This document shows positions 1 to 64,000 of a stretch of DNA of 64,000 nt, piece by piece (position 1 is the stretch's first letter; each line of letters opens with the position of its first letter). The DNA lies in NCBI GenBank assembly GCA_023078555.1, contig CM041200.1, positions 4,988,936-5,052,935 on the forward strand, written 5' to 3'. The stretch is from Ulva prolifera. Lineage: Eukaryota > Chlorophyta > Ulvophyceae > Ulvales > Ulvaceae. The translations under genes and the position numbers were made by a program. The notes under the pieces are model-generated. The model was not told the DNA's origin. It saw only the letters and a program-made list of their open reading frames with translations, and made no database searches.

Positions 1-395
1 TCTTACGTCTTTCAGCAAGAATACCTTGAGAACGGCAAGCGTATCGTCAGTCATAACTGCCTTAGCAAGACCGCGAGACGTCCAAATGTGAAGGGGCTCG
101 GCCAAAGTTGTACTGCAGATGCAGCCAAGCAACATTGCTGCATTCCTGCACCAGTGCTAAGGTGCCATGCAGTCCACCCGAACATACCTTTCTATTTATG
201 TAGTAAGTATAGCGGATATAATCAAGTCCTGGCAAAGAAAGCAGCTTTTTCCAAAGCGAGCCGTCCTTCGCCTTGTCCCTGCTGTTAGTGCTAGTATTCG
301 CCTTGATGATGCGTTTCGCAATCGGTCTCCAGACACTTGCATCATCTTCTTCTCTGTCGAATGAGCTTAGTGCTGGCTTTCCGTCCACTTTCGAG
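1..395 (-). CDS. Partial unknown protein, runs off the left edge
   Basis: This is part of a minus-strand gene that I do not recognise. An internal exon seems to run from 395 down to about 188. It starts after a TATGCAG acceptor and ends at a strong AAG|GTATGT donor. It encodes a charged, lysine-rich stretch that includes DREEDDASVW and SLWKKLLSLPGL. A second exon may lie at about 70-30 before another GTATTC donor, after which the gene leaves the window. The in-frame start codon is not within this exon, so the 5' end must lie to its right, between about 400 and 950, where no exon is convincing. No domain or signal peptide is visible. The call rests only on an open frame flanked by good splice sites. 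Confidence 0.3.
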
Positions 396-1231
396 CTGCA
401 TAGAGCGGCAAATCGAATTTGAATGCCACAAATACAACGTTTTCAAGCGAAGGGCAGACGTGCGAAGGAAACACGATCCATCAAACAATCAAATAGAAAT
501 TGCCGCGCTATGACATCCATGAACGCGCTGATAGTCTTCGCAAGCAAGAACAATGTGGACATCTGCCACGGCGGGCCGGGGGAAATACAGGACCACGCAA
601 ATGTAGCCAAGGACGCACGAGATACCGTTTCCGTTCCGTCCATTCTTCGCAGCAGCAACTTGTGAGCGGGATCGGCTCTTGTAAGAAGCTAGCGCAATTG
701 AACGGGATGTTTGTCGACATGATGCTGTTGTCTGTCGTATACTACGCATCAGTGCCAAAATCAACAATCAAAAGAACGATAATATTCAATATGGTCAAGA
801 TTAAGTATTCAATATGTTTGCCGACGTGCACGATCGCCCGAGCGATGAACGCAACGCTCGACGTCATACATAGCAGGTCATTGGCACAGAATGCATGCTG
901 CACGAGGCGAACATTTCAGAGCGGCAATGTTGTTGTGTATGGATAATCTACGTAAGTACCTGCAGCGGGCTCTTGTTGCCGTAGGACGGTCTTCAATTTC
1001 GGCTTCCTACTTGTCGACACCCATGATGGGCATGATCGCAAACGCCGAAAGCCATGCGGGCGCAACAGAGTCCGTTTACACCCCGCAGCTATGGTCCGAG
1101 GCCATCGCTGCAACTCCAAAGAATTGTCAATGGACTCAACTATACGTCTGCATGATGCTGGAACCTGATTGGACATGTTGCAGCAGCCTGGAATGCAATG
1201 CTTTGCAATTCGAGCGTGAATCCAGCACTTG
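396..1231. other. No confident gene
   Basis: Open frames exist on both strands, but none has a recognisable domain or a consistent chain of splice sites. The interval probably holds the 5' exons of the minus-strand gene at the left edge and the promoter and 5' leader of the RF1 gene that starts at 1232. Confidence 0.4.
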
Positions 1232-3181
1232 ATGTTGCAACGTGGACGTCACGTGTTAAACGAAGCTCGGCATGTGATTATTAATGTGGCAAATGAAGCA
1301 GCAGGTCCCTGGTTCCGCGGCCTTCACTGTGGGAGGCTGGGCAGCACTGCGCCCCACTTCCGAACCAATCAAGCGGATACATTTCTAGCCGGTTACAGCA
1401 CAGTCGCAAGATTTCAGCTGACAGAAGACGTGAAGCGCCAACTGCATGAATCAGTCTCGCAGCTGGACGCCCTCGTCCAGCAGCTGAACGATGCAGGTTC
1501 ATTGTCCAGCTCCCGAAGACAGAACCTGCAGCGCGACGTAAATCGCCTCCAGAACACAGCAGCTCAGCTATCAGAGTATGATCACCTTGATCGCGAGGTA
1601 CAGAGCATGTATTCTGTACTCTATTCGCTATGGAAGTGCGCAAACGTCAACGCACCAAATTTCCGCCCGGCCGCAGATTGACGAGTACAAGGCCCTCGCA
1701 GGAGATGATGAAGACTCAGATCTTAGAGAGTCTGCACAACTCGAGATCATTGCCCTGGAGAAGCAAAGGGAATCTGTCGAGCACAGCCTGCTGCTGAGCC
1801 TGCTACCCCATGATGATGTGGATGATCGTGATATCATGCTGGAAGTACGAGCGGCTGCAGGTGGTCAAGAAGCTGCTCTGTTCGCAGAGGAGCTGTTTGG
1901 CATGTACCAGGCATTCTCTGGTGAGGCCCGAGCTCCAATCTTTGTTGCACCTGAGCAATCCAAGGAACGAGCATGCACCCTGATAACCCGGCACGGTATG
2001 TTGACATGCAGGGCAGTGCTGCATGGCTATTTGCAGTTGCACTGGCTAGCTCGCCAACATACTGGTTTTTTTTGTACAGCGGACCTTGAGTCTGTCATGT
2101 TTTGGCTTTGGTCCTGTCCGTGCTCTACATATCCGTCCAATTCGCCTGATCACCCCAGTCATTGATGCAGCGGAGCAGGGCTGGAGGTTCGAGGACGTCA
2201 CTTCTGCGACCAACCTGGTCGCCACCATATCTGGTCAGAGTGTTTACCAGCAGCTGAAGTATGAGAATGGCGTGCACCGCATTCAGAGAGTGCCGGTTAC
2301 AGAGAACAAGGGCCGTGTGCACACCAGCACTGCGTCTGTTGTCGTGATGCCCCAAGCAGATGTTGCTGCTGTCAACATCGATCAGGCTGACCTAAAGATT
2401 GAGACGATGCGAGCATCCGGGGCAGGCGGGCAACACGTCAACACCACCGACAGCGCTGTCCGGATCACGCACATTCCTTCCGGCGTAGCCGTTTCTGCAT
2501 CAGTGCGTTCTCCAATCCAAGTGAGGACATCTCAACTTGCCACAGTTTGTCCTGTGCAAGTGTGTGGGCAGAAATTTACATGAGAAGTAGCAGCACTTCC
2601 AGGATGGCTGTTGCACTTGCATGTGACGAACCACACATAGCCTGCAATTATTTCCATGAAAGCTTCCTGTGCCCATTGAAGCATGCCTTGGAAGCAGATT
2701 GGGCCAGAATCAGCGGCATAGGTGCCGCAATCAAGGGCCATGATATCACACTGGCACTATGCCATGCAGAATCAGCGGTCGCAGCATCAGAACAAAGCCA
2801 GAGCAATGCAGCTTCTAGCTGCCAGACTTGAAGACGCAGAGCGGTGTGTGCATCGCTGAAGTGCCTGCATGCCTGCATGATAGATCTCTCCCAATTATGT
2901 GGAAACGGCCCTGTTCAAGGTGTCACTGCTGCGCACATTGTAGGCAACGGCACTTAGCCAGTCAAAAATCAGAGCGCAGGGCACTGCTTGGCACAGGTGA
3001 CCGGAGTGAGAGGATTCGTACGTACAATTACCAGGAGAATCGCATCACAGACCATCGCATAGGGCACACAGTGCACGGGATTGAAGCCATGATGGCAGGC
3101 AGCAAACTGAGCGGCCTGATCGAAAGGTTGCGACAGCAAGACCAGAAAGAATTGTTGTTGCAAGTGCTACAGCCTACGTGA
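1232..3181 (+). CDS. Organelle peptide chain release factor 1 (RF1, PrfA family)
   Basis: This is a class I release factor that recognises UAA/UAG and triggers peptidyl-tRNA hydrolysis. I resolve five exons in consistent phase: 1232-1597, 1677-1920, 2171-2502, 2770-2843 and 2962-3181. Together they give 411 residues. The codon-recognition tripeptide PVT (PxT type, so RF1 and not RF2) lies at about 245-247 after HRIQR. The catalytic GGQ is at about 289-291 in [18 protein letters not shown], and RSQHQNKA and the [11 protein letters not shown] block follow. The first 60 or so residues have no bacterial counterpart and are rich in Arg and poor in acids ([15 protein letters not shown]), like a mitochondrial presequence. 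A plastid location cannot be excluded. A TGTAA poly(A) signal lies 22 bases after the stop. Confidence 0.95.
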
Positions 3182-3202
3182 TTGCAGATTGGAAGGCGCA
3201 CG

Positions 3203-3207
3203 TGTAA
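3203..3207 (+). promoter_or_regulatory. TGTAA poly(A) signal of the RF1 gene
   Basis: TGTAA is the usual chlorophyte polyadenylation signal. Here it lies 22 bases downstream of the RF1 stop codon. The motif is short, so position is the main support. Confidence 0.5.
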
Positions 3208-3968
3208 CGCTTTTCCCAAGCAGGAACTGTAGAGGGTGTCTGGGGTGGGAATCGCAGTATGTGTGCGGTACACTTCAGTGGCAAGTGCATGCCTGTCAGA
3301 TTTTGCGACAAGTCAGGTTGTGCCTAGGCTCATTCAGTCGTCGATATTTCCATTGATGCATTTGTTGCCATGCCGACGTTGTCTGTGCTTGGAATACTTG
3401 GAAGTTCGCTACACGGTGCCACTTGCATGGCAAGCATTCAGTAGCAACAGCCATCCGCTGCTGCCCAAGACTATCGTGTGAGTAGTGCTACCTGGAGCTG
3501 CTGAAGTATCCGCGTGGCTAATTTGCCGCTGGGCTCACGTGAGGCAAGTGTATCGAGTACATTGCTGCGTGTTGAATGCATATGGCACGGCAGGCAGCTT
3601 GGTCCTTTGGAAGCTCCGAAACACTCATGGGTCGCCGAAGGATCAACAATTTGCCATGCGCTACCACGTTACACATGGCGTGGGGATAGCTGCACTACAC
3701 GTGTAAGCGGGGATCGACGTTGACGATATGATGCCCGTGTCCACCAGCCCAAATATGCATGACCTTCGGACTCGCCATCGATCATTGCGGCGCGCCAGCA
3801 TGTCTTGCATTCGCCGTAAAAAATCAATGCGATCAGGAACAGTAGGACTGATGGCCTGACCTCCGGCTGTTGGTTCCGGGGGTACATTATCGTCTGCGGA
3901 ACTCGCCACTCACTTGTTAACATTCGTATGGATTATCACAGAAGCTGCTCGTGAACACAATCGTCATA
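3208..3968. other. Intergenic, RF1 to CDC20
   Basis: I see no gene here. The interval should hold the CDC20 promoter and 5' leader. No TATA box or repeat stands out. Confidence 0.5.
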
Positions 3969-5990
3969 ATGTCGTCTCCTCAGAAGAAAACTTTGCTCCG
4001 GCCTTTGGGATCAAAGGCGAAGACGCCCGGGAATCGATCCCGGAGAGAGCGGGTAGGCTCTACGTGCTGTACTGGCCGTCCGGACCGCGGAGGTATACGC
4101 TGATTTAATGTGACTCTGTATGCAGAACGATAGATTTATCCCCAATCGAGGTGGGACTGACATAGAGAACGCAGGCTTGCTCGAGCAGCTGGACACAGGC
4201 GGTTCGGTATAAGCTCAGCTGATGATTGATTGCAGATATAATCACGGGCATGCATGCAACAGCAGAGACACGCTAAGCAATGCAGCTCTGCAGGAATTTC
4301 AAACTGAGCTTGCTAAACAATTGAGCGTGGGTGACCACCGGATTCTCTCATTCAAGCGCTCGGTGTGGTCCCGCGCTGAGGAAGCACGTTTAAGACGGCC
4401 TGCAGCATCATGCCAAAGCTGAGTGTCGCAAATTCATCTATATCCCTGTGATTTGGTGACTTATGGGGCAATGGTGCAGAAACCAAAGGCTCCCGAGGCC
4501 CACAAGCAAGATGGCAACGGGCAGAACACACTCACAGCCCTGAAGTCTTATCGCTACATATCTCCTCAGGCTGATCGCGTCCTGGATGCTCCAGATATTG
4601 CTGATGACTTCTATACGAATATCTTAGACTGGGGTTCCGAGAATAAGGTGTGGCGCATTGCCACAGACACTGCAACCATATGTCTCCAGCGGATGCTCTC
4701 CCTACCTCACACATCTTCCCAGTGATTTCAGGCATTGCCGATTGCAGTTGGTGGTCGGACTGGGCCCTTCTCTTTACATTTGGAATGGAGACACAGGTGA
4801 TGTGGACTTGTTCCTGGAGTACGATGATCCCATCTACATCTGCTCAGTCAAATGGACTGCTTCTGGCACCCACCTAGCCATAGGATTATCTGACCATACG
4901 ATAGAACTACACGATGTTCGTGTCAAGAAGCAGTTGCGCCTCCTGCGAGGGCACCCGGGGCGAGTGAACGTAATGTCATGGAATGAGACCCTCACTTCCG
5001 GGGGCAAGGGTGGATACATCATGAACAGCGATATGCGGCAAAAGCAGCATGCTGTGTCCATGGTTCAGGCGCACGCGGGGGAGATCTGTGGACTGTCCTG
5101 GTCTGAGTCCAAAAATCAGCTCGCTTCTGGTGGAGGTGACAATCTCTTGGCTGTATGGGATTCAAGGTGTTCTTCTCCGCTCCTTGCACCTACCTGAGTG
5201 CAGTACCGGGGCTGAATTCTGTGCTTGCAGCTGTACGTAGGTCCCGGCCCAGCCTTGAAGATCATGCCTGCTTCTGCAGGCAGCTTGGTGAGGCGACACA
5301 CAAGTTCACAGAGCACGCAGCAGCTGTCAAGGCCATAGCATGGTGCCCTTTCCAAAGGAAAACTTTAGCATCAGGAGGGGGTACGGCAGACCATCATGTG
5401 CGAATATGGGACATAAATTCTGGGTCTCAAGTGGCTGCAATTGATGCAAAGTCACAGGTACGTCCACACTGATTGGCCTTACAACTGCTTGAGCTAGAGG
5501 CCCCCTTTCAGACTCTAGCATCAGAGAATCCACATGCACGCTGACCGCAGTGTGCAAGCTACCAGGATGTTCGCCTCTTCGGCAGGGCCCGCTGATATGC
5601 TTGAAGCATGCACAGTGCAGGTCTCCTCGCTGATCTGGAACCCGTATGACAAGGAGCTCCTTGGAGGCCTTGGAGAGAGCCAGAACCAACTGAGGATGTG
5701 GCGATGGCCGTCCTTTAACCACGTCACTGACCTGTTCGGACACGAAGCGAGGGTGCTGCATATGGCGCTGTCACCAGATGGATGCACTGTCTGCAGGTGT
5801 GACGCGACAGCCTCCCACGACACGCTGATGCCTCGCCACATGTTGCAACGAAGTAACATTGTGTCTGCTTGCTTGCAGTGCGGGAGCCGATGAAGCCTTG
5901 CGATTCTGGAAGGTCTTCGAGAAGCCTGCTGCGCCTGCCCAGCGGAACAAGGAGTCCAGGAGTGTACTCCAAAGTCGAAGTATACGATAG
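3969..5990 (+). CDS. CDC20: CDC20, WD40 activator of the anaphase-promoting complex
   Basis: CDC20 recruits substrates to the APC/C ubiquitin ligase in mitosis. Eight exons fit in phase: 3969-4052, 4126-4201, 4268-4362, 4480-4647, 4748-5166, 5280-5457, 5621-5796 and 5879-5990. They give 435 residues. The N-terminus carries the [10 protein letters not shown] stretch typical of CDC20. The C-box DRFIPNR (about 30-36) begins exon 2. [17 protein letters not shown] leads into the WD40 propeller, whose blades end in VWDSR, IWDIN and ALRFWKVF. The last residues are Ile-Arg, the IR tail that docks on the APC/C TPR subunits. The exon 2/3 junction is the least certain; the others are fixed by phase and homology. 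Propeller sequence is more divergent than in the CDH1 paralogue at 37.4-39.4 kb. Confidence 0.93.
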
Positions 5991-8557
5991 ATTCATGTCG
6001 GACATGTCCGAATGCATGCGGACCAGATTATTGCATCCTCGAAACTTCTTCATTAGTACTTGTGGGCATTCCATTTTGTGTAGTGATCCCTGCCAATGAC
6101 CATTCTCTGACAGGTGCTGCACGTCCACCTATCACTAGAATGCATTTGAAAGTGCATGTAGCATCTACATGAATGAGCAGAGTCGCCATTGATTCTGGAT
6201 GGGGAGGTGGTATAGGCTTTGCATCAATTGTCTCCAGCAGGCGGGTCTCCCTCTGCTGTAGTAGACCCATCTTGACTTTGCAGCATGGCCCATTTGGGCC
6301 CAGGTCCACGGAGCCAATGCGTTCAGCAGATGCTGTGCTGGAAACTCAACATCATCAGTATCAGCCATGCATTCGACTCTGATTTGGTGTCAAGCTTGAG
6401 ACCATGCGTGAGAAGCGCTTAACTGCTTGTCAGATGAGGTGAGCGTGATTCTGCTGAGTGCAGCACAACTTGGACAGTTCAAGTAGTACAATAGCATGCT
6501 TTGCAAGGGCTCTCCCATCTCAGATCCATACCAATTTTACCGCTGATGTGGTCTTAAGCTGAATTCCCAGTGCATGTTTGATGTGGCTACACTTACTCAT
6601 CCAGTAATCACTCATCCTTGCCCTGATGAGGTAGTCCTTGCACAGCGTGGTCCCTGCATGCTCACACCAGCATAACCCCAACATACGGCACCTGGAGGCC
6701 TGGTTGATGTTGATTGGCTGTGTGCGCCGCGCCGGTGTACTGTACAGTCATACATCGTTCATGTTGAATCGTGCAGCATACACACTTGATGAGGGTTGCA
6801 GGAGGACATCCAGCCAAACTCACCCAGGCGCTGTTTGGTATTGAACGTGTTGAGCACTCCGGCTCCGGCCGGGTTATACCTAAGCAGTCAGTCACCTAAG
6901 CACTGCATGCACGTGGTGAGATTGTATGCCTGAAAGGGGCTCGAATTGGGGCCCATATACATGTTGTGGTATATGCATGTTTGCGCCGACAAGTTGCAAA
7001 TAATAACCTGGATGGACAGGCAGTTCGGCACTACAGCGCACATGCAGCGCTGCTCTGGCTGTGCTGGGACCTCAGGCGGGGCTGCGCAGGCTCAGTGCAG
7101 GGAACCTATGCAGGATTGGACGCACACGTCGGCACATCGGCATTGCATGCTGCGCCGCCAAGGCAGCACGCTACAGAGGCATCGGCTGGGGGCAAAGGTC
7201 TGAACGCTCAGGGCCCTTCTGGGCGCTGTAGCAGCCTCATGCGCTGCTGCTCGACTTTGATTCTCAGCATCGAGTGCGGGCCTGTCGCCTGTGTCGCACC
7301 ACATAACCTTGTGACACTGCAATTTGCCTCTGAGGCGGTCACTGGCACCGGTGTTTGCCGTGTGCCGGTACATGCACCTGCAGCAACACGCGTGATCAGG
7401 TCTGGAGGTAGACCTGCATCCGATGAAGCTCTACCTCCAGACCTGATCACGCGTGTTGCTGCAGAGTCTGTACAGAACAGAAGATGTGGATCGGTGGACT
7501 GTGCGTGCCAGGGGCAAGCTGGCCTATGCATGCCTCAGGTACAGATGGGGCGACAGGCAGTGCGGCCATGCATGGGCTGCCAGGCAGTGCAGTGCCGGCT
7601 GCAGCTCTGGGCAACTGGCACGAAAGGAAGGCGCGCCATGCATCTGAGGCCTCGCATCTGAGCGGGTGACTGTGCCATAGTGAGTCAGACTGCGCGCGGC
7701 GCCAGCTGCGCATTAATACAATAATAAATATTCTACGAGATGGTGTCTTGCGGCTGTGGGGATGACCTATGAGAGGGCTAAATGCATATGGCGGAATTGT
7801 GCTGCTCGCCACAAAATATTCGCGTGCTTTCTCCGCGGAGCTCCGTGTCACATGCATGCCTGCACCTTGATCAAGCTTGAGAGCGCGCCGGCCGTGCATA
7901 CATCGTGTGGAAGTCTAGACGTGCTGTGCGGGGTCTTCCGGGTTTGTCTACCAGAGCAAGGGCACTTTGCATGGCTGATGGGTTGTTGTGAATATCTGGA
8001 GGCGGCACAGTGCGCACTCGGACGTCAGGCGTTCTGACTGTAGGTGATGGGTCGTCGCGATGACAGCTGACGACAGGATAGACCATGAGCATGGCCATGC
8101 ATGAGCATCTCGCGCGTGAGGCCTCCCACAATAATCCTGTAATGCTGGAACACAAATCGGTGCACCAGGTTTCCGATGGCAGCGAGCTCGCGATCGATCG
8201 GCGGAGTGGTTGCACGCATCAGGCCCGAACTGCACACCGACATACGAGAAACCGGAGTCAGCACAGGAACAATGCGTTGGCGTAAGCATGTTCATGTGGC
8301 TGCAGACATGCGTCCGTGTAACCTTGCAATGCCTTGTTGCCCAGATTAGATGCAAGGATCCCAAGCTCACCATCCACCGCGATCCAGCCACACCCAGCAG
8401 CACAAATAGCCGGAGGTCACATACCTGGTAGTAGAGAATATATAGTCAGTAACTAGGGGATCACGGAAGCATGCGCAGCTGCGGTCTGCAGCTGGGCCGC
8501 GGGTGTGAACGGGTTCGCCCGGGCCATGGGCGAGTGCTCGTAGTCGACGTGAGGGCC
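5991..8557. other. Gene-poor stretch with a hairpin-forming repeat
   Basis: Several open frames of 60-230 codons occur on both strands, but none shows a domain, a plausible splice chain or steady codon bias. The only structured object is the perfect inverted repeat at 7378-7464. The right end should contain the promoter of the receptor-kinase gene. Confidence 0.4.
7378..7464. repeat. Perfect 34-bp inverted repeat with a 19-nt loop
   Basis: The arms at 7378-7411 and 7431-7464 are exact reverse complements, separated by 19 bases. The outer ends are CTGCAG. RNA from either strand could fold into a 34-bp perfect stem. It could be a foldback element, a small-RNA precursor or a recent local inversion-duplication. 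No target-site duplication is obvious. Confidence 0.9.
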
Positions 8558-10086
8558 ATGATAGTTTGGTTGTCCATGACGCTTTTCTGCCATATCCAAT
8601 GCGTAGTTTCTGATGCCAAACCCTCTGCCGCGCCTGCGCAGCGAAGCGCTGCAACAGCTTTCGTGTCCACCGCTGCGGAGCTCCAGCAGGCCGTCCGTGA
8701 CAGCGTCACACACATCGTCGTCCAGGATCACATCGATATGACCAGCGTAGATAGGTGGTCTCATATCACAGGGCGCGACACGGTCATGGACGCAGCGGGG
8801 CTGGCCATTTGGCGAAACCAGTCTGGCGAGTACACGGCCTCCATTCGGGTGCGGAGCTCTGCCACACGCATTTGCGTGCGCTTGTTCAAACCCCGTATTC
8901 GCTGAGCTGGCTACATCGGCGACTGCAGCTTTGCCCTTGTATCTCAAGCCACAACGGGTCGGGACTGACGTCGACGTCGATCTGTCCACCACGCTCACCT
9001 TGACTGCGCCCCTAGCCACCCATGGACGCACCCCTAGCCACCCATGGACACGCCCCCTGTGCTGTGCGGACGTGTAAAGTAAAGTAAATCTAAATTTACG
9101 TGTCGAATCCCCCGCTTGACGATCGCAGTGACATGAGCTGCTTCACCTGCATTTTAACGCCTACACACCGGGTACACTTGCACCAATGCTGTGCCCGGTC
9201 TCAGGCAGCTGGACCTATAGTATACTCCGTTGAAAGAGCCAATTAGCAGACCACATGTAGCCGTGGCTTGTTACAATTGATAAATCGAACAGTAGCAATG
9301 ATGCAAATAAGCGCAAATCTGTGACCCGCAAATTCAGATAATGCAAAAACATCGGTAAAGACGGCGCTGTCTGATCCGCGGAATTCGCATCGCGGCTGTC
9401 ACACGGACGGTCCTGCTCCCTGCTCCCCTGCACCACACACACGCACACGCACACACCGCTGCTTGCAAGCAATGCATGCAATGCATGCATTGCTCACAAT
9501 CCCTGCAGTCCAGCCCAACCCCCCTCACTCGGCCCTATTCACACACACGTCGCTGCGCGCCCATATCGCAGGTGCGTCTACAGCGCGGCGCACGGACGAC
9601 GCGGTGGCTTGCAGGGAGACTGCAGCGAGGACCCGCTCGGCTCGCTGCCGGTGCCGCGCCGCCCGGGCCAGTGCCTCGTGACCGTCCGGGAGGACTTCCT
9701 CGAGGCCAACCCCGGCCCGGACAGCCTCGTGTGGCTGTCGGGGCTCTACGTCTACACCCTCGGCCTCATCGACAAGAACCAGGGTACCGTGCTTGCGTCG
9801 CACACCGACCTCTTCCTGACCGACATGACGCTCGTGGCGCAGGGCCATAAGGCCCGCGGCATCGAGGTGCAGGAGAACCAGACCGTCTTCATGGCCGGTG
9901 CGCACTCGTCGTCAGTGTGCGGCAGTGTGTGGTGCTTTTCACGGCAGCGGGGTGAGAGTTTCTGAGTCGGAGTGGACGCGGTGTGAGCGTCAGCACCGAA
10001 GCAGCGGGCGCCTGGCCTTGTGGGGCGGGGTTCGCCCTGTGCTAGGCGTACGCTACATCAGCACTGGGGAGGGGCTGATTTACCGT

Positions 10087-10123
<37 letters not shown>

Positions 10124-13100
10124 GACGTCCACGTGGGTGTCAAGGACTGCGCGACGCAGGGCTGCTGGGCGGTCGGTGGTAAGCCTGGCGGCCACGTCTC
10201 AGACCCCGCACCAGATCAGGCGCCTGCACCTGGGGTGCTATGGATCTCCAACCAATGGTGTGCGGGTGAGCACATGAAGTGCATGCGGGATTGTGGCGTG
10301 GCTGTATATGCCGTATAGGCCAAGTATGTAGACGAGCCACGCAAGCATGTGTCTGTATCTGACAATTCTATCGTCACAGTGCTCGGTTAGCTTTGCTCTG
10401 CTGTTTGAGGCGCCTGTTCCACGCCCCGATGGGCTCCTGTTTTGCGGCGGCTGCACTCACAGAGCGGCGCTGCTGCAGATTCCCACCTGGAGCACTTTGA
10501 GAAGGACAAGGATGCCGCGATGCGAGTGAAGCCGGGCGCCCGCGCGACAGTTGTCAACACCACCTTCAACAAGAACATCGTCCAGACCGGCACGGCCTCG
10601 AAAGTCGCTGCCGGGCCCGCCATGGGCCTCAAGACCTGGTCCGGCACGTACAACCTCACCCGGGGCTCCGCGGCCTGGTTCATGGACTGCACGTTTTCAA
10701 ACTCCACCACGGCGGTGCCGGGCGAAGTCTCCGTCGAGGACTCCGAAAGCAGCGTCTTCACCAACACGCCGCTCCCGACGGTGTGGCACCGGAACAACTC
10801 GGCGGAGCTGCGAGCACAGACTGTTGCACCGTTGACAGAGGGAGTAGGGCGCGACGTGTTTGCGAATGTGTCCAAACGGTTGGGGCCGTTTCTGCGGCCC
10901 GACGACCCAGCCTTTCTGGCTCTGGTGGAGGAGCAGGCCGCCTTGACGGGCATGCAAAAGCCGGAGATCTCGCAGGTGCCAGCTGGCAGTGACCTGGTGC
11001 TTGTGGCCCCTCCGCCGATTGTGGACGGCGGCGATGGTGGCGGCGGCCCCGTAAGCCCTCCGGACGATGGCGCGAGTGAGGGGATGAAGGCCGGGCAGAT
11101 TGCGGGCATCGCGGGTGGCGCGGTGATGCTGGTGCTGCTGTGCGCCGCGGCTGCGTGCTTCACCGTGCGGAGACGCAAGGCCGGGAAGACAGCAGACAAG
11201 GTGGCAGAACTGGTGCGGTCTTCTCACACCTCCCCGGCACCATTGCGACTCCCCCCCATGCAAAGCCGCCCCCTTGGGTGCTGACGCCAGCGGGATGAAC
11301 CATTAAACATGATCATTGAAGGTTGTAATGGCAATTATAGATATTAAAAACTAAATTAATTATTAACTGCAGCTGGGATGTCCAGCGCGGCGCAGCTTGC
11401 GACGCATTTGCGCTGTCCCTCGAGTTCTCGAAGGCGTGCTGTAGAGTTTCCGCTGGTGCCGCATGTGCATGACAGTCATCCGTGTCGCCGCGGGGCATTG
11501 CGAAGGGGTGCGTGCACCGGACGCGCGGGCGATGACACACATGCATGGCCCGTCGAATGCGTGCCACCGACACCTGCATCCCTGCTGCTGCACGTAGTAA
11601 AGCGCAGCACGTGCAGGAGCGGGCACTGGAGGCCGCGTCCAAGCAGGCCACGGAGCGGCAGTACGGCGCCACCGACGGCGGCGCTTTGTCCTTCTACTCT
11701 GCGTCCGCCCCCCCCTCCGCCCCTCCTTCCGCCCTCGCCACAAACGTCCACTGGCTGACAGAACTAGATGATACGTTCAACGCAACAATGGGGGAGCTGG
11801 ACGGCACGGCGCCAGGCGCCGCGGCCCCGGCTGCAAGCAAGCTGGACTTCCTCCATGCCCAGCTCAACAGCATCGGCCGGAGCACCCCCGTGCTGGATCG
11901 CTTTGTGCTCCTCGGCAACAACCAGCGCCGCCAGGGTGGTGTGCCCTAGGCCCCTGTCCATGCGTACCTGCTCCTCCGTATGCATGTACTCAGCATTTCA
12001 TAGTAGAAGCCACCGCGGGAGGGGGGCGGTGATCGGATGCTCCAGACTGATGGTCGGCCCGCCAATGCATGTTTGCAAATTGCACGGGGCGTGACATTTG
12101 CAGACCCTGACATTTGCAAGCCCCACAACCAGGTTTTCCGTACGCACCATATCCTGACACTCGTGGGATCAGGGCGGGGTGTCCATCAGGGTTCTGGGTC
12201 TGCTGTGCTCCTCACAATGCATCAGCCACGGCCATGAGAGATTTTGTGTCATGGTATGCGCGTAAACATAAAAGCACGATGCCGTATGATAGGACTTGTT
12301 GTTCGCCAGATCTCCACTGACCCGCGCCCGCTCCTCCAAACGTTTTTTTGTCCCAGGCTGCTGGGACCAGCCTGCAGGGCCTCCCGCGGCGACATGCAGC
12401 GCTGCACCACGCTGCAGTGTCTGTATGCATGCCACGATGCCGTGCTGTGAGCAGCACGGCCTGCCGGTGCGGCTCATACGTTTGTTTTTTTTTGGGGTGT
12501 TTTTGGTCCACACTGCCAGAGCAGACCAGCAACGAAGTGCATCCGTGCACCCGCGTGCAGGCCAAGGCATCGTCGCATTCGCAAAGGGTATCCACGATGA
12601 CCTCGGGTACGCGCTCAAGTTCTTCATCGACCGCCCCTCCTTCCTCGCGGAGCGCGACATGTACCGCAGCAGCACGCTCGGCAGCCTTCTGCCGCAGGTC
12701 CACGCCGAGTACGACCCTGAAGACACCCCCGGCGCGCTGCTCGACCGCACCGGCCGGCCGCTCCCGCCATGCATTGTGATGGAGCGCGGCGAGTCCCTCC
12801 CGGACTGGTCGAACCGCGCCAAGCCGGACATCTTCCAGTCGGTCGCGGTGCTAGCGCACGTCGCGACGCGGCTGCGCGACATGCATGAGGGCGGCTACGT
12901 CCACCGCGACATCAAGCCAGAGAACCTGATGTTCTTGCCACGCGAGAACCGGTGGACGGTGATCGATTTCGGGTGTGCGGCGCGGGTGGGGGAGAAGGCG
13001 CCGCTGTCCTACACGCTCGTGTACGCGGCGCCGGAGGTCGCGGCGGCGGTGGCCGCGGGGGACAAGTCGATCGTGGCGACCCCGGCGCTGGACGCGTGGG

Positions 13101-13630
13101 CGCTGGGGGTGGTCGCGTTTGAGTTGCTCGCGCGTCAGTCTGCCTTCAACCTGCTCACAGAGGGCCGCGATTCGGTGCGGCACCCTCTTCCTCCTTCATC
13201 AAACACTTAGCGGCTTCTGTTTGTTGTTGTTTGCGTTTGGTATAGGGTCATGTATCGCTCGGCACAGCGATCACCGGCGTCTCCTGAATTGAACAAGGTG
13301 TGAGGTGCTCATGCATGAATGTGCTTGATGCTGCACCTGCGTGGAAAGGGTCGCTGGCGGCTGCGGCGGCCACGACCGGTCAGGGCGGCGCCTGTCACCC
13401 TGGCGTGTGAATGTGTGCAGGTGTTGGGCAAGCTGCAGGGGCAGGAGGAACTGCCGTGGGAGGGGGACCTGGCGGAGAAGAATCCGACGGCGCGGCGGCG
13501 GCTCGGGCTGTTCCGCGAGCCGGTGCTGTCCCTGCTGCGCCGCAACCCGGCAGAGCGCGCCACCCTAGCCACGTTCTGCCACACCACCAACACCGTCTTC
13601 TCGTCGCCGACGACGATCGGGGGCCACTGA
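8558..13630 (+). CDS. Receptor-like kinase: secreted beta-helix-type ectodomain, one TM helix, Ser/Thr kinase
   Basis: This looks like a cell-surface receptor kinase. Six exons join in phase to 813 residues: 8558-8848, 9615-9897, 10479-11200, 11617-11938, 12561-13174 and 13421-13630. Residues 1-18 form a hydrophobic signal peptide (MIVWLSMTLFCHIQCVVS). The ectodomain contains GDCSEDPLGSL, a GQCLVTV strand and Asn-rich turns (VNTTFNKN, DCTFSNS), as in right-handed beta-helix repeats, with several N-glycosylation sequons. A TM helix lies at about 399-421 (IAGGAVMLVLLCAAAACF), followed by RRRK. The kinase glycine loop (QRRQGGQGIVAFAKG) spans the exon 4/5 junction. It is followed by the ATP lysine in YALKFF, HRDIKPENL, IDFG and APE. 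All catalytic residues are present, so it should be active. The ligand is unknown. An extra small exon between 8849 and 9614 is possible. Confidence 0.82.
9007..9048 (+). repeat. 21-bp tandem duplication in intron 1 of the receptor kinase
   Basis: The segment CCCCTAGCCACCCATGGAC occurs twice in tandem with a 21-bp period, just before the dispersed GTAAAGTAAAG motif. It looks like simple replication slippage. Confidence 0.7.
9073..9099 (+). repeat. Dispersed GTAAAGTAAAGTAA motif, copy 1
   Basis: This is one of four copies in the window of a short AT-rich motif with core GTAAAGTAAAGTAA followed by an imperfect palindrome ending in TTTAC. The others are at 16881-16907, 22715-22747 and, inverted, 50737-50763. 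It lies in an intron. Confidence 0.7.
10087..10121 (+). repeat. Poly-G tract, 35 G, in an intron
   Basis: An uninterrupted run of 35 G lies in intron 2 of the receptor-kinase gene. Such a run can form a quadruplex and its true length is uncertain in any assembly. Confidence 0.9.
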
Positions 13631-14248
13631 CCGCACCCGCCGTAGGGTTTGTTAATGCACAGGGTGCAGTAGTAGTTTTAAGGCAACACTTTGGCGCGGC
13701 GTGGCGCTTCGGCGGGAATAGATCGCAAGGCTGCGCGAGGGGAGGGCGGGGTCTAGCGACATTTTCCGCAGGGGGCATGCACAGGCTTTCAGAGGATACG
13801 CTTGACACTTGGGTGTTTCAGAAAGCTGATAGCTGTTGCTGCACGTGTCCAGAACCTGAGCGGCAGACCTTGTGTAGATGGCAAGTGGGCGGGAGGAGGC
13901 AGAGTCTAATTGTGCATGAAGTATGGTGGAGTATATGGCAAGGGTGAGATGTGAATGGAGGACGACGACCGGGGTCAGCAGTTGACCAAACCGAACCAGT
14001 GTCGTGACTAGAGGCTCAGGATTCGTGTATGCAGCTTTTCATGAATGAATTAGCCGATGTTAATTGTTGACAAGTTTTACCCATTTTGCACTTGACAAAC
14101 GACAGAGACAACGAGACAAAACGGGACAGAGACCTCGCAACAGGCCTCATTAGTGGCATGTGCCTGATTGTAAAAGACCAGAATGAGCTGGGCGGGACGC
14201 AGAAGTTCTGAACATACTCGGCTGTGCTACACACGTTTTGCCCATAGG
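13631..14248. other. Intergenic between convergent genes
   Basis: This interval holds the 3' flanks of the receptor kinase (plus) and RPA49 (minus). No gene is visible. Confidence 0.5.
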
Positions 14249-16121
14249 CTAGTTGGCTCGTTTTCGTTTACGGGCCTTGATGACTGGCAAAGCGTCACAA
14301 AGAGGCTTGGCACGCTTGACAGACGTGAGCAGGTGGGCTGAGAAGGCTGCTCCTTCGGGGTGCTGCTTGACAGCAGTCACCACGCAACCAATCTCCTTGA
14401 ACCATGCCGTCACCTGCATGTGGCGCAGGTACGTCTTCGTTCCATTTGCACCCAGGATTCTGCAGTGCACATGCAACGAGACACAAGCGCACCTCTGCAG
14501 GAGGGGTTGGGTTCAAAGCCTTCAGCAGGGCCCGTCCCATGTCTGGTGTCATCCGGTTCTCGTTGCTGCGGATCACACAGACAGCCAGCGTGGTGTTCAG
14601 CAGCTGCTTCTCGCTGTCGGACATCTGAAACACCATGCCCTGCTCATGCGCCCGAAGGCTGCCAAACCTCTCGGCGAAGTGCACGACAGCAGCCGGCGAG
14701 ACGAGTCCGAATCGTTGCGCGAAATCCTGGAGATCTGTCACGCGCTGCCCGGATGCAAAGGGGTCAGCATCTTCACCGTCATCCACTCCTGCATGAAAAA
14801 GTTCGGATAACCCCAGCCACGAGTGGATTGCTTCCACACTGCATTCGAATGCAAATACAGGATGCGGATGACTACTGTTACGGACCTTCCTTCGTGCTCC
14901 CTTCCAGTGGAGCGACAGCTTCATTTAGCACAGAGCCCGGGCGCAGTCTCATCATCTTGCGGCAGACATGATACAGAGCAAGCCACTGGCTGCATTCTGT
15001 CTGTGCACTCGGCAGCAGCTTCCCGTTCTTATTGCGCAGCGTGTGGCGTACAAATTGGTCAAGGCTTTGCCAGAGATCGTCGTGTTGGAGCTGTTGCAGG
15101 TTGGAGGAACTCTTGAGAGCCTCATCCAGCCTGCTGGCATTGAGGTGCTGTAGGTCTGAAGCGGTCACGATCTCAGATAGTTTGTATGCTTCTGCGGCCG
15201 ACATCGCGGTCAAGTTGTGGACGGGGATGTTGCGCACTGATGCAAGTTTTGACATCACCTGGACACAGGCCTCATGGTGACAGAGTCAACCAGCCAGCAT
15301 AACCGCTGCCCTTTACAGAGGCAGAGCTGAGCACCTACAAGCCTCATTTGGTTGGTGTAGCACCTGTTGTGTGGTGAGCCCTGCTGCCTCTGCTTGGTTT
15401 CCAAGTGCTGCGATTTCAGCCTCGACAAGCTCACGGCCCATGACGTTGCCTTCGACAGCAGCAGTGACTTGTCTTTGACCCAGCTGCTTGGCTCTGTACA
15501 ACACCGACTAAACGCCTGAGCACTGACATTGACTGTGGCTTGCCACAGCACAGTGGGTACCTCACCTGCGTCTGCTGCCAAAAGCTTGCACAAGCTCAGT
15601 GGTGCGTTGTCGTCTGGAGTTGTCTTCCACTTCTTCATCTTTTTCAGGGGCGTCGTAGATTCTGTCAGCTAATCGCGGCCTGAGTCTGACGACTTGCTCT
15701 CCCGCAGCTGGCAGCAATGTCAGAGTCTTCTGCTTGTGGTCCCGGATGCCAACCAAGACTCTGGAGCACACAGCACAGTTGGATCTCGTGAGCGACATGC
15801 TACAGGTTCCTCAAAGGTTATGCATGAGCATATCCAACTCCTACTTGCACACCTGGTTGCTCCGTAGGCGGCTGGCTCTGTCGCAGCAACCATGTGAACC
15901 TTGCCCTGCACGGTGCTGGTCGATTAATGACACTGCACACCGGCAAGGATATGTGATGAAGAGGCCATGCAGCAGACCTGTTCACTCACGGCTATGTACG
16001 TTCCCTTATCGTCGTACAGTGACATCGTTGGCAGCGACGATTCCAGAGCAGCAGAGCTGCTGCGAACCACCATCCCTGCGACATCTGACTCCACCCGCAC
16101 GGTGTACAGATCTGACTCCAT
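14249..16121 (-). CDS. RPA49: RNA polymerase I subunit A49 (RPA49/POLR1E)
   Basis: A49 forms, with A34.5, the TFIIF/TFIIE-like subcomplex of RNA polymerase I in the nucleolus. Exons on the minus strand: first exon 16121 to about 15978-15990, a short exon near 15902-15847, about 15790-15566, 15493-15364, 15258 to about 14890, about 14834-14493, and 14413-14249. The N-terminal dimerisation region shows CAVCSRVLVGIRDHKQKTLTL and LLPAAGEQVVRLRPR, the family's signature strand pair. FGSRRR|AKQLGQR crosses an intron. VRNIPVHNLTAMSAAEAYKL matches the plant A49 linker, and the tandem winged-helix end carries VTAWFKEIGCVVTAV and a basic tail KARKRKR. Middle and C-terminal junctions are firm in phase. 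The first two introns and the 14.89/14.83 kb junction are approximate. Confidence 0.85.
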
Positions 16122-16330
16122 GTTCGCTATTCTTGCTTGACTAAGCTTGACGTAGACTTCTCACAGCGCTGGAAAGAATGCACTCAAATTTGCCCCTCCT
16201 CCTCCCGAAGACAGTGACGACGACAGAAGAGTTCAGATGCGTTGCGGCCATGCGCGTTTGCGGGCCCTAATGGACGTCATTGTTTGATTTCACTGCAGGT
16301 GCCAATAGGTGTGTGGTACTTCGCGGCACT

Positions 16331-16368
16331 GGCGGTGCTACCTACCTCTCCGACTGGTTCCTTGTAAC
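16331..16368 (+). mobile_element. Retrotransposon 3' tail fragment, family B
   Basis: GGCGGTGCTACC, a CTCCG box and a CCTTGTAAC end match the copy at 43200-43238 in order and spacing. This is taken as a severely 5'-truncated non-LTR element end. Confidence 0.5.
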
Positions 16369-16880
16369 ACGGTGCACCACAGTGGTGACGGGCACTGCTC
16401 CCGTGCATGCATCAATTCCGAAACATTAGGCCTGGCTTGAGGATGTCTTCTCTATATTCGTGGGATCGTCACCAGCAAGACGTCTCTCAGGGCGTGGCTG
16501 TACTGGGCACGGCAATCTTCCAACCCTGCGTGGTGGGCCGGCCGGGACCGAGCTGGGATGAAGAATTGGTTTTCTTTGCATACCCAGACACGGGGACGGG
16601 GAGCTGACGCCCACAGTGCAGCATGGTCGCTCTCAGACCCGCAGCTGCTTCACAAGCCTGGATCAGCTGACTTGGATCCGCCATGGACCAAAACACTGCG
16701 TAGGAGGCTGGCAGGCCTGAATGAGGATACGCGAAGCGACCGCCTACACCACACAGCACAATTCGAAGCATAATGCACTGTAACTCATTTATGCGGTCTC
16801 CTCGGCAGCCGAGGCCGATGCCAGCCTGGGTGAGGCGCAAAGCCCGGTTAGGGAATATTCCTCATTCGCTGCAAGGTATA

Positions 16881-16907
16881 TGTAAAGTGAAGTCAATCTG
16901 AATCTAC
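16881..16907 (+). repeat. Dispersed GTAAAGTAAAG-type motif, copy 2
   Basis: A diverged copy of the four-member family, here TGTAAAGTGAAGTCAATC with the end in CTAC. Confidence 0.5.
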
Positions 16908-17154
16908 TGAGCCGTATCCTGAACAGGACATGGACAACTCCGAATCAACGGGACCACACATGCCAAAGAATGACCAGCTGGAAACCCTCCTCAGACGACT
17001 GTGCGCAACTCACAGGGCCTCGTCCTGTGCTAAGCGAGGTGGTCACGTACGGCCGGTTCCCCAAAGCGCACGCAGAATGGAGCCCACGGCTTCCTGAATA
17101 GGAGGGGGTAGCTTTTATACCATCCTCTGTGTGTATGTGTTACATATATTTGTG

Positions 17155-17330
17155 TTACAAGGACAGAGCTGGGGAGGCGCGTAGCGCCGCCGGGACAACG
17201 CCGCCGGAACAAGATCAGAAACACCAACGCCATCGCCGCCGTCAGTGGATGCAGGCACAGCAGGTCAAACACATCCACGACGCTCGCGTACAGCAGGACC
17301 GCCACACACCAAATGTCCAAATGGATACGG
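17155..17330 (-). mobile_element. 5'-truncated non-LTR retrotransposon, 3' end, minus strand
   Basis: Read on the minus strand, the sequence ends with CAGCTCTGTCCTTGTAAC at 17155-17172. This is the terminal box of family A tails seen also at 17965-17987, 18041-18063, 23672-23698 and 43530-43553. Only the noncoding tail remains. It stands head-to-head with the plus-strand copy that follows. Confidence 0.55.
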
Positions 17331-17358
17331 CTATGTGATCATGCATACATGCATACAT

Positions 17359-18063
17359 ATGGCTGCGGCCCTGGCGGCGGCGGCGCCGGGTGGCCAGGAT
17401 CCGGCGGGGCCTGGGGAGCAGGCCGCTGCCGCGCAGGCAACGGCGCTGGCGCGGGTGTTCAGGGCAGTGGCCCAGGAGAAACTGGGGGACATCATGTTTA
17501 TGCCGCCGGGTGACCCTTTGTGCATAGGAGATGTGTCGGTTGTGAACCCCTGTGCTGGTTCCTATTGCGGCCGTGCGGCCCGCGAGGACGGGGGTGCTGC
17601 GGAGACGCGGGACATGCAGAAACGCACTGCTTATCGTTTGTACGACCCTGATGCGTATAGTTTCGTGCCGCTATCGCATGAGACGCATGGTCGCTTGGGG
17701 CGGCCTAGGCCAGCTGCCATGAATCACTTGAATCGGCTGGCGGAGGTTGCGTCTCGGTGCGGTAAGGTGAACCGTGCTTTGTTTGTGACGAATGCTCTGC
17801 GTCGGTTGAGTGTGGCGTTGTGCAAGGGGAATGCTCTTGTGCTCCGTGCGGGGCTTCAATCTTTGGCTGGCATCACCGGCCGAGCTGTGGTACGTGCTCG
17901 TGCCCGGCCTAGTGCCATGACTGCGTGAGTGGATTTGCGTTTGTGTTCCTGGCAACGGCTCGCTGCCCGGCCTCTGTCCTTTGTAACTACATACGGATAT
18001 GCGTGTGGATATGCGTGTGGATTCCTGGTGATGGCTCGATGCCCGGCCGCTGTCCTTTGTAAC
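17359..18063 (+). mobile_element. 5'-truncated LINE: reverse-transcriptase C-terminal remnant plus tail
   Basis: The open frame 17359-17928 (about 190 codons) resembles the region downstream of the reverse transcriptase in algal LINE-type elements. It has GDVSVVNPCAGSY, a YRLYDPDAYSFVPLSHETHG block, and ALFVTNALRRLSVALCKGNAL near the end. Palm-domain motifs (including the catalytic YxDD) are absent, so the copy is truncated at its 5' side and cannot move by itself. Two successive tails ending in CTGTCCTTTGTAAC (17965-17987 and 18041-18063) lie behind the stop, so the tail is duplicated. Family assignment is by recollection of such elements, not by a search. Confidence 0.65.
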
Positions 18064-19380
18064 TACATGCATACATACACCCAACACCCGCACGCATGCA
18101 CACGCACACACCTGCAGCCACGCCCACGCCAGTTTCCACACACGCGCACTCACCGCCACGCGAACACCCCAATCGACGTTGTTATTTGTGGTCTTGTACA
18201 TCAACGCAAAACGCGAGTGTACCTTGACCATGAGAGCGGCTGAACAAATCTGCACGCACCAACATGCATGGATGTATGACAGAGCCATGTCCACAGAACC
18301 GTGGATATCTCTGGCAGCCGGAGGATATCCACACTGACTGATCGCAGTGCAATGTGCGATGTTTCATGCCCAACGCCCAGAATGATGCGCAGCCCGCTAC
18401 ACCAGGAGGGAACGTTATCACAAACAGAGAAATGATCCCACGGTTTGAGTACGCTTTGTGCTTCGCCCAGGATTCCTGCCTGTACAACTCTGTCTCACAG
18501 AAGCTTCACAAACTTACATTGAAGCGACCCTTCCTCAAGGTAGTGACCCTGCCTCACCGCATTGTCTGGATAGTGCAGCACAGATCCTGACTGCATAATT
18601 ACCGGCCCAGCGCTTTGTCCTTTGTCGCATTATCATGCAGTCCAGTTGTACGTGTAGCTGCATGGGGTTCAGCACTTGGAAGTATGCTGGGCAAGTTTTC
18701 AGCCAACAGCTCCGTAGTCGATGTGCTCACGATCCATCCGAAATTGGCGATGATCCATGCCAAACACCATGTCCCCAGGTCCACCGGACCAATTCCAATG
18801 TAGTGTGGGTGTGCAGTTACAATGCAGGAAAGCCCAGGACCGGGTAGTCAGAAGGCCTGAAACTGCCGCCTACTAGGACACACACGGGTCATCAGGTAGG
18901 TACAAACACACACTACTTTCCAATTGTACTTGCATCGCTGTGCGCAGGAACTCAATTGTACAATTGAACGTTGGAAGCGAATTCAGAACTGTTGTGACAA
19001 AAACAATAACACAAAAAAAATCCAAGCCTGCTCAAACAGAATTTTGCTTTTTCTGCTATCATTCACAGCCTGGTCCACATCTCAACTCCACCAAGAGTGC
19101 TGTACATCGATTTCTCGCCGCTAGTATTGAGAGTGCTCCAAAAGTACACCTGGCGATTTGCTGGGCGCTGTTCACAAAGTTGTACACATCGTATGATAGT
19201 GCCATAGACCGGGGCACCTTGTAGGATTGCTGCAGTCGTTAGGTCCAAGAACTCCTGACACCAAACTTAAGAATTCATGGCCACGCAAGCTGTCTCCACT
19301 GTGCATCAGTCATAGTCAGGTGTCTGAAGAAGTGCAGCAACTGCTTCTTCCTCATCTGCAAGCACCGCTTGTTGGGCACA
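18064..19380. other. No confident gene
   Basis: The left part is CA-rich simple sequence next to the retroelement tail. The remainder has only short open frames on both strands, without domains. Confidence 0.4.
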
Positions 19381-20651
19381 TCACGGACGCAACAGTTGTT
19401 TCTCATGCTGCACCTCTTCCAGCATGCGAGATGCATGCAACAATGCACGATACAAGGTCCTCCCTCCAGTAGTCAGAATCCCAGCCATACTTCCAACATT
19501 GCTTTTCTGCACCCTCTCACCCTGTAGAGGGTGCAATAGAAAGAGATCGAGGTACCAGAGTTCCACAATATTGGGTGGATGGTCGCACCATCTTCATTTG
19601 GACTGGCAAGTAATTGATGAATGTCATGGGTTGGAGAAGGCGGCAAGCTCGCAAAAACGTCACAGTTTGAATATGGCAGGCCTACTCCTGATTCACATTG
19701 CGCAGTGGAGGTGCGCGGTGCAAAGCCCTTTTTGGATCGGGGTGCAGGCTGGACCTCGGTGGCACTCTGGCAGTCGGAGTTTTGTGGTTGGACAGCATCA
19801 GAGCATGACTGCATGTACACAAGAGCCTGGTTCGCAACTCCTTTGCATGTAGCTGCAAGATGCTGTGTAGCAAAGCTTGTTGCACCTTTGCCATGCTTGT
19901 GACGTTCGAAAATCCTTGGAAAGGCGGTTTGCCAGCAACTTGCTGTGTGCTTGTATCTGTCGCATCGCAGGCAAGCACCTCGCTTTTAGTCTGGACTGCG
20001 ACCTTCAGCAAAATTGTGCCTTTCTTGCTCCCATTCTCGACAAAGTCTACATTACAGTGTTTCCAAGCGTCAATGCCTGCTTCACCAGGAATGCGCCAAT
20101 GCCCACTCCTGAGAAAATACTTCCATTGTTTTTCATTACATGTCAGTATTTTAGAATCTGCACACAGACGATCCATGCTGGATCCACGCTTTCAGCAGTC
20201 TGGCACCCGTAGGACATGAGCAGTGCTGTCTGTAGGCTGACGCAGTTGTGCCATGCGATGATTTCATCGCTAGGAAGCAGCAGATGATACTCAATTCAAT
20301 CTCCCGAAGTTGGGTAGCAGAATCCCCACTAGAGCCGAGCGACGAATGACACAGCCCGATTTTTCTTGCAAACGTGTGACGAGTGACGCATGACAATGCG
20401 AAATACGCAGGTCCGACGTCACGCTCGTGCAGAATTTCAAAGTCCATACCTTGTGCTGGAGCATTGGTAAGCTTTCGCTTTCTGGATTGCTTTGCTCTAG
20501 GCGTTTCGCGCTGGCTGTGGTGCTGTTTCGTGCTTCCATCGAATTGCTTTTTGGTGGAGATGGACTCACGGGCAGCGACCAGACTCGCTCCAGCTTCACA
20601 CGCTTCATCCGAGACTACGGCATCTTTTTGTTTCTTACTCAAGCGCACCAT
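19381..20651 (-). CDS. Unrecognised minus-strand gene (doubtful)
   Basis: A first exon may start with the ATG at 20651. It encodes a basic, probably nuclear-type N-terminus (MVRLSKKQKDAVVSDE, later AKQSRKRKL). A second open stretch at about 20176-19840 includes WKYFLRSGHWRIPGEAGIDAW and DFVENGSKKGTILLKVAVQ. A third near 19566-19381 includes SMAGILTTGGRTLYRALL and ends in a stop. Splice sites between them are plausible but not unique. I do not recognise the family. The start lies 48 bases from the start of the plus-strand frame at 20699, so the two would share a promoter if both are real. Confidence 0.3.
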
Positions 20652-20698
20652 TCAGTCACAGCCTCTTATTCAGCACAAGTCATTGTCGAGGCCACGCG

Positions 20699-20926
20699 AT
20701 GTACCGTTACATTCCTCGTCCAGCGCTCGAGCGACCGGCGTGTCTTGCTCAGTTTAGCACGAGAGCATGTGGAGTGCCGTTAATTTATGTGCATTCACAG
20801 ATCTCCGCAGGCAGTTTGATCTGTACTGCTCAAGGCCGAGCCTTCATGCATGTGTCAGCTCGCACGCTTGGAGACGGGCCTTCTACAGTCCTGACGCTGG
20901 AGCAGCTTGAAACACAGCTCGTGTAG
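20699..20926 (+). CDS. Small unrecognised protein, possibly mitochondrial (doubtful)
   Basis: An uninterrupted frame of 75 codons starts with MYRYIPRPALERPACLAQFS, an Arg-containing stretch without acids for about 40 residues, like a mitochondrial presequence. It ends in LTLEQLETQLV. It lies head-to-head with the minus-strand gene start at 20651 and 170 bases before the EXD2-like gene. No family is recognised and chance is possible. Confidence 0.3.
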   Translation: MYRYIPRPALERPACLAQFSTRACGVPLIYVHSQISAGSLICTAQGRAFMHVSARTLGDGPSTVLTLEQLETQLV

Positions 20927-21095
20927 AGATCGGAGAGATTTAAAACACTATCTGGATGTAGTTTGGCCACCTGCTCTCGTGTCGATTGTGCTAGAGGCAG
21001 CTCCGCAGCTGCGAAGAAGGCTACTTCGTGTCGCGATGCACGCGAATCGCAAGGTACCTGAAACATAATCGTCAGAAACTGTATTCGGACGGAAT

Positions 21096-22655
21096 ATGGT
21101 GTCTAGAATGTCAGGATCGTCGTCGGGGTACGTGCTGGCTTCCTTAGCAGTCGTGGGGGTATCAGCACTTGTTGGAACGGGGGTATATCAGTGGATCAGA
21201 GAGAACCGCCCACAACTCCTCTTCAGGCGCAGGTAAAGCTCTTCAACGTTGTTCCTGCCTCTTCAACGTCATTCCTTCTGATGGCATTCATCCCCTTGAA
21301 TTGGCCCGCTACATGTTGTCAGAAGCACATGCCGTGTACGGCATTCGCTCGGACAGCGATCACACTTGTTTGCGCTGCAGGTACAACTCATGTCCCCCAG
21401 CACGACACCCTCACGAGGCGACGATCAGAGCCCTTGCTTCCGGCATGGACGTGTGCGCACTGAAGGCAATTTTGTCATGCGAACCGCCCACTGGCATTGT
21501 ACCCGGAAGCTTGAGTAGCCTGTCCTACTCCTGGGTGAACACCCGCGCTCAGCTTCAAACAGTGGCCGTCGCGTTGGCTGAAGCGTCGGTGTGCTCCAGA
21601 TACACAGGCTGCATGCCTGGCTGCCACACCACTTCACATAACCAGCACATACCAACTTCCCCAGCCCCCCCACCCACATCACCGCTCACCACACCACCGC
21701 GACATGGACGCAGACTCTGAGAATTATTCTTCGGATGTGCTAGGTGCACTGCTCGCCGTGCCGTAGGTGTGATCTGCCTGTCTGTCGCCCACACGCACAC
21801 ATCGTTCCATCCATGCCCATGCCACACCTGCCCAGCCGGGTCGCCTCCGAGTCTGCCAATCCTACTCGCCCCATCCCAACGGCAGCATCACTGTGCCTTC
21901 TCCGATTCCATCAGCCTGCAACCCTCACGACCCTTCCGCCACTCCATTCCGCCCAGTTCCTCTGGCAGTTCTGCGGCCTGCCACCAGCAAGTGGCCTCAC
22001 AGCGCGCAATCAGCAGGCACGACGATAGCAAGCAACCTCCAGCGCTGACAGCCTCGCCCACAGCTGCCCCGGTGCAGGTGGTCGGCGTCGACATGGAGGC
22101 CCACAGCGTGTGGACGTTCGACCCGCTGCCGTGCCTGCTGCAGCTGTGCGCCTCCGGCCACACCTACCTCGTCGACGCGCTCGCGCTGCACGACCACATG
22201 CACCTCCTGCAGCCCGTGTTTGAGAGCACCCACGTGCTCAAGCTCTTCCACGGCGGCGGCGCAGACGTGCAATGGCTGCAGCAGCTCGGGCTTCACGCCG
22301 TTAACGTCCTCGACACGTGCGAACTCGCCCAGGTCCGCCCCTCTCTCCCGCCCCCTCCGAGAACACATGCCAACTGGGTGCTGCCTTCCCAGTCTTGTTT
22401 GTGTTGTGTCCGTGCTGTGCTAACAGCGGCGTGAGCACCTCATGCCGCATGCGGGGACGGCTGGGAATGTGTGCATGCATGCATGGCATGCGTGTGCCGG
22501 CTATCTGTGTGCTGGATGGGTGATGGTGAGCGTGTTTGTGATTTCTCTGCGCTTCGGGCACCTCAGGCGAATGGGTATGTGGGCAAGGCGTGCTGCCTGA
22601 ACTAGGACCAGTCATGCCTCGTTCTCCCGGCCACGTGTTGGATATCTGTGGGGTA

Positions 22656-22688
<33 letters not shown>

Positions 22689-25600
22689 CCCCCGTGTGAT
22701 TTCTGAATGAGTCATGTAAAGTAAAGTACAAGTAAATCTGCATTTACTGTTATATATGGTGAACAGCGGCCTGTGCACTCGGGACGCTGGCAGGCTTCTG
22801 CTTATCATGCTCAAGTTGCTTTGACAGGATGATCGAGAACAACTTTGATGAGGTGTGCCTGTACATGGTCCGTATGTCTTGCACAGCCGAAGACAATCCG
22901 CTAACCGCATGCATGCTCACCCCACACCACCCGCCCCTGTGCAGGAGGCCGTCAAGGTGAACAAGCTCAAGAAGCCCGGCCTCGGGCAGGTGCTGAAGGA
23001 GGTGTGCGGCGTGGACACCGACAAGGGCCTCGCGTCGAGCGACTGGCGCCGGCGGCCGCTGCCGCAGTCGCAGCTCTTCTACTGCGTCCTCGACGTCGTC
23101 TTCCTGCAGCACATCGCCTCATCCCTCGTGGACCTGCTGCTCGACACCCCGGCTGCCGTGGCCACTGGTGCGGAGGCGAGTAGTGGCGCCGTCGCGCCGC
23201 ACGCAGCCGATGCGGAACCCTGCGTGCCTGCGGGCGCGGCGTCTGGGCCGGAGGCAGCCGCTGGCTCTCCATCAGCCCGCACCGGCATGCATGGTGGCGG
23301 CCCGTCCGGGGGGGATGGGGTGGCGGGAGCGGTGGGAGACGGGAATGTGGGCGAGGGGGGGGACGGCCTGCGTGTGGAGGATGGCACAGGCGGCGGGGGG
23401 GGCGCAGAGGGGCAGAGCGCGGGCCCTGGCGCGGCTGCTGGAGACACGGCCGGGGGTGTGCGGCTCGCGGCTGCGTGGAAGCGGAGCCAGAAGCTGGCGC
23501 TGACGCTGTACAAGCCCGGTGCGGCCCGCGCTACATATGCATGGGTGTGAGATGGACCTGTGTGGCATGGTGGGGGTGTGCGCTGGGAGGCTGATGCAGC
23601 GAAGGCCTGGCGACGCGGGCCGCAGCCGATCGCCTGAATGCGTGCGCTCATTACCGCCCAGTGTGCGTTGCATGTAGTTGCAACGGACAGAGGCCGCGCA
23701 TGCAGCCCGTTCTCGGAATCCACTCGCAAGCCCACTCACGTTGTATGTACGCACGCATGAATATGTGGCATACATGACCTCGGGGCTGTATTGGTGGGAT
23801 TGTTGAGGGTGTGCATCTTAATGGATTTTCTCTCGGGGAGGCAGCCCGCACTGTACAGGGTAGCATGCATTGCCCCTGCACATACACAGCATGCTTCAGG
23901 GCGGCCCGGGGGAGCATGACCTGGGCTTGGGTGCGCTGCAGTGTCCTGTGCGCAAGTGGCCCAGGTGGCGGCGGTGCGGCTCGCGACGAAGGAGGAGGCG
24001 AGCGAGCGGGCGGCCTGCAAGCGGCGCAAGGAGGCATTCCAGGAGGACCAACGCATGGTGCGGGTGGCGGCGGCCGCGTGCTGGTGGCGCGCCTGCGTCG
24101 GCCGCACAGTCAGCGTCAGCCCGTTCATCGTGCTTCCAGACAGGTGTGGGCCTCCACCGGCGGCTGCTGTGGGCCAGCGCTGTGTGTGCGTGTGGTTATG
24201 TGCTTGACTGTTTGCTGCGTTCTTGAGGCATAAGCAAACCGCTGCTCGCTGCGTTTGCGATGATGTGATTTGAAGGTGGATTTCGATGATCCGCGGGCAG
24301 TGCCTGTGGTGGCGGCTGACGCTAGAGCTGTGGTTTATCACAGACGATTGGTAAAATCGGCCACGTACGGACCTCTGCTTCAGCTACACGTGCTGTGCTT
24401 GGAGATGCGCAAAGCAGGCATGTTCTAGGCAGCACTCGTTCCACACAGAGCCTAGTATGGCAATATATGGTGCTGGCTTGACGATTATGTGGCCAGTCTG
24501 ATCTGGTCCACAAATTCCTGCAGAGTCAGCAGGTCGGGGTCGTGGCACGCATGTCCTAGTGGCCACCAAACTCTCGTGTGCAGGCTCGTCAGCTATCTAA
24601 ATTACAAGAAGCCCAGGACGAGCTGGGCTGTGCTAGCAAGCCTGAGGAGGTGGTCGCGGAGGCACCGCGAGAAGCATGCCGAGCGGCTGAAGGAGGCGGA
24701 CGCCCAGGCGGAGGCTGGGGAGCTGCTCGAGAAGAACCCCCTCGCCTGGTGTGCCCCTCTGGAGAGTTCCTGGCAGCCTCGCCTCACCCACGCGAGAAGC
24801 CATGCCGCGCTGGGCTGCAACAGCCGGGTGCTGCTGGCCGGGTTGTGGGTTGCGTTCTCGGTACTGCCTGCCTCGCCGCCTGATCCTTGGGACACTGTTG
24901 GCCAACGGCCGAGCCCTGATGCTTGCAGTCCTCGTGTGGCTGGGTGGCTGCCACAGCGAATTCATGTCAATCTGCTACTGACATTTGGTAGTCAGCGACT
25001 CGTGCATCTGTGATGATGCTCGCAAGCGACATGGTCTCACCTTTAATCTTGAAGCTGAGGCGCCGGCCTGAACTGGTGCGGTGCTGTGGTGCTCAAGTGC
25101 CCAGCACTGCAGCTGAGCTACAGAGCAACCCCTTCCCTGCTGGCTGAGGTAGCAGCCAGAAAAGAGGACTCAGGGTTGCCGCACTGCATGTGCAGGTACC
25201 TCGATAGATGGGAGCCCGGCATAGTGACCGCGCTGGCGTGCCCATGGCTGAGCAGCCTGCTCAACCGTGCGTACAACCTCCAAGCGCCTCTGCCAGTTGA
25301 GGTGTGGCTTGCGCTAGCGTGCGTTGCATGAACATCGGCACAGCACAGCACAGCGAGAGGCTGCAGCAGTGAGGCCGGTGCCTTGTGGCATATCACTTTC
25401 ATGCATCATCTGCAAGAATCACCTGCCTGCACGTGCAGAGCAAGGGCGACTGCGCAGCACAGAAGCCAATGCATGCGTGTCGTTCCTATCCACTGCACGA
25501 CTCCTACAACAGGGCCAGCATCGTGCGTGAGCTCTGGCACTGTCTGCGTGATGGCAGGACCATTGTGCCACGCCATCGAACCTTGGCTTGGGTGCGGTGT

Positions 25601-27783
25601 GACGGAATGTTCTGGCGCTGCTCGCTGTTTGCGCGATGCTACCTGCCTCCTCCCCTTTGTCTTTGTGCCATAATCAGCACAATCACTTCTTATGTGGGTC
25701 TGTGCCAGCGTGCGCACATACACGCGTGCATGACACCATCATGCATGCATCATGCTCACAGGTGGAGCGCATCGTGGCGGCATACCAGAGCCGCCAGGCC
25801 AACGCGTCCGGCCGCGGCCGGCAGCCCCCGCCGGCAGCCCCCGCCGCGCCCAAGCCCCCCCAGCTCTCCCCGGCGGCGCGCAAGGAACGCGCGGAGGCGA
25901 CGGCCGCCGCGGCGCGCGCCCGCATCATCCAGAAGTTCTCTAAGAAGCGCCCGGCGTACTCGAATTGCCGCATGCTCGCCCAGGACGGCTCGCAGCTCGC
26001 GGCGTGCGACCTGAAGAAGATCTGCTGGTACGTGGAGAAGGGCCTCGCGGAGTGGGTTCCGGGCCACGGCCGCGACTCGGCGCAGCCGACGATCCAGCTC
26101 AACTTCCAGCACAAGACAGCGGACCAGCTGCGGGGGGTGGACGCGGGCTTCTACTACGAGGTCAAGCGCAACCAGTGTGTCGGCTGTGGAGAGGGCGGCC
26201 ATTACCTCAAGTACCGGTGTGTATCTCGCTCTAGCGTCGGCCATTCCCACACGTCCTGCGGCGCCGTGATGTTGCCATGCGTTGGTGCTTGACCGCAGCG
26301 GCCTCGGTGGCTGTGCATCAGTGCTCCGCCATATATGTCCTGCCGCTTCCGCCAGGCCCGTGGCGCCACCAGCAGCGGCGGTGCGGGCCCTTGCAATCAG
26401 AGGCATCATGCATCTGCCGAGGCGGCGACGCCGTGCGCTGCAGGATCGTGCCGGACTGCTACCGCAAGAACTTCCCGGTGCAGCTGAAGAGTCACCGCAG
26501 CCACGACATCGTGCTGCTCTGCATTGACTGCCACGATGTCGCGCACACCGCCGCCGAGCGCCTCAAACGCCGTATCGCCGCCTCCTACAACGTCCCTGTG
26601 CAGCCGAGCCACTCCCCGCCCGACGTGCGACCCCCCGCCGCCGCCGCCGCCACTGCCGACGCTGACGATGCCGCGGATGTGTCACCCGATGCGCATGCCG
26701 CCGGCATGGACACCGCCGAAACGGCGTCGGAGCTGGCAACGGATACCTCTGCGGCTGCGCAGGATGGCGCGGGCGCAGAGAGCATGCCGGGGCCGCTGTA
26801 CATCCGCAAGGCTGCGCTGACGCTCGAGCGGCAGACGCAGCTGCCGGAGGGCCGGCGGCGGGAGTTCGAAGGCGACATCATCAGGTGAGGCGCGCACACC
26901 GCAAGTGCCGACTGCCACTCACGCAACCTCTTCAAGCTGTGGCAAGTTTGGGAATGTGGATGGGCGATCATGCGCCGGCATGTTCGCGGCCGCTGCTATC
27001 GATTGTGCATGCATGTAAACGAAACATGCATGCACACGCCGCCGGACAATGCGAATGGCACATCCATCCGAGGCCACGTTCCGCCGGGCGCACCTTATCC
27101 CCTTTGGATAATTAAGGGTCCATACGGGGCTGTGCAGATTTGTGCATGGCCGGCAGCCTGCGGAAGGGGAGGAGCTGAAACCCGGAGACCTCGAGGCGGC
27201 GCTGCTGGCCGGCCTCGGGAAGATCAAACGCAACCAGGCGGCCCGCCAGATGGTCACAAAGGGCCGGCCGGTGCCCACAGGGTACACGGTCGGGGAGGTG
27301 GAGGGTCGGCTGACGGTCACCGCGGCTCCGCCGGAGCAGGGTGGGCACCTGTGGCATGGCCGCCGCGTTGTGGAGCTGATCGCCGAGGCCCACGGCAATG
27401 CAGGGCTGCAGGTGCGCAGCTGCTGCGGCCCTTTAACGCCCGCGCCCGTGGTGCTTTTGGTATCATCATGCATGAATGATATGTCCACGGGCAGCCAGGC
27501 ATGTGTTCATTGGCTGAGAAGTTCTAGGAAGGCTTGAGCAGAATGGGGTCACAGGAGGCAAGGGCTTCTGCTGCTGCAATCCGCGTGTTTCAAAGGGGGG
27601 CTGGCTGTGTAGGCGTTGGTGGTGGCGTTTAGGCAAGCCTTCCTGGACGCGGTGCAGCCAACAGCGCTGCCGATGACCTGGGATGTGCATCACGATGCGC
27701 CTCGGGAGTTCGGGCCTCATTCCATCTTCCAAGGATCGCTGACTGGGGACGACGATGAGTACAGGAGCAGTCAAAAGCAGTGA
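21096..27783 (+). CDS. EXD2: EXD2-type 3'-5' exonuclease with N-terminal membrane anchor
   Basis: This is a DEDDy 3'-5' exonuclease of the EXD2 family. Exons supported in phase: 21096-21232, 21381-21588, 22078-22332, 22945-23518, 23942-24143, 24584-24748, 25762-26216, 26444-26884, 27138-27411 and 27613-27783. Phase does not match between 24748 and 25762, so a small exon is missing there. Residues 1-45 hold one TM helix (VLASLAVVGVSALVGTGVY) followed by basic residues, as in animal EXD2, which sits in the mitochondrial outer membrane. Exo motifs: VVGVDMEAH (D, E), FHGGGADVQWL (D) and YCVLD (Y, D). An Ala/Gly-rich insert of about 100 residues and an HRDC-like segment (FIVLPD, LVSYLNYKKPRT) follow. 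The EXD2 C-terminal zinc/HNH-like module has CVGCG, DCYRKNFP and CIDCHDVAH, and the end matches FLDAVQP. Confidence 0.88.
22656..22682 (+). repeat. Poly-G tract, 27 G, in an EXD2 intron
   Basis: An uninterrupted run of 27 G lies between exons 3 and 4. It is the second long poly-G run on the sense strand of a plus-strand gene in the window. Confidence 0.9.
22715..22747 (+). repeat. Dispersed GTAAAGTAAAG motif, copy 3
   Basis: A copy with a six-base insertion (GTAAAGTAAAGTACAAGTAA) and the end in TTTAC, 33 bases after the poly-G tract. Confidence 0.65.
23672..23698 (-). mobile_element. Retrotransposon 3' tail fragment, family A, in an EXD2 intron
   Basis: On the minus strand this reads GCGGCCTCTGTCCGTTGCAACTA at its core, a diverged copy of the CCGGCCTCTGTCCTTTGTAAC tail. 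Only the terminal box is left. Confidence 0.5.
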
Positions 27784-28377
27784 CGCCCTGAAACATCATA
27801 CTCCGGAACCCGTTCTTCCAATTCTGATGCCGAACGCAGTGATGCTGGGTTGGTTGGCGAGGTTGATCAGCGATGTGGCGGACGTGATGGCATCATTTTC
27901 ACCACACCACCAATACATGGGAGAATCATGTTGTGGTCATGGCAAGCGGAACCCATGTTTCCGAATGTTGACAAGTCAACTGCAACAAAGTCGTTGCTCT
28001 TTTTCACACAACAAAAATCTGCCTGTCTGTACGCCATGCTTGGCTTTTCCATCAGATTTGTTGCATGTGTTAAGGCCGAAGTGCACTGACACCAATGTAA
28101 ACGCATGTACTGAGTGGATGATGAGCTCGATTTTATCTTATTCATTGCGGATTGAAAGGATATGCAGTCCTTGCATTTAGCGTTGCATGGGTGAATGTGC
28201 TGGTGCTGGCATTACCTCCAGGAACATGGAAGAGGCAACCATCGACTCGATGTCCGTAGTACTATCAAACGTTTGGTAGCAATCAAATTCGCTGTCTGGA
28301 TCACACCCATTGTTTCTAGGGCTCAAGCATGACACTCTTGGAGGCCCGATTTGTTACAGCACTCTCGAGAGAAATAT
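27784..28377. other. Intergenic between convergent genes
   Basis: This interval holds the 3' flanks of the EXD2-like gene (a TGTAA lies at 28096-28100) and of RPS15 (minus). No gene is visible. Confidence 0.5.
28354..28358 (-). promoter_or_regulatory. TGTAA poly(A) signal of RPS15
   Basis: TTACA on the plus strand is TGTAA on the minus strand. It lies 20 bases past the RPS15 stop. Confidence 0.55.
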
Positions 28378-29135
28378 CTACTTGAGGGGGATGAAGCGGG
28401 ATGAAGTTGTGGCACCAATACCAGCACGTCCATGCCGAACAGGCTTGTATGTGATAGAGAACTCACCCAAATAGTGGCCGACCATCTCAGGCTGCATGGG
28501 CACGAATGATTGTGAGTTGCGTTCACTGGGCCCTTGTGCCTGAAATACGAGTACAGACGCTTGCCAACCCAGTAGTATGAAATTTACCTTGATTTCGACC
28601 TGGTTGAAGGTCTTGCCGTTGTATACGCCAACTAGTGAACCAATCATCTCTGGGAGAATCACAGCATCACGGAGGTGTGTGCGAACCGGATCGGGCTTCT
28701 CACCAGGTGTGGCGTTCTTCTTCTGCACGAAATACATGCTGATTAACAATATTGAATAGTATCTGTGCCACAATTGACGCACAGGGGGGCGGTGCGCCAT
28801 GCGACCAGACAAGGACGTACAGCTTTCCGCAGGCGGTTCACGAGACCAACATGCTTTCTGCGGTTGTTTTTCCGAAGAAGCCTACATAAACAATGTGTCG
28901 TTATACTACAGCAGCTAAGCAGCCTTGATCGCATGTACAGCGACGATCAATCGCATTTAGGAACGTAGGCACGGCCGCAGGACAGAGATACGTACTTGCG
29001 ACGGGCGCGAGCATGGAACAGATCCAGCAAAGCATCGAGCTGAAGCTCAAGCAGCTGCTCGAGGTCGACGCCGCGGTAAGAAAACTTCTTGAAAGAGCGC
29101 TTCTTCCTCTCTTCAGTGGGAGCGTCACCCTGCAT
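28378..29135 (-). CDS. RPS15: 40S ribosomal protein uS19 (RPS15)
   Basis: uS19 sits in the head of the cytosolic small ribosomal subunit near the A site. Four exons on the minus strand, all in phase: 29135-28996, 28881-28821, 28722-28588 and 28491-28378. They give 149 residues against about 145 in animals. [18 protein letters not shown] opens the protein. The middle has [15 protein letters not shown], then [47 protein letters not shown] and the invariant end SSRFIPLK. The start at 29135 ([12 protein letters not shown]) gives the expected N-terminal length, but the sequence just before it also resembles a splice acceptor (TATGCAG|G), so a tiny upstream first exon is possible. Confidence 0.97.
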
Positions 29136-29265
29136 ACACACATGGCCGCGCTTCTAGGGTCGTTTCGATCTAGACAATTGATTTAGCGGACAACCAAATG
29201 CGACTTCTGGTCAATAAGGGATTCAATCATTAGTGACACAGCCGTACCATGATTGCCAGCTGATG

Positions 29266-29781
29266 ATGAGCTACAGAACAGCAACTCAACACGAAAGAGG
29301 CAGACTTGGTGAATCACCTGAGTTCATCCTCGGCGCCCCTGCGCCTGTTCCACAATTCTCATCCGAGGGCTGGTCGTTGTTCCGGCTTTGTGACTACAGG
29401 TGCTGCAGCATGACGTCAGGTGGGCCTTCGATGGGTTTTTGGTCAAGCTGAGCACTGGACATGGACGTATCTCGCGTGCACCGGACCTGCAGGCCGCTGC
29501 GCCGGCCACGCACCACATACATGACATGCCATACTACATCAGTTCCAGACACAGCTGTGTTCCGTTCGTTGCTGTTCCATCACGCTGCCTGCCAGTTACT
29601 ACGAGCCAGGCCTGGCTCACTTTCATGAGTACATTTTCGTATGATGTGTAGTGCCGACGAAGACTCTTTAAAAGGTTATATACAAAAGCTTGGGGAGCTA
29701 GCTTCTCTGCTCGCAGACTGCCCTGATCTCCGACCCTGGGGCCCCAACAAGCGCAAGTACCGCACAATTGCCTGGGACGAT
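29266..29781 (+). CDS. Unrecognised plus-strand frame(s), possibly a small gene (doubtful)
   Basis: An ATG at 29266 opens a frame (MSYRTATQHERGRLGESPEF) that could end at a CTACAG|GTGCTG donor near 29399. A second open stretch at about 29649-29778 (DEDSLKGYIQKLGELASLLA, then GPNKRKYRTIAWDD) has even, protein-like composition and ends at a GAT|GTACGA donor. It is divergent from RPS15. No family is recognised and continuation to the right is unclear. Confidence 0.25.
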
Positions 29782-30591
29782 GTACGATTCTTGTACCTTT
29801 GCGTCTCAACATTGCATGCTAGACCTCTTATGCTCTGTCTAACGAGGCGGAATATGGCATATACGCACTACGAAAAATCTCGTGCTCCTCGATTTGCGGC
29901 GCTGAAACCCGGCCAGTCGAGTGCATGGCGTTGAGTTTTCCACACCGGCATCAACAATGGTTGATTGTGAGTTCATTGCCTGTTGTACTTGCCTCAACGA
30001 GCAGCCTCTTCCAGCAGGTCGCATGAGACGCCCTTCCGTTGACTGCGATTGCACCTGGTCACACTCCGCAAGCGTAATCTCGCTCAGAATGTGTCGGTAC
30101 TGTCACTTCCAGTCTGGCATGAAGCTGCCCGTGGTCCTGTTTCGAAGGCTTTGCTTTGGGCGTTTCGCGATGTGTTCGACTTCCCTAGGATGCTGCTGTG
30201 GTCAAGCAGGCATGAGGCCTGAGGGCCGCCTTCGTCGAGCGGTGTCAGGTTGTGGGCAGAATCACAGCTCTAGCGTCTGCTCTACAATATGGCACTGTCG
30301 AAGGACATCCAACTTGCTGCTGTGGTCCTGCCGGCCTTAGCTTCTGTACAAGCCCCTGTCACGGCTGCGCGTATGGCCGACACGGCTGGCTTGGCGGAAT
30401 CCCAAACCCAGTTCAGATCACCTATCCACCGCGTTTTCTGAAGCTGGCATCCTTATCTACTAGATGTATGAATTGATTGACACATCGGTCGGGGCCAACG
30501 CTATTCTGGCTGTGTGTACGTATACGGACCGAGTCATTTGAATCCCCATTGACCGTCGCAAGCCGCGGTGCCACGCGCGCTAGGTGAGGTA
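29782..30591. other. No confident gene; upstream region of the AdoMetDC gene
   Basis: Short open frames only. The right part should be the promoter and leader of the gene that starts at 30716. Confidence 0.4.
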
Positions 30592-30607
30592 ATGGTTGTT
30601 CCTCCAC

Positions 30608-30700
30608 ATGACACTGTGGCCTGGCGTTGCAGTGCAAGCGGCTTCCAAGCTGACAGCCCTCCTGGAGCTTCCGATCGTGGTTTTTCCCTTCTTCTCTTGA
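30608..30700 (+). promoter_or_regulatory. Upstream ORF of 30 codons in the AdoMetDC leader
   Basis: An ATG at 30608 opens a frame of 30 codons (MTLWPGVAVQAASKLTALLE at its start) whose stop lies 15 bases before the main start at 30716. Another upstream ATG at 30592 opens a frame that overlaps the main start and ends near 30777. Plant AdoMetDC mRNAs carry regulatory overlapping uORFs, but this peptide does not resemble the conserved plant one. Whether the leader is spliced is unknown, so the uORF may not be present in the mRNA. Confidence 0.4.
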
Positions 30701-30715
30701 TCTTGTCGCAGCGCA

Positions 30716-33660
30716 ATGGCCTCAGCCTCGGCCCCTACTGCGGACGTTCTGCCAAACCCCATCTTCGAGGGCTCTGAGAAGCGTCTGGAGCTGCACTTCA
30801 CAGATGCTGACGCCAGCATTCCCTCGCCCTCCGGCCTGCGGGCCATCAGTCGCAACACCCTCGACACTCTCATGGAGCTGGCAGCCTGTGAGATCGTGTC
30901 CTGTACCTCCAATGCCCACCTTGACTCGTACGTCCTGTCGGAGTCGTCTCTCTTCGTGTACCCTCGGACATGGATCCTGAAGACCTGCGGCACCACCAAG
31001 CTGCTCAACTGCCTGGACGTGCGCCCCACACCACCAGATCATCGTATCTGACGGCAGCTTGCCGCCTGTACAACTGTCCCACTCTGGCCCAATGCCCCAT
31101 GAGGTGCAAAGGACAGTTTGTATGTTTTGTACAGTTTGTACTGCTGCATGGTAACGTGCCCTTGGTCCCCTTGGGATTGGACGTGCACCCAGGGAGCGGC
31201 ATGGGCTTGGCCAGCGGAGGCATGATCTAGTGACTGTTGCATGACTTTTGCCTGCGTGTGCAGAAGCTGCTGGAGGTCGCGCGCCAGGTGGGTATGGTGC
31301 CGTGCTACTGCAAGTACTCCCGCGCCTCGTTCCTCTACCCAGACCTGCAGCCGGAGGAGTACAAGTCGTTCGACGGCGAGCTCGAGCACCTTCGCATGCA
31401 CCTCGGCCACCTCGGCCACGGCGGCTCAGCCTTCGTCCTCGGCGACAAGCTGCACGGCCTGCAGTGGCACGTCTACGTCGTCTCGGACGAGGCCGCGCCC
31501 GGCGCCTCCTCCAAAATGTCGCAGCTCTCCTCCGAGGACGTTTCGATCACCGTGCCTGCCACGCCGCTGCACACGATGGAGGTCTGCATGACGGACCTTC
31601 AGCCGGAGGCCGCACAGCAGTTTGTGCGCACGGAGGCGTTTGTGAGCAGCAAGCACACGACGACCTCCACGGGCATCCGGGCGCTGATGCCGCAGGCTGA
31701 CATTGATGACTACGTGTTCGAGCCATGCGGGTGCGCCTGCACAGCCCCCACACTGCAGCTCTTTGACCGAGATTCATTGTGGAACAGAGTGTTTATGCTT
31801 GGAAATCCGCCTGAGATGCGTTGGGATCTCACGAGGGACGTGAGGCATGATGTGACTGCTCGGCTGCAGATACTCCATGAACGGCATCGATGGCGCCAAG
31901 CACATGACCATTCATGTGACACCAGAGGAGGGCTTCTCATACGCGTCGTGTGAGATGCACGGCTTCACGGAAGAGAGCTTTGACCCCTCCGAGATGGCCA
32001 CGGCGATCACCAGCGTCTTCCACCCGGGCCGCCTTGTCGTCGCCTGTGCCACCAAGGCCGGTGCGCCAGACGGCAGCTACCTGTGGGCGTCCTGCGTGTC
32101 GGTGGCCGGTTACAGCTGCGCTGGCGCCACATGCCAGGAGCTGCCGACCGGCGGCCGCGTGTGGTTCTACTCGCTCGTGCGGGACTGCTTCCAGCGGTGC
32201 CCCCGCACGCTGTCGTGCCCTGCGCGCCTCGCGCAATGGCCGTCCTTTGCCACAAGCAGCGTGCGTGCGAGCCCGTCCGAGGACCGCATGGACACGCTGA
32301 CGCCACGCAGCAAGCGGACCGGGGGCGCCGCGTTTGGCGACTCCGGGTCGTCAGCCTCTGAAATGGACATTTTGGACCTGGACCGGAGCCCGACCGCCTC
32401 TGACAGCTGCGCGACCCGCCGGTGCGGCCCCCTTGCAGATGCATGCTCCGTCGGCAGGGGGTGTTTGTACCTTGGGCGTACACCTCGGCCACAGCTGCGT
32501 GTCACCATACCATCTCACCACATGCGCAGCAGAGTACCTTGCATCACAGAGCAGTCGGCAAGATGTTCCTCATGCACACTGGGCGTGGCCCACCATGACT
32601 GCAAGTGTCCTGATCATGACTGTGGCGGTGGTGCTGCAGGGCCATCGTGACCGCTCTGCCGACAGGCGACCAGGAGAGCGTGCTCGCTTTCGCGCGGCGC
32701 CTGACGCCCGCCCTGTCCAAGGAATCGGCCACCCTCATTGTGAACCTCGCCGCCGTGTCAGCGTCTGCGCGCCGGTGGAGCGCCGTGCTGCCGAACGTAG
32801 CGCTGCTCCATACCGTCGCCCACTGCACCGACCCCGAAGTCCTCGGCCGCCTGCAGTCCCTGGGCGCCGCGTTCGTCGCCAGCACCCCCGCCGACGTCTC
32901 AGCCCTGCGCGCCGCAGGCCTGAGCCTCGGCGGCACGGTCGTGCAGGCAGCCGGGTGGAAGCCGCGGGACATCCGGGCCGCGGCGGCGGCCGGGGCGCGC
33001 ATGTTTGCGGTGTCCAGCACGGCGGAGCTCGCGAAGCTGCAGCGCTTTGCCCCGTCCGCACAGCTGCTGCTGGTGGTTGCAGGCCAGGGCGCCGGCGCGC
33101 AGTGCATGGCGATCGCGGCCGGCGCGGAGCGCGTCGGGCTGCCGGTGCGCGGCGTGCTGGTGTCCGGGGACATGCGCAGCGACGCGTTGGAGTCGATGGC
33201 GCTCGTGCGGCGCGTGTGCTGTGAGCTCGAGGAGGAGGGGCACACCCTCGAGCACGTGATGTTTGCCGATTCGGCCGGGCAGTGCTGCCCGGACGCGCTC
33301 GCGGCGGCGCTCGAGCACGAAGGCGGCTGGACGGCGCGGCTGACGCTGTGCGCGGGCAGCTCAGCGCTCGTGGCTGGCGCGCTGACGATGCTCACGGCCG
33401 TGTACGCTGCGGACGAGGAGGGTGTGCATGTCACCGACCTGCCGATGCCTGCCGACAGCACCGGCAAGCCCGACGCTGTGCTGCTTGAGGGCTGCGGAGC
33501 GGACAGCGGCCTTGTGGACGTCATGGATGGCATGTACCATGGCCAGTTTCTGCTGCCGCCGGTGGAGGCTGGCGCCTGGCTGGCGTTTAATGGCGGCAGT
33601 GGCCTGCAGGGGCCCTGTGACGGCCCGATTTACTATGTAGATGTAGAGCATGAAGGGTAG
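30716..33660 (+). CDS. AdoMet decarboxylase fused to a catalytically dead ornithine-decarboxylase-like domain
   Basis: The N-terminal enzyme makes decarboxylated AdoMet for spermidine and spermine synthesis. Four exons in phase give 780 residues: 30716-31018, 31264-31730, 31870-32421 and 32640-33660. Residues 1-440 are a complete eukaryotic AdoMetDC. They have FEGSEKRLEL with the two Glu, the self-cleavage site YVLSE|SSLFVYP (pyruvoyl Ser about 77), KTCGTTKLL with the catalytic Cys about 91, and HVTPEEGFSYASCE with the His. Residues 442-780 have the ornithine decarboxylase/antizyme-inhibitor fold order: LPNVALLHTVAHCTDPEVL, GWKPRDIRAAAAAGARM, then VEAGAWLAF near the end. The PLP lysine position is Ala (about 501), the glycine-rich PLP-phosphate loop reads SAGQCC and the GPTCD motif reads EGCGAD. 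Exon 4 has no ATG near its start, so it is not a separate gene. Confidence 0.9.
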
Positions 33661-36233
33661 ATCAGGGTGCGAGGGCGTTGGAACACCTGCTTCGGCGCTC
33701 AGGCGAATGGCCTGTGATGAAGCTTTTTACAGTAACGACGAGCACACATGTGCAGCCGCTGAACTGCATGCCGTGTGCATGTTCCTGCGTGAAGGACTGT
33801 GCTCATGACCTACACTTCACACATACGGTGCATTCCACGCATGACTTCAGGGCGACCTCCATGTCAGTTTGCATGTTGATGTGTGGCTACAGTCGAGAAT
33901 GAAGTTATGCACACGCACCTGCGCTCGGTGAGGTGAATGCTCTTTAGATATGGTCATCCAATCACGTCCTTGTAGCAATCAAGCGTCTACCCTGGTGGAA
34001 ATGTTAGGTGCACACCGATGTTTGCGAATGACTGCACAGTACAACAGAGCTGCATGAAGACAGGTGTGGCTGTTGTGCACTCCTGGAGGTATCATGAAAC
34101 CACAGGCTGTGAATCGGCCGTGCATGGAGAAGCAAAATGACCTTTTGGCAATCATATCGCGATGCACTATAAGGCATCAGTCTTACACCAGGACCAGCTG
34201 CCATCTAGTGAGTGTACGGCTGTGCATGCGTAGGTCAGCCGTCTCGCATCTCATCTGCATTCTCCCCCGCTTACAACAAGCCGACTGCGTGGCTGAACAC
34301 ACAGGGAGCTCCCCATCGCACATTCTTCTGCACAGCAGTCGTGGGGACTTTGCTGCCATGGATGTGCTCTGTTGCCCATACTGTTACAATCTCAGATACA
34401 CCAGCTGGGAAAAGCGGCCACACGAAACATACCTTCTCGAGGTGTTTGCGGAGAGCAAGGCGCCGAAACGCGCACCATGGTCCCTACCCACAAGCAGGTA
34501 GCCGCTGAGTTGTGCAGTGCTGACCTGCATGCAGGGCCGGACAACAGTGAAGCAGCCACATCTGGGGCGAACGTGCTGGGCTGCCAGATTCGCAAGGGCA
34601 CTCGTCCACGCAGCGCCATGAAACACCCTTGCAGCAGGTCCACACTAGCCCATGGCCACCAGGAGAAAAGAGCACATTGGCTGTTGTCTCAGCCGGCACA
34701 GAAGGAGTTGCTCTGGCGTGTATGGCATCTCTGGAGGATGCAAGTCAGGGGCCGCCCGCAGTGCAGCGTGGGGGAAGCAAACGTCAGCGCCAACAGAGCG
34801 AGCCCACAACAGCCTGGCGAGTAGACATCAGACGTTGTGCACTTGATGTCGTCGCAGCACGTACATGTGGGGTATCTTGTATCATCAGGGCATAACATCT
34901 ACATGCGTCCATCTGTATCCTACCTGTCCAGCATGCATTGGCCTCGGCTTCGTCCGTCTGCTGCCGCCTCGTGTCAGTGCGCCTACTTCAGACGACTCTG
35001 CGACATCGGCCGTTTCACGTTCGTGTCGTCCCTCTGATGAGCTGTCGAGCGTCGCAGCTGTGGTGCACCTCCGGCCACGTCGCATGCAGCAGCAGCGCTC
35101 CTCCACGGACAAAGCCGCTTCAGCCCCCACTGGATCCCATCCCTACCCCCTTGCCCCTAATAGCTGGGCCCAGCTGAGGCATCACAGAATCGAAAATGAT
35201 CCTTTGTATTGCCTTCAGTGCGTCAGGCGTCAATTGCATCCAGGTCATGTTTCAGGCATCATGCCGCAAGTGTCCAAGCGTAGGAGGGCCTCGTCGCTGG
35301 TGTTCCAAGGACAAAGCAAGCAAGGCAGGTAGCACCGCGGGCATCAACCAGGGGAACCGCACACCCATGCAAACAGCAACACGCAGAACACACCAACACA
35401 TCCGCGCGGTGGCAGCGCTCGTCGCTTCTGCATGTGTTTACGGATGATTACATATGCCAGTTGGACATTGACAGCTCCGATATCCGGGACCGAAAGAGGC
35501 ATCCAAGCTACATGCCGCCGTGTGTGTGTGAATGCAACCACTGCAACGCACAGAGCCAGGGGCAAGCAGCAACTGCACATGCCTACCTGCCGTCGGTAGT
35601 CGTCACTGCAGCTGGAGCATGCTCCAGATCATCATGCGTCTGTGCACATGCCACGCCCGCCATGCAGGTTCTCGATGCTAGTGCCCTGCAGACGTGGCTG
35701 CTCATGCGACTCAGGGTGGTCCCCCTGATTTCTGAGCCACCAAGAGCGGCCCGCGCCCGTCTGCTTTACACGTGTACATAGTCAAAGGGTCTGCAACACA
35801 TCTTCGATTTTCGTCGAGATGTGACATGCATGTACAGCTGCCCCATCCTGTAGCTATGGGTGTCGTTCCCTGATGAGCAGTCGAATGTCTGACGGACGAT
35901 CATCGAGTGCACCATCGCATCCTGCGCTGCTGTAGTTGTTGACCAGCTAGCGTGCAGGTGCCGGGCTGATGTGATAGCTTCCAGAATGTTCTTGAGCATT
36001 GGTGGCGATGCGTGGCGGATTGTCCGTCTACAACTGCGGATCGGCCAAGCTACCACTCACGTCAGATCTAAGAGCTGTAGCAGCCTCGTCAATGGTCGTA
36101 TAGCAGGTGAATCAGAGGTTGCGAAGCCGGATAAGTGTGTGGCCTGTGAGTGTGCGAGTTCAGCTGTTTCCCCACAACCACAGACGAGCGCGGACCATCA
36201 CGCACTTGTGTGCACGATCAGCATAACAGATCT
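33661..36233. other. No confident gene
   Basis: This is 2.6 kb with short open frames on both strands. The most exon-like pieces are on the plus strand near 34360-34497 (MDVLCCPYCYNLRYTSWEK) and 35660-35781, after a CATGCAG acceptor. They do not form a chain in phase and I recognise no family. The right end holds the ISCA1 promoter. Confidence 0.35.
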
Positions 36234-37039
36234 ATGGTGATAAGCTCACTACGAGCTCTACGCACAGCAAGTCGTTTGCCGAGAAAGGCAGCTGTGGAGC
36301 TCACTGACAGTGCTGCTGTGCGCATCAAAGAACTCCTCTCTCTTAGGCACAAGGTACCAGCTTCCCTGCCTTGCCACGAAATCACTCACATCGCAGCTTG
36401 TCGTCCTTGGCAGCTTTCGCGGGGTGAAAGTGTCTCAACTAGTTTTCATGCTTGCTTGTTCCTGCCACATGAATATGGCTGTGGAGAAGTCACTCATGAC
36501 AACACCATACTTGACAGGTCATGAGTGTGTACCCATGTACTGCTCGAAATTAGAGCAAAAAGGTCCGAATTCAGGCTTCTGCAAGTGCAGGAATACATCA
36601 AACTTGGGGTGAAGCAGCGAGGCTGCAATGGCTTGGCATATACAATGAATTACGCAAATGAGAAGGGCAAATTTGATGAAGAGGTTTCTGAGAAAGGCGT
36701 CCGTCTCCTCATAGAACCGTCAGCGTTGATGCACATAATTGGGACCAAGATGGACTTCGTTTCAGACAGGCTGAAGTATGTCATCCTGAACGGCGAACGC
36801 CCGCCAACACATGATGATGCACCTCAAAAGTTGTCCATTGATTTTTAACGCGCTTTGCAAGCAATCACACAGTTTCGCTGTGAGCTGCAGGGACTGCACT
36901 CAGTATACTGCAAGCATCAACTTCATTGTGGCTAGACTCAGTGTTGACTGGGTGGCGTATGTGTTGCAGGAGGGAGTTTATCTTCATCAACCCGAACTCG
37001 AAAGGTTCCTGTGGCTGCGGAGAATCGTTTACGACATGA
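36234..37039 (+). CDS. ISCA1: ISCA1, A-type iron-sulfur cluster assembly protein
   Basis: A-type carriers deliver [4Fe-4S] clusters to mitochondrial apoproteins. Three exons in phase: 36234-36353, 36591-36775 and 36970-37039. They give 124 residues. The N-terminus (MVISSLRALRTASRLPRKAA) is Arg-rich without acids, as in a mitochondrial presequence. The A-type fold follows: LTDSAAVRIKELL, EYIKLGVKQRGCNGLAYTM, FVSDRL, and GSCGCGESFTT at the end. The three cluster-binding cysteines are Cys52, Cys116 and Cys118. CNGLAYTM points to ISCA1 and not ISCA2. The last exon holds only 23 codons and carries two of the three ligands. A TGTAA lies 48 bases after the stop. ATM1/ABCB7, another gene of the same pathway, is 20 kb away. 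Confidence 0.95.
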
Positions 37040-37382
37040 TAGACAGAGCAGTGTGGTCAACTGCCCAGATGGAAACGCCAGATTAGTGTAACGTAGGAAC
37101 ATATGGGTTTTGGTCGTTCAATTGGTGTTCTTGCTAGGTTACAGACGTTTATGGGTTTGCTGGGCACAGTATCTATTCAACAGCGACGTACATAACCTCT
37201 TGTATCCAGTGGCAATCTTGTGGCAACCACTAGGACATATATTTGGTCAAGCAAGGTCATGCACAGCAGAATAACTTGTTAAAAAAAGATTTTCAATGAG
37301 CGTGAAAATCGGATGTCACACTATTGTTAGAAATTGTGATGTTGCCTCTTCTCCCAGAGCATGATCCTCACTGCCAACAGTA
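37040..37382. other. Intergenic between convergent ISCA1 and CDH1
   Basis: Shared 3' flank, with no gene visible. Confidence 0.5.
37087..37091 (+). promoter_or_regulatory. TGTAA poly(A) signal of ISCA1
   Basis: The motif lies 48 bases after the ISCA1 stop codon. Confidence 0.5.
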
Positions 37383-39385
37383 TCAGCGAATGTGGGTCCT
37401 CATCGTCGCAGTAACTGCTGTCGCATTCCTGGATGTCGACGTATGCGGCTTAGGGCCGGGAAAGACATTCCAAAATCGCAAAGTCTCATCACCGGCGCCT
37501 GTCACGATGGTTTGTCCATCGGGTGACATTGCCAAGTACAACACGCGCAGGGTGTGTCCTGTCAGGGTGGCCAGCTTGCTCATCGTAGGATACTTCCAAA
37601 CAATGATCTGGTTCTGGGAATAACCATGTGTGGACACAATCTCATTAACATTCTTTGACCATGCCAGGTTGCAAACCTGCACAGGGGGTCACCTTTCACG
37701 CAACACTGCAATTGTCTCATATTTAATCACTGGGAAACGAAGCCTGCATCCGGAGCTGACCAGCCAAGCAGCGTCAAAGCCGCCTGTGTAGCAATGCAGC
37801 GCACCTGAGATCCAGTATCTATGGTGTTGAGCTTGAAGTTGGTTGCAGTGTTCCAGAATCGGATGCAGCGGTCCGCAGTGCCACCCCCCGAAGCCAGGAG
37901 CCCATGCTGATGGGGCGACCAGGCAATAGCCTTAACTGCAGCGGTATGTTCAGAAAACTTCATCATCGGACTGCTGCTGTTCAGAGACCAAATGCAAAGC
38001 TGGTTATCATTACCGCCTGACGCTAGCTGACGATTATCTGGGGACCACTTCAGGCCACACACTTCAGATCGATGGGCTGAGCACCTGTAGAGCACACAGA
38101 TATGACGATAAATAACCCAAACATGTGGAACTTGCGAATAACCAGTTCACGGACACCCTGAGATATACCTTGGAACATGAAGAAGCAGACACGACACGAG
38201 TGGTGGGGACGCACTTCTGAACCATGGCCTCCTGTGCCCGAACATCTCTTTGGAGAACGTTCCGGTCCCTTGAGCCAGTGGACAACAGGTGTGAATTCCA
38301 GGCCATGGTGCCGACCCGTGCCCTATGGCCGTGCATGTTCCGAATCTGCTTGAGTTTGGATACATCAAATATCCGCGTGTCCCCATGCGTTGTTCCCACC
38401 GACAGGTATGTCCCCCTTTGACTCCATGCAACAGAGCATACAGTATCGTTTGTGGAGGCAAGATCAACTAGTTTAGTGACTTTGCACGTACATGCACTCC
38501 ACAGGTACACACACGAACCAAGGCCGACTGCAAGAACATTTTGGCTTGACCAGTCCACCAGGTTCAGATAGAAGTCGTCCTGCAATGACGGGGCATCTAG
38601 CACCTTGAAAGGCCCCCGTGGTATCTTTCGAGGGACTCTGCATCAACAGCTTGTCTCAGTACCACGCATGCTGTGGCACATGCTGTGGTACATGCGTCGT
38701 GACTAATTTCAGAAAGGCGCATCCAAGCTTCCCTGGCCCATGCTGTGTGAAGGCAAGCTACCCAGCACACCTTCTAGGAGATGCTGAGGCACCAGCATAT
38801 GGTGTAATGACATCTGCTCCCCCCGGAGAGGTCTGGAACGGAGATTGTGGCGCAGAACCAGCTGCTGGTGTGTGTCTGTCGCCTGATATGAATCTGAACA
38901 TTTTGTTTCCCGGGGCGACAGGAGATCGCAGAGCTTCGCTGTTCAAAGCTGGCTTATCTGTTGGTGATGGAACTGGTGACCTGCATCATCCAGATTTGCA
39001 TGTAGCACCAGGACAGCACAGCAGCAGGCAGCGTCAACACATGACTCAGGAGCCCCCAGACAGGCAACGCTGCAGAGATTCCTTACCCCAGCAATGTCTG
39101 TCTCAACATGTTCCTGTAGGCATGGTTTGCATCCTCTCGCTCCTGTTGCACCGGCGACTCATGAGCAGCACGCTCTCGATCCAGTACAGAGAAGTCAAGC
39201 CTTGAGTTGGTTGCTCGGCTGGGTATGAATCTATCAGAGTACACAATAGATCTTCGCGGCGATGCAAACACGGCGCAAGGTGACTCGAGGGATCTTCGCA
39301 AGGTATCAATTGGTGAGGCTGTGGGCGTTCCAGGCTCATTGCTACTTGGGTCAATCGGTGCCGGTCTCTCTCGTGACTGATCCAT
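37383..39385 (-). CDS. CDH1: CDH1/FZR (CCS52-type), WD40 activator of the anaphase-promoting complex
   Basis: CDH1 activates the APC/C in late mitosis and G1, and in plants drives endocycles. Five minus-strand exons fit in phase: 39385-39087, 38938-38771, 38637-38215, 38084-37805 and 37676-37383. They give 487 residues. The C-box SDRFIPSR lies near residue 50. The linker has NKMFRF and then [20 protein letters not shown], which separates CDH1 from CDC20. The propeller is highly conserved: [68 protein letters not shown] and [11 protein letters not shown]. The protein ends in THIR, the IR tail. The ATG at 39385 directly follows TATAG, so a further 5' exon cannot be ruled out, but the N-terminal length is normal. 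Confidence 0.95.
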
Positions 39386-42300
39386 CTATACAAGCATCGA
39401 AGATGTCAGATCCTGTGCGGGCTGACAGTGAAGGTAGAAAATCCTGTCGAGGCGTGGTGCCTGCAGTGACTTGCTGAAATGGCCACAGCTGTGTCTCGTT
39501 GATAATGGCCTTGAGCACACATTTGACGAGTATGAGAGTTATCAATGGCCTGCTGACGATCCGATCGACGGCAGAGTTTCAGGATGCAGTTTCCCGGCCC
39601 GGACAGGGCACATCTGCGCTGACGCGACCGACCACCGAGCACAGACCAAAGCGGCCGATGCGATGGTACATCTCTTTCTAAATTGATGTTGTACAGGTTC
39701 CTGGTCATTTTGCGCAGCACTCACCCTGCGCACATCGTAGGACATGCTGAAACGGGGTCGCACGTCAAAAGCCAAGGTTTGAACTCGGTCGAAGCAAATT
39801 CTTATGGCGTCTTACATATGCAATTAGCCATTACACATATTTGCTGACGCCAGAGGCAAGTCTTGAGTCTTGCTTCACCTACCAAAGCTGCGGACCTTGC
39901 ACGGCAAGAAGCGGAGCTGCCTGGTTGCGCCTGACGTGTAGCTGAAAAAAGTAATATAAAGCAAGCGCAACTCGATTCGTTACTTGGGATGAGCGGCTAT
40001 TAGGATGGTTTCATGGGGATGAAAGTGGAAAGCGCTTGAGCAAAGTCCAGCCAGCACACCAACCACTGGGAATCACCACAAATACGTTGTACACAGCCAA
40101 CATTCTGCCATTATCCAGTGATTGCCTTGCCGGTAGCCCGCCTGGACGCGGGAGCGCGCGCTTGCACTAGTCCGTTTCGCATGCATAGCACAGCAACCAA
40201 AGTTCCGTGCCCGTGAATGCCGGGCCTGGTGGTCCTGAACGGCCCTTGCGTGCTCTGATCACCTGATCAAGGAGTGATGCTTGTGATAGTACCCATAAAA
40301 GTAGTCCAAGGGGATCTGCTCTGAGTTGGTGGCTTCGGTATGTCACCGCATCGAATGTTCATGATTGCAACGTTGTGCAGGCTGTCTTGATGTTCTGCTA
40401 TGCACTTGCTCGAACTAATGCAATTGCTTCTACCACCAGAGCCTACGCAATGCATCGCAAAAGATTGGAATTGTGCATGCTAGCCTCAGTGGCGGCCCCG
40501 CCACTTGCATCTGTCATGGCAATCGGTGTTGTTCACCTGCTGGTGTCTGGCAAGAAAAACCGGCCAGCCCGACATGCAGCACTGTATGCGACTGCAGCGG
40601 CGACAGATTGTGCCACGATCCATCGAGGAGCAAACAAGCTGCAGCAAGAAGAAGTGTTCGCGTCAAAATTGTTGAGTGATGTGTTTGTAGCGGTGGCTGA
40701 ATCCTCCCCAGGAGAACACGGTTGCACTGAAGTAGCGCATGCGCTGGCATTCAAGTTTTCCAACTCACCCTGATTGTTTTGTGCACCCATTCAATCATCT
40801 GTTGCAGTCAACTTGCAGACATGATTTGCTCATACGCAGTGACAGTTCCCTCTGTTTTCAAACTCTGCTTGACCGTCTTGTTGACGGAACACCTCCAGCA
40901 GCTCGCAAGACATCGCGGATCCAACGATCGCTTGTTCCGTGAGGGCGTTATCCAAGCGTTTAAGCTCATTCACCCTCACGCATGCGCGGCTGTTGTCTGC
41001 CAGACCTCACACTGCGTCTGGACAGTTTCACTCTCGGTACCGCACGGCATGTTGCAAAAGAGCCGATCCAGGTCATCTTATGCCGGTCCATCTTCTGTAA
41101 CGAACACGCTGGGTGTCTTTGTTTAACGCAATCCAAGAATATCAGAACGCGGGCAATTCGACAAAAAACGAGCAAACTGTGCCTTGCATCACATCTGCGG
41201 CTGAAAAGCAGCGTGATCTATGGGACTTCGCGCCAGTCGGCGCACATGTGTTGCGCCCGTCGGCGTTCGGATCTCACCTTGTACGGTCCAGGCAGCGTCA
41301 CATTGTATTGTGAACTCTGGATAAGTGTAATCTAGTGGCATTATCCTGCAGTGAAACTGTACCAGGGCCACGCAATCTCATGGCTGTGTTGACCTCTGAA
41401 CGCCGAAGTCTCGACCGATTGCTATTGTTGAAATACTTCATGAAACATCAGTGGAGCCAGAAGTGGACCGGCACCCATCGCCACATCAATGGAGCAGCGC
41501 GTAGAATGGAAAGCCACCACAGCCAGCACTATACAACCGAACAGCAACGCCAGTCACTTCCAGGGTGCTCAAGTATTGGCTGTGCCGAGGTGCCGATCCA
41601 TCAGTGTGCTCTGTGGGCATGTGGTCAAGGCTGGTAAATGCCAGTTAGTCTCTTGGGTCAACCATTTGACTCCCGTACAGGCGTGCATGTGCAGCGACTT
41701 CCCATGGCACTGCTCATGGAATGATCCTGCAGCTGTGCCCCGTGTGCCTCATCCCAACAGCCACACCGAGGTCACAGGCACTGAAGGGACCAGTGTGGGG
41801 CCTCATGGAGGTCATGCGGGCTTTGGGTCGTCGTGGGAATGCTCGCCGACCCTGGTAGGTGTCTCAGTGCGCTCGTGTGAGGCTGCTGCGTAGCCCTGGG
41901 CGGTTAACATGTACCCGCACTGCCGAAGGACTGTGTGTTGCGTGCATTGTTGGCGGCGTGCTCAGCTCCGCCCCGGCTGCATTTGTGGCCGGAAGGGCCC
42001 TGATTCATGGAGGATGTGTTTGCGACATGTTCGAGTGCTCAGGTCCTCGGGGGCGCATGGGCCCATCCCAGCTGGATCCTGTCCAGCATTGTAGGAGCTA
42101 TCCAGTGTTCACATAACGAGGGCGCATGTGGTTACTTATCGATATGGGTACTTGAGAGCGTCAGAAACAGGTCCAGCATCGCGCACAGTCCAAATGGGAA
42201 CGAGCATGTCAGAATATCAGAATGATCGGGCCACAAGAAACCTATCTCAGAGAGCTCGGCGCGCAGACGGGTGAACTTGTGGTACTAAATCGACCATTTG

Positions 42301-42433
42301 TGTATTCAGTAAATTCTCCAAACAGTGGCCTTGCCGCGAGAGCAAGGCTTGTGACGTACACGATGTGTGCTACATGGATAAAGGCGGCGAGGCGAGCAGC
42401 GCAAGAACACAGCCACCAACCCGGTCCATGAGA
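39386..42433. other. Gene-poor stretch, no confident gene
   Basis: Open frames up to about 135 codons occur on both strands (for example plus-strand 40375-40773), but none has a domain or a coherent splice chain. The first few hundred bases should be the CDH1 promoter and leader. Confidence 0.4.
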
Positions 42434-42744
42434 AGTTCATGTGTGCTGCGGCGGTGTGCTGCTGGTTGTGGCTCGGTGCGGTGTGCTGCGGCGGTGTGCT
42501 GCGGCGGTGTGCTGTGGCGGTGTGCTGCGGCGGTGTACCTAGCTGGGGTTGACCTGCTCGCTGTTCTTACGTTGCCACCAGCCTCGTCGCCATCGTCAGC
42601 ACGGCGCCGCAGCACACCGCCGCAGCACACCGCCGCAGCACACCGCCGCAGCACACCGCCGCAGCACACCGCCGCAGCACACCGCCGCAGCACACCGCCG
42701 CAGCACACCGCCGCAGCACACCGTACCGAGCCACAACCAGCAGC
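42434..42744. repeat. 13-bp minisatellite arranged as an inverted (snap-back) repeat
   Basis: The right part (42610 to about 42723) has about nine tandem copies of CAGCACACCGCCG. The left part (about 42440-42533) has about six copies of the reverse complement. Both arms continue into the same unique flank: GCTGCTGGTTGTGGCTCGGT at 42458 matches the reverse complement of 42725-42744 exactly. The unit of 13 bp is not a codon multiple, so this is not a coding repeat. Confidence 0.9.
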
Positions 42745-42839
42745 CCTCACGCGTGGAAGAAGCACCTGTTCAACCCCGGCACCAAGCAACGCAAACCGAG
42801 CCCCGCACAAGCAGAACGCGGCGAGCCCACACCGACGCA

Positions 42840-43130
42840 CACAAACACCAACGCCCCAACACACACAAAAAACCATGCACACACCCACGCCTGGCCGCAT
42901 GTGCAGCCCCACACACCCACCAGCGCCCCACACACCCACCCACCGTGTGGCGTATTGGCGTGTGGGTGTGTGTGTTGGGGGTTGGGTCTGGGCCGCGTGC
43001 GGGTGCGTGGGTGCGTGGGTCGGGTGTCAGTGTGTCGGTGCGTTTGGGGGTGGGTGCGTGTGGAGGTGCGTGTGGGGGTTGGTTCGTGTGGTAGTGTGTA
43101 GGAGTGTGGGGGTGTGTGGGTGCTTGTTGT
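42840..43130. repeat. CA-rich to GT-rich strand-switch sequence
   Basis: From about 42840 to 42950 the plus strand is CACACCC-rich. After about 42960 it becomes GTGTGGG-rich up to about 43130. The switch (CACCGTGTGGCGTATTGGCG) is a partial dyad. No gene is supported in it. Confidence 0.6.
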
Positions 43131-43199
43131 GCCTTGGCGTTGGCTGTTGCTCTCCTGCTGCGCGCGCATTGCGTTTCTCGTGCTCTCCCTTTTGGTCCT

Positions 43200-43238
43200 G
43201 GCGGTGCTACCGACCCCTCCGGCTTTTTCCTTTGTAAC
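43200..43238 (+). mobile_element. Retrotransposon 3' tail fragment, family B
   Basis: GGCGGTGCTACCGACCCC, then CTCCGGC and the end TTTCCTTTGTAAC, followed by a short CACCCACC run. The copy at 16331-16368 shares its order and spacing. No coding part is left. Confidence 0.55.
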
Positions 43239-45960
43239 ACACCCACCCACCCACAACAACACCCACGCAGCTGCGCCCGTGGCAGTTCAGTAAAGGCTGC
43301 CCGGCCAGGCCACCTGACTGCGGGGGACCCCAGCCCCTGACCCACTGCCCTCCCCATACGTCCGCAATGCAGCAGGCACACCGCCACGCAGCCCATCCCG
43401 CCTGAAGCTAGACCATACCAGGGCAGGCTGGCCGCACCACGAGCACCCGGGGCTATGCATCGATGGTGGATCCACCACCCGACCCACGCGATAGGCCAAG
43501 TCAGGCAGATCCAACTATATGTGTATATGGTTACAAAGGACAGAGGCCGGGCATGATCGTAGACACCACCGCAGCGTAGTGTTGGGTCATCGGGCCCGAT
43601 CACATAGAACAATTCCGTATATGCAGGTCTGTTTATTGGGTGGCAGCCCTGAAAATGCTGCAAAGCGACCCAACACTGCCGCATCGTCGGTACGAGCCTC
43701 CTCATTCACCACTTCCGTGCACGCCCACTAGGGGCAAATGCCCTGCACACGAGAAACTACAAAAGCGTTTTCACAATTAGAGGAAACGCAGGCTATGTGC
43801 ATGTGAGTGTATGTGTGTGTATCTGTGGGTAAGAGAGTGTGTAACAGTAAGTTGCTGCATGACTATACAGCAATGTGGATTGAGATAGCTGCACATGATG
43901 TGCATTCTGCTGTGCATTCTGCCCTTCTAAATTCGTACCCACCTGATGCACATGACATCAGGCTGACTGGCGATGACCCATACAGCTGCTACATGTCAAC
44001 GTTGACGTCCTCCAGAGTGGCGTGGTCGTACAACGCAGGAGCTGCTGAACCTGGCCCATCCTCGTAGCATGGAGCTCGAGTACAGTTTTGCAGCGCTGCG
44101 TACTGCCTCGAGCCGGGCTGAAGGCATGCATAGTGAACAACCACAGAGTTGATTGCTGAGTAATGTGTATGTGTGATGGCAATAGTGCCGGTGCGACCAG
44201 ATGCTTCCTGGCCACAGTCATCGAGATAACACATTATGCGAGTCGCGGAGCCGTTCGGAGCCAGATCCGGCCGTCAAAGTCAATCTTATCGCTTCTTGAA
44301 TCATCCAGTTGTGGCTTGCGTGCCTTGCTCATGGAGCTCGAGCCGTTCGCAGTGTTGCAGCTGTGACACTGCAGTACTAGCTATAGTGTGCATGCACGTA
44401 CGGTGATGCCCGTCACATCCCGCGGTGTGAACTGCCGATTTTCACGCCCATAAGCGCGTTCAGGCGTCGACTTTGGCACCCGTGCCGTTTGATAGTCTGA
44501 TCTGGTGCTCTGCCATGCAATGGCCCGGGTCCTTATGGACAAGCTTGTAATCTATACACCCGTGCCGTTTGAATGGCCGTGCAGTCACGACCTAATGCAA
44601 GGCACCTGGGCAGCACCGTGCGGTGACCGGCTATGCATAGCTCAGCGGCATGGATGTTATGCATATGCTTTCTTTTACAGCATCCTCGCCGATCATGATC
44701 AGTCATGGCTGAACGCTACGTGCCCACGACAGCATCTGACCCGCACCTCTCCAAGATTTCACGCTTCGATGTGCTGGCAGATCCATGTCCCTTGGACGTG
44801 CGTTTAATTGTAATCGTGTGCACGCTTGCGCCAAGCAACAGCACTTGGAATCCCTGTGTGCGAGCGGACACGCGGGTCCTGAAACCAAGTAAGAAATGTG
44901 AAGAAAACATGTAAACAGGCAGCTGTCCATGTTCAAGAAGGTCGCAGTTCCGTATGGCTACTTTGTCGTTCGAACTGCAGCGCAGAGGATGCATGGGATA
45001 GTCAGTCGGGCTTTTGCCATGCGTGTATGGTGGTTTTGTCGCCAGATCCCTCGTAGAACTCTCCCAGGGCAACAGGCGGCGGGACATGACCATCGCAGTA
45101 ATTGATACCAATGGGAAATAAGCAGAGCGTGGTGCACCCCTGTTGAATCAGTGGCACGCCACATGCTTAGAATTTTGTGGTTTCTCGCAACACCTGATGT
45201 CCACAAGGGCATGCACACACGTGGAGCTCATGATTTCGCAGTCACTGTGCACAGGACAGGCCGTGTCTGTCCGGGATTGTCATGTACCCAGCATCGGCTA
45301 GTGCGCTGTCTACCTGTGATGGTGCACAGGACAGGTCTACCTCAGGCACTACTCTGGCCTGTCCGCACAGCTGCGTCTCCGACTTCCGCAGTGAAATGCA
45401 GCGACCGGCCGCGTGACCGTGGAGAAGATATACTGCAACATGAACATCCCGTACGTATGCCCCTACTGGCACATGCCGCGCTGCCTGCTGCTCGTGCGAG
45501 CAGCGCATAATGTGCGTCATGAACATCGGAACTCCGCCCGTCGTGTTCCCTGAATGATATCACCACATGCACGTCCATCATCCCTACTCAGCCGAATATG
45601 GCATTGACTGTGCTTTTCATGTTGGCGTGCAACGCTACCATGGTGTATCAGGAGCTGAAGGCGACATGGCTTCGTGGACATCGCATGCATTGGCCTGAAA
45701 GCCGCGCCTTCAGTTGAATCTCGCCTGCAATGCAGCAAGGTAACGAACAAAAAGCATCCGAAACAACACATGATTCACCCCAGGCGTGGCATAGAGAACT
45801 CGTGCAGCACGGGCGGTCTAAGCACTAGTGCGCCAGCAAACACAATTGTCTCGGTGGTCGTGTCCCAGGATATATGAGGCCTTGCATCGAAGCGAAAGAC
45901 GTGGATGCACAAAGGCTTGTGAAATAGTATTTGTGGCAGTGTGCTGCATGGGCTTTGGTA
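43239..45960. other. No confident gene
   Basis: Apart from the tail fragment at 43530-43553, only short open frames and simple GT-rich sequence near 43805-43840 are seen. A 15-bp direct repeat (ACCCGTGCCGTTTGA) occurs twice near 44478 and 44562. Confidence 0.35.
43530..43553 (-). mobile_element. Retrotransposon 3' tail fragment, family A
   Basis: On the minus strand this reads CCCGGCCTCTGTCCTTTGTAAC, essentially identical to the tail at 17965-17987. Only the terminal box remains. Confidence 0.6.
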
Positions 45961-47386
45961 ATGGCGACTTTTGGTGTCGTACACCTGCTACAGCCCAGTG
46001 GAGGCTTCGTGCGCATCGAGATCGCGCTGCCACCGCCTGAAGAAACCCATCAAAATGGGACAGACGCTTTGTATCAGTGGGTGCATGAACAGGTGCTGGG
46101 AGAGAAGGTGGACTCTTTGCTGGCAATGCAAGACCCCTTCCTGGTGTGTGCCACTGATTGATCGCACCGCTGTGCCCCAATACAGATTCGTTAACAGGTC
46201 AGGCAATTACAACTTTGAAGCATTGATGTAGCTGTCAAGCACAAATCATCTAGACCCCGACACAGTGCTTCCCAAGACTGCTGTGATCAAGCCTGACACA
46301 GATATATTCTACTTCCGGAAGTCGCTGGTGCAAAATTCGGTCAAGTTCCAATCTGTTGAGAGTCTGTTTTACTCTCCGGTGGCTCCTAGCGTGGACACTG
46401 GCAAGGTATGCTGCTGTGGCTGGCAAACAGTTTGTTCACTAGCGGGCAATCCTGCTTGAAACAGCGGTCGCTTCTAGTTCTCCATCGGATCCATCACGAG
46501 CATTCTGATTCTTCCCATCGGCATCAGACTGCTCATCACAGGGCCATCAGACACGCTACACAGCCCAGCGCTGCCAGTGTAGAGCAACAGCCCTGTGTGT
46601 AATGCTGTTCAACCACCGCCACCCGGTCAACAATACCAGCTGTCCACCAAACTTCCGTGTCTACACATGTTGAATATGCTGACATGTCGTTTGCAGACAT
46701 GGGATGCCACGCTGTACATGAAGCGATTCCCGCACCTGTGGAGCTGGCGACGGAAGCCGTCCGTGGCTGGAATGGACCCTTGGCAGCCTAGTGAAATAAT
46801 CTTCAATGACAAACCACTTCCGCATCACATACGCTTTCAAGGAGCCCACTGGCTGTGCTCTCCGGAGCACATGGCCAGCGCCGTCCGTGCAGAGTTTGGG
46901 ACTGATGAAGGCAACATCGAACCTCCCCAAAATGTATGCTACCTGCCGAACGTCGCTCTGCGTAAATTCAGTTCTATCATCATGCAATAATGGCTGCCCG
47001 CACCTTGACAGCCTGCGTAGCAGTTCCGCATGGGCTGCTTCACTGATCACCAGGGCGCAGAGATGCCCCGCAAGTGCCAGCCTGCAACCGATCAGCTCGA
47101 CAGCACGGTCTTTGCTGCTGTGCAGATTCAGATGCTCACCTCGTTTGACTACCTGGAATGGGCATTCGAGGACCTTTTTGGAAGCTGGGTGCCTGCGTCA
47201 CAGCGATTCTGCCCGGCATTCCCCCACCAGTTTCCAGAGTACAGGGACCCCATGTTTGATCGGTCAAGCCTCATCGCTCGCCTCCTCAACCGTGCGTATG
47301 AGCATGTAGAAGACACAATCTTGGATGGCACTGCTGTGTGCTGGTGTGCATCATGCTTGCATGCTTGTTCCATCCAAGAAGTATAG
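45961..47386 (+). CDS. Unrecognised plus-strand gene
   Basis: Several exon-like stretches line up on the plus strand. About 45961-46141 includes FVRIEIALPPPEETHQNGTD and VHEQVLGEKVDSLLAMQDPF. About 46260-46405 has KTAVIKPDTDIFYFRKSLVQ and ends at AAG|GTATGC. About 46697-46842 follows a TTTGCAG acceptor and has YMKRFPHLWSWRRKPSVAG. About 47031-47340 has FDYLEWAFEDLFGSWVPASQ and ARLLNRAYEHVEDTILDG. Composition is protein-like and tryptophan-rich. I do not recognise the family, and start, stop and junctions are not fixed. An open frame on the minus strand across 46661-47050 is probably a shadow, but this is not certain. Confidence 0.3.
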
Positions 47387-47635
47387 TCACCCATTTACAT
47401 GCCGCTCCCAGCGTTCTCTTTCAAGTGGCCCGCGGATCAACTCCAGTCGTGTATCCAGCGGTGTATCCACTGTGCATGGCAGAATTCACACGCCCTCCTA
47501 GAATTGTCGTCCAGGCTCCAGCTTGAGAGAGTCCTTTGCAGTCTGTCCAGCAAGCGGGAATGCACCTGACTTCACGAAGAGGCGCTACACCACCCTTAGT
47601 GTTGGCAACATGACATCATTGTCTCGCCTTGAGGC

Positions 47636-48775
47636 ATGTCCGAATGGCTTGAAGCACAGGCCGAGAGTGTGCCGTGCAGGCTCCCCGCACGATCGCAAGA
47701 GGACATGCGCTTCGTGACGCTGCTCCGGCACGCGCACGTGTTGCCGTTTGCGCCGCTGCCTCACTCAAAGGCGGACGCAGACAGCACCGCCGGAGACACG
47801 ATGTACGCCGTGCTGCAGCCCATCGACCACATCTCCCGCAGCGTCCTGGAGGACATCTCCCTGGCGCACGCTGACCGTGCCGCACACCGCGCGTCCGCGG
47901 CCGCACAGCCTCCCGCCGGCGTGGTGTGGGACCCCGGTCAGCAGCTGCAGGCCGCACTCGCAGCGGCAGACAAGCAGCAGGCGGCTCCCAAGCCGCCGCA
48001 GAACGGCGCGGCGGGAGACGCAGGTGTAGACGGGCAGCCGGCGAAGCGGCCGCGGGTCGCAGACAATGGCTCAGAGGCGTCGGCACCGCCGCAGGAGGCC
48101 GCGGCGCCACCTGCGCAGGCCGCGGCGGCTCAGCCGGCCGGGGGCGCCCCGGTGCGGGGGAACCAGTACACTGCATTTACGGTGCTCATCCACCACCTGC
48201 TGACTTGCAAATGCGTGTGCTAGTGTTTTCGGCATCCGCGGCGGCGTTGTGCTGCACCGCGTCCAAACGATGCGTGCGCTCAGTCCGTGGGTGGTCTGCT
48301 CTGGGCGGATTTGGCCCCCTTCATGGATCGCGGGCTGGCCGCTGCGGCTGTGCAGCGGCCAGCAACGTTGAGGTCACCACGTGTGCGCGCATGTCTGCCG
48401 TTGTCTAGGCCGAGTGCGTCCAAGGCCTGCACGAATCGCCACAGACGTCGCCCGAGGGGCGCTAGTGTGCTTTCTTTGTAGATCGGCCCGCATTGGTGCA
48501 TCAGGCGATGCAAGGCCACGTAGGCGAGGTGGGGCACGTGTGTGTGTGGAAGCTCATCGCGGCACTGTGAGTGCAGAAGCCATCGGCGGTGCCGCTGAAG
48601 TCAATGCTGTGGCACCTCGCGCAGCGGGCCGACAGAGGGCCGGAGCCATTCGACACGGGGTTCCTCGTCCATGTTGTGCCTCTAGTATATATCATGCAAG
48701 CGTGCGATCCCCCCTGCCCTTGCAGTTTGCCCGGTCACTGCGTTACGATGGCCCTGTGCTCATGTACGTCTGATT
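47636..48775 (+). CDS. Unrecognised plus-strand gene with an Ala/Pro-rich, NLS-like stretch
   Basis: A GC-rich exon starting at or before the ATG at 47636 encodes RFVTLLRHAHVLPFAPLPHS, YAVLQPIDHISRSVLEDISL and then an Ala/Gln/Pro-rich segment with an NLS-like AKRPR. It probably ends at a GT within 48160-48185. Further exons may be about 48481-48568 (after TTTGTAG; HVGEVGHVCVWKLIAAL, ending at GTGAGT), about 48602-48690, and a last one after CTTGCAG at 48728 that encodes FARSLRYDGPVLMYV and a stop. The steady codon use suggests a real gene. The family is not recognised and it could include more exons. Confidence 0.4.
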
Positions 48776-49183
48776 GATCAGCGTACGTTTCCATGACTGA
48801 GATAGTGATGCAGCCCCAAAGATGCTGGCTGTTGACACGTTTTTCTTCTTTGCCCCACTCACCTGGCACGGCTTGTAACCCTGAGAGTGGCGACTGTGCT
48901 CATTATTCACAGCGCTTTACCATCCAGCTGCCTGGATTGTCCGTGGCATTGCGAGACCAGCCTTGCACATGATTGTCAGCTCCTGCCGACCCAACTTTGT
49001 CCATATCATACATGATGCTCGCCGGTATCTTGCGTGGTCAATCTGCTGCGGAGTGCAGTCACCGGAGTGCTTACCACTTTTGGAACATTCTCCTGGCACC
49101 GCTCGTCTCGCCCGCAGAGGACTCAGCTGCTGCGCCGCAACAGTCGCAAATGCCGCGCTGGCGTCACAGTCTTGAGCGTGCAG
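48776..49183. other. Intergenic or 5' exons of the HAD-like gene
   Basis: No exon is firmly supported. The N-terminus of the downstream gene must start here or slightly upstream, because its first recognised exon begins in mid-codon after an acceptor. Confidence 0.35.
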
Positions 49184-52112
49184 GCAACACGCGCGCTTCC
49201 TCCCGAAGCATTTTGCGCCTCCGGTATCCTTTGACAACCCCCAGGCCACGGCGCCGGCCCCTGGCGACCCCCGGCCGCCTGCCGAGCGGCGGCGCTCGAT
49301 CGTTTTTGGCTGCGATATCGACCACACCCTGATCAACCAGGCGCATGCCGTCCTGCCCAGGGGCGCCGGCGGGTGGTACCCTGAGCCCTTCCCGCCGTGG
49401 GCCCACCACGCTACCCCTCCGAGCGCGATTGCACAGAGCGACGCGCTCATGCACTACATCATGAGCAACAAGAAGCTCCTCCACATCACCAACTTCTCGG
49501 ACAACAATAAGACATGGCCCGAGTCCGCGCGGGTGCGTTGTCCCCCCCCCCCCCTCCGACGCCACCCTGAGAGCATCCAGACCCGACAGTGCCCACATGT
49601 CTGTGTCTTGTGTATTCGCACTCCAGCCCTGCTGCTGCGATGCATGTTCACAGCTGGGGAGGTCACTGGGTGCGCTGCCGTGTGCATCGCCCGGCCCCTC
49701 ACGGCCGAGTCATCGAGCCCGGCCTGCACAGCTCTGCCTTCGCCGGTGCATCACGGTCGACACCAGCATGCTGACACAGATACTCCACATCGGCTCTGCC
49801 AGCTGCAGCGAGTGCCTGGTTGAGCTGGGGCTTGTAGGCAGTGTCGAAGAGAGAATTGACGGGCGGGCCGGGGTGTTGCAGGCGCTGAAGATGAAGGACA
49901 AGACCGAGAACGAGGCGATGCTGGCGCTGGTAGACATGATCGTGGAGCACGTGCGCAGGCGCCGGGCCTTCTTCGTTGTCACGCCGGTGCGCAGCCCCAC
50001 TCGGAACCTTGATCGGTCAGCTCTGCGGCGCTGCCGGCCCACAGGCAGCGGGGGAATCTGGCAACGCTTCAGTGTATGCTGAATCGTGTGCCGCGCATGC
50101 TTCCGCATTGCAATGCAGGAGCCGAGGTTCTGTTTGCGGGCATGGCGGTACGGCAGCAGTGCTGTGGTATCTACCCGGATGTGACCGGCAGCATGCGGTC
50201 CCCGAGTGCATTGCCAGCTCTCCCATGAGGGCTTCAGAGGCCGCGGGCGCCTGCCGTGCAGCCCTCCTGCCTCTCTCCAATCTCTGTCCCGCCTGCCACT
50301 ACATTGGCATAGCCCACATGCATCAGGACAGACTCGCAGTGGCAAGTATGCGGTAAATTGTGGCAGGACCGCAAGCTCCGGTATGCCCGTGCAGGACCAG
50401 ACGTTCAAGCCCCCGCAGGCGGACGACGACAAGGCGTTTGCGCCAGGGAGCCCCTACATCGACGAGCCCAAGTCTAAGCACCTGCACGTGAATGTCATCT
50501 TCCCACGCCGCGACCTGGCCGCCCTCGTCAAGGCCTGCTGCCCCCTCATCCCTGGCTTCACGCAGAGCTGCTTTGTCAACTTTAAAGCCGTGTTCACTAC
50601 GGCCGCGACGCAGACGTACGCTGGTGCGGCTCCCCCCTCCGCCCACCGCCTGCTCATCGGCCATCGGCCCCCAACACAGTCAGCTCGGCTCAGTCGGCTC
50701 TGCTCAGTGCATTCTGGGTACTCGGCACTCGGCTGAGTAAATTCAGAATTACTTTACTTTTCACACCGGCCGACCACCACGCCATCATCTCGATCGCATG
50801 CGGTGCTGCACTCGCACCCGATATGTGCCGCAAAGCTCTGACCCCTGTGCCGTACCGTTGCCCCTTGTCTGGTCCGTTTGGAAGCGTGATCAAGCTACAT
50901 TTCACATGCCATCACAGATCCGCGTGCGCCCCCAAAAACAAAAGGCATGTGGCTGGGTGCAGACATCGTCATCCAGGGCTTGTTTGAGCTCGCGCGGATG
51001 TGGGTCGAGTTCTCGCACGACTTCCGGAAGGGCATGCAGCACTGCCAGGTGTCGGCGTTCTTCAACGGGCCGGTGCTCAGCATGGCGTACGGCCGCAACC
51101 TCGGGCCCGACCCCCTCCTCGAGTCCCACCCCTGCCCCGTGGACACCGGCGTCACCAAGAACTTCGCCAAGGTGCGCCCGAGCTCCTGCGACGTGGATGC
51201 TCTGATGTCAAATGGCCTGGCTCGAGTTGCACGTATGCATCTGGCTGCCGTTGGTGCTGGGAAAGCAGCTCGGGAGTCCAGATGGGGTCGGATGTCGCCG
51301 ATGTCAGAGCATGTGCCATCTGCGTGTGTAAGAGTACCCCCTCGGCAGATGCATCTAGATCGTCTGCATTCGCGAACACTTGTTAACCGCCGGCATGAGT
51401 CCGCATGCTGCCGCTTTGCTGCTCCAGCTCGCCGCTCACAACACTGCGATCCCTTCCGCTGCACATCTTCCCTTACAGCCTGTTCTGCCGAGCGCCCGAA
51501 TGCCGCGCTCGTGCCCCACCCCACACACTTTCAGGCTGGGCTCACGTGCGGCTGCAACCCCTGCAGTTCCTGCTGTTTGGCGGCCTGCCGACAGGCAGCA
51601 CGCTGCACGAGCCGTCGTGGGAGCTCACCAAGTCGGCGGCCATCATCCTCGACGACTCCCCGGTCGCGTGGGGCCCGATGGAGAAGCCGCTGCTGCTGCA
51701 CCTTCACGCCGCGAAGCGCTTCAAGGACGTCGAAGACAAGATGTCGATCGCCGACTACGTGCACTACCTCGCCAACTTCGGCGCCGACTTCCAGATCACG
51801 GCGCAGAACGGGGTGCAGACGGACGGCCCGACGCCGCTCGGCGCGGCCGCGGAGCGCATGCGCATCATGTTTGAGCAGTGCGTGCGCCAGATGATGCCGC
51901 GGCGGCCGCCGCTCGACCTGCTGCTGCCGCTCTCCACGTACCACTGGCGGGAGTACTCGTCGATGCAGCAGGCGAACAAGCGGGCGCTGGAGGACGAGGC
52001 GCGCAAGGTGAAGGTGCTTGAGGGGGTACGGGTGGAGCAGGACGCGAAGATCCGGGCGCTCGAGGCGGAGCTGCGCAAGGCAAAGGCCCGCTTGGCCAAG
52101 ATCCGCCAGTGA
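49184..52112 (+). CDS. HAD-like phosphatase-type protein with C-terminal coiled coil (family unresolved)
   Basis: Exons in phase: 49184-49532, 49780-49986, 50395-50623, 50945-51171 and 51567-52112. The start exon is not found. The first exon carries SIVFGCDIDHTLINQ, a DxDxT motif as in HAD phosphatases. The last exon has SAAIILDDSPVAWGP, which resembles the second acidic motif of FCP1/SCP phosphatases. Between them are blocks I cannot place: LKMKDKTENEAMLALVDMI, SKHLHVNVIFPRRDLAALV and FELARMWVEFSHDFRKGMQ. The last 60 residues (about 51960-52109) are a charged coiled coil (KRALEDEARKVKVLEGVRVE). A TGTAA lies 52 bases after the stop. The phosphatase idea rests on two short motifs and is tentative. 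Confidence 0.5.
49542..49554 (+). repeat. Poly-C run, 13 C, in an intron
   Basis: A homopolymer ten bases after the donor of the first recognised intron of the HAD-like gene. Confidence 0.8.
50737..50763 (-). repeat. Dispersed GTAAAGTAAAG-type motif, copy 4 (inverted)
   Basis: On the minus strand this reads AAAAGTAAAGTAATTCTG and ends in TTTAC. It is the only copy of the four in minus orientation and lies in an intron. Confidence 0.6.
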
Positions 52113-52163
52113 CAGTGCACCCGTGATTTTCAGATTAGATTTCCAGATGGCCAGATTCCGAGG

Positions 52164-52168
52164 TGTAA
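52164..52168 (+). promoter_or_regulatory. TGTAA poly(A) signal of the HAD-like gene
   Basis: The motif lies 52 bases after the stop codon at 52112. Confidence 0.45.
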
Positions 52169-52398
52169 ATTCTATTGGTTGCTGCTTGTCCTACGCAGGT
52201 CCTCATGCCCGCCTGACATCAGCATGATGCTGCAGGTGAGGGCAGCGCTGAATCTTTCTTTACACTCCCGCTGTGGGGTTTCCATTTGTCCGTTCACGGC
52301 ACGATTCTTATCGCTGGTCACTGCGATCAGCAGCATACTCACATACACGCTCCTAGCAATGCACAACTTTCTACATGGCGAGATTTTTCACCAGGTGC

Positions 52399-55300
52399 TC
52401 AACTGCTGTCGTCAGCCTCGCGGCCGCGCTTCTTCTTCAGTGGGTCCTTGCCCTCCTTCTGCAGAGCGTAAGCCTCCTTCAGGCGGGCCTTGTTGGCATT
52501 GGAGGCCTCCTTGTGGTCCACAAGGGGCTTTGGGTAGTCCTTCCCGATAATGCAGCCGGCCTTCTTCTGCACCGCCAGCGGCGCCGTCCACGGCTCGTAG
52601 ATGTACTTGGCCGGGAAGTCTTTGAGCACCGGCACGAAGTGGCGGATGAAGTCGCCGTTCTTGTCGTACTTCTGGCCAAACGACACTGGGGAGTACACCC
52701 TGCAGCCACAAATGTCGTGAGGTGTGCCGGGCAGACACTAGCGCACGTGCACGCGGGCAGCGAGCACATGTGGCGTTGCTCTTCGATTTAAATGTTGCGC
52801 ACACGCCCGCGAGGTGATCGCACCGGCGTCGCATCAAACAAAGCAAGCAGTGTGGAGTCATCACAGTCGCCGGCACGGGACGTGTCGAGCCGAATGGGTT
52901 GTAGAGGGCACAGCAAAAAGTAAAACGTCTGTGGCCGCCCATGCAGAGTGCAAGCAGGGTGCAGTGATTCACCAGGAAGAATCACAGGAGGCAGGCACAG
53001 CACAGCACCACTGTCCAAAATTGCCCAATAACCTCAAACAGGGTGCAGGATTTGTGCACACGGCAGGTGGTGAGAGTCCGGCCTTGTGAAGCGCACGCAT
53101 CATGATGGCCATACCAACTTGGGGAAAGTCCAGAGACACGCACAACGTTCACGACACCATCATAGCATTCACAGAATCGAAAAGCTGCTGACAGATGACC
53201 TGCGTGAGGGCCGGAGACGGCAGTCCCCGCTGTAGGCATCCAGGCGTCGACGGTCGTGCCTCAATGCATGCCATGCATGCATGTGTGAGAGGGGAGCACC
53301 GGAAGTACTGGTAGAAGAAGCGGCTGGTGGAGAGCCACTGCCAGTTGCCGACGTTGATGAAGTGGTCGGCATCGATGAGGTACTTGTCAAAGACATCACG
53401 GCCGCGTTCCCAGTGCAGGAAGAGGTCCCCGCGCGTCAAGAAGCACGCGACGCTGTGCCGCGCGAGGTGGTGCATCCAGCCCCACGTGCGCAGCTGGTTC
53501 ATAATCGCATCAATCCACGGGAACCTGCGCCCGCCCGCGCTCAGGTGTATGTGTAGTGTATATTCCGGATGCAAGAAAGACCATGCATGGACTGTATGCA
53601 TTAAGAACGGCCGCGGCACGGCCACGGCAGCCGCCGAAAGGCATGACGTGGCGCGTGACGGAGATCCACACTTTCTTCAGAAAAACCGAAAGTCGCCCCA
53701 CTGCTATGTTGGCCGCAGATTCAAGTCTAGCATGCACTGCAGCGCTCGTTGCCGCAGCTGCAGGCAGTTTGACTGGCACGGGTGGTTGCAGTGTGGGGCA
53801 AGGGGTGCGCACCCAGTGCGGCCGTTCTCCCAGGCCTGCAGCCATTCATCGTTGGTGTCCCACGGAATCTGCTTGACCTCGGGGTTTCCCCGCATCTGCA
53901 TGACATACTCGGGGCTCCAGCCAGCCACTCATCCCTGCCACTCACGGCGCTGCGCGTGTGTGAGCACACCCACCCGACAACGCACCGCCACTCGCACTCC
54001 CCGCCGCTACCCACACTGCACTCGACCACACAGCTCCCGTCCGCATTGGGCCGCTGATGTGCTTGTTCGATGCCCTGGCGGTGCAACCGGCCACTCCGAC
54101 TTTGTCCATGTCAACACAGCTCGCGTTCACCGCATCACACCGCCGCAAGCACAGCACGACCGCCCAGCACACAGCACGCATGCATCCGCTCATGCCGAGC
54201 CGAGTTCGGCCACATACTCTGGCACCTTTCAACTTTGCAGCACGCAGCACACAGCACACAGGCCGCGCCACACCTGCTCGTGGTTCTTCGTGGCGAAGCC
54301 GACGGTGTAGTAGAATTCTCGCCAGAGGAGCTGCCCGAGGAGAGAAACGGGGGGGTCGGTGTGGGGGCCCCCGGAGTAAACTGCCATGATGGCGTGGTAG
54401 AAGGTGCGGGGCGAGAGGCAGCCGAACTTGAGGTACGGCGAGAGCACGGTCGTCGCGGGCTCCGGGGAGAACGCGGCGGGGTTGCCCTTCGGCTTCTCGA
54501 ACTGGCGCACCCACTTGCCGCGGGCCATGTACTTGTCCAGGCGCGCCAGCGCCTCGTCCTCGCCCCCCTACACCCTCGAATTTGTGAGGAATGATACCAT
54601 ACGTGGGTTGCGCCAAGCCCACGAGCGCGTCGAACTGGTACAGCAGCTGTGTGGGAAGTGGCCGTGTGTGTGTGGTAAAGCTGCCGTGGGGTCGACGACT
54701 GGATGTGTGCCGGTGTTTTAGTGTGCCCTTGGGCGCAGATGCGGCGCTGTCGCGCAGCTGGGCTGTCAGCTGTCAGTGTCACTCAGGACATGCTGTCGCG
54801 TGCGTCGGTGGACTGTGTGCTGTGTGCTGTGTGCTGTGTGCTGTGGCTGAGCGGCAGCAGATGCGGGCCCCTATTCACCAGAGTACACAATGAACAACTG
54901 GGATTTGTTTTCATTAGTGTCGATTGGGCATAACTCATCAGCCATGCATGTTTCTGGCCGCCGCAGGTAGAGAATCGGTTGCAGGTGAATGGCACCTTGA
55001 AAGGCGAGCCCTTGCCGTTTTCGCCGAGCTCGAGTTTCAGACCTGCCGCAGAGGGCACCCGCCCCGTGCCCTCCCAGAGCCACTGCTCGATTGCAGAGAG
55101 GCTGCCGGGCGGGGCGGGCACGGAGGCGGGTGCGGCGATCGGGGCGGCGGGCTTCGGCATCTTGCGCATGAGAGCTTGGAAGGACGTCATCGTCGCGGGG
55201 GCCTTGCCGGCGGCCTTCGCAAGGAGGTGCTCTGTGTCCCACAGGGTGTGCCCACTCGGCGTGTTGACCTGCAGGCACGGCAGCGGTGGTGGTGCTTCTA

Positions 55301-56577
55301 CCAGAGCACTTCTGCACAGGTCCGTTCGGTGCTGGTAGTATACACCCTGTCAGCCTGCCGCTACATGCGGAGTGCTGCGGGGATTTGAGTTGCTGATCGG
55401 AGTGGTGTTGGCAGTGAGGCAGGGCTGAGCACAGCAGCGACCAGTTGCCTCTGCAGTGGTCGGGAGATGCCACTCAGGAACTAGTTGCGATTTGGGGGGA
55501 TGCAAAGGATGCGATGCGTATTTGGTGTGCCAACAGTGTACACGGGGACAGCCCGGTGCAGTGAATGCACAAGAGACGTGCTAGGTGATGCCACACGCTC
55601 TACTCTCAAATTGAGCTAGCTCCTGTCCACTGTAGCATGGCTGGCATCAGCATGTCCAAATCACTATATTTTTGGCAAGGACTGAGTAGCACCACAGCCA
55701 CAGGCTGTTGGTCCGCCGCATACCTCGACGCCCAGCTTGTGAAATGACGCTGACACTGCTTTGTCTCGTTCCAGGGCATATGGCTCCGTGTCCTTCTCGA
55801 AGAACGCATGCGTGACGTGCAGCGCTTCGGCTACCCCAGGCAGTACATCTTTCGGGTCACCATGCAGAACGATGAGGCGCCCGTTGCACTTCTGCAGGTT
55901 GTCATCCAGGTTTTGCAGACTTTGTAGCAGGAAGTTTAGTCGCGTGGGTCCTACTGCTCCGGAGCTGATGAACCATGGGTCCAAACAGAACACCGGCACA
56001 AGAGTGTCAGCTTCTGTTATAGCTGCTTGTAGGGCCGGATTGTCATGCAGCCTCAGTCCCTGCACGAGGCACCACTTGCAACAATTCCAGACGTTGCAGC
56101 TCACATCAGTTGGTCGTGCATAGTGAAGCTGACTCCACTGCTCCGTGCCTGCGGGAACGACAGCGAGCGTGACGCTTCGCAAGCATATGGCTGTCGTCCG
56201 CACTGCGCCTATCTGGCCCAAAGAATGCGTTGAGACGATGCGTTCCATCTAAACGATGGGAATGATCGACATATATCTCATGATGCTGTTGGAGTGCGCT
56301 TGTCGGCATACAGCTAGAGTGTGCACTACGCATACGCTGCGTGCGGTCACCGGCAGCACGAACAAAGCGGGCGGTGCAAGGCCACACTCGCTCACATGCA
56401 CTGGACCAGACTAGACGGGTGGTTACGGGTGACATGTGTTCATCTTAACGCTGTTGCCATGTGTGCGCTGTGGCTGTGATTGTAATTCAAACACGGACAT
56501 GCACATGCACATGTCTAGTCGCCAGGAAAGCAATTCCCCACCTTGCGAAACCACAGCAATGATACTTTTTGGGGCAT
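52399..56577 (-). CDS. (6-4) photolyase / animal-like cryptochrome
   Basis: This is a flavoprotein of the (6-4) photolyase/animal cryptochrome branch, which repairs UV-induced (6-4) photoproducts and in green algae can also act as a photoreceptor. Seven minus-strand exons in phase give 515 residues: 56577-56542 (12 codons, ending in LLWFRK), 56059-55724, 55268-54996, 54567-54274, 53895-53813, 53524-53300 and 52699-52399. [14 protein letters not shown] opens the photolyase fold. VPSAAG to [13 protein letters not shown] crosses an intron. The FAD pocket has [41 protein letters not shown] and [20 protein letters not shown] with both repair histidines. [15 protein letters not shown] and [10 protein letters not shown] are diagnostic of this branch. 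The C-terminal extension is short, so repair activity is likely. Confidence 0.95.
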
Positions 56578-57172
56578 CTCGTGCCGCTTCTTGATCGCCC
56601 TTCGTGGTGTCACAGGCGCAACACCTGGTGAGCGCTGTGCAGCGAGGCTGAGGTGGTGCCAGCTACGCAACCATTGCCGCATGAACTCACGCCAGGCACG
56701 TCTCAGTCCACCACAAGATGACAGTCATCCATCGTTAAGCCGTGTCCGATTGGGCTTCTGGTATGTACACACGCACAGCACCTCAGGCTGGTCATACACA
56801 GCGATGCTCCGTAGCAGTTGCTGACACAACGCAAGCGGAAGTGCGAACACTGCAGACACCTTTCACAATCAACTCGGTGCCGCATGGCTCTCAAGCCCTG
56901 GTCATGCAACCCCCTCTTTCGTTCAAGCGCAGTGCCGAGAAAAATTGCATGCATAGCTACAGGTGCACACGGGCACGCTTGCACGATCAAAGGCATGATG
57001 ATCGGCACAGCAAACGCGAAACGGGATGCACGTGCTGCTATGAAGCTTGCAGCTGCTTCATGCTGATTTCGTTGCATCATCTCCGTGATCGCCAGGTGAC
57101 AGAGCGCTGGTTGTTCCGGCAGGCAGATCTGCATGCACTGGGGGCACCGATGATAGCCCGGCCGCTTTGAGT
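56578..57172. promoter_or_regulatory. Shared upstream region of the divergent photolyase and ATM1 genes
   Basis: The 595 bases between the two start codons must contain both promoters and leaders. No TATA box or known light-response element is clear by eye. Short open frames here have no support. Confidence 0.4.
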
Positions 57173-60100
57173 ATGTATCGGCGTCTATGGAAGGAGGCAA
57201 CCAAGTTTCAAGCTGAGCTTGAGCTTGGCGGGCGAGGCCTTCTTTCCGGAACGTTTGTCGCGCCTGCAAGGCATAGACTAGCGACTTCGCTACCTGCTGT
57301 GATACGCTCGCACGCACCAGCTACGACCTCGCCATTCCCCCATCAGCATGTCACTGAAAGCTTCCATCCTTCAAAAAATCCGTGGCGTGCCTCCACGTGC
57401 CAGCCCGTCAGGGCAATCAGCTCCATGGCGACTGGGGGCACAGACAAGGCAGAAGCCTCTGCCGCAGCTGAACTGTCCGACCGCCATATTCTGCGGCAGC
57501 TGCTGGTACACTTATGGCCTAAAGATAATCCCGAGTTCAGAACTCGGGTCGTAGGAGCACTGGGCTTGCTCGTAGGCTCGAAACTGCTCAACATACAGGT
57601 GCCCCATACTACAAGCCTCGCTTGCAAAAGCGACCCCCCTCCACCCAGCACGCTTGCGCCCATACAGTCCTTCAGCAGTGATGGCGTCCTTTTGTAGGTG
57701 CCTTTCCTGTTCAAGCACACCGTGGACGCCCTGGCCACACCTGCAGCTGTTGACCCTGCCCTGGGCACTGCTGCTGCTGTAGCAGCTCCCGTTGCCCTCA
57801 TCGCCGCCTACGGCTGCGCTCGTGGGGGTACGGCAATAATGAGCGAGCTTCGGAATGCCGTCTTCGCCAAAGTGGCGCAAGGGGCTATCCGGAAAGTTGG
57901 GCGCCAGGTCCGCTCAGCCCATCCCCCCCCCGCCTTGCTCAGCACCCTCCACCTTTCAGCACTCGCCTGTATGTCCCAGCCTTCAGCAAACATACGAGTC
58001 CTCTGTCGAAGTGCGTCTAGCTCCTGGGCGCGGCACCCCACACCGGCACATGCATCAGGTTGCTTGCAGCCTGGGCCCAGCCGTCCAAAGCAATGTCACT
58101 GTCGCTGCCCAACACTCTGGGCACTTGACATGCCAGCAACTCGGCAGCTCTCCTCTGTGATGTATTATGCAGCAGGTCAAGCCATGCGTTGGCGACATGT
58201 TCACACGTCACCAAGCATGTTGCTTCCGACTCCAGCACCACCCGACTGACAGCCACAGCCACCTCCCGAGAGGGTTGGTCATCGCTCTGCATGCACGCTC
58301 CAGCTCCAATGACCCCCAAAGCACTCGGCACTACATGCTGCACGTGTGCACCCACACGGCCTGAGATGCCCCGCACCTGCGGTGCTACCCGCCTCCGCGC
58401 CTTGGACATTGTCACGCAAACGCTGCTGTCGCTTGGTGTGTTGTGCTGACTTGATAACCCTGTTCTTGCGCTGTCGCTGTTTCTGCGGCGCTATATGCCT
58501 CCCCCCCTTTCCTCTTGTCACACACGCAGCAACGCACCTGTGCTCCGCAGCAAAGGGGGTGGAAGCGTGTAGGTGTTTGAGCACCTGCACAGCCTCGACT
58601 TTACGTACCACGTCGGGCGGCAGACGGGCGGCCTCGGGCGCGCCATCGACCGCGGCACCCGCGGCATCAACTTCATCCTCTCCTCCATGATCTTCAACGT
58701 CGTCCCCACGGCGCTCGAGGTGCTGCTGGTGGCCGGTATCCTCGCGCACAAGTGCGGCGCGCCGCTGGCCGGCCTCGCGCTCGCGACCCTCGTGGCGTAC
58801 ACGTGGTTCACGTTCACGATGACCGCGTGGCGGACGCAGTTCCGCGTGCGCATGAACAAGATGGACGCCAAGGCCTCGACACGCGCGATCGACGCGCTGC
58901 TGAACTATGAGACGGTGCGGAGCCGTCCTCGTGGAGGTTGTCCCGCGCCGCTGCGCCCCTGTGGACCGGGCGGGGTTGCGGAGCCAGGGGCCGCAAGGCG
59001 GCAGCGCCGGCGCGTTTGTTTGAGTGTGGACATTAGGCGGTGTACACACACTCACTTGTGCGTCAGCAGCACGGTCAGCAGGGATGTGTGTTGGGAGTGT
59101 GTGCACGTATGCCTGTATCGCCGCGCTCCGGCACTCACGGGCACCTCTTCAGGCACCCCAGTGAGTGCTGCTACGCAGCCGCAGCTGCTGAACGCAGAGA
59201 CTGCGAACGCTGCGGCGCAGCTGTGCCTCACACCAACAGCCTCCAATCACGCTGCCAGAGCATATTTGTTCCCTCCCGTTCATGGCTGTATCCTGCCTGT
59301 TCCCCGGGACCACGCCAGGTGGCGCCGGGTGTAGTCTCAAGGCAGTGTCCAGCCCCCCCCCCCCCCCCCCCGCGCACGCGTGCGACTTGCGGAGCGCTCA
59401 CCGCCGCCGCAGCGTGCAGGTGCGCATGTTTGGCAACGAGGCGCTGGAGGTGCGGCGGTATGACGCGTGCCTCGCGGAATACGAGCGGGCGGCGCTCAGC
59501 ACGCAGCAGTCTCTCTCGGCGCTCAACGTCGGCCAGAACCTCATCTTCTCGACGTCGCTGACGCTCGCGATGCTGTTGACGGCGCGGGGCGTCGCGGCCG
59601 GGGAGCTCACGGTCGGGGACATCGTGATGGTCAACGGCCTGCTCTTCCAGCTCAGCCTGCCTCTCAACTTCCTCGGGACGGTGTACCGTGAGGCAAAGCA
59701 GAGCCTCGTCGACATGGGCGCGATGTTCGCGCTGCTGCAGGAGCAGCCCAAGGTGCGCCGACCTGGCCGGCGCTGCGTCGGGACCGACACATGCATGGGG
59801 CGGCGTGACTGTTCATGCGTGCTGCGGTATTTTGCAGCCGCGCGTGCAGGCAGGCGAAGGGACAGCTGGAAGTGTGACAGCGCCCCTGCTTGGGGTCTGC
59901 GATGTTTTCTGTCTGCCGCCTGCGGTGTGAGCGGGTCGCAGCGTGCATGCACCGTGGCCCTGCGCGGGTGAGCATGCTACAGCTGCACACCCACTGGCCA
60001 CATCGCAAGCGCTCCCACCCTCGGGACCTCATCATGCGAAATCGAACGGACACATCACTGGCATCCCCACAGTAGCAACGAGTGGCTGCACACGTACCAT

Positions 60101-61580
60101 GAGCTACCAACATCCACAGCGACACATGCGTGCCACTGACCCCTCCTCTCCGACCCTGGACAAAATGGCTGACGAACCAGAATGCTGTGCAGATCACATC
60201 GCCGCCGGGCGCGCCGCAGCTGCCGCCGTCAGAGTCAGGCTACGACGTCGAGTTCCGCGACGTGCGCTTCGCGTACCGCCCCGACGCGCCCATCCTGCAG
60301 GGCGTCTCCTTCACCGTGCCCGCCGGCTCCACCTGCGCCATCGTCGGGACCTCCGGCTCCGGCAAGTCCACCCTCTTCCGCCTGCTGCACCGCTTCTACG
60401 ACCCGACGGCCGGGTCCGTGCGGATTGCGGGCCGCGACGTGCGGGAGTGGGACCTGGCGTCGCTGCGGCGGCCGATCGCCGCCGTGCCGCAGGATGTGGT
60501 GCTGTTCAACGACACGATCGAGTACAACATCGAGTACGGGCGGCCGGGGGCGCCGCGGGAGGATATCGAGGCTGCGGCGCGGGCCGCGAAGCTGCATGAC
60601 GCGATTATGGGCATGCCGGACGGGTACGCGACGCATGTGGGGGAGCGCGGGTTGAAGCTGAGCGGCGGGGAGAAGCAGCGGCTGGCGCTCGCCCGGGCCT
60701 TCCTCAAGGTACAGCCCTGCCTTCTTTGGTGTGTATGTATGCTGAAACAGCCGTATCATAGGGTCATTGATAAGATCCCAGCAGTTGTGGTGGTCAAGAT
60801 ACTCCCACGTGCGGCCGCTGGCGCGTGGTCAGGGGCTGGAACCAGACCGCAGGTCTTCGCACGTATATACAGCCTCCTCGGCTGTTGCCGTGGGCTCGGT
60901 CTCATCTGAATGCCAGTGCATGAAGATGATATGCGAGCTTTGCATGCAGCTGCCCCCAGTGTCCCCCAACCCCGTGCGCGCCCCGGCTGCGACCAAGGCC
61001 AGATTCGTATCGCCTGTGTGGCCGTGCATGTATCTCCGGAGATATGGCCAGCTGCGGTGGTGCCGGTGGTGCAGTGCACAAACCGGCGCTGTGTGACCGT
61101 GAGCCTCTGTGTGAGCGATGTCTCTGGGCCAATTAACAGCCGGCATCCTAGTTTCATCACTCGACAACAGTTCACAGGGCAGTGTACTGCGCCATGCCCA
61201 CGCCACGCGTCTCCTCCCGCTAACACTGCGTCGGACCAGCGGCACCATGGCCAGCAGTGCTAACAGGTGACCCATGCATGCAGCAGCCGACAGTCCTCCT
61301 GTTCGACGAGGCGACGTCGGCGCTCGACGCGAACACGGAGCGCGTCATCCTCGCGAGTCTCGCGGAGCTGGCCGCCGGCCGCACGGCACTCTTCGTGGCA
61401 CACCGCCTGAGCACCGCGGCGCAGTGTGACAACATCGTGGTGCTCGAGGCAGGCCACGTGGCGGAGCAGGGCACGCACGCGGAGCTGCTGCGGCGGGGGG
61501 GGAAGTACGCGCGGCTGTGGTCGCAGCAGGCGACGGTGGATGACATGGACACGCTCGCCTCTGTGGCCCCCATCAAATAA
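57173..61580 (+). CDS. ATM1: Mitochondrial ABC half-transporter ATM1/ABCB7
   Basis: ATM1/ABCB7 exports a glutathione-linked sulfur compound from mitochondria for cytosolic iron-sulfur assembly. Six exons, all phase 0, give 707 residues: 57173-57598, 57698-57907, 58573-58914, 59420-59752, 60193-60708 and 61284-61580. A presequence of about 90 residues precedes the TM domain. The TM domain contains the family hallmark [13 protein letters not shown] and the [16 protein letters not shown] helix. The ATP-binding domain is complete: Walker [10 protein letters not shown] (489-497), Q-loop AVPQDVVLF, signature LSGGEKQR (593-600), Walker [14 protein letters not shown] (612-624) and H-loop FVAHRLST. 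The start at 57173 gives the normal length. The last intron splits the signature from Walker B. The 3' end converges with DUS1. Confidence 0.96.
59353..59371 (+). repeat. Poly-C tract, 19 C, before an ATM1 splice acceptor
   Basis: A run of 19 C ends 48 bases before the acceptor of exon 4, where it may serve as a pyrimidine tract. Confidence 0.85.
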
Positions 61581-61817
61581 ATCGGGCCGAGATGCGTGCG
61601 GGAGAGCGTCCCCCAGCACATGACGCCGTCAGACCGACGGGATGAGACACAGACTCGAGGGGGGTTTCGTCAGGCTTACACAGGATCAACAGCCGCGCAC
61701 ACAGCACTATCTCAGCTGCGAAGCGACACCTATTGCCGCGCCACCCACGTTCCCAACGGCGTCCCGGTGGGACCGGACTACAAACAGCCGTGGCGACGTT
61801 CTCTCGGCCGGGATTGT

Positions 61818-63976
61818 TCATTCCCCGCCGACCTTGGCCTGCTTCGCGGGCCGAGGGTCGCCCGGCGACGGCGCGGCCGCGGTCCCTGTGGCCACGGGCA
61901 GCGCGGCGAGGGCCGAGGCTTCGCGCTGCTGCTCCGCCTGCGCCGCCGCGAGGGCCTCTTCCCGCTCGAGCTTGAGGCGCTTGCGCTCCGGCAGCTTGGG
62001 CACGGGGTGCGGCCGGCCGACGGCGAGCGCGGCCGCCCGCAGCTTGTGCACGATCGCCTTGCAGAACGGCACCGTGAAGTCTGGCGGCCGCACAAACTCG
62101 TCGCGGATGTCGGTGTGCTCTTGCAGCCAGCACCCCAGCATCTTGTGGAGGTGCCCCTGCAGCAGCGGTCCACACAGTTGATAGGCGTGCGCGCTGTGGC
62201 TACATGGTCACCTGTAGCTGCGGAGCCAAGAGAGGCGGTTGTGCACACATTCAACCGCCGGGGTGGACCGAAGAGCAGCACCGCTTTGTGCAGTGGGGAT
62301 GACAATCTCTGCATGCACGGCAAAGCTAGCCCGGCGTGGCGCAGGGGTGGTGTCGGTGGCGCACCCGGACCATGCGCATCGGCACAGGGTGACTTTCTGC
62401 GATGTCGAGGTACTCGAGGGCCAAGTCAAAGCGGGCGAGATCCGTGTGCGGCGAGGGGCCCTCGCGGGGGGGCCAGAAGAGCCCGGGGTCGTCCAGGAGC
62501 GGCGACGCGGACATCACGCCATCGGCGCCGGTCGCGTGCAGCAGCCGCCGCGCGTCGGCGAGGCAACGGATGTCGCCGTTGCCGAGGACGGGGATGGAGA
62601 GCGCGGCCTTGACTGCGCGGATGGCGTCCCAGTCTGCGCGGATGGCTTTCGCGTCTTTCTGGTCTCGCGTGCGGCCGTGCACGGCGACGAGGGATGCCCC
62701 GGCGCTCTCCAGGAGGCGGGCGTAGCGCAGCGTGTCGTTGAGGTCCGGGAAGATGCGGATCTTGGCGCTGACGGGCGTCTTGATCGTCTGCAGGAGTGCG
62801 GGATTGTCTGGCGGAGTGACTGGCTGTGTTGTGTGGAGTGACGCAGCGCCGCATAGGCAACATCGGATGTGATGCGGCCGACAACGACTGGTGCATCGCA
62901 TCTGATGAGGTTGTGAGAATTCAGATGTCAGAAGGATGGCGTGGTGAAGCAACTCGGCATGACTGTAGCAAACGGCGTTAGACCATATAGGTGTTCAAGG
63001 TGGGTAATTTTTTAGGCAGGATCATGTCAGCGAACGGGTCCCGAGGGGCACCGCGAGCAGCGTGACTTGTTCGCACGGCGGACAGAGTGCACAAGCGTGG
63101 TTGCGCAGGCGTCTGCTCGCACTTCAGATGCGCGTATCATGTATGCAGCTGTACGTGTTGATCTACTCATTGCATCGATGGAAGTCTGGAGAATTCACAG
63201 CAAGCCTTCGGAATTTCGTCCTGTGCGCTACGCCAACTGAGCAGCCATGAAGCAGTATTGCCGGTCAGCATTCTTGTTATGTGTATTCGAAAGGATCGAC
63301 ATCACAACCATCTCGCCTCGGACTGTCTTACTGTAAACGTCTCGCTGGCGAGCTGGCAGCTCCGCACCTTGTGCAACGCGCGAATAAGGGATTCCACACA
63401 CTGTAGATCTTCCATGAGGAATGCACCATAGTGCCCGCGCTTTGCAATGCGCTGAGGACATCCGAAATTCAGATCCACGTAGTCGCAGGAGCCGTCGTCA
63501 ACATGTTTCGCAGCTTGCACTAAGACGTCTGGATCGTTGGCACAAAACTGAACGAACAGTGGTCGATCTTCGGCACACGTGGAGAGGTGCTCCGTGCGAT
63601 ACTTCTCGCTCTCTGAAAACAGCCGTGCATGAAGCATCGGCGTGTACGCTGCAGTGGCTCCATATCGCCGACACAGCAGGCGGAAAGGAAGCTCAGACTG
63701 CAGCAATTGGGCGCAATTCAGCAGCGCGGTACATACTCTGTTGCCGAGAACGCCGGTTACAACCAGTTTGAAGCGACCAGTATCAAGATCTCAAGAGGGG
63801 CATGAAGAGAAAGGAGGGCAGCATGCACATCGTCGATAGCCCGGTAGCTGAAGTGAAGTACGCGTTACCTGATCGACCATGGGAGCAACGGAGTACTTTG
63901 GCGCTCCCAGCTTGTTCCAGTGCTCCCATGCTCTCTTGGCGTGATCAGGTATAGAAACTGCTTCTTCCTGACTCAT
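61818..63976 (-). CDS. DUS1: tRNA-dihydrouridine(16/17) synthase, DUS1 type
   Basis: DUS1 reduces U16/U17 in the D-loop of cytosolic tRNAs with FMN and NAD(P)H. Four minus-strand exons, all phase 0: 63976-63869, 63697-63368, 62787-62371 and 62156-61818. They give 397 residues. The TIM barrel shows YSVAPMVDQ|SELPFRLLCR across intron 1, then PLFVQFCANDPDVLVQAA and DYVDLNFGCPQRIAKRG with the catalytic Cys at about 116. VSAKIRIFPDL, LVAVHGRTR and VLGNGDI bind FMN and the phosphate. The helical C-terminal domain begins near GHLHKMLGCWLQEH and ends in a Lys/Ala-rich tail (AKQAKVGGE). The exact DUS1 class is inferred from NFGCPQ and HLHKMLGCW. On the minus strand a TGTAA lies 138 bases after the stop. 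Confidence 0.95.
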
Positions 63977-64000
63977 CTGAAGATTGCTTTGGTGCAGTGT

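Follow-up and report, generated by a model that had tools for sequence, protein, structure and literature searches.

Why should an S-adenosylmethionine decarboxylase (AdoMetDC) of a green seaweed carry, on the same chain, a domain that has the fold of ornithine decarboxylase (ODC) and has lost nearly all of the ODC catalytic residues? The question is raised by a gene of Ulva prolifera lying in a window (the whole stretch of DNA that was analyzed) of 64,000 nucleotides from contig CM041200.1, positions 4,988,936 to 5,052,935 (Table 1). The reading that we favor is that the C-terminal half is the decayed ODC of an inherited AdoMetDC-ODC fusion and that it has kept a noncatalytic role, the kind of which we leave open; jointly, we give these two parts a probability of about 0.6.

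An earlier note, made from the letters of the window alone, had proposed that a splice from 32421 to 32640 keeps the frame and adds about 339 residues, and joining the predicted exons indeed gave one open frame of 780 residues, with the same style of donor and acceptor at all three introns. That the gene model has falsely merged two adjacent genes is very improbable. Read upstream, the frame of exon 4 meets a stop within intron 3, at 32617-32619, and it contains no ATG before residue 562, so this exon would not be ATG-started on its own unless spliced to something; a second protein, P0001 (jgi/Ulvmu1 UM120_0027.1, read as Ulva mutabilis), is annotated with the identical two-domain architecture and shows the identical join; and the 100 fusion records described below share the domain order. 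At the level of gene model and protein records, we regard the in-frame fusion of AdoMetDC and an ODC-fold domain on one chain as confirmed. Several short ATG open reading frames (ORFs) lie upstream of the gene, and a scan of positions 29000-30716 for fragments of the plant-type conserved upstream ORF motif gave a single match, GFSL at 30679, which was rejected as not plant-like in look. About 2.9 kb downstream of the gene, an ORF at 36525-36848 (+) encodes an iron-sulphur cluster biosynthesis domain (PF01521, E 3e-7).

Table 1. Features of the fusion gene, in window positions
Feature	Position	Strand	Description
Whole gene	30716..33660	+	Four predicted exons encoding 780 residues, no internal stop
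Exon 1	30716..31018	+	Start codon; N-terminal part of AdoMetDC with YVLSE/SSLF and KTCGTT; PF01536 match
Intron 1	31019..31263	+	GTGCGC...TGTGCAG
Exon 2	31264..31730	+	Middle of AdoMetDC; PF01536 match
Intron 2	31731..31869	+	GTGCGC...GGCTGCAG
Exon 3	31870..32421	+	End of AdoMetDC (PCGYSMNG, HVTPEEGF) and linker, residues 358-441
Intron 3, separating the halves	32422..32639	+	GTGCGG...TGCTGCAG
Exon 4	32640..33660	+	Residues 442-780 (dead ODC-fold domain), then stop codon
Ala501, in the column of PLP lysine K69	32818..32820	+	Alignment; Ala in both Ulva rows
SAGQCC where the IGGGF glycine loop (PLP phosphate) is expected	33271..33288	+	Alignment
AGSS where EPGR (E274, R277) is expected	33352..33363	+	Alignment

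A profile search with the 780-residue protein identified residues 16-357 as a class-2 AdoMetDC (PF01536, E 3.9e-94). The match covers the full domain, and the sequence carries YVLSE/SSLF, which we take to be the processing site, as well as KTCGTT and HVTPEEGF, presumably active-site motifs; P0001 matches TIGR00535 above the family cut-off. One AdoMetDC gene was found in the genome (88.9 Mb in 44 contigs), a count that is not certain because this PF01536 search, like all of our family searches, scored the best candidates alone and was positive in 0 of 14 prokaryote control genomes. Within the linker, residues 393-406 in exon 3 form a 14-residue run, SEDRMDTLTPRSKR, that is identical in both Ulva-type proteins; it sits in a stretch of low model confidence and is possibly a phosphorylation or docking site.

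The C-terminal half had been assigned to the ODC fold in the earlier note, and a profile search agreed: residues 478-604 match PF02784, the pyridoxal 5′-phosphate (PLP)–binding domain of ODC (E 1.5e-10, above the cut-off), and residues 442-780 are also of this fold by structure prediction. In the predicted model the ODC barrel is confident, helped by ODC rows in the input, and much of the C-terminal sheet is of low confidence. The isolated C-terminal domain (P0121) had no match in NCBIfam. For the catalytic residues, both Ulva rows were aligned with 99 other fusion records and nine columns were checked (K69, H197, G235-G237, E274, R277, C360, and D361, presumably in animal or trypanosome ODC numbering). 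The column of the PLP lysine K69 holds Ala in both Ulva rows, as the note had claimed, vs. Lys in 98 of the 99 other records and a gap in one. D88 is replaced by Val, H197, D332, and Y389 fall in gaps, C360 is Val or Leu, and E274 and R277 are absent, the last two in both of two alignments that differ by one residue in their placement of the EPGR region. The proposed replacement of the glycine loop by SAGQCC was likewise borne out; each Ulva row has Gly at one of the first two positions of the loop and Gln or Glu at the third, with G237 lost in both, and a 13-residue loop is missing from the domain as well. Asp is still present at D361 and Ser at S200, and only two of the nine checked columns still match in each Ulva row. 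P0001 shares these losses and its ODC half is equally dead, in keeping with the note's view of a catalytically dead half; judged by these residues, PLP binding and ODC chemistry by the domain are very unlikely. Both Ulva-type proteins have two vicinal Cys pairs in exon 4: residues 634-635 lie in the helix that follows the strand of the former H197, and residues 656-657 in what was the PLP-phosphate loop.

A full-length search with P0001 gave 159 matches, and among the best 120 of these, 97 (P0001 included) carry both PF01536 and PF02784 and 23 do not. The 97, together with three from a further search, made up an aligned set of 100 fusions, 99 of them non-Ulva. All nine checked ODC residues are kept in 93 of the 99, a count in which related strains are not independent, whereas in both Ulva proteins the lysine and most of the others are gone. 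Among the matches listed, fusion records with organism names are from green or streptophyte algae: Micractinium, Trebouxia, Myrmecia, Nannochloris, Prototheca, Coccomyxa, Auxenochlorella, Bryopsis, Elliptochloris, Klebsormidium, Closterium, Apatococcus, and Cymbomonas, with P0079 bearing the taxid of Nephroselmis pyriformis and P0065 the label Mesen1, read as Mesotaenium. AdoMetDC without an ODC half is found, also among the matches listed, in Raphidocelis, Scenedesmus, and Chlamydomonas sp. UWO 241 (Chlorophyceae) and in Chara. To judge from these records, it is common for green algae to carry a fusion whose ODC half is intact. The note had suggested looking for the Ulva arrangement in trebouxiophytes; the fusion is present there, but its ODC half is intact rather than dead.

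The records that are not intact among the 100 are P0001, P0007, P0021, P0023, P0027, P0055, and P0077. P0021 departs from the intact set by one residue (G236S), and we take P0007, P0023, P0027, P0055, and P0077 to be incomplete gene models (truncated, altered, or gapped), not additional dead ODC halves. P0114 from Closterium, a cut fusion just under the PF02784 cut-off, likewise reads as an incomplete model and was excluded from the 100, and P0036, P0047, P0059, and P0061 (590-671 residues, no ODC Pfam domain) were rejected as dead fusions, their tails being low-complexity. When the C-terminal domain was used as the query, P0001, 61% identical there, was the sole relative among 7996 scored candidates, a limit beyond which further relatives may exist.

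The idea of a dead domain freshly joined to AdoMetDC was not borne out. Given how common intact fusions are among green algae, we read the Ulva protein as an inherited bifunctional enzyme in which one half has decayed, and from the identical place and order of the two halves we consider descent from a fused, live ODC very probable. The dead domains scored 73.4/69.8 bits with a profile of fused ODCs vs. 53.8/56.5 bits with one of standalone ODCs, a weak comparison because the standalone set includes rows with a later start. A tree of AdoMetDC was built from the first 430 residues of 35 chosen rows, comprising 24 live fusions, nine proteins without ODC, and the two from Ulva. The Ulva pair belongs there to a group of eight (94/93, not starred), whose other members are five rows with no ODC half (Raphidocelis, Scenedesmus, Chlamydomonas UWO 241, and two others) and P0085, a live fusion with a long branch. 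An ODC tree of 51 chosen rows united eight Ulva-type standalone ODC rows, four of them from the U. prolifera genome, in one starred group inside a starred set of 17 standalone rows, together with eight chlorophycean rows and one from a pelagophyte. The branch leading to the dead domains in the ODC tree is 6.0 changes per column long, so the tree cannot show an origin from fused ODC, and their placement in it was not trusted. The simplest reading would be that a live fused ODC was inherited, that standalone ODCs took over, and that the fused half was eroded in Ulva and lost in the sampled Chlorophyceae. Intact fusions, the dead Ulva fusion, and the ODC-less AdoMetDC of three Chlorophyceae offer a testable series for the loss of one activity.

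Separate ODC genes, which the note had recommended seeking, are present in the genome as six standalone ODC-type loci, besides another PF02784 locus at C1:8519-8520 kb (13 of 14 controls positive). The motifs K, H, GGG, and EPGR occur in all six loci and GPTCD in five, the C1:6122 locus having GPTLD in its place; YDHG is shown solely by the C6 locus, so that one locus is canonical by the motifs checked. Three of the loci (C8:1606-1608 kb, C8:2349-2362 kb, and C1:6121-6123 kb) and the standalone Ulvmu1 proteins P0124, P0126, P0130, and P0203 keep the PLP motifs where covered, with no YDHA substrate motif (D332) seen. GPTLD also occurs in P0124 and P0130, and only the C6:8320-8322 kb gene shows the D332 motif and GPTCD together. 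By these motifs, the Ulva standalone paralogues without YDHA may act on another substrate or be partly dead. Family searches of the genome also found a spermidine-synthase-type match (eight of 14 controls positive) and gave no match to the agmatine iminohydrolase family (five of 14 controls positive).

How strongly the dead half is constrained can be gauged from the two Ulva proteins, which are 76.0% identical in AdoMetDC (260/342), 67.9% in the linker (57/84), and 60.5% in the C-terminal domain (205/339), so the dead domain diverges faster than AdoMetDC. Over its length the two differ by a single 2-residue length difference (2 gap columns), with no stop and no frameshift, and they share identical runs, among them RRVCCELEEEGH and AELAKLQRFAP. 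GC at third codon positions (GC3) is 0.862 in the dead domain and 0.852 in the AdoMetDC exons, compared with 0.48-0.64 for GC in the introns. In a neutral simulation scoring stops only, without indels (240 substitutions, ∼61% identity reached), 8 of 300 runs stayed stop-free at an equilibrium GC of 0.58 and 28 of 300 at 0.70, which makes the open frame alone modest evidence. Identity, GC3, and open frame point to constraint on the dead half without amounting to proof.

In the account that we favor, a bifunctional AdoMetDC-ODC ancestor of the kind widespread in green algae would have given rise to the Ulva gene, and its C-terminal half would have lost PLP binding, substrate binding, and catalysis in the Ulva line, with putrescine presumably supplied by the standalone ODC genes. 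With its frame open and the ODC barrel retained, the dead half would act without chemistry, either holding the fold or oligomer state of AdoMetDC or exerting control in cis over its activity or stability. Such a structural or regulatory role on AdoMetDC seems likely; taken by itself, the proposition that the half has retained a function stands at about even odds. Plant AdoMetDC is reported to have lost the ability to dimerize (PMC5201418), and a domain derived from ODC could thus provide a contact for oligomerization. The AdoMetDC and ODC domains of Plasmodium are reported to be mutually independent (PMC5004602), which makes cross-talk between the halves less likely, and our analysis found no partner or allosteric site for the dead domain. 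The narrower proposal, that the domain is an in-cis regulatory subunit of AdoMetDC built from the enzyme's former second active site, and so resembles a built-in prozyme or antizyme inhibitor, is tentative and on balance doubtful; were it so, features conserved in Ulva at and around the former PLP site, such as the two CC pairs and RRVCCELEEEGH, would create a new site for binding or redox chemistry, by which spermidine synthesis would be controlled by polyamine state or by a partner ODC. If the dead half does control AdoMetDC, this would be a new kind of seaweed polyamine control.

The half could instead be a vestigial tail, decaying since standalone ODC took over, tolerated and idle, and liable to vanish later. 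Such an outcome would fit the absence of an ODC half from AdoMetDC of Raphidocelis, Scenedesmus, and Chlamydomonas sp. UWO 241, the position of ODC-less rows nearest Ulva in the AdoMetDC tree, and the long branch and above-AdoMetDC divergence of the domain; however, a frame open in two species, coding-type GC3, the identical runs, and a barrel predicted confidently (with help from ODC rows) argue against idleness, and we hold it to be rather unlikely. ODCs act as dimers, and with six standalone ODC-type loci in the genome and Asp in the D361 column of both Ulva rows, the domain might form mixed dimers with standalone ODC-type proteins, altering putrescine synthesis or localizing it beside AdoMetDC. 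Several of the loops and residues that such pairing needs are missing, though (C360, Y389, H197, and the 13-residue loop), and the C-terminal sheet is largely of low confidence, which leaves pairing improbable. Scarcely credible is a decoy in the manner of antizyme inhibitor, in which the domain would bind antizyme and free ODC: no PF02100 match was found in the genome at E ≤ 1, a search in which the controls were silent too (0 of 14), and an antizyme-inhibitor function is unsupported by these data. A decayed fused ODC with a retained noncatalytic role remains our preferred reading.

A literature search of partial coverage turned up no description of AdoMetDC-ODC fusions from green algae or of the dead form seen in Ulva; a 2010 review on plant and algal polyamine synthesis may mention the fusion. 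The nearest comparison is with green-algal fusions such as those of Bryopsis (P0038), Myrmecia (P0016), and Klebsormidium (P0081), which share with Ulva the AdoMetDC-then-ODC order and a homologous AdoMetDC. The bifunctional enzyme of Plasmodium has AdoMetDC at the N terminus and ODC at the C terminus, and the Ulva protein has this order, but its two halves are not both complete. A 2016 paper describes Plasmodium, with both on one chain as in Ulva, as the sole organism with such a fusion (PMC5004602); the fusion type is known from this parasite, and the present searches, contrary to that claim, show that it is common in green algae. Both Plasmodium domains are active, whereas the Ulva ODC domain lacks the catalytic residues. 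Antizyme inhibitor (AZIN1) lacks ODC activity and is a separate animal protein that binds antizyme; it has the ODC fold in common with the Ulva domain, which is instead fused to AdoMetDC and is no separate paralogue. In trypanosomes, a dead relative of a polyamine enzyme, prozyme, regulates the pathway (PMC5201418). Prozyme is a dead AdoMetDC paralogue that forms its own chain, whereas the dead part in Ulva is ODC-fold and lies on the AdoMetDC chain itself. Victivallis vadensis SpeD with a degraded SpeDC domain is likewise a decarboxylase fusion with a dead C-terminal half (PMC10407285); there both halves are pyruvoyl SpeD homologues, whereas the dead half in Ulva is an unrelated, PLP-fold ODC.
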